Made by a program: the position numbers and the translations under genes | Shown here: positions 1 through 48,916 of the stretch, one piece after another | Layout of the letters: every line of letters begins with the position of its first letter | Position numbering within the stretch: the stretch's first letter is position 1 | The notes under the pieces: generated by a model | Told to the model about the DNA's origin: nothing | Database searches by the model: none | Seen by the model: the letters and a program-made list of their open reading frames with translations, nothing else | DNA from: Colwelliaceae bacterium | GTDB taxonomy: Bacteria > Pseudomonadota > Gammaproteobacteria > Enterobacterales > Alteromonadaceae | Direction of reading: 5' to 3' | DNA length: 48,916 nt | Assembly (NCBI GenBank): GCA_023954655.1 | Contig: JAGSHH010000003.1 | Location: 1-48,916, forward strand

Positions 1-345
1 GAAGGTGAATATTCTTTATTTTATTTCAATGGAAATTACAGTCACGCTATTTTAAAAACACCAAAAGATAATGATTTTCGTGTTCAAGAAGAACATGGTG
101 GACGCTTAACTACTATTGAGCCAGAGCCTATATTGGTCGAACATGCAAATCAATGTATGGCTGCTATTAGTAAACTCCATCAAATGCCATTATATGCCCG
201 TGTTGACTTTGTTCGTCATCAAAAAGGTTTTGCATTAATGGAAGCTGAGCTTATTGAGCCATCATTATATTTTAATATGGATGACGAATCACCATTGCGA
301 TTTGCTAAGGCTTTTGTTGAACGTATAAACAAACTTGCCCTTTAA
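1..345 (+). CDS. ATP-grasp domain protein, C-terminal fragment (truncated by window start)
   Basis: Frame 1 is open from base 1 (EGEYSLFYFNGNYSHAILKTPKDNDFRVQEEHGG...ARVDFVR...LMEAELIEPSLYF), resembling an ATP-grasp C-terminus. The ORF-track start at 133 is an artefact of truncation. Confidence 0.7.
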   Translation, partial: EGEYSLFYFNGNYSHAILKTPKDNDFRVQEEHGGRLTTIEPEPILVEHANQCMAAISKLHQMPLYARVDFVRHQKGFALMEAELIEPSLYFNMDDESPLRFAKAFVERINKLAL

Positions 346-365
346 CCAAAAGAAGAACCTGATAA

Positions 366-1181
366 ATGCCTGAGTTGCCAGAAGTTGAAGTATGTCGTTT
401 AGGCATTACCCCTCATATAATAAATCAAAAAGTTACGAATGTTGAAGTTCGTCATAAACAATTACGTTGGCCAATCCCTGATGAAGTACAAAGTATTGTG
501 GGCCACAACGTTTTATCGATAAAGCGTCGTTCAAAATATTTATTAATCGAATTCTCTCATGGTACTTTATTGATCCACTTAGGCATGTCTGGAACGATAA
601 GAGTTATTGATGCCAGCACACCTGTAGCTAAGCATGATCATTTTGATTTGGCTTTTGTCAATCAAAAGGCATTACGGTTAAACGACCCACGTCGTTTTGG
701 TGCGGTTCTATGGTTTGCAGAACATATTGATGAACAAGGAATTTTAGCTAAACTAGGTCCAGAGCCTTTAAGTGAGGATTTCTGTCACGGTTATTTATTT
801 CAAAAAGCTAACAATAGAAAAATGCCGATTAAAACTTTTTTAATGTCTAATCCTGTGGTGGTTGGAGTTGGTAACATTTATGCGAATGAAGCGTTATTTA
901 AAGCAGGAATTTTACCTAATGCTTTAGCCGGGAGTATTTCCGAAGAGCGCTTAAATTCATTAACAGATATTATTAAAAAAGTCCTCTCTGATGCTATTGA
1001 ACAGGGAGGTACAACGTTGAAAGATTTTACACAAGCGGATGGACGTCCAGGCTACTTTGCTCAAAAATTAAAGGTATATGGTCGGGCAGGAAAAAAATGT
1101 TTTGTTTGTCAGGAAGTATTGGAAGAAATTAGACAATCAAACCGCAGCTCTGTTTTTTGCCCTCAATGCCAAAGAGAATAA
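366..1181 (+). CDS. mutM: Formamidopyrimidine-DNA glycosylase
   Basis: N-terminal MPELPEVEV, NDPRRFG and a C-terminal CxxC...CxxC zinc finger (KKCFVCQ...FCPQCQRE). Confidence 0.97.
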   Translation: MPELPEVEVCRLGITPHIINQKVTNVEVRHKQLRWPIPDEVQSIVGHNVLSIKRRSKYLLIEFSHGTLLIHLGMSGTIRVIDASTPVAKHDHFDLAFVNQKALRLNDPRRFGAVLWFAEHIDEQGILAKLGPEPLSEDFCHGYLFQKANNRKMPIKTFLMSNPVVVGVGNIYANEALFKAGILPNALAGSISEERLNSLTDIIKKVLSDAIEQGGTTLKDFTQADGRPGYFAQKLKVYGRAGKKCFVCQEVLEEIRQSNRSSVFCPQCQRE

Positions 1182-1187
1182 TTTCCA

Positions 1188-1218
1188 TAGATCCTAAAAG
1201 CAATCTAAAACGTATATC
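1188..1218 (+). promoter_or_regulatory. Putative ECF (RpoE/ChrR-type) promoter upstream of MipA/OmpV gene
   Basis: TAGATCC-N16-CGTATATC; same spacing as the element upstream of rpoE. Confidence 0.55.
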
Positions 1219-1259
1219 ACAAAAATGATGTTAATTTGTTGCGGCTAAAATTAAAACTT

Positions 1260-2003
1260 ATGAGAAATATATCTATATTATGTATGACAATACTATTGCC
1301 TTTTTCTGCAATCGCGCAAAAGTCACTTGATACCACAGGATATTTATATGGTCTTGGTGTTAGTACAAACAAAGAAATTTATAAAGGCTATAACAGACGA
1401 ACGATACCTTTACCGATAATTGGTTACAAAGGTGAAAAGTTAAAAGTTTTTGGTCCTTTCATCAGTTACCAAGTATCACAGTTTTCCGACTTTAATTTCC
1501 TTATTCAAGTAGCACCTAGATTTCAGGGTTTTGACGACAGCGATAGTGATATTTTTGTAGGTATGAAAGATAGAAAGTTTTCTATGGACGTTGGTGCTGC
1601 ATTTAGTTATGAAGCCAATGAATGGAAAATAAATATTTCGTCAATGTTTGATGTTTTAAATCGTTCAAATGGTGTTGAACTTGTTACAGCACTTTCTCAT
1701 ACTTTTAGGTTCGGCCCCATATTTGTAGAACCTCGACTAACGTTAAGTTATTTAGACAGTAATCACGTTGATTATTATTATGGTGTTGATAAAGAGGAGG
1801 TAAATGAAAGCAGGTCTGAGTTTATTGGTTCAAGTGCCCTTAATACCGGCTTTGGTTTGTCTATTTCTACTCCAATTTTGTTTAATGGTTTTACTCAGCT
1901 GAATATACAGAGAACATGGTTTTCTGATGAAATAACTGACAGTCCTTTAGTTGAAGATCATAGTAATATTAATATTCGCCTTTTGTACACTCGAAAATTT
2001 TAG
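1260..2003 (+). CDS. MipA/OmpV family outer-membrane protein
   Basis: Signal peptide MRNISILCMTILLPFSAIAQ, then MipA/OmpV-like GYLYGLGVSTNKEIYKGYNRRTIPLPIIGYKG. ATG at 1260 preferred over the TTG at 1236. Confidence 0.75.
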   Translation: MRNISILCMTILLPFSAIAQKSLDTTGYLYGLGVSTNKEIYKGYNRRTIPLPIIGYKGEKLKVFGPFISYQVSQFSDFNFLIQVAPRFQGFDDSDSDIFVGMKDRKFSMDVGAAFSYEANEWKINISSMFDVLNRSNGVELVTALSHTFRFGPIFVEPRLTLSYLDSNHVDYYYGVDKEEVNESRSEFIGSSALNTGFGLSISTPILFNGFTQLNIQRTWFSDEITDSPLVEDHSNINIRLLYTRKF

Positions 2004-2011
2004 CTCCCATT

Positions 2012-2040
2012 TTAATCCAAATGACTGATTCATACGTATA
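2012..2040 (+). promoter_or_regulatory. Putative ECF promoter upstream of the DUF2878/chalcone isomerase-like/DUF3833 operon
   Basis: TTAATCC-N16-CGTATA, 16-nt spacing, ~30 nt before the ATG at 2072. Confidence 0.5.
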
Positions 2041-2071
2041 GATAATTAAACGTCTAATAGTTAATTGTAAT

Positions 2072-2563
2072 ATGCTGCTTAATTTGCTTGGATTTAACCT
2101 ATCTTGGTTTGGTTTGATTTTACTCGGGAATATTTTTATACCTTTGTCATTACTATGGCTAGGCTTACACCTTTATCTTTGCAAAGATTTGAAGAATGAA
2201 TTGAAATTAATTTTAACCATCGTGGTGATCGGTACATTAGTTGATACTACATTGCTATCATTAGATATTTTAATATTTCCGGAACACCATTCCATTCCAT
2301 TATGGTTGATTACCCTTTGGGCTTGTTTCGCTGCAACAGTCGCACATAGTCTACAATTTTTAGCGCAATCATCATTGCTTCAAGTAATTATAGGCTTTTT
2401 TATTCCACCATTAAGTTACCTTGGAGGAGCCTCTTTATCAGCTGTTGAATTGGGTTATAGCCACGTTACAACATATTTTATCTTAGCGTCAATTTGGTCT
2501 GTTTTAATGGTGTTGTTTTTTCATTTTAAAGAAATTCACTATGGTCAGGTCAAATATGGGTAA
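2072..2563 (+). CDS. DUF2878-like integral membrane protein
   Basis: Multi-TM protein with FNLSWFGLILLGN...GTLVDTTLL pattern; overlaps the next gene. Confidence 0.7.
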   Translation: MLLNLLGFNLSWFGLILLGNIFIPLSLLWLGLHLYLCKDLKNELKLILTIVVIGTLVDTTLLSLDILIFPEHHSIPLWLITLWACFAATVAHSLQFLAQSSLLQVIIGFFIPPLSYLGGASLSAVELGYSHVTTYFILASIWSVLMVLFFHFKEIHYGQVKYG

Positions 2564-3104
2564 TGTAATTTTAATATTCATAATGTTGATTAATTCAATA
2601 ATATCAGTAGCTGATGCAAGTAGTGAAGAGCTACTTGATTGCCACCTGTCAGATTATTGCAAGTTAGAATTTAAAGAAGTAGGTAGGGCAAAATTCTCAG
2701 TATTATTTTGGGATATATATAATAGTAGCTTGTATACCAAATCAGGCAATTATATACATCAGTATCCGCCAGAGTTGATACTCTTTAAAATAGAGTACTT
2801 AAAAGACATCACTTCAGATGATTTACTCAAACGTACCGTTCAGCAATGGCAGCATTTAGAAGTTCCTGAATCACAATATGCTCAATATCTTCCTAAATTA
2901 AAATCAATTTGGCCAAACATTTCAGTTGGTGACTCACTGACTCTGTTTGTAAAAAAGGGTGTGTCGATATTTTATTTTAATAACATGCAGGTTGGTGTCA
3001 TACATGAACATGAGTTTAGTAAATTGTTTTTAGATATTTGGCTATCTCCTAAAACGAGCCAAGAAAAATTACGAGAAAAATTACTAGGAGGTAATACATT
3101 ATGA
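2556..3104 (+). CDS. Chalcone isomerase-like domain protein, exported
   Basis: KEVGRAKFSVLFWDIYNSSLYTKSG...LILFKIEYLKDITSDDLLKRTVQQW fits bacterial chalcone isomerase-like proteins. ATG at 2556 gives the signal peptide MGNVILIFIMLINSIISVADA. Confidence 0.75.
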   Translation: MGNVILIFIMLINSIISVADASSEELLDCHLSDYCKLEFKEVGRAKFSVLFWDIYNSSLYTKSGNYIHQYPPELILFKIEYLKDITSDDLLKRTVQQWQHLEVPESQYAQYLPKLKSIWPNISVGDSLTLFVKKGVSIFYFNNMQVGVIHEHEFSKLFLDIWLSPKTSQEKLREKLLGGNTL

Positions 3105-3649
3105 TTTTGTTTCAACGGTTATTTTTAATGTCAATGTTGTTAATACTAGTAAGTTGTAGTGCTGATGTTTCAGAGTATAAAAGTACCAGCCCTAAGTTTG
3201 ATATTAAGACTTATTTTAGTGGAGAACTTATAGCATGGGGAATGGTTCAAGAACATTCGTCTAAGGTAACTAGACGTTTTTGTGTAGAACTAGAGGGTAC
3301 ATGGAAAGACAATGAAGGAACACTTGAAGAAGTTTTTTATTTTCAAGATGGTGAAATTAGTTATCGAACATGGCATCTAACTAAGTTACCTAATGATGAA
3401 TATATTGGTGGTGCTGAAGATGTTCCGGGGGTGGCCAAAGGAAAACAAATGGGATTTGCTTTCCATTGGCAATATCAGTTATTAGTACCTATTGATGGTG
3501 ATACTTATACTTTTGATATGGATGATTGGATGTATCAGCTTGATGAATATAGAGTGTTCAATAAAACTACGATGTCTAAGTTAGGTTTTGATGTGGCAAA
3601 AATCACCCTGTTTTTTGATAAATCTCATTCCAGAAAATCATGCCGATAA
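3101..3649 (+). CDS. DUF3833-like lipoprotein
   Basis: Lipobox LILVSC; DIKTYFSGELIAWGMVQEHSSKVTRRF... pattern; ATGA-type overlap with previous gene. Confidence 0.75.
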   Translation: MILFQRLFLMSMLLILVSCSADVSEYKSTSPKFDIKTYFSGELIAWGMVQEHSSKVTRRFCVELEGTWKDNEGTLEEVFYFQDGEISYRTWHLTKLPNDEYIGGAEDVPGVAKGKQMGFAFHWQYQLLVPIDGDTYTFDMDDWMYQLDEYRVFNKTTMSKLGFDVAKITLFFDKSHSRKSCR

Positions 3650-3671
3650 TATTTTTTTAGTAGCTCAAAAT

Positions 3672-4595
3672 TCAGTTGAGACTATTAGAAGAAGGCTCTT
3701 TATTAAGTAAATTTTTTAAGGCGTTATCAATAGTGGGATATTTAAAATTAAAACCGCTATTGATGAGTTTACGTGGCACAACATTTTGACCAAATAGCAA
3801 TAAGTCAGCCATTTCACCAAAAACAATTTTTAAAAGTACTGCTGGCGTTGTAAAAAAGAAGGGGCGTTGGAGTACTTTTGCTAAATTTTGAGAAAAATCT
3901 GCGTTTGTAACTGGATTATTGGCTGTGATGTTGATTGCACCTTTTATTGATGGTGTATCTTTTATATGTAAAATTGCAGAAATCATGTCATCAATGTGTA
4001 TCCACGACATAATTTGTTGACCGTTGCATATTTTTCCGCCTAAGCCCAGTTTAAAAGGTAAAAGCATTTTCGCGAGTGCACCTGATTCAGGATCAAGCAC
4101 AATACCTGTTCTTAAAATTACAACACGCGTCACATCTGATTTCGCTTCTAACGCTAGCGCTTCCCACCTTGAACATACTTCATGAGTAAATTCTTGATGG
4201 TATTGTGTGAATGATTCATCTATTGGAGTGTCAGCTTGTCTACCATAAATGCCAATAGCGCTGCCTGAAATGAATAAACTTGGTGGGTTTTTAGCTAGAT
4301 TTATTAACTCTGCTAGTTTCTTGGTAATATCCCATCGACTTTGGCAAATTTTCTTTTTTTGACTATCAGTCCACCGCCTATCTGCAATAGGTTCACCAGC
4401 TAGATTAATTATCGTATTCTGATTTTCAATATCATCAATTGATAAATGTTCAATAAGCTTAATATTTGAACCTAATAGTTTTTTAGCCTTATATTTATTT
4501 CTTGTTAAAACTGTAATCCTATTCCCTTCATTGGCTAAAGCTGTGATTAAGTTGTGTCCTATAAGACCTGTACCTCCGCTAATTAAGTAATTCAT
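3672..4595 (-). CDS. TIGR01777/YfcH-like NAD-dependent epimerase (SDR)
   Basis: MNYLISGGTGLIGHNL Rossmann motif; NLAGEPIADRRWT and SGSAIGIYG are typical of the YfcH group. Confidence 0.85.
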   Translation of the reverse strand: MNYLISGGTGLIGHNLITALANEGNRITVLTRNKYKAKKLLGSNIKLIEHLSIDDIENQNTIINLAGEPIADRRWTDSQKKKICQSRWDITKKLAELINLAKNPPSLFISGSAIGIYGRQADTPIDESFTQYHQEFTHEVCSRWEALALEAKSDVTRVVILRTGIVLDPESGALAKMLLPFKLGLGGKICNGQQIMSWIHIDDMISAILHIKDTPSIKGAINITANNPVTNADFSQNLAKVLQRPFFFTTPAVLLKIVFGEMADLLLFGQNVVPRKLINSGFNFKYPTIDNALKNLLNKEPSSNSLN

Positions 4596-4626
4596 ATCAC
4601 GCCTCCCATGTTAACCAATACATTCA

Positions 4627-4654
4627 ATACGAGTAACTAAACACCTTAGATCAC
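4627..4654 (-). promoter_or_regulatory. Putative ECF promoter for the YfcH-like gene
   Basis: Minus strand GTGATCT-N16-CGTATT; exact 16-nt spacing. Confidence 0.65.
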
Positions 4655-4688
4655 TTAAATAATTTAATTATTTATTTTGAAAGTTTTT

Positions 4689-4719
4689 GTGATCTTAATG
4701 ATTTTATCCAGCGTAAATA
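4689..4719 (+). promoter_or_regulatory. Putative ECF promoter for the fasciclin gene
   Basis: GTGATCT-N16-CGTAAATA, with AGG-type Shine-Dalgarno and ATG at 4749 downstream. Confidence 0.65.
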
Positions 4720-4748
4720 TCCTCAATCATACAAACGAGGATAGAAAA

Positions 4749-6590
4749 ATGAATAATATAAAATCTATATTCATTATCGTTACAAGCATATTTTTACTAC
4801 AAGCATGCAATAGCGATGACAAAAGCAATACTACACCTGATAATCCCATGACACTCGAACCTGTAAGTCATACATCTATTGTAGACGCAGCAGTCTCTGA
4901 TGGAAACTTTACTACATTAGTAGCAGCTTTACAGGCAACCGGCTTAGATGCAACATTAGATAATATTGCGAATACTTATACAGTATTTGCGCCAACTGAT
5001 GACGCATTTGCATTATTAGGTCAAGAAACTATTGATGCCTTATTGGCAGATACCGATACATTGTCTGATATTCTTACATACCATGTAATTGGAAGTGAAG
5101 TTGATGCAGCTACTGCAATTAGCCTTGCAGGTACAACTGTTGAAATGGTTAATGGAGATTCAATTGGTTTGTCGCTTGATGGTGATAATCTACTGATAAA
5201 TACTGTAACGGTGACAACTGCTGATATCCAAACAGATAACGGAATCATTCATGTGATCGATGCGGTTCTGCTTCCACCAGCTGATATGATTGAGCCGACA
5301 ATGAATATTGTTGAAACAGCTGTTGCAAATGGAAGCTTCACAACTCTAGTTGCTGCATTACAAGCGACAGATCTAGATATGGTGCTTGCCGATGAAAGCT
5401 CGTCTTTCACCGTATTTGCTCCTACCGACGATGCTTTTTCACTTATTGGTGAAGAAACAATCACGATGTTATTGGCTGACACGGATTTACTATCAAGTAT
5501 TTTATTGCAACACGTTATTATTGGAAGTGCTGTTGATTCTGTCACCGCATATTCTCTTAATGGAGCTATGGTGGAAACAGCTTCAATGGCTGAAATTTCA
5601 TTAAGCATAAACACAGCAACAGATATGTTGACCTTTGGTGGTGCAAATATAGTAATGAAAGATATTTACACAACTAACGGAATTATTCATGTTATCGATG
5701 CTGTCATTGTTGGTGATGTAGAACTACCAGCTCCTCCTATGAGTTTAGTTGACGTAGCTAGTGCAAATGGTAGCTTTACAACATTAGTCGCGGCTCTTGA
5801 ATCAACAGGTTTAGACGTTACATTAGCTGATTTAGATAGTAACTATACAGTATTTGCACCTACCGACGATGCTTTTGCTAAATTGCCTGCAGGTACTCTA
5901 GAAAGCTTAACTGCTGAGCAACTAACTAATATTTTGTTGTATCACGTTTTACCAGGAAAAGTGATGGCTGACGGCGCTATTTCGGTGGCCCAATCTGATA
6001 GCAATATGATCGAAGTTGCTAATGGCGACATGGTGTCTCTTTCTTTTGCTAACTCAACATTGTTTATAAATGGTGCCAAAGTGAGTACAGCTGATGTAAT
6101 GGCAGAAAATGGGGTTATTCATGTTATCGATAATGTCATTTTACCTCCTACCATGATGGAAACACCAACTCAAAATATCGTTGATGTAGCACTTGCAGAT
6201 CCAGACAATTTCTCTACTTTAGTAACAGCATTAACAGCGGCAGATTTAGTGACAACTTTAGCTGATGAAGATGCAACATTCACAGTTTTCGCACCAACAA
6301 ACGCAGCTTTTGATGCTGTTGACCCAGATGCATTGTCTGCGCTTTTGGCTGATACAGATATGCTTACTAATGTTTTATTAACTCATGTAGTAGGGGGAAC
6401 CGCAATTAGCGCTTTAGATGCTTATGCAGCTAATGGAAAAATGCTAACTACAGCTTCTGGTAAAATGATTAATGTAATGGTTGATGAAGATACGGGCTTA
6501 TTAATTATTGGTGGTGCTAATGTCATTATTTCAGATATTTATACAACCAATGGTGTTATTCATGTTATTGACACCGTAATTTTAGAGTGA
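4749..6590 (+). CDS. Lipoprotein with four fasciclin (FAS1) domains
   Basis: Signal/lipobox MNNIKSIFIIVTSIFLLQAC; four repeats of FTTLVAAL...YTVFAPTDDAF...NGIIHVIDAVL. The ORF-track start at 4677 lies inside the putative promoter region, so ATG 4749 is preferred. Confidence 0.92.
   Translation: MNNIKSIFIIVTSIFLLQACNSDDKSNTTPDNPMTLEPVSHTSIVDAAVSDGNFTTLVAALQATGLDATLDNIANTYTVFAPTDDAFALLGQETIDALLADTDTLSDILTYHVIGSEVDAATAISLAGTTVEMVNGDSIGLSLDGDNLLINTVTVTTADIQTDNGIIHVIDAVLLPPADMIEPTMNIVETAVANGSFTTLVAALQATDLDMVLADESSSFTVFAPTDDAFSLIGEETITMLLADTDLLSSILLQHVIIGSAVDSVTAYSLNGAMVETASMAEISLSINTATDMLTFGGANIVMKDIYTTNGIIHVIDAVIVGDVELPAPPMSLVDVASANGSFTTLVAALESTGLDVTLADLDSNYTVFAPTDDAFAKLPAGTLESLTAEQLTNILLYHVLPGKVMADGAISVAQSDSNMIEVANGDMVSLSFANSTLFINGAKVSTADVMAENGVIHVIDNVILPPTMMETPTQNIVDVALADPDNFSTLVTALTAADLVTTLADEDATFTVFAPTNAAFDAVDPDALSALLADTDMLTNVLLTHVVGGTAISALDAYAANGKMLTTASGKMINVMVDEDTGLLIIGGANVIISDIYTTNGVIHVIDTVILE
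4860..6590 (+). repeat. Four tandem FAS1-domain coding repeats (~430 bp each)
   Basis: Approximate units 4860-5280, 5281-5715, 5716-6150 and 6151-6590, each ending in a HVID-V motif. Confidence 0.85.
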
Positions 6591-6638
6591 TGTAGGCTAC
6601 TTTACCCAAAATGCTTTTTTAGTTTGTCGTACTTTATA

Positions 6639-6660
6639 GCCCCAACCCGGGGCTTTTTTT
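6639..6660 (+). terminator. Rho-independent terminator after fasciclin gene
   Basis: GCCCC-AACCC-GGGGC followed by TTTTTTT. Confidence 0.85.
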
Positions 6661-6668
6661 ATATTTAA

Positions 6669-6698
6669 TTGATCAAATAATCAAGTTATTACGTATGG
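6669..6698 (+). promoter_or_regulatory. Putative ECF promoter upstream of LON-domain gene
   Basis: TTGATCA-N16-CGTATGG; exact 16-nt spacing. Confidence 0.5.
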
Positions 6699-6704
6699 AC
6701 TATT

Positions 6705-7286
6705 ATGAAAAAATTAAACTTAAATACAGAAATAATATTACCAATCTTACCCGTTCCCGTTTTTCTGTTGTCAAAAGGTATCGTACGGTTACGAATATTT
6801 GAACCTCGCTATTTGAAAATGGTTAAAATAGCGACGAAAGGAACTGGGTTTGTTATCTGGGGCAATTCAACTGAGTCACCATTGCCTAATATTCATTGGG
6901 GAAGTTGGGTTGAAATAATTAACTTTAATCATGGAAAAGATAACATCTTAGAGATTGATGTTAAATGTAAAGCCTTAGTTGGATTGAATGGTTTTAACCG
7001 TGATCAAGATGATTTACTTTTTGCCAAAATCACACCAATACATCACTGGTCTGAAAAACCCAATAAATTTATAACCGATGAAAATTCATCTTTATTAGCT
7101 AAAGCTATAGAAGACGACATATTATTAAATGAACTTTATTGTGACAAACAAATGAACGACATAAATTGGGTTATTGCAAGATGGCTGGAGTTATTACCTA
7201 TCAGCATGGAAATTAAGAGTACTTTTGTTTTCACCGGTAAATTAAATGACGCCAAAAACTTTGTTGAATCTATTATTTTAAATTAA
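6705..7286 (+). CDS. LON peptidase substrate-binding (N-terminal) domain protein
   Basis: LPILPVPVFLLSKGIVRLRIFEPRYLKMV motif; no AAA or protease domain. Confidence 0.8.
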   Translation: MKKLNLNTEIILPILPVPVFLLSKGIVRLRIFEPRYLKMVKIATKGTGFVIWGNSTESPLPNIHWGSWVEIINFNHGKDNILEIDVKCKALVGLNGFNRDQDDLLFAKITPIHHWSEKPNKFITDENSSLLAKAIEDDILLNELYCDKQMNDINWVIARWLELLPISMEIKSTFVFTGKLNDAKNFVESIILN

Positions 7287-7297
7287 TTTTAATAAAT

Positions 7298-7328
7298 GTG
7301 ATCCTTTCTTAAAATTCACCCGTATTAC
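7298..7328 (+). promoter_or_regulatory. Putative autoregulated ECF promoter of rpoE-chrR operon
   Basis: GTGATCC-N16-CGTATTAC; reference element for the other matches. Confidence 0.7.
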
Positions 7329-7364
7329 ATTTTATGTTTAACAACGAACTGGGTGATATAAGTA

Positions 7365-7982
7365 ATGCAAACTAACTTGCTTAGTAGAGTGACTAGTGAT
7401 AAACCTATTCATATGTCAGAAAAAATTAATCACCCACAACTTTGTGCTTGGCTTAGTGCAGTCGCTAATACTCGAGATAAAGTATCGTTTACCCACTTGT
7501 TCAAATTTTTTGGGCCCAAAATCCAATCGATAGCTCGTGGAAAATTCCCCAATGAAGCTCAAGCTAATGAAGTAGTTCAAGAAACAATGAGTAATGTTTG
7601 GAGGAAAGCACATTTATTTGATAAAGATAAAGGGGCTGCTACAACATGGGTTTATACAGTCATGCGTAACGTAACTTTCGATATGTTGCGTAAAATAAAA
7701 GGCAATAAGGAAGATAACCTCAGTGATGATATTTGGCCATTAGCTGAGAGTATGGTTTGCGAAAGTGAGTCATTCGATGATCATTTAGAGAATAAACAAC
7801 TACTTTCTGTGCTTGAACAACTGCCAGAAGCACAACAAGCAGTAGTTAAAGGGTTTTACTTTATGGAAATGTCTCAAGAACAACTTGCCGTTCATCTAAA
7901 TTTACCGCTAGGTACAATAAAATCTCGTTTACGTTTGGCCTTAAGTAAACTCAAAGTGCAGTTAGGAGAAGATAATGATTAA
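7365..7982 (+). CDS. rpoE: ECF RNA polymerase sigma factor (RpoE/ChrR-partner type)
   Basis: Sigma region 2 (NEVVQETMSNVWRKAHLFDKDKGAATTWVYTVMRNVTFDMLR) and region 4 (LPEAQQAVVKGFYFMEMSQEQLAVHLNLPLGTIKSRLRLALSKL); overlaps chrR. Start may be Met17 at 7413. Confidence 0.92.
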   Translation: MQTNLLSRVTSDKPIHMSEKINHPQLCAWLSAVANTRDKVSFTHLFKFFGPKIQSIARGKFPNEAQANEVVQETMSNVWRKAHLFDKDKGAATTWVYTVMRNVTFDMLRKIKGNKEDNLSDDIWPLAESMVCESESFDDHLENKQLLSVLEQLPEAQQAVVKGFYFMEMSQEQLAVHLNLPLGTIKSRLRLALSKLKVQLGEDND

Positions 7983-8649
7983 ACATCACCCCAAATTCGA
8001 ACTTTTACAATCTTTTGTTGATGGTGATTTACCTGCTTCTTTATCTGCGGCTGTGGCAATTCATGCAGACATGTGTGCGCAATGTCAAAAGAAAATAGCA
8101 CTACTTACAGATCAAATAGCAGAAACCAGTTTTGAAGAAAACTTTCTTGATAGGTTTATTGTTGACGATGAGGCTGTAGATACTATCGACTTTGATAAAA
8201 TGATAGAGGGGATAACTGAGTCCTCTGACATAGACATAAGCGAAACCAAAGTAAAAAAATCTATAGAGTTTGCCAATAAGACTTATAACTTACCGACTGT
8301 TTTAAATAACATAATCTTAGGTAAAACAGCACATATTGGAAAACTTTCTCGTACTCGATTAGAGCTACAAGAAGATGAAATACATACCAGCTTATTACAT
8401 ATTGAGCCCGGAGGAGGAGTACCTCAGCATACACATAAAGGATTTGAATTAACTTTATTGTTAGATGGCTCTTTTCATGATGAACATGGTGAATACGTTA
8501 AGGGTGATTTCATCATGCTTGACGGTTCACATACACACAATCCCATTTCTGCTGAGGGGTGTCTGTGTTACACCGTTGCAAACGATGCATTGCACTTCAC
8601 GCAAGGCATCAACAAATTACTAAACCCTATTGGTGCTTTTATTTACTAA
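7975..8649 (+). CDS. chrR: ChrR-family zinc-binding anti-sigma factor with cupin domain
   Basis: N-terminal HxxxCxxC (HADMCAQC) anti-sigma domain plus C-terminal cupin (PQHTHKGFELTLLLDGSFHDEHGEYVKGDF); adjacent to ECF sigma. Confidence 0.92.
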   Translation: MIKHHPKFELLQSFVDGDLPASLSAAVAIHADMCAQCQKKIALLTDQIAETSFEENFLDRFIVDDEAVDTIDFDKMIEGITESSDIDISETKVKKSIEFANKTYNLPTVLNNIILGKTAHIGKLSRTRLELQEDEIHTSLLHIEPGGGVPQHTHKGFELTLLLDGSFHDEHGEYVKGDFIMLDGSHTHNPISAEGCLCYTVANDALHFTQGINKLLNPIGAFIY

Positions 8650-8671
8650 CCTGCCTTTCGGCTAAGGTATA

Positions 8672-9634
8672 ATGATGATTCACTCTGTTGATAAAAAAGA
8701 TCTTAAAATAGGCATCAGTGCTTGCTTGATAGGTGAAAAAGTACGTTTTGACGCAAGTAATAAGCCGTCTAACTTTTGCATAAAAGAATTAGGTCAGCAT
8801 GTAACCTACAAATCATTTTGCCCGGAAGTTGCTATTGGTTTGCCTATTCCTAGGCAAACAATTCGCCAAATAAAAAAAGATGACATTATTAGCGTTTCTA
8901 GACCTGATGGTTCAGGTGATGTTACATCTGCACTCAAAGCATATGGCAAAAAAGTAGCAACTATGACAAAAGACCTAAGCGGTTATGTTTTTTGTTCTAA
9001 AAGCCCCAGTTGCGGAATGGAGCGAGTAAAAGTTTATAGCCCACAAGGTAATTCACTTCCGTCTGATGGTATTGGTATTTTTGCAAAAGAAATAATGCGA
9101 GCTAATCCATCTCTACCATGTGAAGAAAATGGTCGATTAAACGATCCTATCATTCGTGAAAACTTCGTCGCTCGTGTTTATGCTTACAAGCATTGGCAAA
9201 ATGTCGAAGCGTCAGGTTTGAGCAAACATAAGATAACCACTTTTCATAGCCAATATAAATACACGGTAATGAGTCATGACTTGGTTGCTTATAAAAAGTT
9301 AGGTCAATTATTAGCTAGGGCTGACTTGCCATTGGAAGACGTTGCTGCTCAATATATTACAGGGCTAATGGCTGCGTTAACTATTAAAGCAACTCGTAAA
9401 AAGCACGCTAATACTTTATCGCACATGCAAGGGTATTTTTCTAAACATCTCAAGAGCAATGAACGCCAAGAGTTATGTGAACAAATTAATGCGTATCGAG
9501 CAGGGTTAATCCCTTTATTTGCACCGCTAACCTTGATTAAACATTACTTATTGCAATATCCGAAAGATTATTTAGCAAAACAGGCTTACCTTTCGCCATA
9601 CCCTGATGAGCTTAAGCTTAGATATGCTTATTAA
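8672..9634 (+). CDS. DUF523-DUF1722 fusion protein (YbgA/TudS-like)
   Basis: ISACLIGEKVRFDA, FCPEVAIGLPIPR, CSKSPSCG (DUF523 cysteines), followed by a DUF1722 region (KYTVMSHD...YKKLGQLLA). Confidence 0.88.
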   Translation: MMIHSVDKKDLKIGISACLIGEKVRFDASNKPSNFCIKELGQHVTYKSFCPEVAIGLPIPRQTIRQIKKDDIISVSRPDGSGDVTSALKAYGKKVATMTKDLSGYVFCSKSPSCGMERVKVYSPQGNSLPSDGIGIFAKEIMRANPSLPCEENGRLNDPIIRENFVARVYAYKHWQNVEASGLSKHKITTFHSQYKYTVMSHDLVAYKKLGQLLARADLPLEDVAAQYITGLMAALTIKATRKKHANTLSHMQGYFSKHLKSNERQELCEQINAYRAGLIPLFAPLTLIKHYLLQYPKDYLAKQAYLSPYPDELKLRYAY

Positions 9635-9650
9635 AGTTTGAAAAAATCTC

Positions 9651-11027
9651 ATGTTACTTTGGTTTCGAAATGATTTAAGAACTCACGATAACCCCGCCTT
9701 ACATTACTTTATGGACGCTCATTGTTCAGATCATCCACGTAAGGCGTTTTTTTTCATCTCAGAAAAGCAATGGCACTGTCACGATTGGTCTGCGATTAAA
9801 ATTGATTTTGTTAAACGCCATGCTTTTGCATTAATCCCAGAGTTAGCGAACTTGGGGATTGAACTTGAGGTGGTAACTGCACCCGACTTCTCTGCGCAGA
9901 TAGACTATCTGAAAAAATACTGTAAACAGCATGATATACAAAGTGTATTAGCTAATAGCGAGGTTGAGTACAATGAACAACAACGCGATAAGTTATTGAT
10001 AAAAAGTGGTATCCCTTTAAGGCTATTTGAGGCAGATGTTATTGTGCCAAAAGGGAAGGTATTAAATCAATCGGGGGCAATGTTCAAAGTATTTACACCG
10101 TTTAAAAAATCTTGGTTAGCGTATGTTAAAAAATTTGGTTTTGAATATTTAGGTAAAATAAAAAGCAAAAAATTAAATGATGTTGAGTTAAAAAGTACGG
10201 AAAATAATACAAGGTCGAGTTCATGGCCTATAGCGCATGATTATGAATTAAATACATTACCCACATTTTTTCAAGGTAAATTGGCTGATTATGCTGCTCA
10301 TCGAGACATCCCTTCAATTAAAGGTACTTCTGGTATTTCCCCTTATTTAGCTGCGGGTGTTATAAGCCCAAGATATGTTTTAGTTTCATTACTAAATAGC
10401 TTTCCCGATCTGTTATTGGCAACAGATAGCAAAGAATTCTCTTGGTTGAACGAAATTATTTGGCGGGAATTTTATCGACATTTACTATTTCATGAACAAA
10501 GGCTTTGTAAGCACCAATGTTTTAATAAAAAATATAAAGAAGTTCAGTGGTATGATAATAAAGAACTTTTTAATGCTTGGTGTGAGGGAAAAACCGGTTA
10601 CCCTCTTGTAGATGCCGCAATGCGGCAACTCAATCAAACTGGTTGGATGCATAACCGTTTAAGAATGGTTGTTGCCAGTTTTCTAACGAAACATTTACTT
10701 ATTGATTGGCGATTTGGTGAAAAATATTTCATGCAAAACCTTATAGATGGAGATTTAGCTTCAAATAATGGTGGTTGGCAATGGGCAGCAAGTACTGGGT
10801 GTGATGCTCAGCCGTACTTTAGGATTTTTAATCCGATAAGACAGAGTGAAAGATTTGATCCAAATGGCGATTTCATTCGTAAGTATTTACCAGAGCTAGA
10901 AAGTATTCCAGATAAACATATTCACTTTCCTCACCAATATATTGCCAAAACTAAATTGCAACTATATTGGCAGCCTATTGTTGACCATAAAGATGCTAGA
11001 TTAAAAGCGTTAGCTTTTTATAAATAG
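9651..11027 (+). CDS. phrB: Class I deoxyribodipyrimidine photolyase
   Basis: LLWFRNDLRTHDNPAL; GTSGISPYLAAGVISPR; WREFYRHLL; GYPLVDAAMRQLNQTGWMHNRLRM; DGDLASNNGGWQWAASTGCDAQPYFRIFNP. Confidence 0.95.
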   Translation: MLLWFRNDLRTHDNPALHYFMDAHCSDHPRKAFFFISEKQWHCHDWSAIKIDFVKRHAFALIPELANLGIELEVVTAPDFSAQIDYLKKYCKQHDIQSVLANSEVEYNEQQRDKLLIKSGIPLRLFEADVIVPKGKVLNQSGAMFKVFTPFKKSWLAYVKKFGFEYLGKIKSKKLNDVELKSTENNTRSSSWPIAHDYELNTLPTFFQGKLADYAAHRDIPSIKGTSGISPYLAAGVISPRYVLVSLLNSFPDLLLATDSKEFSWLNEIIWREFYRHLLFHEQRLCKHQCFNKKYKEVQWYDNKELFNAWCEGKTGYPLVDAAMRQLNQTGWMHNRLRMVVASFLTKHLLIDWRFGEKYFMQNLIDGDLASNNGGWQWAASTGCDAQPYFRIFNPIRQSERFDPNGDFIRKYLPELESIPDKHIHFPHQYIAKTKLQLYWQPIVDHKDARLKALAFYK

Positions 11028-11093
11028 TCAGCGGTAGTTTAAAGTGGCCATAATGATTTTATCTTTATTTTAATTATATTTTTCGGTAATAAA

Positions 11094-11555
11094 ATGCAAA
11101 AAAATCAATTTAATTGTTTACCTAAAGATTCACCTACTTGGTTAAGTAATTTCGTCAATATTTATCAAACGCTTGCGACTAATAACTTAGACTTGCTAGC
11201 AAAAATTTATCATAAAGATATAACGTTTATTGACCCACTTCATCAAGTTGATGGTTTTGATGACTTATACCAATACTTTAATGTTCTTTATCAAAACTTA
11301 CTGACATGTGAATTTGTGATTAATCACGTAATTGTTGACGGTAATGAGGCTGCTGTTTATTGGACTATGACATACAAACATAGCAAATTAAATAAAGGAG
11401 AATTAGTAACTGTTTCCGGTTCTTCTCATATTAAAGGATGTGAAGATAAGGTGGTTTTTCATCGAGATTACCTTGATTTAGGAGCAATGCTTTACGAGCA
11501 AATCCCATTATTTGGCAAGGTCACAAAATGGATAAAAGCAAAGGCAGCTAGCTAA
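11094..11555 (+). CDS. NTF2/SnoaL-like protein
   Basis: WLSNFVNIYQTLATNNLDLLAKIYHKDITFIDPLHQVDG...YF; operon context. Confidence 0.8.
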   Translation: MQKNQFNCLPKDSPTWLSNFVNIYQTLATNNLDLLAKIYHKDITFIDPLHQVDGFDDLYQYFNVLYQNLLTCEFVINHVIVDGNEAAVYWTMTYKHSKLNKGELVTVSGSSHIKGCEDKVVFHRDYLDLGAMLYEQIPLFGKVTKWIKAKAAS

Positions 11556-12280
11556 TGTCTAACAAAACTATTTTAATTACTGGCGCAACATCTGGGATTG
11601 GTTTGGAGTTGTTTGAAAGATATGTAGCTCGAGGTGAAAAAGTTATTGCCTGTGGAAGAGATGCAAACAAATTAAGTCTTTTAGCCCCCAAAGCTTATAA
11701 AACGTGTTTGTTTGATCTTAATAGCCCCGACGATATTGAAAAGCAACTTAAAGCGTTAGCTGAGCTAGATATAGTAATTTTGAACGCTGGAGATTGTCGT
11801 TACGTTGACGACGCTAAAAACTTTGATGGCAAACTTTTTAGCGATATTATTACTACAAACCTAACGTCTTTAGGTTGGTTGTTACAATTCACCTTACCTC
11901 GATTAAAAAGCGACGGTCAGTTAGTTTTGATTAGTTCTAGCGCAACTATTTTACCTTTTCCTCGAAGTGAGGCTTATGGTGCTTCAAAAGCTGGAATGGA
12001 CTATTTAGCTAAAAGTCTACAATTAGATTTAGCTGAGCATAATATTGCTGTCACTTTAGTTCATCCTGGTTTTGTTAAAACGCCATTAACCGATAAAAAT
12101 GATTTTGAAATGCCTTTTCTTATCACAAGCAGAGAAGCTGCTTCCCGAATAATAATTGGCATCGATAAGCGTAAACGTTATTTACATTTCCCAAAACGTT
12201 TAACGTTACTTTTAAGAGTTATCTCATTCCTTCCATCATCACTTTGGCAAAAAATTATCTCTAGGAAGCATACTGCATGA
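11555..12280 (+). CDS. Short-chain dehydrogenase/reductase
   Basis: TILITGATSGIGLEL, NAG, SSSATILPFPRSEAYGASKAG. Confidence 0.92.
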   Translation: MSNKTILITGATSGIGLELFERYVARGEKVIACGRDANKLSLLAPKAYKTCLFDLNSPDDIEKQLKALAELDIVILNAGDCRYVDDAKNFDGKLFSDIITTNLTSLGWLLQFTLPRLKSDGQLVLISSSATILPFPRSEAYGASKAGMDYLAKSLQLDLAEHNIAVTLVHPGFVKTPLTDKNDFEMPFLITSREAASRIIIGIDKRKRYLHFPKRLTLLLRVISFLPSSLWQKIISRKHTA

Positions 12281-13536
12281 AAAATATCGCAATTATTGGG
12301 TCAGGAGTTTCAGGTTTAACGGCTGCTTATTTGTTATCTAAAAAGCATCATGTGACAGTTTTTGAAAAAAATGACCGTATTGGCGGTCATACAGCAACAG
12401 TTGATGTTGAAAAAGATGGCGAAAAATTCGCTATTGATACTGGGTTTATTGTGTTTAATGATAAAACCTATCCCAATTATTTAGCATTATTAGATGAAAT
12501 AGGTATAGGTAAACAAGCCACTGAAATGAGCTTTTCCGTACATAATTGTCAAACAGGTATGGAGTATAATGGACATAATTTAAATACACTTTTTGCTCAG
12601 CGACGTAATCTATTCAGGCCAAAATTTTGGCTGTTAGTTAAAGAAATTTTGCGGTTTAACAAACTATGTAAAAATGTTTTTGAAAATCAAAGCTATCAAA
12701 GTGGCTTAACATTAGGACAATTTTTATCAGAAAATAACTTTAATGATTATTTTGCAGAACACTATATTTTACCTATGGGGGCTGCAATTTGGTCTAGCTC
12801 TTTAGCACAAATGGAATATTTTGAATTCAGATTTTTTGTACAGTTTTTTCATAATCACGGCTTATTAAATATTGCTGATAGGCCTCAGTGGTATGTTATT
12901 CCTAAAGGTTCAAGAAGTTATTTAAAACCCTTGTGTGAACCCTTTAAAAGCAATATTAAATTGAATGCTGGTATTAGCGGTATTAGTCGAATGAATAACA
13001 AGGTTCAAATAGATTTTAGCCATACAGAGAGCGAAGTATTTGATGAGGTTGTTATCGCTTGTCATTCAGATGAAGCGTTAGCACTGTTAAACGATGCAAC
13101 AGCTGAGGAGAAGATGATTTTATCAGCAATGCCGTACAGTGAAAATTCAGTGGTGTTACATACTGATAAAAAACTATTGCCACAGCGTGAAAAAGCATGG
13201 GCAAGTTGGAATTACCAATTAAGTCGAGATAGAAGCAAAGCTGCAAGTGTTACTTATAATATGAATATTTTACAAGGCATTAAAAGTCACCATACTTTTT
13301 GTGTCTCTTTGAATCAAAAAGAAAATATTGATCCCAATTCAATTTTAAGGGAGTTCACTTATCATCACCCAATATTTTCTGCAAAATCCATTGCAGCACA
13401 GAAGCAAAGAAATAAGATATGCGGCATAAACCAAACACACTTTGCCGGTGCCTATTGGCATAATGGTTTTCATGAAGATGGTGTCAGAAGTGCAGTGGAA
13501 GTTGCTAAACGCTTTGACTGCTTATTAGCGAGTTAA
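12277..13536 (+). CDS. FAD-dependent oxidoreductase (amine-oxidase fold)
   Basis: IAIIGSGVSGLTAAYLLSKKHHVTVFEKNDRIGGHTATV; C-terminal FAGAYWHNGFHEDGVRSAVEVA. Confidence 0.92.
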   Translation: MKNIAIIGSGVSGLTAAYLLSKKHHVTVFEKNDRIGGHTATVDVEKDGEKFAIDTGFIVFNDKTYPNYLALLDEIGIGKQATEMSFSVHNCQTGMEYNGHNLNTLFAQRRNLFRPKFWLLVKEILRFNKLCKNVFENQSYQSGLTLGQFLSENNFNDYFAEHYILPMGAAIWSSSLAQMEYFEFRFFVQFFHNHGLLNIADRPQWYVIPKGSRSYLKPLCEPFKSNIKLNAGISGISRMNNKVQIDFSHTESEVFDEVVIACHSDEALALLNDATAEEKMILSAMPYSENSVVLHTDKKLLPQREKAWASWNYQLSRDRSKAASVTYNMNILQGIKSHHTFCVSLNQKENIDPNSILREFTYHHPIFSAKSIAAQKQRNKICGINQTHFAGAYWHNGFHEDGVRSAVEVAKRFDCLLAS

Positions 13537-13537
13537 A

Positions 13538-14311
13538 ATGAAAAATCTTTTTAGCCAAAGTCATATTTATTTAGGGAATATTATTCATCGACGTTTCAGC
13601 CCAAAGAAACATAGCTTTGACTATCCACTATATATGTTAGCGCTTGATGTGACGGAAGTTGAAAAAGCTAATGAAAGTGTGGGGTTATTTGGTTTTTCTT
13701 GGTATCACCCGTTACGGTTTGTTGAAAAAGATTACCTCAGAGGTGAACCAAACGGTTTAAAGCAACGTATAACAAATAAAGTAATGCAATTAAATGGTCA
13801 TAAAGATATCCATAAAATTGTCATGCTAGTTCAAGTGAGATGTTTCGGAATTTATTTTAGTCCAGCAAATTTTTATTTTTGCTTCGACCATAATGACACC
13901 TGTAGACAAATGCTTGCAGAAGTCAGTAATACGCCTTGGAATGAAAGGCATTACTATTTAGTAGACTTACAGACTAACGATGAAAGCGTGAATAAAAAGA
14001 CTTTTCAAGTATCACCTTTTATGGATTTAGATATGTCTTATTTTTGGAAAGTAAAACCGCCAAGCCAAGATGAAAATAAATTGATGATACATATTGAAAA
14101 TAAACGATTAGATTCGAAAAACGGCAAAGCAGATAAATTATTTGATGTTAACTTAATGATGGAAAAGCAAGCATTTAATCAAAAGAATTTATTACATGTT
14201 TGGTGCCAACTACCGGTAATGACAGTGAAAGTAGTTTTTGGGATTTATTGGCAAGCGGTGAAGATTTATCTAAAGCGGATTCCGTTTATTGGTTATCAAA
14301 AACCAAGCTAA
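13538..14311 (+). CDS. DUF1365 family protein
   Basis: IYLGNIIHRRFSPKKHSFDYPLYMLALDV; FYFCFD; NTPWNERHYYLVD. Confidence 0.9.
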   Translation: MKNLFSQSHIYLGNIIHRRFSPKKHSFDYPLYMLALDVTEVEKANESVGLFGFSWYHPLRFVEKDYLRGEPNGLKQRITNKVMQLNGHKDIHKIVMLVQVRCFGIYFSPANFYFCFDHNDTCRQMLAEVSNTPWNERHYYLVDLQTNDESVNKKTFQVSPFMDLDMSYFWKVKPPSQDENKLMIHIENKRLDSKNGKADKLFDVNLMMEKQAFNQKNLLHVWCQLPVMTVKVVFGIYWQAVKIYLKRIPFIGYQKPS

Positions 14312-14357
14312 ATAAAAATAGTTAATCACATTAAGACAATAGTGTTAGGAGAAAATA

Positions 14358-15584
14358 ATGGAGCAAGTTGAAGATATCAGAAGGTTAAAAAAAGCAAGCT
14401 GGTTTGATAAACGCTGTCGCTCTATTGTTCATGCTGTTTTTGAGAAACTGACCTATGGCCAATTAGAGGTCGTTGAAGGGGCACAGCATTATTTATTTCC
14501 TCAATGGACATGTGATTCTGGAATTCAAGGTAAAATACATATTCATGATATTAGTCTTTATCGTGATTTTGTTAAAGGTGGAAGTATTGGTGTTGCTGAA
14601 GCATTTATAGCAGGTAAATGGAGTAGTCCAAACCTAACTAATGTCATTCGAATTTTTGCCAAAGCTCAACAACAAACAGATAAACTAGAAGCTAAAAAGT
14701 CTTGGTCTAATAGAATAAAATATGCATTCAGTCATTGGCAGAATAGAAATACTCAATCTGGCTCAAAGCGTAATATTTTGGCTCATTATGATTTAGGCAA
14801 TGAACTATACACTCGCTTCCTCGATCCTGAAATGATGTACTCTTCGGCTATTTACCCATCAGATACTAGCACATTAGAAGAAGCACAAAATTACAAGTTA
14901 AAAACTATTTGTGAGCGTTTATCACTTAAAAGTTCAGATCACTTGTTAGAAATTGGCACGGGTTGGGGCGGCTTAGCTATTTATGCGGCAAAGCATTTTG
15001 GCTGTAGTGTTACCACAACAACTATTTCTGATGAACAATTTAAATACACAAAAGAACGTATACAAAAACTAGGCCTGTCGGAAAATATTACTTTATTAAA
15101 AGAAGACTACCGAGATTTAACGGGCAGTTACGATAAAGTTGTTTCCATTGAAATGATTGAAGCTGTTGGTTACGAATTCTTACCGAGCTTTTTTAAACAA
15201 TGTAATGATAGATTAAAGCCTGGCGGCAAAGTACTTATTCAAGCAATTACCATAGCCGATCAACGTTTTGAACATTACAAAAATAATGTTGATTTCATTC
15301 AAAAACACATCTTTCCTGGTGGCTTTTTACCTTCAATAAACATTCTATGTCAACATATGAAAGAACATAGTGATTTGGTAGTAGAAACTTTAGATGACAT
15401 CGGTCTTGATTATGCTAAAACACTGAACGATTGGCGAGTTAATTTTTTGAATTCTTGGTCAGAATTAACCCAGTTTGGCTATGATGATAATTTCAAGCGC
15501 CTATGGTTATATTACTTTGCTTATTGTGAAGGGGCATTTTTAGAACGCTCTACCAGCACGATTCATTTAGTTGCAAGAAAGTAA
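14358..15584 (+). CDS. cfa: Cyclopropane-fatty-acyl-phospholipid synthase-like SAM methyltransferase
   Basis: AHYDLGNELYTRFLDPEMMYSSAIY; LLEIGTGWGGLAIYAA; HIFPGGFLPS. Confidence 0.92.
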   Translation: MEQVEDIRRLKKASWFDKRCRSIVHAVFEKLTYGQLEVVEGAQHYLFPQWTCDSGIQGKIHIHDISLYRDFVKGGSIGVAEAFIAGKWSSPNLTNVIRIFAKAQQQTDKLEAKKSWSNRIKYAFSHWQNRNTQSGSKRNILAHYDLGNELYTRFLDPEMMYSSAIYPSDTSTLEEAQNYKLKTICERLSLKSSDHLLEIGTGWGGLAIYAAKHFGCSVTTTTISDEQFKYTKERIQKLGLSENITLLKEDYRDLTGSYDKVVSIEMIEAVGYEFLPSFFKQCNDRLKPGGKVLIQAITIADQRFEHYKNNVDFIQKHIFPGGFLPSINILCQHMKEHSDLVVETLDDIGLDYAKTLNDWRVNFLNSWSELTQFGYDDNFKRLWLYYFAYCEGAFLERSTSTIHLVARK

Positions 15585-15588
15585 CAAT

Positions 15589-16119
15589 ATGAATCAAATG
15601 TCAAAATACATAGTGTTACCATTAGTTTTATTCGTAATTACTAGTTGCACTGGTATTCCTGAAGGGATAAAACCAGTCAAAAATTTTGATGTTACAAAGT
15701 ATCAAGGTAAATGGTTTGAAATTGCTCGGTTGGATCACTCCTTCGAACGAGGTTTAGAGAAAATAACTGCACAATACACAATAAAACCTGATGACAATGT
15801 AGAGGTTATTAATCAGGGCTTTTCTACAATTGATAATGAATGGGACAAAGCTATTGGCAATGCAAAGTTTGTTAATAAAAAAGATGAAGGGCATTTAAAA
15901 GTGTCATTCTTTGGGCCCTTTTATGGCTCGTATGTAATATTTTATCTCGACGATGACTACCAACATGCATTTGTTTCTGGTCCTAATACAAATTATTTAT
16001 GGTTGTTATCACGAAAACCTAATCCACCAACAGAATTAATAGATAAATTTATTCAAATGTCTGGAGATAAAGGATTCGACATTACAAAATTAATTTTCGT
16101 AAAACATCTTCAAAACTAA
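15589..16119 (+). CDS. Lipocalin lipoprotein (Blc-like)
   Basis: Lipobox VITSC; FDVTKYQGKWFEIARLDHSFERGLEKITAQY. ATG at 15589 is preferred over 15571. Confidence 0.88.
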   Translation: MNQMSKYIVLPLVLFVITSCTGIPEGIKPVKNFDVTKYQGKWFEIARLDHSFERGLEKITAQYTIKPDDNVEVINQGFSTIDNEWDKAIGNAKFVNKKDEGHLKVSFFGPFYGSYVIFYLDDDYQHAFVSGPNTNYLWLLSRKPNPPTELIDKFIQMSGDKGFDITKLIFVKHLQN

Positions 16120-16199
16120 CCCTCTACTAAGATAAAAGTGGCATAAAGATACGGAATCTGTATGTAAATTTTACATATTGCTTTATGTCATTGAACAGA

Positions 16200-16307
16200 G
16201 AAAGAAGATCGTCGAGTAGAAAAAAATTTGTTTACCAGGACGTTTTAGAAGACGTTTGACAGTTAAATTACAGCTCGGTTTTTTGTCCAAGCTGCCAATC
16301 AGAATAA
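16200..16307 (+). pseudogene. Degenerate 3' fragment of mutM
   Basis: Translation SRKKFVYQDVLEDV*QLNYSSVFCPSCQSE* (16215-16307) aligns to intact MutM C-terminus GKKCFVCQEVLEEIRQSNRSSVFCPQCQRE*: 19 identical of 28 paired residues, one internal TGA, one codon missing, first zinc-finger Cys pair lost, same terminal TAA. Confidence 0.85.
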
Positions 16308-16310
16308 AAT

Positions 16311-16784
16311 CTAAGAAGTGGTCGTCTTTTCTTTTTCCTCAACTTCAGTTGAAGACGGTTTATCTTTTGGATGATCAATTTCTCTTATATCAATCAATTG
16401 TTCTTTTGTTAAAGGATAGATTGTTTTGATGATGCAACTTATTCTTGGAGATTCTGTTGTAGAAATAGAATCAAATTTTGCATGTAAAGATGAGTTAGTT
16501 GAACGGTTTATAATAATGGCATGAGCCCAACGAATATCGGAACAGTATCCAGTAAGTTCTAGTAAATACTTACGTTTAGGGGATGACGAAATGATTAAAA
16601 ATTCATCGGTTAAACTATTCCAACCATGAAATTTAAATGATGTAACTTTACTTACCGATTCAATGTTGTTTTGCGTGATATATTCTTTGAAAGCTAGATT
16701 TTTCGCCTTTAATACTGCGCCATTATTTGTTGAGCAAGCTGCCAAAAATAGTAGGCTAGAAAGAATAATTAAGATTGATTTCAT
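16311..16784 (-). CDS. Small lipoprotein, DUF6491-like
   Basis: Lipobox MKSILIILSSLLFLAAC; ~157 aa with YLLELTGYCSDIRWAHAIIINR. Confidence 0.6.
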   Translation of the reverse strand: MKSILIILSSLLFLAACSTNNGAVLKAKNLAFKEYITQNNIESVSKVTSFKFHGWNSLTDEFLIISSSPKRKYLLELTGYCSDIRWAHAIIINRSTNSSLHAKFDSISTTESPRISCIIKTIYPLTKEQLIDIREIDHPKDKPSSTEVEEKEKTTTS

Positions 16785-16827
16785 ATTTTCACCTGAACCT
16801 CATGTTTAATAACATTATATAATTTTG

Positions 16828-17346
<519 letters not shown>

Positions 17347-17468
17347 CTAGGTTAAGCCTATGACAACTAAGATATAATAAATCGTTAAAGTATTTACTCG
17401 AAAAAGGCTTCCAATCTTAGGAATTTTGATAGTATGATAGAGAAATCGACTAATTGAACTAGAAGTAA

Positions 17469-18131
17469 ATGAGCATGAAGACCCGTGATAAAATAATTCA
17501 AGCCAGTATCGAGTTATTTAACGAGCAAGGTGAACGTAATGTGACAACAAATCATATTGCGGCCCATTTAAGTATTAGTCCTGGAAATTTGTATTATCAT
17601 TTTCGAAATAAAGAAGACATTATTTTGTCTATTTATGAAGAATATGCCCGTAACTTGTTACTTGATACGTTTCCCCAAGTTAGCCCTGATATGAAGCCAC
17701 TTGATACCATTATTTTGTATATGGATGCGGTATTTCAAGCGTTGATGAAATTTCGTTTCTTTTATGCCAACTTACCTGTCTTATTGGGCAAAAATCCTTT
17801 ATTACATGGCAAATATGTGGAAGTTCAACATACTATCAGTAAGCGTTTGAGTGAAATGCTTGTATCATTACGAGATGCTGACATGATGGAATTCGATGAT
17901 GATGAATTACCTGATATCGTTAGTATTTTACGTTTGATAAATACATTTTGGCTGAGCTTTTATCAAACTCAAAATGAAAATACTGAAATTAATGATTCAG
18001 TATTTTTAGAAGGTGTTTTGAAAATTTTAGTTTTGCTGCGCCCATATATAACAGATTCAGCGAAATCGGACTTTTTGGAAGCTCGCACTATGTATCAACA
18101 ACGCCATAAAGATTCGTTAGTCGCGGCATAA
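17469..18131 (+). CDS. TetR/AcrR family transcriptional regulator
   Basis: TRDKIIQASIELFNEQGERNVTTNHIAAHLSISPGNLYYHFRNKEDII. Confidence 0.92.
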   Translation: MSMKTRDKIIQASIELFNEQGERNVTTNHIAAHLSISPGNLYYHFRNKEDIILSIYEEYARNLLLDTFPQVSPDMKPLDTIILYMDAVFQALMKFRFFYANLPVLLGKNPLLHGKYVEVQHTISKRLSEMLVSLRDADMMEFDDDELPDIVSILRLINTFWLSFYQTQNENTEINDSVFLEGVLKILVLLRPYITDSAKSDFLEARTMYQQRHKDSLVAA

Positions 18132-18133
18132 AG

Positions 18134-18877
18134 TTAAGCGGCTAAATAACTCTCTACTAATATTTTCCAATTAGTCTCTTGCCAATGAAATATTGGCAAT
18201 TTTGACTTTTCTTTATTAAATGAACGTAATAATCGGTCGATATTTGCTTGTTGCCACGATTGGTTAGGTTGACGTTGTTCTCCACGATCAAAATCTATTA
18301 GCCAAACCTTTTCATCTTTATCAATTAAAATATTGTGAACATTTAAATCATGATGATAAATACCATGTTGATGAAAGGCTTTAATACAGATACCTATTTT
18401 TCGCCAAAGCTCTTCAGAGACTGATTTTTTTGATAAAATAGCTACTAAATCTTGAGCATCGGCAATTCTCTCCGTTAAGATATCGGCTTGATAAGTCAGT
18501 CCTAATTTTTTTACACGATATGCGATAGGTTTTGGCGCAGGAAGATTAAGATCCGTTAAGGTTTTTAATAGAGTAAACTCTTGAGCCGCACGAGTTTGCT
18601 CAAATCCGGTAAATATATAACTATCCTTAATTAACTTTCCTATTAAACCTCCTCGATAATAATGTCGTAAAACCCATTCACTTTCTAAATGTTTAATAAA
18701 GTAAGTAGTGCCACGTCCTTGAGCTGTACCCGTGATAGCATTTTGATTTTTCCAATAATCAGGACAAAGCATCTTGTCATTAAAATTAACAATTGAATTT
18801 TCATCATAGCAGTAAAAAATATTGCCTAGTTGAATACTTTTTTCATGACAGGGTTTTACAATTGTCGATAGGTTCAA
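18134..18877 (-). CDS. kdkA: 3-deoxy-D-manno-octulosonic acid (Kdo) kinase
   Basis: GRGTTYFIKHLESEWVLRHYYRGGLIGKL; GIYHHDLNVHNILID...VWLIDFDRGE kinase motifs. Confidence 0.9.
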   Translation of the reverse strand: MNLSTIVKPCHEKSIQLGNIFYCYDENSIVNFNDKMLCPDYWKNQNAITGTAQGRGTTYFIKHLESEWVLRHYYRGGLIGKLIKDSYIFTGFEQTRAAQEFTLLKTLTDLNLPAPKPIAYRVKKLGLTYQADILTERIADAQDLVAILSKKSVSEELWRKIGICIKAFHQHGIYHHDLNVHNILIDKDEKVWLIDFDRGEQRQPNQSWQQANIDRLLRSFNKEKSKLPIFHWQETNWKILVESYLAA

Positions 18878-18930
18878 GATAATGTGTCCATTAAGATAAT
18901 TTATCAGTTAACTATTGTGGTGACTCTTTT

Positions 18931-19992
18931 ATGCTGGGTCAAATGACAGCACCAAAAAACTTATGTTTATTACGTTTATCGGCCATTGGCGATGTTTGTC
19001 ATGCTGTTGCTATGGTACAACAAATTCAAGCTCAATACCCAAATACCCAAATTACTTGGGTGATCGGTAAAATTGAGGCGTCTTTATTAAAGGGTTTACC
19101 CGGTGTTGAGTTTGTCATTTTTGATAAAAAAGCAGGTTTACAAGGTTACCTTGATTTACGACGCAAAATAAAAGGCCATAAATTTGATGTCTTATTACAT
19201 ATGCAAATTGCGTTAAGGGCCAGTTTAGCGAGTTTGTGTATTCCAGCCAAAATAAAAATAGGTTTTGATCGCTTTCGTGCAAAAGAAGGGCAGTGGTTAT
19301 TCACCAATAAAAAGATTGAACCACAAAAAAATCCTCATGTACTTGATGGTTTTTTAGGATTTGCTCAAGCTTTGGGTATAACAACTCAAGCTCCTTCGTG
19401 GAATATGGAAATAACCGATGAAGATCAATTATGGGCAAGTCAAAAAGTGGCATCGGGAAAACCGATTGCTGTAATCTCTCCTGCGGCAAGTAAGGCAGAA
19501 CGTAATTGGCATAGTGAAGGCTATGCAAAAGTAGCTGATCATTTGATTGAACGTGGTTTTTATGTGGTAATTTGTGGAGGCCCCACAACTGCTGAAAAGT
19601 TACTCGCTGAAGAAATAAATAGCCTCTGCCAACATACAGTTAAAAATTTAGTTGGTGAAACTTCATTAAAGCAACTTTTAGCCGTGTTGAAATTAGCACA
19701 CTTAGTCATCGCACCTGATACTGGCCCTGCTCATATGGCAACCACTGTAGGAACACCGGTTATTGGCTTGTATGCTCATTCTAATCCTCATCGAACGGGT
19801 CCATATAATTCACAACAATATGTAGTGAGTTGTTATCAGAGTGCAGTACAACAGCAATACAAAGTACCTTTGTCAAAGTTACCATGGGGAACTCGTGCAA
19901 AAGGTAAAGGCTTAATGAATGCAATTACGGTGACACAAGTGACGGATAAAATACGACAAATTATCGCTGATCATTATCCTGAAATGGAATAA
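18931..19992 (+). CDS. Glycosyltransferase family 9 (LPS heptosyltransferase-like)
   Basis: NLCLLRLSAIGDVCHAVAMVQQIQAQYP; VIAPDTGPAHMATTVGTPVIGLYAHSNPHRTGP. Confidence 0.9.
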   Translation: MLGQMTAPKNLCLLRLSAIGDVCHAVAMVQQIQAQYPNTQITWVIGKIEASLLKGLPGVEFVIFDKKAGLQGYLDLRRKIKGHKFDVLLHMQIALRASLASLCIPAKIKIGFDRFRAKEGQWLFTNKKIEPQKNPHVLDGFLGFAQALGITTQAPSWNMEITDEDQLWASQKVASGKPIAVISPAASKAERNWHSEGYAKVADHLIERGFYVVICGGPTTAEKLLAEEINSLCQHTVKNLVGETSLKQLLAVLKLAHLVIAPDTGPAHMATTVGTPVIGLYAHSNPHRTGPYNSQQYVVSCYQSAVQQQYKVPLSKLPWGTRAKGKGLMNAITVTQVTDKIRQIIADHYPEME

Positions 19993-20096
19993 TAGAGCTT
20001 TTAGTCTCTATCGATAAAATTATCGATAAAACTATGATGTACATAGATAAGTCTGTCAGGTAATATCTTTTTAGTCTAACTAAAAGAGTTTATGTG

Positions 20097-21116
20097 ATGT
20101 CTAAAGCTACATCATTTGATATTGCCTATCAGGCTGGAGTTTCACAATCAACCGTTTCACGTGCACTACGTAATAGTCCGCTAGTGAATGAAGAAACACG
20201 TTTGAAAGTTCAAGCTATTGCGCAAGAGCTTAATTATAAAGTTGATAAAAATGCTAGTAACCTTCGAACTCAACAAAGTGACACTATTGCTTTGCTATTA
20301 TTTGAAGATCCTACCAATGATGACTCCTTAATCAATCCGTTTTTTTTATCAATGCTTGGCAGTATTACCCGTGCATGTTCAAAAAAAGGGTATGATTTAC
20401 TCGTTTCTTTCCAGCAACTTAGTGATGATTGGCATGCTGATTATGAAGACAGTAAAAAAGCAGATGGTTTAATTTTATTAGGCTACGGTGACTTTGTTGA
20501 TTACGAAGAAAAGCTTCATCAATTGAGCGAGCAAAATACCCACTTTATTCGTTGGGGTGCTAATGTTGATGATGACAATATTATTTCCGTTGGTTGTGAT
20601 AATTTCCATGGCGGTTATCAAGTAACAGAGCATGTTATTAAAAATGGTCGGGAAAAATTTGCTTTTCTTGGGGATGCCTCAAGCCACTCTCCTGAATTTC
20701 TTGAGCGATACAATGGTCATTGTAAAGCATTAACCGATAATAAGTTGTCTGTCATCAGTGAACTACAGGTTGATACGACTTTCAATGAAGAGTCAGGTTA
20801 TCAAGCTGCTTGTCAATTAATAGAAAAAAACATTTCTTTTGATGCTATTTTTTGTGCCAGCGATCTAATTGCTATTGGCGCAATGCGTGCACTACAAGAG
20901 CATAATATTAAAATACCTGAACAAGTGGCTGTGGTTGGTTTTGATGATATTGCCGTCGCAAGTTTTACTATTCCTGCGTTAACCACAGCAAAACAAGATA
21001 CGACATTAGCAGGTGAGCTATTAGTCGATAATTTAATCGCATTAATCAAAGGTGAGCCCGCTGGAACTACGTTAATGCCAACTACGCTTATTGTTCGTAA
21101 ATCCTGCGGTAGTTAA
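20097..21116 (+). CDS. LacI-family transcriptional regulator, probable maltodextrin/starch regulator
   Basis: HTH SFDIAYQAGVSQSTVSRALRNSPLVNEETRLKVQAIAQELNYKVDKNA; divergent/convergent context with alpha-glucan genes. ATG 20097 preferred over GTG 20094. Confidence 0.9.
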   Translation: MSKATSFDIAYQAGVSQSTVSRALRNSPLVNEETRLKVQAIAQELNYKVDKNASNLRTQQSDTIALLLFEDPTNDDSLINPFFLSMLGSITRACSKKGYDLLVSFQQLSDDWHADYEDSKKADGLILLGYGDFVDYEEKLHQLSEQNTHFIRWGANVDDDNIISVGCDNFHGGYQVTEHVIKNGREKFAFLGDASSHSPEFLERYNGHCKALTDNKLSVISELQVDTTFNEESGYQAACQLIEKNISFDAIFCASDLIAIGAMRALQEHNIKIPEQVAVVGFDDIAVASFTIPALTTAKQDTTLAGELLVDNLIALIKGEPAGTTLMPTTLIVRKSCGS

Positions 21117-21141
21117 AATTTTATTGAAATAATCCAATAAA

Positions 21142-21173
21142 AAAGCCATATAAAATGATGTTTATATGGCTTT
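21142..21173. terminator. Bidirectional hairpin terminator between lacI and MFS gene
   Basis: AAAGCCATATAAA-ATGATG-TTTATATGGCTTT between convergent genes. Confidence 0.75.
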
Positions 21174-21205
21174 AAAATTGTAGAAATATTTACTTTATTA
21201 GAGGG

Positions 21206-22684
21206 TTAAACTGTTACCGCATCTGTTTGATGTGAATTTACACCATCTTTTACAAAGTAAACGGATACCGCCGCAAGTAACATTGAAGCACCTGCCATCA
21301 TTAAAATATAGATCGCTTGATTATCAAATACTGCGGTTAAAATCCAACCGGCGAATATGCCTGAGATAATTTGTGGTGCTGCAATGGTAAAGTTAAATAT
21401 CCCCATATAAACGCCTGTTTGTTTAATTGGAATACTGCCAGCTAGAATGGCGTAAGGCATCGCTAATATAGCTGCCCAAGCAATACCAACACCAATCATA
21501 GGAATAAATAAACTGACAGCACCTTGAGGTACGTCAATTTGGGTAATATATAAATTCACGGTAGTTAATGTTGAATCTTGCAAGAAGAAGATACTTAAAT
21601 AGCCTAAACCACCTGCGATCAAAGACAATGAGTAAGTTAGTTTCCGACCAAATTTTTTCGCTATTTTAGCTAGAAATATTGAAAATACTGCTGCAAAAAG
21701 TGAATAAGCAGCAAAGATAATGCCTACCCAATCACCAGCTGTACCTTTAGCTGCAGCTATATGAGCAGGAACTTCTGCAATGCTTGCTAAGTAATCAGGA
21801 TCAAACCATTTAGCCTCTACTCCCCAAATATGTTGAGCAATTGCTGGCATGGTATAAACCCACATAATGAACAAAGCAAACCAAGAGAAAAACTGTACAA
21901 AAGCAAGTTGTTTCATGGTTTTAGGCATTGATTTCATTAATCCCCAAAACTCAGCCAATTTAACTAAAATTGAACGCTCTTCAGGCACTGCATCAAGCGG
22001 TGCTAAACCATGTTCTCCAGGGGCGTATTCTTTTGTTTTAAATACGGTCCACAATACTGAGCCAAACATTACACTGGCACCAATATAAAAAGCCCAGATA
22101 ACTGATGGGGCAACATCGCCTGTTTGGGCAGTGTTTTCTAAACCTATTACGTTAGTTAAAACAAAAGGGAGAATTGAACCACATACTGCGCCAATGTTTA
22201 TCAAAAATGACTGAATTGAATAACCAAGGGTTCGTTGGTCATCGGGTACCATATCTGAGACTAATGCACGGAAAGGTTGAAAGGCGACATTAAAAGAAGC
22301 ATCCATAACCGCTAGCATCATCGCGCCAAAAAATAGCGGGGTAATAAAACTTGCTAGTGTGGCGGAATTTGGCATTAACAACATACCAATTGCTGCTGCT
22401 GCGCCACCTAATAATATATAAGGTCCACGGCGACCGAAGCGATTCCATGTTCTATCGGAAGCTGAACCCACAATAGGTTGTATTAATAGCCCCATTATAG
22501 GAGCAACTAACCAGAATAATGAAAGTGAGTGTAAGTCGGCTCCTAAATCAGAAAGGATCCTACTTGCATTGGCATTTTGCAAAGCAAAGCCGAACTGCAC
22601 CCCTAAAAAACCAAAGCTGATGTTCCAAATTTGCCAAAAATTAAGCTTTGGCTTGTGTTGTGCTGGTACGGCTGTTGTTGTCAT
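21206..22684 (-). CDS. MFS sugar transporter (MalT/sucrose-transporter-like, maltodextrin import)
   Basis: ~12 TM; NISFGFLGVQFGFALQNANASRILSDLGAD...IVGSASDRTWNRFGRRGPYIL; next to GH97. Confidence 0.88.
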   Translation of the reverse strand: MTTTAVPAQHKPKLNFWQIWNISFGFLGVQFGFALQNANASRILSDLGADLHSLSLFWLVAPIMGLLIQPIVGSASDRTWNRFGRRGPYILLGGAAAAIGMLLMPNSATLASFITPLFFGAMMLAVMDASFNVAFQPFRALVSDMVPDDQRTLGYSIQSFLINIGAVCGSILPFVLTNVIGLENTAQTGDVAPSVIWAFYIGASVMFGSVLWTVFKTKEYAPGEHGLAPLDAVPEERSILVKLAEFWGLMKSMPKTMKQLAFVQFFSWFALFIMWVYTMPAIAQHIWGVEAKWFDPDYLASIAEVPAHIAAAKGTAGDWVGIIFAAYSLFAAVFSIFLAKIAKKFGRKLTYSLSLIAGGLGYLSIFFLQDSTLTTVNLYITQIDVPQGAVSLFIPMIGVGIAWAAILAMPYAILAGSIPIKQTGVYMGIFNFTIAAPQIISGIFAGWILTAVFDNQAIYILMMAGASMLLAAVSVYFVKDGVNSHQTDAVTV

Positions 22685-22721
22685 TATTCTTACCTATGTT
22701 TTTTATTAAACCAAGCTCAAT

Positions 22722-24758
22722 TTAATCAAGTGCTTTAAATCGAATTGCAGCGCCACCGCTGGTTGCTAACGGTAATGTTAATGTATCTGATGAATTAACA
22801 TTTTTTTGCTCGATAATCATATCGTATGGGTTATCAATCCAATTTGCTTTTTTACCATCACGGTAAATTTGTGCTTGATAACGCTTTGATTTATCTAAAA
22901 AGTCTAATGAGATACTTACGTCACGAGCTTCTTCATTAGTTAATGCACCTAAAAACCAATCACTACCATCGCGCTCTTGTCGAGCAAAAGCAACGTATTT
23001 TCCTACTTCACCTGCAATTGCCTTACTTTCTTGCCAGTCAGTTGGTACATCACGAATAAACTGAAAAGCAGGTAAGTTTGCTTCATAGTTTCTTGGTAAA
23101 TCAGATGCCATTTGAATTGGGCTATAAATAACAACATATAAAGCAAGTTGCTTTGCCAGTGTTGTTTGCGGACGATCAGTATTTGCACCTAATCCCTTAA
23201 AACCCATGTCAAAAGTACCTGGAGTAAAATCCATAGGACCAGATAACATACGTGTGAAAGGTAAAATAGCTGCATGTTCAGGTGGATTTGGTGGTGAACC
23301 CCAAGCGTTATATTCTTGACCACGTGCCCCTTCTCGCGCTATCCAATTTGGATAAGTGCGGCGTAAACCTGTGTCTTTAATAGGTTCATGTGTGTTGATG
23401 CTAATGTTGTATTTTGCTGCTTCTTTGATGTTGTGAAGATACTCGTTCGCCATGAATTGTCCATCGTGCCACTCAAATCGAACAATGCCGTTTTCATCAA
23501 TTCGTTTGATTTTTCCACCATCAGCTACATAGCCAGTTTTTACTTGGCGTACACCATGTTTTTGATAAAGAGAAAAAGCATCAGTCATTTGATTACGATA
23601 GTTTGTCACATTGCCAGAAGTTTCATGGTGACCAATTAAACGTACACCTTTTGAATGGCCATGTTCAGAGATTGCGTTGATATCAAAATCGTCATAAGCT
23701 TTAGAAAAGTTGAAAACATCACCGTTGTTGTACCAATCACCATCCCAACCAATATTCCAACCTTCTACGAGAACACCATCAAAACCATATTTAGCAGCAA
23801 AATCCATATAACGTTTTGTTTCACTGGTTGTTGCGCCGTGTTTATCTCCGCTACCCCAAGTGGTTTCAGCAATATGCATACCCCACCAAATGCCTACGTA
23901 TTTACCTGGCTCAATCCAAGAGGTGTCTTCTAATTTACTCGGCTCATTAAGATTCAAGATCAGATCAGAATTTAGTAACCCAACAGCATCTTCACTAATT
24001 TGAATGGTTCGCCAAGGAGTTGTGAAATTAGCTTTTTTCTTCACTAACGTGCCATCTGACCAAGGTGTTAAATCTGCTTTTAATACCCCGCCGCGCATTT
24101 GTTGTAAGGTCATGCCGGCGTAATCAACTAAGGCAGCTTCATGAATACTGATATGAGCACCGTTACCTAATTTGAATGTGAAAGGCGTATGCACCCTATC
24201 AATTTCAGTAAATTTAGTGGTGTTATAGATGTACTCATAACGATTCCAACCCCGAGATGGGATCCACCAAGCGGTAGAATTACTGGCATCTTTTATTGCA
24301 AATTCAGTCATTTCATTGGTGATTTCTATATCGCCATTAAGACCTTTTTGCTTTGGCACTTCGTATCTAAAGCCAATTCCATCGTTAAATACTCGAAATT
24401 TCACATTGAAAGTGTTGGCACTTTCACGGTCGATAGAGAAGGTAACCATTAGCTCGTTATGATTATCTCTTACATTTTTTCTTTCACCCCAAGGTTGTTG
24501 CCAAGTACTATCATTACTTGATTTAGATGATGTTTTAATCGTGAAGCCATCGCCAAGTTCAGCTGCTTTTTTAAAGCGCAAACCTAATCGAGATTTATCG
24601 ATAGCAGTTTCGTTATTTAGCAGTACGCTGTAATTTGGTAGCTCATCATCATTGACAGTAAGGACTATTTTACCATCTGGTGAGCTAACTGAAATCGACT
24701 GAGCGAATAAAAGTGGTGATATCAAACATGTTGTTAGAGCCAACAATATTTTTTTCAT
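22722..24758 (-). CDS. GH97 alpha-glucosidase (SusB-like), exported
   Basis: Signal peptide MKKILLALTTCLISPLLFAQ; INTHEPIKDTGLRRTYPNWIAREGARGQEYNAW...LPFTRMLSGPMDFTPG. Confidence 0.93.
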   Translation of the reverse strand: MKKILLALTTCLISPLLFAQSISVSSPDGKIVLTVNDDELPNYSVLLNNETAIDKSRLGLRFKKAAELGDGFTIKTSSKSSNDSTWQQPWGERKNVRDNHNELMVTFSIDRESANTFNVKFRVFNDGIGFRYEVPKQKGLNGDIEITNEMTEFAIKDASNSTAWWIPSRGWNRYEYIYNTTKFTEIDRVHTPFTFKLGNGAHISIHEAALVDYAGMTLQQMRGGVLKADLTPWSDGTLVKKKANFTTPWRTIQISEDAVGLLNSDLILNLNEPSKLEDTSWIEPGKYVGIWWGMHIAETTWGSGDKHGATTSETKRYMDFAAKYGFDGVLVEGWNIGWDGDWYNNGDVFNFSKAYDDFDINAISEHGHSKGVRLIGHHETSGNVTNYRNQMTDAFSLYQKHGVRQVKTGYVADGGKIKRIDENGIVRFEWHDGQFMANEYLHNIKEAAKYNISINTHEPIKDTGLRRTYPNWIAREGARGQEYNAWGSPPNPPEHAAILPFTRMLSGPMDFTPGTFDMGFKGLGANTDRPQTTLAKQLALYVVIYSPIQMASDLPRNYEANLPAFQFIRDVPTDWQESKAIAGEVGKYVAFARQERDGSDWFLGALTNEEARDVSISLDFLDKSKRYQAQIYRDGKKANWIDNPYDMIIEQKNVNSSDTLTLPLATSGGAAIRFKALD

Positions 24759-24826
24759 AATTGTTCCTGAGGGTATTATTTATCTCTTTTACCAGCATAA
24801 AAGGAGCGGCGTTAAATTGCAGCTAC

Positions 24827-24842
24827 TTGCATACGTATTCAA
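24827..24842 (-). promoter_or_regulatory. LacI-type operator upstream of GH97
   Basis: + strand TTGCATACGTATTCAA (reads TTGAATACGTATGCAA in gene direction). Confidence 0.75.
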
Positions 24843-24895
24843 CTCATGCATTTGCAACTATTCGTCACATAATTGCTTGCATCATTTTCATATTT

Positions 24896-26764
24896 TTAGT
24901 TTAAGTGCCAAATACTAACGCTCTTTCCACTAATAGAAATAGGTTTTGCTAAGCTAAACTCTTTACCTGTTATTACGTCTTTTGCTGTTTGTTTTTGCTG
25001 TATTAGTTCGGCGTATTGTTTAGTGTTAAGAGATGTTGATTGTTCGTTTTTATTCATCACTACCATAATCGTTTCATCTTGATAAGTTCTGAAATACACA
25101 TACACGCCGTCTTTTGGTGCGAAATGAATTAACTTGCCATGATGTATTGCTTTGGCATTTTTACGCCATTGTAATAATGATTTTATATAAGCTTGTGCTT
25201 CGAGTTGTTTTGACGATAATCCTTTTCCAGTGAAACCATTGCTTTTATCGTCAGTCCAACCACCTGGGAAGTCTGTTCGAATAATACCATGATCAGTCGT
25301 ATCTGGATTTGCTAACAATACTTCTGTGCCATAAAAAACTTGTGGTATGCCTCGCGTTGTAAATAAATAAGCCATAGCCATTTTATACAAAGAAAAATCT
25401 TCATTTAATTGGGTGTAAATACGGCTCATGTCATGATTATCCGTGAAGGTAACTAAATTGTATGGATCTGCATATTGAAAATCATTAGCCAGTGCCTGAT
25501 AAAGCTGGTTTAAGCCTGTATTCCAATTTTCTTTATTTATTAATCCTGCAATTATTGCTTCTTGAAGTGGGAAGTCCATCAAACTGGGTAAATAGGATTG
25601 ATAGTTGTCATGCGTTTTTTTACCGCGTTGCCAATATGAAACTATCGCAGGGTTGGTTGCCCATTCTTCACCAACAATATTAATATTGGGGAATTCGGTG
25701 GTAATGCGTTTTGTCCATGCCGTTAAAAAGTCTTTATCTGAATAAGAGTAAGTATCTACACGCAGGCCAGATAAATTAGCATATTCAATCCACCACAGGG
25801 TATTCTGAATTAAGTAATTACTTACAAAAGTATTCTTTTGATTCAAATCTGGCATTGTTGGAACAAACCAGCCATCAGAGAAAATATTTTTATCTTTGTT
25901 TGTGGCATGTGGATCATGCAAACTTTCACGACGGTGCTGCGTTCCTGTAAATGAATTATTTTGGTAGTTTAGCCAATCATTGGTGGGTAAATCATTCATC
26001 CACCAGTGATTTGAACCTATGTGATTTAATACCACATCTTTAATAATGCCAATATCATAGTCTTTTGCTTTTATAGATAAATCACGATATAGCTTATTAG
26101 AGCCAAAACGAGGATCTATTTGATAAAAGTCTGTAGATGAATAGCCATGGTATGAATGGTCTGCCATATCATTTTCTACCATTGGCATTGTCCATATTTG
26201 AGTAAAACCCATACCTTGCAAGTAATCTAATTGATCAATAATACCTTGAATGTCTCCACCATGACGCCCACCTTTTTTAGACCTGTCATGCTTCTCTTTA
26301 AGTAAAGTATTACTATCATTTTTACTATCACCGTTAGCAAACCGGTCTGTTGTTATCAAATATATTACGTCTTTAGCACTGTAAGAAGTATTTGCTGAAG
26401 AATCCTTATTACGTTCATTGATTGAATATTGATGAGTGAATACCTTGGTATTCCCTTTATAAAAATCTATTGCGTAATTTCCTGCTTTAAGGTTGCTACC
26501 TAGTTGTAAATCAATAAATAAGTAGTTTTCACTTTTCACTTTATTGATTTTTAATATGTTGATATCTGCATGAGAAATTTTTGGTGTTAATTCACTAATG
26601 TTTTTGCCATGCACCATTAATTGCAGCTTATTTGACTGCATGTTATTCCACCAAGAAAGTGGCTCTAAATGATCAATTTTATAGTCAGTAGCATAAGCAT
26701 TACCGACAAACATTAACGGGATAAATATCCATTTGTTAAATGATAATATTGTTTTGTAGTTCAC
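24896..26764 (-). CDS. GH13 neopullulanase/cyclomaltodextrinase-like amylase, exported
   Basis: N-terminal domain LEPLSWWNNMQSNKLQLMVHG; GH13 motifs DVVLNHIG, GLRVDTYSY, VGEEW, FTDNHD. GTG at 26764 (VNYKTILSFNKWIFIPLMFVGNAYA signal peptide) preferred over the track start at 26887, which overlaps the upstream gene by ~95 nt. Confidence 0.9.
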   Translation of the reverse strand: MNYKTILSFNKWIFIPLMFVGNAYATDYKIDHLEPLSWWNNMQSNKLQLMVHGKNISELTPKISHADINILKINKVKSENYLFIDLQLGSNLKAGNYAIDFYKGNTKVFTHQYSINERNKDSSANTSYSAKDVIYLITTDRFANGDSKNDSNTLLKEKHDRSKKGGRHGGDIQGIIDQLDYLQGMGFTQIWTMPMVENDMADHSYHGYSSTDFYQIDPRFGSNKLYRDLSIKAKDYDIGIIKDVVLNHIGSNHWWMNDLPTNDWLNYQNNSFTGTQHRRESLHDPHATNKDKNIFSDGWFVPTMPDLNQKNTFVSNYLIQNTLWWIEYANLSGLRVDTYSYSDKDFLTAWTKRITTEFPNINIVGEEWATNPAIVSYWQRGKKTHDNYQSYLPSLMDFPLQEAIIAGLINKENWNTGLNQLYQALANDFQYADPYNLVTFTDNHDMSRIYTQLNEDFSLYKMAMAYLFTTRGIPQVFYGTEVLLANPDTTDHGIIRTDFPGGWTDDKSNGFTGKGLSSKQLEAQAYIKSLLQWRKNAKAIHHGKLIHFAPKDGVYVYFRTYQDETIMVVMNKNEQSTSLNTKQYAELIQQKQTAKDVITGKEFSLAKPISISGKSVSIWHLN

Positions 26765-26792
26765 GAGAGGTGTGTCCTTTTTATCTATTTTA

Positions 26793-29573
26793 TTATTTAT
26801 GTTCAATGAAAATGGCGGTAGTGAGCGCGGGTAAAGTAAATAAACCATTTTCGTTACGACTTCCTTTAACACGAGAGTCGATGCCATCTTTAAGTACAGG
26901 ATGTAATTGATATTTATTAAAATCCCTTAATGTAAACGACTGTGAATTTTCAGCGGTATTAAAGAAAATAAGTTGTGAAGGGGTTTGCTCATCGCCTTTA
27001 ATTGACATAACAAACAACCCTAGTTGTTGATTTTTTCCCGTGTTATGAAATTTCACTTTTTCAATAATTTCATCAGCTGTTGATAATCTAAATAATGGAG
27101 AAGACATGCGAATTTTTATTAAATCGAGAAATGCGTCAGCGCTGTAAGCGATATCTTTTGGACTCACAATATCTCTGCCTTCATTATTTGCTAAAACTTC
27201 GTTGATTATTTGCCAATTGGCTTCATCTTTATCTGCTGGCGGCAGTCCAATATCATAATTGTTAGATTGTTTGCTAAAGTCGACTTGATTAAACCAGTCG
27301 CCATAGTCATAAGAGTCGCGAAGAAAGCCTTTTGAGCGTAATAATTCAGAGCCCATATGGATAAAAGGAATGCCTTGAGAAAATATTGCAAACGCTAAAC
27401 TTTGTATCTGCATTCTTACTCTATCGTGGGTTGAAACGTGATAAGCAATACGGTATTGATTATTGTCCCATAATGACTGGTTATCATGTTTAGAAACATA
27501 GTTGATAGTATCTGCAGGATCGAGTGCATAGCCTGCAGGTTGATCGCCATAACCAATTTCTTTTCCTAAACGCTGCTCGCCATTAAAGGTTTGTAATGGA
27601 AAATTAGCTAAGTTGCCGGTTAAACCAATGCGTAGTTGATCTGCCATGGTGAAATAGTTAGTTAAATCACTATTTTGTAATTCGTTAGGAATAGTCGCTA
27701 AACCATTGCCTATGCCTTGGCTTTTACGAATTGATGAACCGGCAGCAGTAAATGCTCCACCCCTTACAGAATCTCGCAATCTATCGGTAAATGTTCCAAT
27801 TTCTGTACCGCTTAGTTCTAATTGACTGGCTTGTATAAAGCGTTGATTATTAGCAACTTCGCCAAAATTCCACCCTTCACCATAAAAGTAATTATCAGGA
27901 TCTATCGTTTGAACAGCTGCTCTTGCTTTTAACATGGCTGCTTTGGGTTGATGAGCCATTAGATCAAAGCGAAAACCATCAATTTTATAATCTTTTGTCC
28001 ACACTAATAACGAGTCAGTCATTAGCTTTTCCATCATTGCACGCTCTGTTGCGGTATTGTCACAGCAGGTTGATTGAGCAATTGCACCTGTGAAAGGATC
28101 TAGCCTGTGATAATAGTTGGGTACAATTTTATCTAATACGGCGGTTGGCTCTAATCCTGCTTGATGAGTATGGTTGTAAACAACGTCCATAATGACCCGA
28201 AAGCCTAAGTTATGAAGATGTTGAACCATGGTTCTAAATTCTAGAATTCTGGCGCTACCCTCAGGATTAATTGCATAACTTCCTTCTGGAACTGTGTAAT
28301 GAAAAGGGTCATAACCCCAATTATAATTATCATATTCTCTCATAGCCGAAACGACTGCTTGTCGGCTTCCATCTTCCTTGGGAAGTTTTGAAATATGCTC
28401 TCGAATTGATATATCTTGGTTGGTATTATTTTCACAAAATACCGCTAAAGTTGTTATTCGACAGGCTTTACTAATAGGGTCGTTAATGTCGATGACTTGT
28501 TCGCTATCTTCATTGACTGTACCAATATCAAAGGTGGGTAATAGGTGAATACTATTAATTCCAGCTTCTTTTAATGCTTTAATGTGATTGATTCCATCAC
28601 TATTTTTTTCAGTAAAAGCGAGATATTTCCCTCTATTTTTTAGCGAAGCTAAAGAAGCATCATGAGCACTAAAATCTCTGATATGCGTTTCATAGAAAAT
28701 ATTATCTTCTGGATTATTTACCTTGTTATCTTTTTGTTCATCCCAGCCAGAAGGTAGAGTATTTTCATTATTCAAATCTATAATATGTGAATACTTACTA
28801 TTTGTAGATAAGCTTAAAGAATAAGGGTCTGTAACTGTTAAGGTTTCAACTTTTTGACTAGCAGGGTGATAAACTTCTATTTCATAACGATAAAACATAT
28901 CTTCGAAATTTCTACCTACTTGAGCTAGCCAAACACCAGTTTGGCTGTCTTCTTCCATAATAATTGAACTTGGTGATGAAGGTGTTTTATCTGGGTTAAA
29001 CAATAATACTTTGACTGATAAAGCCGTTGGAGCCCAAAGTTTAAATTGTACCGAGCCTTTTTTGATCGTTGCCCCAAAATCTGTAACTTCGTTAGCGTCA
29101 TTTTCTTGAACTGTATAGAGAGCATCAATGACATTAGCGCTTTGAACAAATGAGCTCTTAATTATTGACCTATTCGAATTTACTTCTAAAACTATTAATT
29201 GATTTTTGAGCAATGATTTAATTTTCTCACTGGGTAAATCTACAGAAAATGCGTGAAAACTTTTTAAATGTGGAAAATTTCCTGAAATTTCACTCGGCAA
29301 TTCAGTTTTTGTTAATGACAATGATTGAGGATTATTGTCTGACTCTTTATTGGAAATGTTGATTAATGAGTATTGATGATCTTTATTAAATTCAGGCAGG
29401 AGTATCAATTTAGGAGTAAGCCAGTGTGCAGAAAAATCACTGTTTAATGTTCTGATTTCAGCTAGAGAAAAGTCACTTTTGCTAACGACATTAATCGATT
29501 GCTCTTTCGTTGGCTTTTCGCAAGCACCTAATAATAGAGGTATTAACAAAAGGGCTATTTTTACGCTGCGCAT
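26793..29573 (-). CDS. Type I pullulanase lipoprotein (GH13)
   Basis: Lipobox LLLGAC; YNWGYDPFHYTVPEGSYA; DVVYNHTHQAG, GFRFDLMAH, YGEGW, SKHDNQSLWD. Confidence 0.93.
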   Translation of the reverse strand: MRSVKIALLLIPLLLGACEKPTKEQSINVVSKSDFSLAEIRTLNSDFSAHWLTPKLILLPEFNKDHQYSLINISNKESDNNPQSLSLTKTELPSEISGNFPHLKSFHAFSVDLPSEKIKSLLKNQLIVLEVNSNRSIIKSSFVQSANVIDALYTVQENDANEVTDFGATIKKGSVQFKLWAPTALSVKVLLFNPDKTPSSPSSIIMEEDSQTGVWLAQVGRNFEDMFYRYEIEVYHPASQKVETLTVTDPYSLSLSTNSKYSHIIDLNNENTLPSGWDEQKDNKVNNPEDNIFYETHIRDFSAHDASLASLKNRGKYLAFTEKNSDGINHIKALKEAGINSIHLLPTFDIGTVNEDSEQVIDINDPISKACRITTLAVFCENNTNQDISIREHISKLPKEDGSRQAVVSAMREYDNYNWGYDPFHYTVPEGSYAINPEGSARILEFRTMVQHLHNLGFRVIMDVVYNHTHQAGLEPTAVLDKIVPNYYHRLDPFTGAIAQSTCCDNTATERAMMEKLMTDSLLVWTKDYKIDGFRFDLMAHQPKAAMLKARAAVQTIDPDNYFYGEGWNFGEVANNQRFIQASQLELSGTEIGTFTDRLRDSVRGGAFTAAGSSIRKSQGIGNGLATIPNELQNSDLTNYFTMADQLRIGLTGNLANFPLQTFNGEQRLGKEIGYGDQPAGYALDPADTINYVSKHDNQSLWDNNQYRIAYHVSTHDRVRMQIQSLAFAIFSQGIPFIHMGSELLRSKGFLRDSYDYGDWFNQVDFSKQSNNYDIGLPPADKDEANWQIINEVLANNEGRDIVSPKDIAYSADAFLDLIKIRMSSPLFRLSTADEIIEKVKFHNTGKNQQLGLFVMSIKGDEQTPSQLIFFNTAENSQSFTLRDFNKYQLHPVLKDGIDSRVKGSRNENGLFTLPALTTAIFIEHK

Positions 29574-29656
29574 ATGACATTCCTGAAAATATTAAATTGA
29601 TAAACGATAAATAATTTACATGTTAAGCAAACACTTAAAAAGCTTGTTGATTAAAA

Positions 29657-29670
29657 TGCATACGTATTCA
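29657..29670 (-). promoter_or_regulatory. LacI-type operator upstream of pullulanase 1
   Basis: + strand TGCATACGTATTCA. Confidence 0.75.
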
Positions 29671-29730
29671 CTGTAATGAACTCTGATTACAGTCGAAATG
29701 TTAAAGGTATTTGAGGGAAGTTTTTTGAGT

Positions 29731-29768
29731 AAAAAAAGCGCTTAATGATAGATCAAAAAGCGCTTTTT
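29731..29768 (-). terminator. Hairpin terminator downstream of pullulanase 2
   Basis: AAAAAGCGC...GCGCTTTTT, with poly-A on the + strand equal to poly-U for the minus transcript. Confidence 0.7.
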
Positions 29769-29793
29769 AATATTTGATAAACTGAGTTTTATA

Positions 29794-32700
29794 TTACTGA
29801 CATTGTTGAATAATTAAACTACCTACATTACTACCTTGGCTCGGGTTAGCTTCATTTAATGTTAATAAAAAGCTATAAGTGCCTGCTGGAAGATTGGTTT
29901 TGTTGTTATCAGTTCCTGCATTGTTATATGCGACAGGGTAAGTAACACCAACAGTTAAGTTCTCACTATTAATTTCAGAGCTTCCATCCGCTTGAGCCCA
30001 TAACTGTGTCTCCCAATTATCATCATCAGAGGCTAACTTAAATTGCATTTCACCGTCAAAATCAGCGACGGCTTGGTATCTATTATCACCTTTATATTGC
30101 AATCGATAAGCCTCATCAGCGCCCCAACTTGAATGATCACCCTTAACATATAATTGTCCACTTCCTGAAATTGAAAATGGTATTTCGTCTGAAGAATCAA
30201 CTAAAGCCGCACAATCTACAGTAGGAGATTTGCTGCTGATCGTAAGTGTTGGAATATCAGTGGAGGCATCTAATTCAAATGAGTAATTACCGTCATTATC
30301 AGCAGTAAAACTTAAACTGTCGTTATCGTTATTGACAACGATAGAATTTTCGGAAATATCGATATCAGAAAAGCCTAGATCTACTGAAACTGAATTTTCA
30401 GAAGTTATTGTGAATGTATGAATACCAGCGGTAAGTGTAAAATCTAAACTATAAATACCATTTTCATCATAATTAAAGCTATCTTCAGCAGTAAACCCAT
30501 CAAGACCATCATTATTCATCGAACCACGTATGTAGATAGTATTGGTGCCATATGGAGCAATATCTGGCGCATCGCGCGTGACTCCCGCTGACAAGCCTGC
30601 ACCTTGACTATCACCTTGAGACTTAACAAAAACTGCAGTGGTTAATGCTGGAACGGTAAACGTACCGCTGTTAGCGTCAGCAGTAAAGCTTGAAGATTGA
30701 ACGGTTAAGTCATTTGATGCTTGTTGAATGACATGTAACTCAAAGCCACTTGCCGTCGGTACAGTATATGATTGCTCAGTTGATGTACCATTGATGACAA
30801 CAATTAAAGCGTCATTATTTTCATCTAAATCAGTTAACCCCGTACCGTCATCAATACTCATTACCAATAAACCTTTGGTTTGATTAGTACCGGTATTGTG
30901 AAACCCAACACGATTATACACTGCTTGTGCAGTGGTTAATCTAAATAATGGACTTGATGCTCTGATGGCTAATAATTCTTTGAAAACTTCACTGGCAAAA
31001 GCAATGTCATTTGCTTGAACTGAAGTTTCACTGTTGCTGATTAACTCACCTATTCCTCCCCAAGCCTCTTGGTTGTCTTGAGCTAGTGGTAGGCCAACAT
31101 TCCAATTGTTAGTCGATTTAGTAAAATCGACTAAATTAAACCAATCACCTGAATCATAGCTATTTCTATCCATCGATTTAGAACGGATTAAGTCGCCACC
31201 TGCTTGTAAAAAAGGAATACCTTGGCTCATCAAAGGTATGGTTGCGGCAATGTTTTGAATACGAACACGGTCAGTTACCGATAACTCCGTCGCTAAGCTG
31301 TATTGCAATTTATCCCATAATGCTTCGCCATCATGTTTTGATACATAATTAATGATGTCAGCTGGATCTTTAGCATAAGCAGATTGAGAAAAGTCTACAC
31401 CTGATTTAATCTCTCCATTTTTATCTTGAAGCTGGTAACCTTGAAGTGTTCCGGCAAGGCCTAAACGCATAATGTCTTGGTCATTTAAATTCGCAGAGCC
31501 GTTAAATAGTGAGGCGTTGCGAATAATGTCACGAGGTCGGTCATTAAATGTACCTATTTGTGAATCTGCCATTTGGTATTGTGCTGCTTGTTCATAGCCT
31601 TGGTCAGAACGGGACCAGCCTTCACCATAAAAATAGGTGTCTTCATCAATCATTTGTACTGCGGATCTTGCTGCTAAAATAGATGCTTTAGAATGGCTAC
31701 CCATGATATCGAAACGAAAGGCGTCGAATTTATATTCTTTTGCCCATATCACTAATGAATCACTCATTAACTTATCCATCATGATATGTTCAGTTTCAGT
31801 ATCTTGGCAGCAAGTTTCGTTTCTAACTGCACCCGTGGTTAAATCACGGCGATAGTAATAACCCGGTACGACTTTATCGAGCACTGAGTTATCCCATAAA
31901 CCTGAAGAATTGGTGTGGTTGTACACTACATCTATAGAAGTTCTTAATCCCATTTCATGTAATGCTTGATTCATTGCGCGCATTTCAATAATACGAGCTG
32001 TTCCTTCAGGATCAGATGCATAACTACCCTCTGGTGCATTGAAGTGTTTTGGATCGTAACCCCAGTTATAACTATCAATACCACGCAATGACTCAGTTAG
32101 TGCTTGTGCTTTATTACTGTTGGAGTCATAACTTTCAAACACTGATAGTAACGTCGCAGCATTGTCTTCAACACCACAAACAGGAGCAGAGCTTGCTACC
32201 GCACATAACTCGGCAACAGTATTGGTTAGGTTTATGGTACTGCTTTCATCTTCATTAATACTGGCAATATCGTTAACAGGTAATACCTGAAAATGTGTTA
32301 GACCGGCTTGAGACAATGCTTTTAAATGTTGGACAGGCGTTGAATTTTCTTCAGTAAAAGCTAAATATTTACCTCTATTTTCTTCGCTGGTACTTTCATC
32401 TCGAATGCTGAAATTACGCACATGCCCTTCGTAAATAACACTGTCTTCATTATTGTTTATGGTAGGAATGGTATGTTCGTCCCATCCAGTAGGTTTTAAA
32501 TCAGCATCAGTTAAATTGACAAACTGTGAGTAATTACCATTGGTAGATAAAGAGACTGAATATGGATCAGTAGACCATAGAGTTTCAAACTGTAGGTTTT
32601 GTGGGTGATAAACCGTGAGTTCAAAACGATAATATAAACGGTCATTGCTTATAGGCGTAGCAAAAGACCAAATACCTGTTTCGTTATCAAAAGACATTAT

Positions 32701-33987
32701 CTCAGCAGATTGAAGCTCTTTTGCTTGATTATAAATATTTAAACTAACTTGTTGTGCCGTTGGCGCCCAAAGGTTGGCGGTAATATCATTGGCAGAATAA
32801 TGAAGGCCAAGTATTGATTCGTCTGCGTCATTATCACCTGAGGTATATAAGTCATCAAGTACGCGTGGTGTTTGAACATAGGTAGCCGCTAATACACTGT
32901 TGTCATTATCATAAGCAATGGCTAGTAATTTACCCGTTAACATTTGTTTTGCTTTTGTGCTGTCAGGTGATGTTGCTTCAAAAGTATCTAAAGCGCTATA
33001 TCGAGGCATTGATAAAGCATTTGCTGTGTTTGATACAGGGTGAAACTCAATAAAATTCTCGCCAGTTATACCTGTTTCACCGTCATAGGTTAAATCATTA
33101 TTATCTGAGCTATATATGCGAACTTTACTGACGTTATTTTCATTTGCATTCCAAAATACGGTATCTAAAGCTGCCCAGTGCGCCGCTGTATTTGCTATTA
33201 ATACCCCTGAAGGTAGTAGTGTTGCTTCCGTGTATAAATCACTAATGCCTGATAATGCCCAAATCATTCTATCGCCAGATAAATCCGCTTGAAGGTCTCC
33301 ACCACCAATGTCTTTTTCATCACCTTTATGGACAATAAAATTAGCGCAGTTATCAAACCCTGACTTTAGGTTGATGACCCAATAAGCCCCATAATTTGGA
33401 TCTATTCCTGTTTGAGCTTGCCCAATGGCCCAATCGGTGCCAGCATCAGATGCAAAATCTGCATAAGCATTACAGCTATCATTATTCCATAGATGTAATA
33501 TCCAACCGTCAAAGTTACTATCCGCTCGGTTATAGAAAATTACCAGTTCATTTTCGCCGGCGGTTATTACAGGAGAAGGTAAGGAATTATCTTCTTCAAT
33601 CGTAACAACTAAATCTTGATTACTTGATGCATTACTTGGATCAGATACTTGTAAATTAGCTGTATAATCACCTGACGTAGGGTAAGTAATAGTTGTTGAG
33701 GTAGTTGATTTACAATCAGCAATATCAATATTATTAATTTCTTCTCCGGGGTTCAAAACACAAGAAAGTGCATCTCCATCAGAGTCTGTAACTGTCCAGC
33801 TGAAATTAATATCTAAGGGGGATGATTCACTTATCTCTGCTGTAATTGATGAAATAGTTGGCGTTGCATTTGTTGGCGAAGGCGTTGGTGAAGTTGTTGT
33901 TCCTTCACCTCCTCCACCGCCACAGGCTATTAGAGAAGTTGATAGAGCGGTAAATAGCAAAACTTGTTTGAAAGGTAATCTCAGCAT
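29794..33987 (-). CDS. Large multidomain pullulanase lipoprotein (GH13, CBM41-like and C-terminal starch-binding-like modules)
   Basis: Lipobox SLIACGGGGG; CBM41-like NELVIFYNRADSNFDGWILHLWN; YNWGYDPKHFNAPEGSYA; DVVYNHTNSSG, AFRFDIMGS, YGEGW, SKHDGEALWD; extra C-terminal beta-rich modules. Confidence 0.92.
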   Translation of the reverse strand: MLRLPFKQVLLFTALSTSLIACGGGGGEGTTTSPTPSPTNATPTISSITAEISESSPLDINFSWTVTDSDGDALSCVLNPGEEINNIDIADCKSTTSTTITYPTSGDYTANLQVSDPSNASSNQDLVVTIEEDNSLPSPVITAGENELVIFYNRADSNFDGWILHLWNNDSCNAYADFASDAGTDWAIGQAQTGIDPNYGAYWVINLKSGFDNCANFIVHKGDEKDIGGGDLQADLSGDRMIWALSGISDLYTEATLLPSGVLIANTAAHWAALDTVFWNANENNVSKVRIYSSDNNDLTYDGETGITGENFIEFHPVSNTANALSMPRYSALDTFEATSPDSTKAKQMLTGKLLAIAYDNDNSVLAATYVQTPRVLDDLYTSGDNDADESILGLHYSANDITANLWAPTAQQVSLNIYNQAKELQSAEIMSFDNETGIWSFATPISNDRLYYRFELTVYHPQNLQFETLWSTDPYSVSLSTNGNYSQFVNLTDADLKPTGWDEHTIPTINNNEDSVIYEGHVRNFSIRDESTSEENRGKYLAFTEENSTPVQHLKALSQAGLTHFQVLPVNDIASINEDESSTINLTNTVAELCAVASSAPVCGVEDNAATLLSVFESYDSNSNKAQALTESLRGIDSYNWGYDPKHFNAPEGSYASDPEGTARIIEMRAMNQALHEMGLRTSIDVVYNHTNSSGLWDNSVLDKVVPGYYYRRDLTTGAVRNETCCQDTETEHIMMDKLMSDSLVIWAKEYKFDAFRFDIMGSHSKASILAARSAVQMIDEDTYFYGEGWSRSDQGYEQAAQYQMADSQIGTFNDRPRDIIRNASLFNGSANLNDQDIMRLGLAGTLQGYQLQDKNGEIKSGVDFSQSAYAKDPADIINYVSKHDGEALWDKLQYSLATELSVTDRVRIQNIAATIPLMSQGIPFLQAGGDLIRSKSMDRNSYDSGDWFNLVDFTKSTNNWNVGLPLAQDNQEAWGGIGELISNSETSVQANDIAFASEVFKELLAIRASSPLFRLTTAQAVYNRVGFHNTGTNQTKGLLVMSIDDGTGLTDLDENNDALIVVINGTSTEQSYTVPTASGFELHVIQQASNDLTVQSSSFTADANSGTFTVPALTTAVFVKSQGDSQGAGLSAGVTRDAPDIAPYGTNTIYIRGSMNNDGLDGFTAEDSFNYDENGIYSLDFTLTAGIHTFTITSENSVSVDLGFSDIDISENSIVVNNDNDSLSFTADNDGNYSFELDASTDIPTLTISSKSPTVDCAALVDSSDEIPFSISGSGQLYVKGDHSSWGADEAYRLQYKGDNRYQAVADFDGEMQFKLASDDDNWETQLWAQADGSSEINSENLTVGVTYPVAYNNAGTDNNKTNLPAGTYSFLLTLNEANPSQGSNVGSLIIQQCQ

Positions 33988-34054
33988 GATAGTGCTTCCT
34001 ATATTGTTATTTTTTTCATCATGCTATGGCGTAGTTCATCTCAAGAATAGTGAC

Positions 34055-34070
34055 TACATACGTATTCAAT
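34055..34070 (-). promoter_or_regulatory. LacI-type operator, pullulanase 2 proximal
   Basis: + strand TACATACGTATTCAAT. Confidence 0.7.
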
Positions 34071-34174
34071 TTTAAGGTTCATGTTTATTAATTTGATAAT
34101 TATTTCTACTAAATGCGCTCAAAATTCATTTGATTTACGCGTCTAGGTCTTGAATTTAAAGAGTTGACTGGATT

Positions 34175-34190
34175 TTGCATACGTATTCAA
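34175..34190 (-). promoter_or_regulatory. LacI-type operator, pullulanase 2 distal
   Basis: + strand TTGCATACGTATTCAA. Confidence 0.75.
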
Positions 34191-34323
34191 TCTGTCATCA
34201 ATTTGAATGGAACACCACTTTCTGCTTAATAAATGACCACACTTAATTGCGGTACATCTATTGATTTATCTGGCTTAGAGGTGTTTTTTTTGCAGAGACT
34301 AATTAATTAACTAAACTAATATG

Positions 34324-34339
34324 TTGAATACGTATGCAT
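34324..34339 (+). promoter_or_regulatory. LacI-type operator, TonB receptor distal
   Basis: TTGAATACGTATGCAT. Confidence 0.75.
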
Positions 34340-34352
34340 GATTGATGGTTCA

Positions 34353-34368
34353 TTGAATACGTATGCAT
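34353..34368 (+). promoter_or_regulatory. LacI-type operator, TonB receptor proximal
   Basis: TTGAATACGTATGCAT; identical 16-mer, 29 bp from the previous site. Confidence 0.75.
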
Positions 34369-34523
34369 AGTGTATTTTTAAACTTGCGACCTCTTTATAT
34401 TAATGTCATCCACAACGAATTGTGGGTATAGCACTTACACATGAAACATATAAAAATTGCATCAGTCGTTCGGAACGCTGAATTATAAATATAAGATTAA
34501 GGATGATAGGGGAGATAGCACCA

Positions 34524-37322
34524 ATGTTAAATTTTAAGCCAAACAAGTTAACACTAGCGATACTTTCGACAGGCCTAATGGCGATGAGTTCATCATCGTT
34601 TGCTTATGCTGAAGAAAGTAATGCAAAAGAAGATGAAGTTGAAGTTATTGAAGTAAAAGGATTCCGAGGTAGTATTATAGAATCTATTAATACTAAGCGT
34701 TTTTCATCAGAAGTAGTTGAATCTATCTCTGCTGAGGATATCGGTAAATTACCTGACTCATCAATTGCCGAATCAATTGCCCGCCTACCAGGATTAACAG
34801 CTCAACGTCTTGATGGACGTGCCAGTAAAGTGAGTATTCGTGGCTTCGGTGAGAATGAAAGTGGTACAACTTTCAATGGTCGCGAACAAGTCTCAATTGG
34901 TGATAACCGTGGCGTAGAATTTGATTTATACCCTTCTGAAATTATGAGTGGCGTAACTGTTTATAAAACACCAAGTGCAAGCCTAGAAGCTGAAGGTATT
35001 GCTGGTATTGTTGATATGCAAACGGTTAAGCCACTTGGTCAAGATGAGCGTGTTATCCAATTTAACGGTTCACTAGAACAAACAAGCTTTGATAAATTAA
35101 ATCCAGATGGTAATGATGCTGGATTCCGTGGCACATTCTCTTATATGGACAAATTTGCAGACGACACTATTGGTGTTGCATTTGCTTATTCTACAATGAG
35201 TTCTCCAAACCAAGAAAAACGTTGGAACTCATGGGGCTACCCAGAGTTTACTTATGAAGATGGTTCAGCAGGTTCTATCTTAGGTGGTGCAAAACCATTT
35301 GTTCGTTCATCAACCCTTGAACGTGATTCAATGATGTTAGTGGTTGAAGCTGCTCCATCTGAAAAATTACATATGACATTCGATGCTTTATATGTAGATT
35401 TTACTGATGAGAAAATATTGCGTGGTATCGAAATACCATTTGCATGGGGTCAAGGTTCTATCTCTGGTGACACAGCAACTATTGATGCTGAGTCAGGTTT
35501 TGTAACGAGTGCTATCACTCAAGGTCAGCGTGTCGTTGTTCGTAATGATTATGAAGAAAGAAAAGCTGAATTAACTTCATTTGGTTTTAATTCAATTTAT
35601 GATTTAGATGATAATTGGCAGATTGAATTTGATGCGAGTTATTCACAAGTAGACCGTGATATTTGGTCAATTGAAAGTTATTCAGGTACTGGTCGTGGTG
35701 ATGGACGTGGTGTTGCAGATAACTTAGGTTATGAATTTAACGGCGGCAATACTGGCGCGCAATTCTCACACGATCTAGATTATAGTGATTTTAATCTGAT
35801 TCAATTAGGTGGCCCATTATCTTGGGGGTGGAGTAGCGCTCTTAATGATAAACATGGCGTAACGGGCACTGAATACGAAAATCAATTACAAGATGGTTTT
35901 ATTAATGCACCAAGTATCGATGATGAGTTAACAGCACTTAAATTAGCGGCGACACATGATTTAGATAATGATGTATTTGCTTCTGTTGAATTTGGCGCTT
36001 CATATCGCGAACGTGAAAAAACGAAAGAATCTGAAGGTTATTTCATGACACTTTCATCGTTTGATTACCCAAGTAATCCAGGTATGTTAATGGTACCAGA
36101 GCAATATCGTGAAGGTACTGCTAATTTAGACTTTATTGGTATGGGCAATATGATTGCATATGATACCAATGGTTTAATTAAAGATGGTTACTTTGATTTA
36201 TTAGCTGAAAGCTTAACAAATCCAACTCACGCAACTAAGTCTTGGACAGTTCAAGAAGAAGTTACTACGGCATTTATCCAGGGTAATATTGATACTGAAG
36301 TTGGTGGTTTTCCAGTTTCGGGTAATGTTGGTGTTCGTTACATCAATACTAAACAGTCATCTCAAGGTAATGCATTTAATACCGTAGATGGTTTAGTTGT
36401 GACTTCTCCTACTGACATTAGTCATGACTATTCTCACGTTTTACCTAGCCTTAACTTATCGTTAAGAATTGATGATCAACAAACGTTACGATTTGGTGCT
36501 GCGAAAACAATTTCTCGTGCTCGTTTAGATGAAATGAATGCATCTGTAAATGCTTCATATAATCAACAACCAGATGCTAATGGAAATCATTGGAGTGTAA
36601 GTGGTGGTAACCCAGCGCTTGAGCCAAAAGAAGCGGTTGGTCTTGATTTGTCTTATGAGAATTACTTCAGTGACGAAGGTTACTTCTCTGTAGCATTATT
36701 TAATAAAGAGCTTAGTGAATGGATTTTTGATGGTACTTTTGAAGTTGATATGTCAGGTATTGCTGATCCATCAACAGGTCAAATTCCAGCAAATTCATCA
36801 GGTTCAGGTAGCGGTAAAGTTAATGGTGGTGAAGGTTCTTTATGGGGTTACGAGCTATCACTTTCATTTCCATTCAAGATGATTGATGAAAGCCTTGACG
36901 GTTTTGGTTTAATTGCCAGCCACACTGCTGTTGAATCTGATCTTAAAGATCAAAATGATAATGAATATGAATTACCTGGTTTATCAGACAAGATACAAAG
37001 CTTAACTTTTTACTATGAAAAAGATGGTTTCCAAGCACGTGCAAGTATGCGTAAGCGTGGCAACTTTAAAGGTGATGTATACGGTTTAGGTTTCTCAACT
37101 AGTCAAGTAGATATCTTAGGTGAAACAATTTGGGATGCTCAAATTGGTTATGACTTTGGTGAAGCTGGAATGGAGAGCTTAGAAGGCTTATCAATTTTCT
37201 TCCAAGCACAAAACTTAACGGAAGAACCATTTACTTCATTACAAGGTGAAAACGCTTTACAAGTTCGTGATTATCAAGATTACGGTAGCACTTACTTGTT
37301 AGGTTTCAGTTATAAACTTTAA
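34524..37322 (+). CDS. TonB-dependent receptor (maltodextrin/starch oligosaccharide uptake candidate)
   Basis: Signal peptide MLNFKPNKLTLAILSTGLMAMSSSSFAYA; VIEVKGFRGSIIESINTKR, plug domain IAESIARLPGLTAQRLDGRASKVSIRGFG; C-terminal LGFSYKL. Better-placed Shine-Dalgarno (GGGGAG) before ATG 34524 than before 34503. Confidence 0.93.
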   Translation: MLNFKPNKLTLAILSTGLMAMSSSSFAYAEESNAKEDEVEVIEVKGFRGSIIESINTKRFSSEVVESISAEDIGKLPDSSIAESIARLPGLTAQRLDGRASKVSIRGFGENESGTTFNGREQVSIGDNRGVEFDLYPSEIMSGVTVYKTPSASLEAEGIAGIVDMQTVKPLGQDERVIQFNGSLEQTSFDKLNPDGNDAGFRGTFSYMDKFADDTIGVAFAYSTMSSPNQEKRWNSWGYPEFTYEDGSAGSILGGAKPFVRSSTLERDSMMLVVEAAPSEKLHMTFDALYVDFTDEKILRGIEIPFAWGQGSISGDTATIDAESGFVTSAITQGQRVVVRNDYEERKAELTSFGFNSIYDLDDNWQIEFDASYSQVDRDIWSIESYSGTGRGDGRGVADNLGYEFNGGNTGAQFSHDLDYSDFNLIQLGGPLSWGWSSALNDKHGVTGTEYENQLQDGFINAPSIDDELTALKLAATHDLDNDVFASVEFGASYREREKTKESEGYFMTLSSFDYPSNPGMLMVPEQYREGTANLDFIGMGNMIAYDTNGLIKDGYFDLLAESLTNPTHATKSWTVQEEVTTAFIQGNIDTEVGGFPVSGNVGVRYINTKQSSQGNAFNTVDGLVVTSPTDISHDYSHVLPSLNLSLRIDDQQTLRFGAAKTISRARLDEMNASVNASYNQQPDANGNHWSVSGGNPALEPKEAVGLDLSYENYFSDEGYFSVALFNKELSEWIFDGTFEVDMSGIADPSTGQIPANSSGSGSGKVNGGEGSLWGYELSLSFPFKMIDESLDGFGLIASHTAVESDLKDQNDNEYELPGLSDKIQSLTFYYEKDGFQARASMRKRGNFKGDVYGLGFSTSQVDILGETIWDAQIGYDFGEAGMESLEGLSIFFQAQNLTEEPFTSLQGENALQVRDYQDYGSTYLLGFSYKL

Positions 37323-37340
37323 TGTAAAACAATGAATATT

Positions 37341-37380
37341 AAAGCCCTTGTGATGTAATATCTCAAGGGCTTTATTTTTT
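37341..37380 (+). terminator. Rho-independent terminator between TonB receptor and halogenase gene
   Basis: AAAGCCCTTG-loop-CAAGGGCTTT-ATTTTTT. Confidence 0.8.
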
Positions 37381-37395
37381 GATAGAGGAAAAATT

Positions 37396-38898
37396 GTGGA
37401 TACTGAGATGAACACTAAGAAAATTCAAAATGTAGTGATTGTTGGTGGTGGCACCGCTGGCTGGGTAACCGCTGCATTAATGGTAAAAGTGTTAGGAAAA
37501 ACAATTAACATTACGCTGATTGAGTCTGACAAAATTGGCACTATTGGTGTTGGAGAAGCAACCATTCCGCCTATTATTCCTTTTAATAACGCTTTAGGGC
37601 TTGATGAAAAAGCATTTTTAAAAGCAACTAAAGGTACATTGAAGCTGGGTATTGAGTTTGAAAACTGGAAGCAAAAAGGTGATAAATACATGCACGCCTT
37701 TGGCGGCGTAGGTAAAAATTTTCCTTTTTGCGACTTTTATCATTTTTGGGTGAAAAGCCAACAATTAGGCTATGAATCTGAATTTGGTGATTTTTCTTTG
37801 AATTACCAAGCATCCAAAAAAAATAAGTTTGAAAAGCTTAATCGTATAGAAGGTACAAACTTATCGGGTATTGAGTACGCTTATCATTTTGATGCGGGCT
37901 TATATGCTAAATTCTTACGCTCTTTTTGTGAACCACTTGGTGTAAAGCGTATTGAAGGAATTATTAACAAAGTAAGTGTTGACCCTGATAACGGCAATAT
38001 TAAAAGCGTTACTCTAGATGATGGTAATAAAATAAGTGGTGACTTATTTATTGATTGTACAGGATTAAAAGCGTTACTTATCGAAGAAACATTAAGTACA
38101 GGTTATGACGACTGGTCACATTGGTTACCTTGTGATCGAGCAATGGCTCTACCTTGTGAAGCTACCAGCCCTATTTTGCCATATACACGTTCTATTGCGC
38201 ATGATGCTGGGTGGCAATGGCGTATACCGCTTCAACATAGAACAGGTAATGGTATTGTTTATTCAAGCAAATATATGAGTGATGAAGAAGCTAAAGCTGT
38301 TTTGATGTCGAACATTGATGGTAAACCTTTAGGTGAACCGAAAGTGATCCCTTTTAGAACAGGGCGCAGACGAAAACAATGGAATAAAAATGTTGTGGCA
38401 ATTGGTTTGTCGAGTGGATTTTTTGAACCATTAGAGTCAACTAACATACATCTGATTCAGACTGCGGCGACAAGGTTATTAAAATTTTTTCCACATCACG
38501 GTATTAAATATGAAGAAGTGAATGAATTTAACCGTCAATCACAAATTGAATCTGAACGAATGCGTGATTTTATTATTTTACATTACAAACAAAATCAACG
38601 TGATGACACTGACTTTTGGCGTGCTTGTCAGCGCATGGATGTACCGGAAACGTTAACTCAAAAAATGGCGTTGTTTGAGCAAACAGGTAAGATTTTTAGG
38701 GAACAAGATGAGTTGTTTACAGAGGTTGCATGGCAACAAGTGATGATTGGACAAGGACTTATCCCTAAAGATCATCATCCATTAGTAGATTCATTATCTA
38801 CAGAGCAGATCACTGAATTAATGGATAACTTGAAAACCATTATGCAGCGTTCAGTAGATAAAATGACCAGCCATGATGAGTTTTTAAATAAACTATAA
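37396..38898 (+). CDS. Flavin-dependent tryptophan halogenase-like protein
   Basis: GGGTAGW, GVGEATIP, WQWRIP (WxWxIP signature), EPLESTNIHLIQ; Lys in GTLKLGIEF aligns by eye with the PrnA Lys79 region. Confidence 0.93.
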   Translation: MDTEMNTKKIQNVVIVGGGTAGWVTAALMVKVLGKTINITLIESDKIGTIGVGEATIPPIIPFNNALGLDEKAFLKATKGTLKLGIEFENWKQKGDKYMHAFGGVGKNFPFCDFYHFWVKSQQLGYESEFGDFSLNYQASKKNKFEKLNRIEGTNLSGIEYAYHFDAGLYAKFLRSFCEPLGVKRIEGIINKVSVDPDNGNIKSVTLDDGNKISGDLFIDCTGLKALLIEETLSTGYDDWSHWLPCDRAMALPCEATSPILPYTRSIAHDAGWQWRIPLQHRTGNGIVYSSKYMSDEEAKAVLMSNIDGKPLGEPKVIPFRTGRRRKQWNKNVVAIGLSSGFFEPLESTNIHLIQTAATRLLKFFPHHGIKYEEVNEFNRQSQIESERMRDFIILHYKQNQRDDTDFWRACQRMDVPETLTQKMALFEQTGKIFREQDELFTEVAWQQVMIGQGLIPKDHHPLVDSLSTEQITELMDNLKTIMQRSVDKMTSHDEFLNKL

Positions 38899-38969
38899 TA
38901 GATATTTTATATTCAAATATATTAACAAACTTACTAAAGGGTTTTATTTAAATAAAATTCTTTAGGTGT

Positions 38970-41351
38970 TTATTTGAAGTTTACTTGCAAAGCTAAACCG
39001 AACATTACTGGCTTATCTAAATACTGCAAACGACTAGGGAGGCTTCCATTTGAGCCTGTACTGACATAATATCGATTACTGGAGTTAAGTAGGTTTTCAA
39101 CGTATAGCTTGACCTGCACTTCAGTAGAATCATTTCCTGTCCAAAAATAAGTTAAAGAAGCGTTTACATTATAATCGATCTCATATGCATCCTCTTTCTC
39201 AAGTAATTGACGCTCATTGAGAAAAATTTGATATTGTTCTTCAAAGGCTATTTTTTCGTCAGTTGAAAGAGTATTACGATCAAAATTATTATAAGCGCTT
39301 TGGTACATTCTCATTTCATCATAAGAACCTTCGTAATCCCAAAAAACTTGAGCACTTATATGTGCTTTTAGTTTTTGATCCATAAATGTTTGGGTATATA
39401 AAAATTTACTGATGTTCTTTGACCAATTATTGAGCCCGTCACCATAGCTTTCTAATAAAAGAGGAATATCACGTCGAGTATTATAATAGTAATCAGCAAA
39501 AGAAATATTATTTCTATTTTTTCCTGTTTTCAAATCATCGTTCATTTTGATATTGAGTGGATTCATAAACGCGTGATTAAAAGTTAGCTCGAGGTTTTTA
39601 TGTTTGTAACTTGCCGTAAATTCTATACCAAGCAATTCAGTTTTAGAAAGAAACTCAAGGTACTCACCAGTGAAACCAACGGCATTGCTGTTGTTATAAT
39701 ATCCGCGCACATTTAGAGAGGTATTCTCTAAGCTAGTGTTTGAATATGACAACTCGACACTGTCTAGTGTTTCGTGTTTTGAGTTGTTACCAGCTAAATC
39801 ATTTAGGTACTGTGCACGGAGTGGCATCATGCGTTGCCCTCTTTGAATACTACTAACTAAGGTAGAGTTTTCATCGAGTGTTGAAATCAACGAGAATCGA
39901 GGAGAAAACATTCCATCTGCAGCATCAGAATAATCATAGCGATGTGCATAAATGAGTTCTTGTTGAGGTGAAAATGTATATTTAGATTCTAATAAATGAC
40001 TATGTGTAACAATACGAATGCCTTTGCCGACTTCTACTGCATTTTCAGTATTTGGCCTGCCATCGAGTGAAAGATCTTGTAAATAAGCACTCGTATCAAT
40101 ACTACTAATAATATCGACACCTTCTTTTATCCATAAATGATCGCTATCTTTACCCCAAGGAGCGCCGATAAAAATATTGCTGTACTCATAACCAGTAATT
40201 AAGTTGAAGGTATCATTAAATTTATAGTCATATAAAGCAGAAAGTGTCGCTCTATCTTGTGAAAACGCATACTGTCTGATATTGCTAATATCATCTTCGG
40301 GGAGTTGTTGGTTTTCAGGTCTGTAGCGAATATATTCTTGAGAGTCTAATGTCAAAGATGTCAAAATTGATGAATCATCCGTTAAAGTAAAACGATAATC
40401 TGAAGACGCTATTAAACTGCGAGTTTGAATATTTCTGAAATTGGCGAGGTCTGAAGGATTTCCCTCTTCATCAATTTTATATTTTTTATCATTAAATGCA
40501 TGTGTACGTCCTGATTGTGTATATCGAAGCCAAACATTGAAATTTTCACCATAATTGACATCGAGGTGAGCTTTTATTTGGGCGCGCCCAAAACTGTCTG
40601 CTTGATATTCTTGTGGTGGGGTTGTAGCTGATTGTCCTTTACCAACAAATCGTATATCGGTAGGCTCATTCGGATTCATTTTATAGTAATCAGGAGAGGA
40701 AAGGCCATCGGTTTCTCGGTAGGAAATAAACCCATATATTCCCCAATCATCAATCTTTTCTGAATATTGTAAATTGACACCTTTGCTTTGATAGGTGCTG
40801 TTATTGGCAAGACCCAAAGACCATTTTGGTAACTTATTTTTAGCACTTTTAGAAATAATATTGATGACACCGGCAACGGCTCCAGTACCATACGTAACAG
40901 AGCCAGGCCCACTGATAACTTCAACTTGTTCAATATCACCAAGTTCCCATTGGTCTATTTCGGTAATCGCCCCCTCATAAACCATATTGGTAACATTTTT
41001 ACCGTTAACTAGTATTAATAATTTGTAATTTTCTGCTGCAATTTGTCCACGTAAGCCAATCTTTTCGCCTTCTGAGTGAGTCATTAACATCATGCCTGGT
41101 ACATGTTGTTCAAGAAGATGAGATAAATTTTTTGCACCAGAAAGCTCGATACTTTGTTTATTAATTATCGTAATAGCTGAAGCAGATTTACTTGTTGAAC
41201 TGCCAATTAAACTACCCGTTTTTATTTTTATTTTTGAAAGCTCTTCTAAAGACAATTCAAAAATGTCATCTTCAGAATAGTTAGGGTTTGTTGATGCTAT
41301 TGAATACGAGCAAAGGGGTGTTAGCAATATCCATATTAAAAATTTGTTCAT
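38970..41351 (-). CDS. TonB-dependent receptor, substrate unknown
   Basis: ELSLEELSKIKIKTGS; plug domain SIELSGAKNLSHLLEQHVPGM...VEVISGPGSVTYGTGAVAGVINII; C-terminal FGLALQVNFK. Confidence 0.92.
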   Translation of the reverse strand: MNKFLIWILLTPLCSYSIASTNPNYSEDDIFELSLEELSKIKIKTGSLIGSSTSKSASAITIINKQSIELSGAKNLSHLLEQHVPGMMLMTHSEGEKIGLRGQIAAENYKLLILVNGKNVTNMVYEGAITEIDQWELGDIEQVEVISGPGSVTYGTGAVAGVINIISKSAKNKLPKWSLGLANNSTYQSKGVNLQYSEKIDDWGIYGFISYRETDGLSSPDYYKMNPNEPTDIRFVGKGQSATTPPQEYQADSFGRAQIKAHLDVNYGENFNVWLRYTQSGRTHAFNDKKYKIDEEGNPSDLANFRNIQTRSLIASSDYRFTLTDDSSILTSLTLDSQEYIRYRPENQQLPEDDISNIRQYAFSQDRATLSALYDYKFNDTFNLITGYEYSNIFIGAPWGKDSDHLWIKEGVDIISSIDTSAYLQDLSLDGRPNTENAVEVGKGIRIVTHSHLLESKYTFSPQQELIYAHRYDYSDAADGMFSPRFSLISTLDENSTLVSSIQRGQRMMPLRAQYLNDLAGNNSKHETLDSVELSYSNTSLENTSLNVRGYYNNSNAVGFTGEYLEFLSKTELLGIEFTASYKHKNLELTFNHAFMNPLNIKMNDDLKTGKNRNNISFADYYYNTRRDIPLLLESYGDGLNNWSKNISKFLYTQTFMDQKLKAHISAQVFWDYEGSYDEMRMYQSAYNNFDRNTLSTDEKIAFEEQYQIFLNERQLLEKEDAYEIDYNVNASLTYFWTGNDSTEVQVKLYVENLLNSSNRYYVSTGSNGSLPSRLQYLDKPVMFGLALQVNFK

Positions 41352-41472
41352 ATAATGTAGAAATAATTATCATGTAATATTGGAGTATAGATCTGATGTT
41401 GTAACTTTCAACATATAGATATGAAAAATAGAGATTTATTGTTGGACTTTAAATGTTTTTGATAAAAATATT

Positions 41473-41946
41473 TTATTGTCTTATTTGCTTCCAAAAAGTT
41501 ATTTTATCGTCTCCTTTTTCATAATAGTCTGGAATGCAAGCTACTTGAGTGTAGTTACATTGAGGATAGAATTTTCTTGTTAGTTCATATTCGGGTAAAC
41601 TTGAGGTTTCGACAAGTAATATTCGGCCTTTAATATTTTTTATTTGTTGTTCGATGAATGCTATAAATTGTTTTCCAACTCCTTTTCCTTGGAAATTTGG
41701 ATGCACTGCAATCAATAATAAATTCCATGTGCCATCTGTCATCTTTTCAGGCATGCAATAAGCGATTCCTATAGGTTTATCTGTATGAGCTACAAACCAA
41801 ATTTCTTGAGAATCATCTTCAGAAAAAAAAGGCGTGACCATGTCATCTAATAGTTCTGAAGGAAACATTTCTGTTTCATCAATGATTATTTTGGCTGATG
41901 CTAAATCTGCTTTTTGGAGCGTTCGAAAAGATATAGGTTTATTCAA
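41473..41946 (-). CDS. GNAT family N-acetyltransferase
   Basis: WNLLLIAVHPNFQGKGVGKQFIAFIE acetyl-CoA-binding motif. Confidence 0.88.
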   Translation of the reverse strand: MNKPISFRTLQKADLASAKIIIDETEMFPSELLDDMVTPFFSEDDSQEIWFVAHTDKPIGIAYCMPEKMTDGTWNLLLIAVHPNFQGKGVGKQFIAFIEQQIKNIKGRILLVETSSLPEYELTRKFYPQCNYTQVACIPDYYEKGDDKITFWKQIRQ

Positions 41947-42042
41947 AACTTCTGCTCTTAATGATAGAAATTATATTAAAAATACATAATTACAAGTGTA
42001 AAGGATGAATACAATCGTAATTATGTAATTGAGTAAATTAAT

Positions 42043-43806
42043 TTATTCGGAAGTTATTTGCCGATAGATTGCAAAATTTAACCCGGATAAAGCCAAATCA
42101 TTATTATTAATAATAAGGCTTTTATTCAATACATCATCACTACTAAATATTAATTTATATTCAGTGTTTGATGGAAATTTTAGCAATTCATTTTTTTCAG
42201 AAGTATTAAAAAAGACGAGATAATTATCATTTTTTAAGGTTCTTTCTATCTCAAAAATTCCTGGGCTCTCACTGGAATAAAATGTTTTTTGTTGACCATG
42301 CCTTAGCGTTGGATGTTGATGATAAAGCTGTGCTAAAGATGCAAAATTTTTGAAGAGCGGATGTTGTAGATTAAAATTGTTTTCTGCGGTGCTATTATTA
42401 CTCAACAACAAGTTGTCATCATTATAACTCGTAACTTTTGAAGGCATCATATCCTGTCTTGAATCATGGTTACCTCCATCACCGATAAAACCTTGTTCAT
42501 CGCCATAATAAATTACCGGAATTCCTCGGGCGAAAAAGGTAATAGCAGTGGCAAGCTTTAATCGAGCGGCTGTCTCATTTTCATCATATTGTTTTTCTTT
42601 GCTATTGAGTAAGTAAGCAAAACGTCCCATGTCGTGATTACCGGTAAAGTTAAGTAATACGTTGGCATTTTGATATAATGAATCTTGGGCGAAAAGCTCT
42701 GCTAATTTGTTAGTACCTTTATCTTCTATAAGTGTTTGATAAAGTGCTGATTGCAAGCCAAAATCAAGCACTGAGGGTAATTTACCTTCTGTTGTGAATG
42801 AGCTTAACTCTTTTGGATCTCCACTATAAACTTCTCCAAACATGAAAAAGTTATCGATACCTAATTGTTTGGCATGTAAATCCAGAGCAGGAATAAACTG
42901 TTGCCAGAACTCAATATTTACATGTTTAACGGTATCTATTCTAAAACCATCTGGGCGGAATTCACTGATGATATTTTTATAAATATCAATCATTCCAGAA
43001 ACAACTTCGGGTGATTCGGTATATAAATCATCTAAGCCAAAAAAGTCACCATTTAGAGAGTTCTCACCTTCAAAAGTAGAGTCTCCTTGATTATGATAAT
43101 GTTTAGGATCGTTTAGCCATTGAGGCGTCTTTAATTGCTTATTCTCCTCGGGGATTATCGTAGAATAAACATTGCCCTTTTTGATTTCTGCTAATGAAAT
43201 ATAAGGGCAAGCTTCACCACTTTCAGACCAACCTGAACCATCTTCACCATGACATTCTTTATATTTAACTACATCGGCCGTATGGTTGGTGATGATGTCA
43301 AAAAAGACTTTTATATTTCGTTGATGAGCAGCTTCAATAAATGTTTTTAAATCTTCATTGCTGCCTAAATGAGGGTCAATTTCGGTAAAATCTAAAACCC
43401 AATATCCATGATAGCCAGTAATGTCACCTTGTACTGCTTGATTGCGTAAAATGGGTGTTAACCAAATTGCTGTCACTCCCATTTCTTCAATATAAGGGAG
43501 TTTGTTAGCTAAGCCGATTAAATCTCCACCGTGAAAGGCCATTTTGTTTTCAGGGTTAAAGCCGCCTTGTGAAATCTTCTTTGTTTTAGAACCAAGGTCA
43601 TTTGCTTTATCACCATTGTTAAATCGGTCCGGCAATACAAAGTAAAAAACATCGTCACGAATGTCTCGTTTTGAATAATGAGCTATGTCTTTGGTTGAAT
43701 GATTTATTTCAGTAGTGTTTGTATCTTTTGAAATATTCCCTGAATCACAACTAATGAGTAATAACGAAGATAATGAAAGATAGATAAAAGAAGCAAACTT
43801 ATTCAT
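42043..43806 (-). CDS. GH13 alpha-amylase lipoprotein
   Basis: Lipobox LLLISC; DIITNHTADV, GFRIDTVKH, FGEVYSG, FTGNHDMGRF. Confidence 0.9.
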   Translation of the reverse strand: MNKFASFIYLSLSSLLLISCDSGNISKDTNTTEINHSTKDIAHYSKRDIRDDVFYFVLPDRFNNGDKANDLGSKTKKISQGGFNPENKMAFHGGDLIGLANKLPYIEEMGVTAIWLTPILRNQAVQGDITGYHGYWVLDFTEIDPHLGSNEDLKTFIEAAHQRNIKVFFDIITNHTADVVKYKECHGEDGSGWSESGEACPYISLAEIKKGNVYSTIIPEENKQLKTPQWLNDPKHYHNQGDSTFEGENSLNGDFFGLDDLYTESPEVVSGMIDIYKNIISEFRPDGFRIDTVKHVNIEFWQQFIPALDLHAKQLGIDNFFMFGEVYSGDPKELSSFTTEGKLPSVLDFGLQSALYQTLIEDKGTNKLAELFAQDSLYQNANVLLNFTGNHDMGRFAYLLNSKEKQYDENETAARLKLATAITFFARGIPVIYYGDEQGFIGDGGNHDSRQDMMPSKVTSYNDDNLLLSNNSTAENNFNLQHPLFKNFASLAQLYHQHPTLRHGQQKTFYSSESPGIFEIERTLKNDNYLVFFNTSEKNELLKFPSNTEYKLIFSSDDVLNKSLIINNNDLALSGLNFAIYRQITSE

Positions 43807-43880
43807 AAAACCTCTACAAAACGTAATTTAAGTAACCAATGAATCTAATAGTACAAACATCAACTGCTTAAGTATAAAAA

Positions 43881-43896
43881 TTACATACGTATGCAT
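43881..43896. promoter_or_regulatory. LacI-type operator in divergent GH13/GH13 intergenic region
   Basis: TTACATACGTATGCAT. Confidence 0.7.
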
Positions 43897-43920
43897 AGTG
43901 GAAAAAGGTCTAAATCGACA

Positions 43921-43934
43921 TGCATACGTATGCA
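43921..43934. promoter_or_regulatory. LacI-type operator (perfect palindrome) in divergent GH13/GH13 region
   Basis: TGCATACGTATGCA. Confidence 0.75.
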
Positions 43935-44067
43935 GTGTTATTGCACAAAATATAAGGGCTATTTATGCTTAAGTCATTATTAAAAAGTATAACGTTATAT
44001 TTTTTGTCGACGAAAATTGTAGTTATTTACTTGTTCTCATAATCATTTAAGCGAGAAGTGGACAGTT

Positions 44068-45690
44068 ATGGAAAATCAACCTTGGTGGCGTGGCGCTGTT
44101 ATATATCAAATTTATCCTCGTAGCTTCATGGATGCGAATCATGATGGTATTGGTGATTTATCAGGTATTGTACAAAAGCTACCCTATGTTAAGAACTTAG
44201 GGGTTGATGCCATTTGGATTTCGCCATTTTTTAAATCTCCAATGAAAGATTTTGGCTATGATATTAGTGATTATCGTGAGATTGATCCGATGTTTGGCAC
44301 AATGGAAGATTTTGATCAATTAATGGCTGAAGCTAAAACACTTGATTTAAAAGTGATTATTGATCAAGTACTAAGCCATACTTCTGATCAGCACGCTTGG
44401 TTTGTAGAAAGCCGTCAAAGTAGAACAAATGATAAGGCTGATTGGTATGTTTGGGCTGATGCTAAGGAAGATGGCACACCACCTAATAATTGGTTGTCAA
44501 TTTTTGGTGGCGGTGCATGGCAATGGGAGCCTCGTCGTCAACAATACTATTTACATAACTTTTTAACCTCGCAACCTGATTTAAATTTTCACAATGAAGA
44601 AGTGCGCAAAGCTGTTCTTGAAAATGTTAAATTTTGGCTAGATCATGGTGTTGATGGTTTCCGATTAGATGCTATTAACTTTTGCTTTCACGATAAATTA
44701 TTACGTGATAACCCAGCAAAAGCGGTTGAAGATCGCCAAGGTCGTGGGTTTAGTGAAGATAATCCATACGCATTTCAATACCATTATTACAATAATACAC
44801 AGCCTGAAAATATTAGTTTTATGGAAGAGATCCGCGCGTTAATGGATCAATATCCTAACGTTGTAACCCTCGGTGAAATTTCATCTGAAGATTCGTTACA
44901 AACTATGGCGGAATACACTCAAGGTGATAAACGTTTACATATGGCATATAGCTTTGAGCTATTAACGCCTGATGGTAATCCTAAATATATTCGCTCAACA
45001 GTAGAAGCACTTGAAGATAAATTATCTGACGGTTGGCCTTGTTGGGCTATTGGTAATCATGATGTAACTCGAGTTGCCACACGTTGGGGGGGAAAGGAAA
45101 ATTCTCCTGTTCAAAGTAAAATGTTTAATGCCATGTTAGCCTCATTACGAGGTAGTGTTTGTAGTTATCAAGGAGAAGAGTTAGGGCTTACAGAAGCAAA
45201 CATCGCTTTTGAAGACTTACAAGACCCATACGGGATTACATTTTGGCCAACTTTTAAAGGACGAGATGGTTGTCGCACTCCAATGCCATGGGATGAGAAT
45301 CAAATTAACTCAGGCTTTTCAGAAAACAATATGCCTTGGTTGCCTATTGATCACTTGCATAATGAAAATGCAGTGAGTATTCAAGAGGCCATCGAGAGTT
45401 CAGTATTAAATGCCTATCGTACCTTTTTACATTGGCGAAAAACGCAACCATGTTTGCTCTACGGCGATATTGAATTTATTGAGAGTAATGATGAACATCT
45501 TATTTTTACTCGAACTTATCAACAGAAACAAGTAATGGTAATTGTTAACTTTTCCAACAATGATACTTATTACAAGCCAGATTCCTCAGATGTAAAATCG
45601 TTATTTGGTCATGGATTTAAAGATATAGAAATAGATGAAAATAATGAGATCAGTGTTGCACCATATCAAATAGCGTTTTTAGATTTGTAA
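44068..45690 (+). CDS. Cytoplasmic GH13 alpha-glucosidase (oligo-1,6-glucosidase-like)
   Basis: PWWRGAVIYQIYPRSFMDANHDGIGDLSGI; GFRLDAINF, LGEIS, IGNHDVTR; no signal peptide. Confidence 0.93.
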   Translation: MENQPWWRGAVIYQIYPRSFMDANHDGIGDLSGIVQKLPYVKNLGVDAIWISPFFKSPMKDFGYDISDYREIDPMFGTMEDFDQLMAEAKTLDLKVIIDQVLSHTSDQHAWFVESRQSRTNDKADWYVWADAKEDGTPPNNWLSIFGGGAWQWEPRRQQYYLHNFLTSQPDLNFHNEEVRKAVLENVKFWLDHGVDGFRLDAINFCFHDKLLRDNPAKAVEDRQGRGFSEDNPYAFQYHYYNNTQPENISFMEEIRALMDQYPNVVTLGEISSEDSLQTMAEYTQGDKRLHMAYSFELLTPDGNPKYIRSTVEALEDKLSDGWPCWAIGNHDVTRVATRWGGKENSPVQSKMFNAMLASLRGSVCSYQGEELGLTEANIAFEDLQDPYGITFWPTFKGRDGCRTPMPWDENQINSGFSENNMPWLPIDHLHNENAVSIQEAIESSVLNAYRTFLHWRKTQPCLLYGDIEFIESNDEHLIFTRTYQQKQVMVIVNFSNNDTYYKPDSSDVKSLFGHGFKDIEIDENNEISVAPYQIAFLDL

Positions 45691-45718
45691 GTTCCCTTTG
45701 GTTTTTTAATAGACTATT

Positions 45719-45744
45719 AGCCTTATTTAATAAGGCTTTTTTTT
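45719..45744 (+). terminator. Rho-independent terminator after alpha-glucosidase
   Basis: AGCCTTATTTAATAAGGCT followed by T-run. Confidence 0.8.
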
Positions 45745-46235
45745 ATAACATTTTTAATAAATGGCCATTTGTTTTTAGTATATCCCTCTCGGTCATCAAT
45801 AAATCTTGCAGCTAACCGATATTTTAATGTTTGGTATTGGTTTGCTAACTCTGAGTTTGCTCTTAATGCGTCTCTAAACTTTATACGCTCATGCCATAAT
45901 GGACTTAGGTAGGGAATAAGGTGTAAATGGTGTGTTCTAATTTCAGGTGAAGGCTTACAAAACCAGTGCATAACATCAGATTTATAGGGGTAATAGCAAT
46001 AGCCAGATTGAGTTAATTTATCAATCAAATACTTGGAAGATTCAAGAGATTCAACACCAATCATAATATCAATGATTGGTTTGGCCGCTAAACCTTTTAC
46101 TGCCGTACTACCAACATGTTCAATTGTACCTTTGAAATCATTTTTTAATACAAGCGCTAGGGATGCTTTTTCATCTGAAAACATCTTTGGCCAGTTATTA
46201 TTGTACTTTTCTATAAATATAGAGTCATCAGACAT
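45723..46235 (-). CDS. GrpB/UPF0157 nucleotidyltransferase-like protein
   Basis: TIEHVGSTAVKGLAAKPIIDIMIGV; HHLHLIPYLSPLWHERIKFRDALR. Confidence 0.88.
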   Translation of the reverse strand: MSDDSIFIEKYNNNWPKMFSDEKASLALVLKNDFKGTIEHVGSTAVKGLAAKPIIDIMIGVESLESSKYLIDKLTQSGYCYYPYKSDVMHWFCKPSPEIRTHHLHLIPYLSPLWHERIKFRDALRANSELANQYQTLKYRLAARFIDDREGYTKNKWPFIKNVIKKSLIK

Positions 46236-46241
46236 ATAGGT

Positions 46242-47552
46242 TTAACATTTTTGTAAAAGCTCATTTAAGACTTTAACGGACTTAGCTGTTGCACCTTGGT
46301 TTTCTTGAACAACTTTATAAGCATTTTCTCCTAGAGTCATGCTTGCTTCTTTGTTCATTAATAGTCGATTAACGCTTTTAGTGAGTGCCACAGTTTGCTC
46401 GTTAACACTTGATGAATTGTTTGTATTTATCTGTTCAATGCCACTTTTGCTAGAGAGTTGTTCCATAACTTTTCTAAAATTAGTCATGTCGTGACCAACT
46501 ACTATGGCTTTTTTAAACAATGCTGGTTCCAATGGATTATGACCACCTATTGTAGAAAAGCTACCACCCATAGTTACAATATCTGCTAATGAAAAAGCAG
46601 GTAAAAGTTCACCTAAGGTATCAATCAACCAAATGTCATTACCTTCTTTAATCACTTCTTTTTTACTACGTCTTATCGTATTAAAACCTTGTGCTTGGCA
46701 TAATTGAAAAATACTATCAAATCGTTCTGGGTGTCTTGGCACTAATATTAATAATAAATTTTTGTGTTGTTCTTTTAAGGATTTGAAGCTCGTTAAAATA
46801 AGTTCTTCATCACCGGGATGAGTACTTGCGACAAGCCAAACTTGTCTTTCACTCTTTATAAATTCTTTTAGTACTTGCTGTTTTAATTCAGTTTCAGGGT
46901 TAATTTCTAAGTCGAATTTTAAATTTCCTGAGACATGACAGATTTCTTTTTTAGCACCTAAAGCTAAAAAATTTCTTTGATTATCATCACTCTGTGTCAA
47001 AATTTTATCAAAACTCTGTATGCAAGGTCGTATAAGCCAGTCAAGTTTTCGATAACTTTTCATTGAGTTATCTGATAAGCGACCGTTTATTAATTGTAGT
47101 TTTATCTGTTGTTGATGGCATTGGGTTATCAAGTTTGGCCATAACTCTGTTTCCATTAATACCATTATTTGTGGCTGTAATTTGTTTAAAAATATCCAAG
47201 TACAAGGAAATATGTCTAAAGGTAAATAACAATGTTGCACTCTTTCATTAAACATCTTCTTTACTTGTGCAGAGCCAGTTGGGGTAAAGGTTGTTAGTGT
47301 GATAGGAACATCTGGGTGACTATTTAGCAATTGTTCTATAAATGGTTTTAAAGCGATAACCTCACCAACACTCGATGCGTGTACAATAATACCGTTTTGT
47401 TTAAATGATTTGGATACCAAACCTAAACGTTCTAATAAACGAACTCTGTAGGCGGGGTGATTATGAGAACGTAAAATTAATAGTAGAATAATCACAGGGA
47501 AAAGTACGATTAAGAAAATTCGATAGATTAATAAAGTAAATGAATAACGCAA
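46242..47552 (-). CDS. waaA: 3-deoxy-D-manno-octulosonic acid transferase
   Basis: GIIVHASSVGEVIALKPFIEQLL; LMETELWPNLI; GGSFSTIGGHNPLEPALF. Confidence 0.95.
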   Translation of the reverse strand: MRYSFTLLIYRIFLIVLFPVIILLLILRSHNHPAYRVRLLERLGLVSKSFKQNGIIVHASSVGEVIALKPFIEQLLNSHPDVPITLTTFTPTGSAQVKKMFNERVQHCYLPLDIFPCTWIFLNKLQPQIMVLMETELWPNLITQCHQQQIKLQLINGRLSDNSMKSYRKLDWLIRPCIQSFDKILTQSDDNQRNFLALGAKKEICHVSGNLKFDLEINPETELKQQVLKEFIKSERQVWLVASTHPGDEELILTSFKSLKEQHKNLLLILVPRHPERFDSIFQLCQAQGFNTIRRSKKEVIKEGNDIWLIDTLGELLPAFSLADIVTMGGSFSTIGGHNPLEPALFKKAIVVGHDMTNFRKVMEQLSSKSGIEQINTNNSSSVNEQTVALTKSVNRLLMNKEASMTLGENAYKVVQENQGATAKSVKVLNELLQKC

Positions 47553-47766
47553 AGCAAAAATTCTATGAGTAAAGTTATAATCAGTATACTCGATTCTTTA
47601 TCAATCTATAAATGCCACTAGTGAAATTAAAGGAAATTTAGAGCTTAATTAAAAAATAATGAAAATGGTCGATAAAGAGTTTTGTAAATTTTAGCAATGC
47701 TAGCCGAGCACATGAATTTGCGTTATTCTGGTTTTGCTGCAACTTGAAACTAATAGGGAAGTAACT

Positions 47767-48582
47767 TTGAGTGTCACTATATACAAAATATTGATTAATG
47801 CTTTGAAAAAAATCTCTTTATTGTTTATTGGAGGCATTTGTACATTTGCCCTAGCTCAAGAAGATGTACCTGAAATTGAGGAACCAACTCCAGAGGAAGT
47901 TCATCAAGTAAAATTTATGACTCAAGATAAATTTATGCTCACGGGTAAATATTTTGCAGGAAAGGCCGATCATTCTGGCGTTTTACTTTTACATGATTGT
48001 TCACATGATAGTAGCAGTTATGACAAGTTAACTGAGTTATTATCAAACTATGGAATACATGCATTATCACTTGACCTTAGAGGTTATGGAGAGAGTATTT
48101 CTGATGAATTTTCTCATCGTATTATAAAGAGTAATTCAAAGGATATTTCCACTTATCAAAGTGAATTTATGCGTATCACGTCTTTTTGGAAAAGTGATGT
48201 TCTTGCGGCTTATAATTATTTACGTTCAAGAATAGATAACAAAAGAGATGTTGCTGTAGTATCAGCGGGATGCTCATCATCACAAGCAATATTTTTAGCA
48301 CAAAAAATGCGCATAAAAAGTTTTGTGATGATCACACCTATTCTCAATTATATGGAAAAAGACCATTATAAAAACTTAATAGACATCCCTGCTTATTTCT
48401 TAAGTTCTACTCATGATGCCGAGACTTATCAAACATCCAAAGAATTATTTGATTGGAATGGCGATGACCGCTCAACATTTCAGTTATTTAAAGGGAACCG
48501 TCAAGGCAATAGTTTGCTTAATCGAAAGAGATATCTTTCTCATGATGTCGCATTATGGCTGAATGATAATTTATCTAAATAA
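47767..48582 (+). CDS. Exported alpha/beta hydrolase-fold protein
   Basis: Signal-like KKISLLFIGGICTFALAQ; GVLLLHDCSHDSSSYDKLTELLSNYGIHALSLDLRGYGES. Start uncertain (TTG 47767 or TTG 47734). Confidence 0.75.
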   Translation: MSVTIYKILINALKKISLLFIGGICTFALAQEDVPEIEEPTPEEVHQVKFMTQDKFMLTGKYFAGKADHSGVLLLHDCSHDSSSYDKLTELLSNYGIHALSLDLRGYGESISDEFSHRIIKSNSKDISTYQSEFMRITSFWKSDVLAAYNYLRSRIDNKRDVAVVSAGCSSSQAIFLAQKMRIKSFVMITPILNYMEKDHYKNLIDIPAYFLSSTHDAETYQTSKELFDWNGDDRSTFQLFKGNRQGNSLLNRKRYLSHDVALWLNDNLSK

Positions 48583-48916
48583 ACAGTATATTTAATCTGA
48601 CAGACAGCTAAGAGCGAGCAACGGACTTTGGTTGTTAAGGTTTTAAGGGTAGCAACTAGCCAATTATGAACATTGCAAACTCATGAGTATATTTAGGGCA
48701 ATATTAGCCAAGATTTTCTACTCACTTGTTGGACTGATTTAAGCTCATTACTTTCTGTGGGCATTCCTCGTTTTCAATATACAGCAAATATCTCAGAAAA
48801 ATACGCATTCTCATTATTAAGTATATATTCTGTTAATTTCCAAAAACTTTTTCGAAGTGAAGTAGAAATAGAGGTAGTTCACTTTTTTGTAGATACCGGA
48901 TATGTGCAGCTTTAAA

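Follow-up and report, generated by a model that had tools for sequence, protein, structure and literature searches.

Gene Organization of the Island

The window, which is the whole 48.9-kb stretch of DNA analysed here, comes from a Colwelliaceae bacterium; among named relatives, Thalassotalea and Colwellia are the closest. An ECF sigma factor gene, a ChrR-family anti-sigma factor gene and their neighbours form an island of ~15 kb with the following features, in which the numbered sites are candidate promoters.

1188..1216, +, site 1, TAGATCC-N16-CGTATA with a variant -35 box, before the MipA/OmpV-like gene
1236..2003, +, MipA/OmpV-family outer membrane protein (Pfam MipA 5.9e-33)
2012..2040, +, site 2, TTAATCC-N16-CGTATA, before the DUF2878 operon
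2072..3649, +, operon of DUF2878, chalcone isomerase-like (Chalcone_3) and DUF3833 lipoprotein genes (Pfam)
3672..4595, -, YfcH-like TIGR01777 oxidoreductase (NCBIfam TIGR01777 342.7 bits, cut-off 207)
4626..4654, -, site 3, GTGATCT-N16-CGTATT, before the YfcH-like gene and divergent from site 4
4689..4717, +, site 4, GTGATCT-N16-CGTAAA, before the fasciclin gene, which starts at ATG 4749
4749..6590, +, lipoprotein bearing four fasciclin domains (Pfam Fasciclin 1.9e-123 over 4 stretches)
6638..6659, +, intrinsic terminator-like hairpin AGCCCC..GGGGCT with a T-run, parting the fasciclin gene from the LON unit
6669..6697, +, site 5, TTGATCA-N16-CGTATG, before the LON-domain gene
6705..7286, +, LON substrate-binding-domain protein without a protease domain (Pfam LON_substr_bdg 1.2e-4, under the curated cut-off)
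7298..7326, +, site 6, GTGATCC-N16-CGTATT, before rpoE-chrR (predicted autoregulatory)
7365..7982, +, ECF sigma factor, RpoE2-like (NCBIfam NF009178 323.9 bits, cut-off 301)
7975..8649, +, ChrR anti-sigma factor with an N-terminal HxxxCxxC zinc site and a C-terminal cupin (TIGR02451 168.8 bits, cut-off 124.5)
8672..9634, +, DUF523/DUF1722 protein, YbgA-like (Pfam)
9651..11027, +, phrB photolyase (Pfam)
10855..10883, +, site 7, TTGATCC-N16-CGTAAG, within phrB at its FDPNGDFIRK codons; an intragenic promoter is predicted
11094..15584, +, snoaL-like, SDR, UfaD-like flavin oxidase, UfaO-like DUF1365 and UfaM-like CFA methyltransferase genes (Pfam)
15586..16119, +, lipocalin, Blc-like, last of the gene run (Pfam Lipocalin_2 8.5e-39)

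For the MipA/OmpV-family protein, a start at ATG 1260 yields a signal peptide. The sigma factor and ChrR genes overlap at 7975-7982, and both their Sigma70_r2/r4 and TIGR02451 matches are above cut-off. The ligand motifs of ChrR are HADMCAQC at residue 30, HTHKGFE at residue 152 and HTHNP at residue 186, and its cupin domain matches Pfam Cupin_7 at 9.8e-13. The core members phr, cfa/ufaM, ufaD, ufaO and SDR, as assigned by Pfam and the orthologue table of PMC5507510, are all present in the island. The UfaM, UfaD and UfaO families lie side by side, with names assigned by family match to RSP1091/1090/2144; in the survey of 80 loci, UfaO stands for the flavin oxidase that the literature calls UfaD. 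By homology, these genes may synthesize furan fatty acids.

Candidate Promoter Sites Upstream of Six Transcription Units

The initial annotation had described six equally spaced ECF-type promoters ahead of the units from mipA to rpoE, and all six were found (1188+, 2012+, 4654-, 4689+, 6669+ and 7298+). All six positions hold, except that the minus-strand site ends at 4626 and not at 4627. Exactly 16 nt separate the 7-mer from CGTA at each of them, and each lies 36-72 nt before a plausible start codon on the correct strand. The -35 7-mers fit N-W-R-A-T-C-H (WRATCH-type), although the TGATC-like box that had been claimed for all of them is a variant in two cases, TAGATCC before mipA and TTAATCC before the DUF2878 gene. 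No motif match was detected upstream of any other gene start in the 38 starts checked. The six sites are not the full set, however, since a seventh had been overlooked at 10855-10883 within phrB.

In the 48.9-kb window, the relaxed pattern is matched eight times at a spacing of 16, and 0-3 times at each of the other spacings from 12 to 21. A comparison with random DNA and a genome scan had been proposed at the outset. In 200 first-order Markov simulations the relaxed matches averaged 1.04 (maximum 6) vs. the eight real ones, while the strict matches averaged 0.09 (maximum 2) vs. five. Because the relaxed pattern was derived from the window's own sites, independent evidence comes from the spacing control and from the relatives. 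Chance as the origin of the six sites was ruled out by the spacing control, the simulations and the relatives together. The genome scan, run as an exact-pattern search for TGATCH-N16-CGTA, returned 16 matches in the 3.0-Mb assembly vs. 8 for the reversed control. Five of the 16 are in the window and the others (11/11) are all inside ORFs, so that the detectable regulon is the island, as far as this 81%-complete assembly goes.

Judged by its sequence, the window motif equals the promoter already published for ECF11-type sigma/ChrR systems. In S. oneidensis, TGATCC-N16-CGTATT precedes rpoE2 with a mapped start site, and induced RpoE2 raises the transcription of the ybgA operon and of SO_1987, the RpoE2-dependent LON-domain gene beside rpoE2 (PMC4336711). 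The consensus TGATCC-N16-CGTA was obtained from ChIP-seq/qPCR for PSPTO_1043 of P. syringae (PMC5507510), and the motif TGATC-N16-18-CGTAW is given for ChrR/SigE of V. cholerae (PMC5241685). Fasciclin genes are also represented: RSP_1409 is a target in R. sphaeroides (PMC7074977), and a fasciclin protein of A. brasilense is reported to be under RpoE-ChrR control (cited in PMC10949492). Of the six units, LON, fasciclin and rpoE-chrR are thus already known as targets elsewhere, and with motif, autoregulation, LON neighbour and fasciclin all published, the island is less new than the initial annotation implied.

Conservation in Relatives and Co-occurrence With ChrR

The island is syntenic in about 15 genera. 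A match with N16 spacing precedes 17/20 RpoE orthologues, 17/24 DUF2878 orthologues (20/44 among named loci), and 11/30 each of the LON, fasciclin and YfcH orthologues, while MipA reaches 4/30; other spacings before these same six sets give 0-2 matches. The fasciclin matches all fall among the long multi-domain proteins. N16 matches also precede SnoaL orthologues, and none was found before the within-operon genes chrR, phrB, ufaD and DUF1365 in the 80 named loci. The predicted promoters upstream of the DUF2878, fasciclin, LON and rpoE orthologues therefore show strong sequence conservation. For YfcH, the putative site is conserved mainly where the gene sits in the island: most of its 11 matches belong to in-island copies, including 9/9 cases of one genome search, whereas outside the island the site is mostly absent; two in-island copies (L330 and L342) are without it. 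The spacing itself, invariant across the window as had been annotated, varies among the rpoE promoters of named relatives, where 50/53 carry the motif at N15-N17 (37 N16, 10 N15 and 3 N17) and 3/53 do not carry it.

Across 100 genomes of the family, DUF3833 is absent from 13/15 ChrR-less vs. 2/85 ChrR-bearing genomes (p 1.5e-12), LON from 12/15 vs. 10/85 (p 2e-7) and YfcH from 6/15 vs. 2/85 (p 1e-4), all by Fisher tests without tree correction. The same-genus genome G035, which is 99% complete, has no ChrR, LON, DUF3833 or YfcH. MipA and fasciclin showed no significant co-occurrence with ChrR in the same Fisher tests on the 100 genomes. The view that these units form one co-regulated ECF/ChrR island, put forward from the outset, is thus supported by motif identity with mapped promoters, by conservation in orthologues and by co-occurrence with ChrR.

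For mipA, the sequence support for a candidate promoter is thin, consisting of the window gene and a few close orthologues. The site could be a chance match, with mipA outside the regulon, as the non-consensus TAGATCC box, the low count among orthologues and the lack of a significant association with ChrR would suggest. However, the syntenic Colwellia orthologue in L330 carries TAAATCC-N16-CGTATA at the same distance, 72 nt upstream, and the same-genus orthologue in L082 carries TAAATCT-N16-CGTATG. The DUF2878 sites also indicate that the third -35 base is often A here, and TaATCt occurs in the PSPTO_1043-responsive katG promoter (PMC5507510). We consider a chance match somewhat unlikely, and the claim for mipA stands on these close orthologues but not on co-occurrence.

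A Predicted Promoter Site Inside phrB

Site 7 is in frame with the photolyase codons for FDPNGDFIRK, about 240 nt before snoaL, and is seen in nearly every relative. It is present in 95/102 phrB genes with snoaL downstream (the other 7 lack it) vs. 0/29 others (Fisher 8e-23, without tree correction). A tree-based test of independent pairs gave 4.4 concordant and 0 opposite pairs with a median p of 0.125, and only 5 pairs were supported because the phrB genes are related. The site thus associates with the downstream snoaL rather than with phrB itself, the tree-corrected pairs being concordant and too few for significance.

The match might be a coding coincidence, in which the usual codons of the conserved FDPxGxFIRK happen to resemble a promoter. 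This segment does belong to a conserved protein stretch, synonymous codons elsewhere in phrB are skewed too, and the GDP.....RI segment of DUF1365, upstream of ufaM, matches the motif by its codons in three Colwellia loci. The codon counts speak against it. Where snoaL lies downstream, the arginine codon is CGT in 97/99 genes vs. the 30.8 that the codon usage of the individual genes predicts, and GAT is used in 100/102 vs. 73.0 expected; without snoaL downstream, both are near expectation (CGT 7/15 vs. 4.3, GAT 18/29 vs. 20.8). Among 127 testable conserved phrB columns, the strongest constraint falls on the R410 codon (z 10.95). Furthermore, where phrB is absent or without the site, the motif often lies directly upstream of snoaL, examples being L349, L213, which has no ybgA-phrB, and eight Shewanella loci whose snoaL is several kb away. 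A mere coincidence of coding is accordingly improbable. The DUF1365 segment was also considered as a second intragenic site in some Colwellia and was set aside, since it may be a codon coincidence and the cases are too few for a verdict.

The synonymous positions of the phrB site thus carry a promoter-specific constraint, at the GAT and CGT codons, and the silent codon choices appear to have been maintained so as to let the coding sequence double as a promoter. This predicted promoter probably makes snoaL-sdr-ufaD-ufaO-ufaM a unit with a promoter of its own. In a broader and still quite likely reading, an ECF11 promoter has long been retained within the photolyase FDPxGxFIRK coding segment in several marine gammaproteobacterial families, where selection would shape the synonymous codons and perhaps the residues; with a change in gene order it would leave phrB and often reappear in front of snoaL, and it would give the furan-fatty-acid genes a sigma-dependent boost of their own. 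ECF promoters that lie within genes are already on record, one of them inside PSPTO_1122 (PMC5507510). An intragenic phrB promoter for this system was not found in the literature searched; a prior mention is possible in the founding regulon paper (Dufour et al., 2008), which lay outside that search.

That another regulator or sigma factor, and not the adjacent RpoE, reads these boxes is hardly credible: in P. fluorescens the motif does accompany some phrB genes where a PSPTO_1043 homologue is missing (PMC5507510), but SO_1987 and the ybgA operon respond to induced RpoE2 in S. oneidensis (PMC4336711), and the island units co-occur with ChrR.

Proposed Mechanism and Significance

We therefore favour, with a probability of roughly 0.9, an autoregulated ECF11-type sigma/ChrR regulon in one ~15 kb island, plus a seventh promoter within phrB that drives snoaL-sdr-ufaD-ufaO-ufaM. 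By homology with the characterised systems, ChrR would keep the sigma factor inactive until exposure to singlet oxygen or organic peroxides leads to the loss of ChrR and so frees it. The freed sigma factor would take RNA polymerase to TGATCY-N16-CGTAW promoters and so transcribe mipA, the DUF2878 operon, yfcH, the fasciclin gene, the LON-domain gene and rpoE-chrR itself. The intragenic phrB promoter would add an output of its own for snoaL-sdr-ufaD-ufaO-ufaM, on top of read-through from rpoE.

Such an island would link the poorly understood DUF2878, DUF3833, chalcone isomerase-like, protease-less LON-domain, YfcH and MipA families to the way marine heterotrophs respond to singlet oxygen, and it gathers at a single locus a set of members that can be tested. 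Should the phrB site be confirmed, it would be a clean case of one stretch of DNA that encodes a conserved part of an enzyme and at once acts as a stress promoter, and the loci where the promoter now lies outside phrB would serve as natural replicates.

Comparison With Known Systems

The RpoE2-ChrR system of S. oneidensis MR-1 is like the island in its TGATCC-N16-CGTATT promoter, autoregulation, the LON neighbour SO_1987 and ybgA-phrB-cfa; in contrast, its units, pgpD-hemH2 among them, are scattered across the genome (PMC4336711). The text of that paper names no intragenic phrB promoter, and Shewanella sp. ANA-3 (L387) carries the phrB site. With the singlet-oxygen regulon of sigma-E/ChrR of R. 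sphaeroides the island shares an ECF11 sigma with a zinc-binding ChrR, phr, cfa/ufaM, ufaD, ufaO and the fasciclin gene RSP_1409, while no mipA, DUF2878 or yfcH unit is mentioned in the portions of the reports consulted (PMC6852236, PMC7380195, PMC7074977). The R. sphaeroides system also has a cascade from sigma-E to RpoHII. The V. cholerae ChrR/SigE blue-light regulon shares the motif with looser spacing allowed; the motif is listed ahead of 31 operons and 29 genes, and no island is described in the sections consulted (PMC5241685). In P. syringae, PSPTO_1043/1042 shares TGATCC-N16-CGTA and has a functional ECF promoter inside the coding gene PSPTO_1122 ahead of phrB; this intragenic site is, however, upstream of phrB and not within it, and the regulon is dispersed (PMC5507510). 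Set beside these systems, the six-site regulon belongs to the ChrR-controlled switch already described for oxidative stress in bacteria, here collected in one chromosomal island, and the more unusual part is the predicted promoter embedded in the coding sequence of phrB.

Predicted intragenic promoters

The promoter motif of the island, the predicted ECF11-type sigma/ChrR regulon, also occurs within a coding sequence:

10855–10883, + strand: seventh motif copy, within phrB (photolyase), predicted promoter of snoaL-sdr-ufaD-ufaO-ufaM

The phrB codons CCA GAG (residues PE), which lie just 3' of this copy, are also synonymously conserved and would be close to the expected transcription start of the predicted promoter. 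In Shewanella, L380 (at 18683) and 13 other loci carry a site with a 16-nt spacer within the DUF2878 gene, at its 3' end and ahead of the gene for the chalcone isomerase-like protein; this site is a candidate for a second intragenic promoter after that in phrB.

Geometry of the predicted promoters

The YfcH-like and fasciclin genes have predicted back-to-back promoters (4626–4717), whose -35 boxes are separated by 34–35 nt, and this gap is retained across several genera and likewise where LON takes the place of fasciclin. In the LON-domain gene, only 8 nt separate the -10 box from the ATG (6697–6705); should this ATG be the start, the transcript would have almost no leader. The rpoE promoters of several related loci (L322–L326, L330, L331, L333, L336, and L339) have a spacer of 15 nt, not 16. 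Other units at these loci retain 16; the shorter spacer at rpoE could tune promoter strength.

Possible island gain or loss and a probable alpha-glucan cluster

Searches of the same-genus genome G035 (99% complete) gave no match to ChrR, LON, DUF3833, or YfcH, as if the island had been gained or lost as one unit. According to ORF translations only, the region 20094–47500 encodes a LacI-type regulator, an MFS transporter, GH97-like and GH13-like enzymes, TonB receptors, and a tryptophan halogenase-like protein, and is probably a cluster for alpha-glucan utilization.
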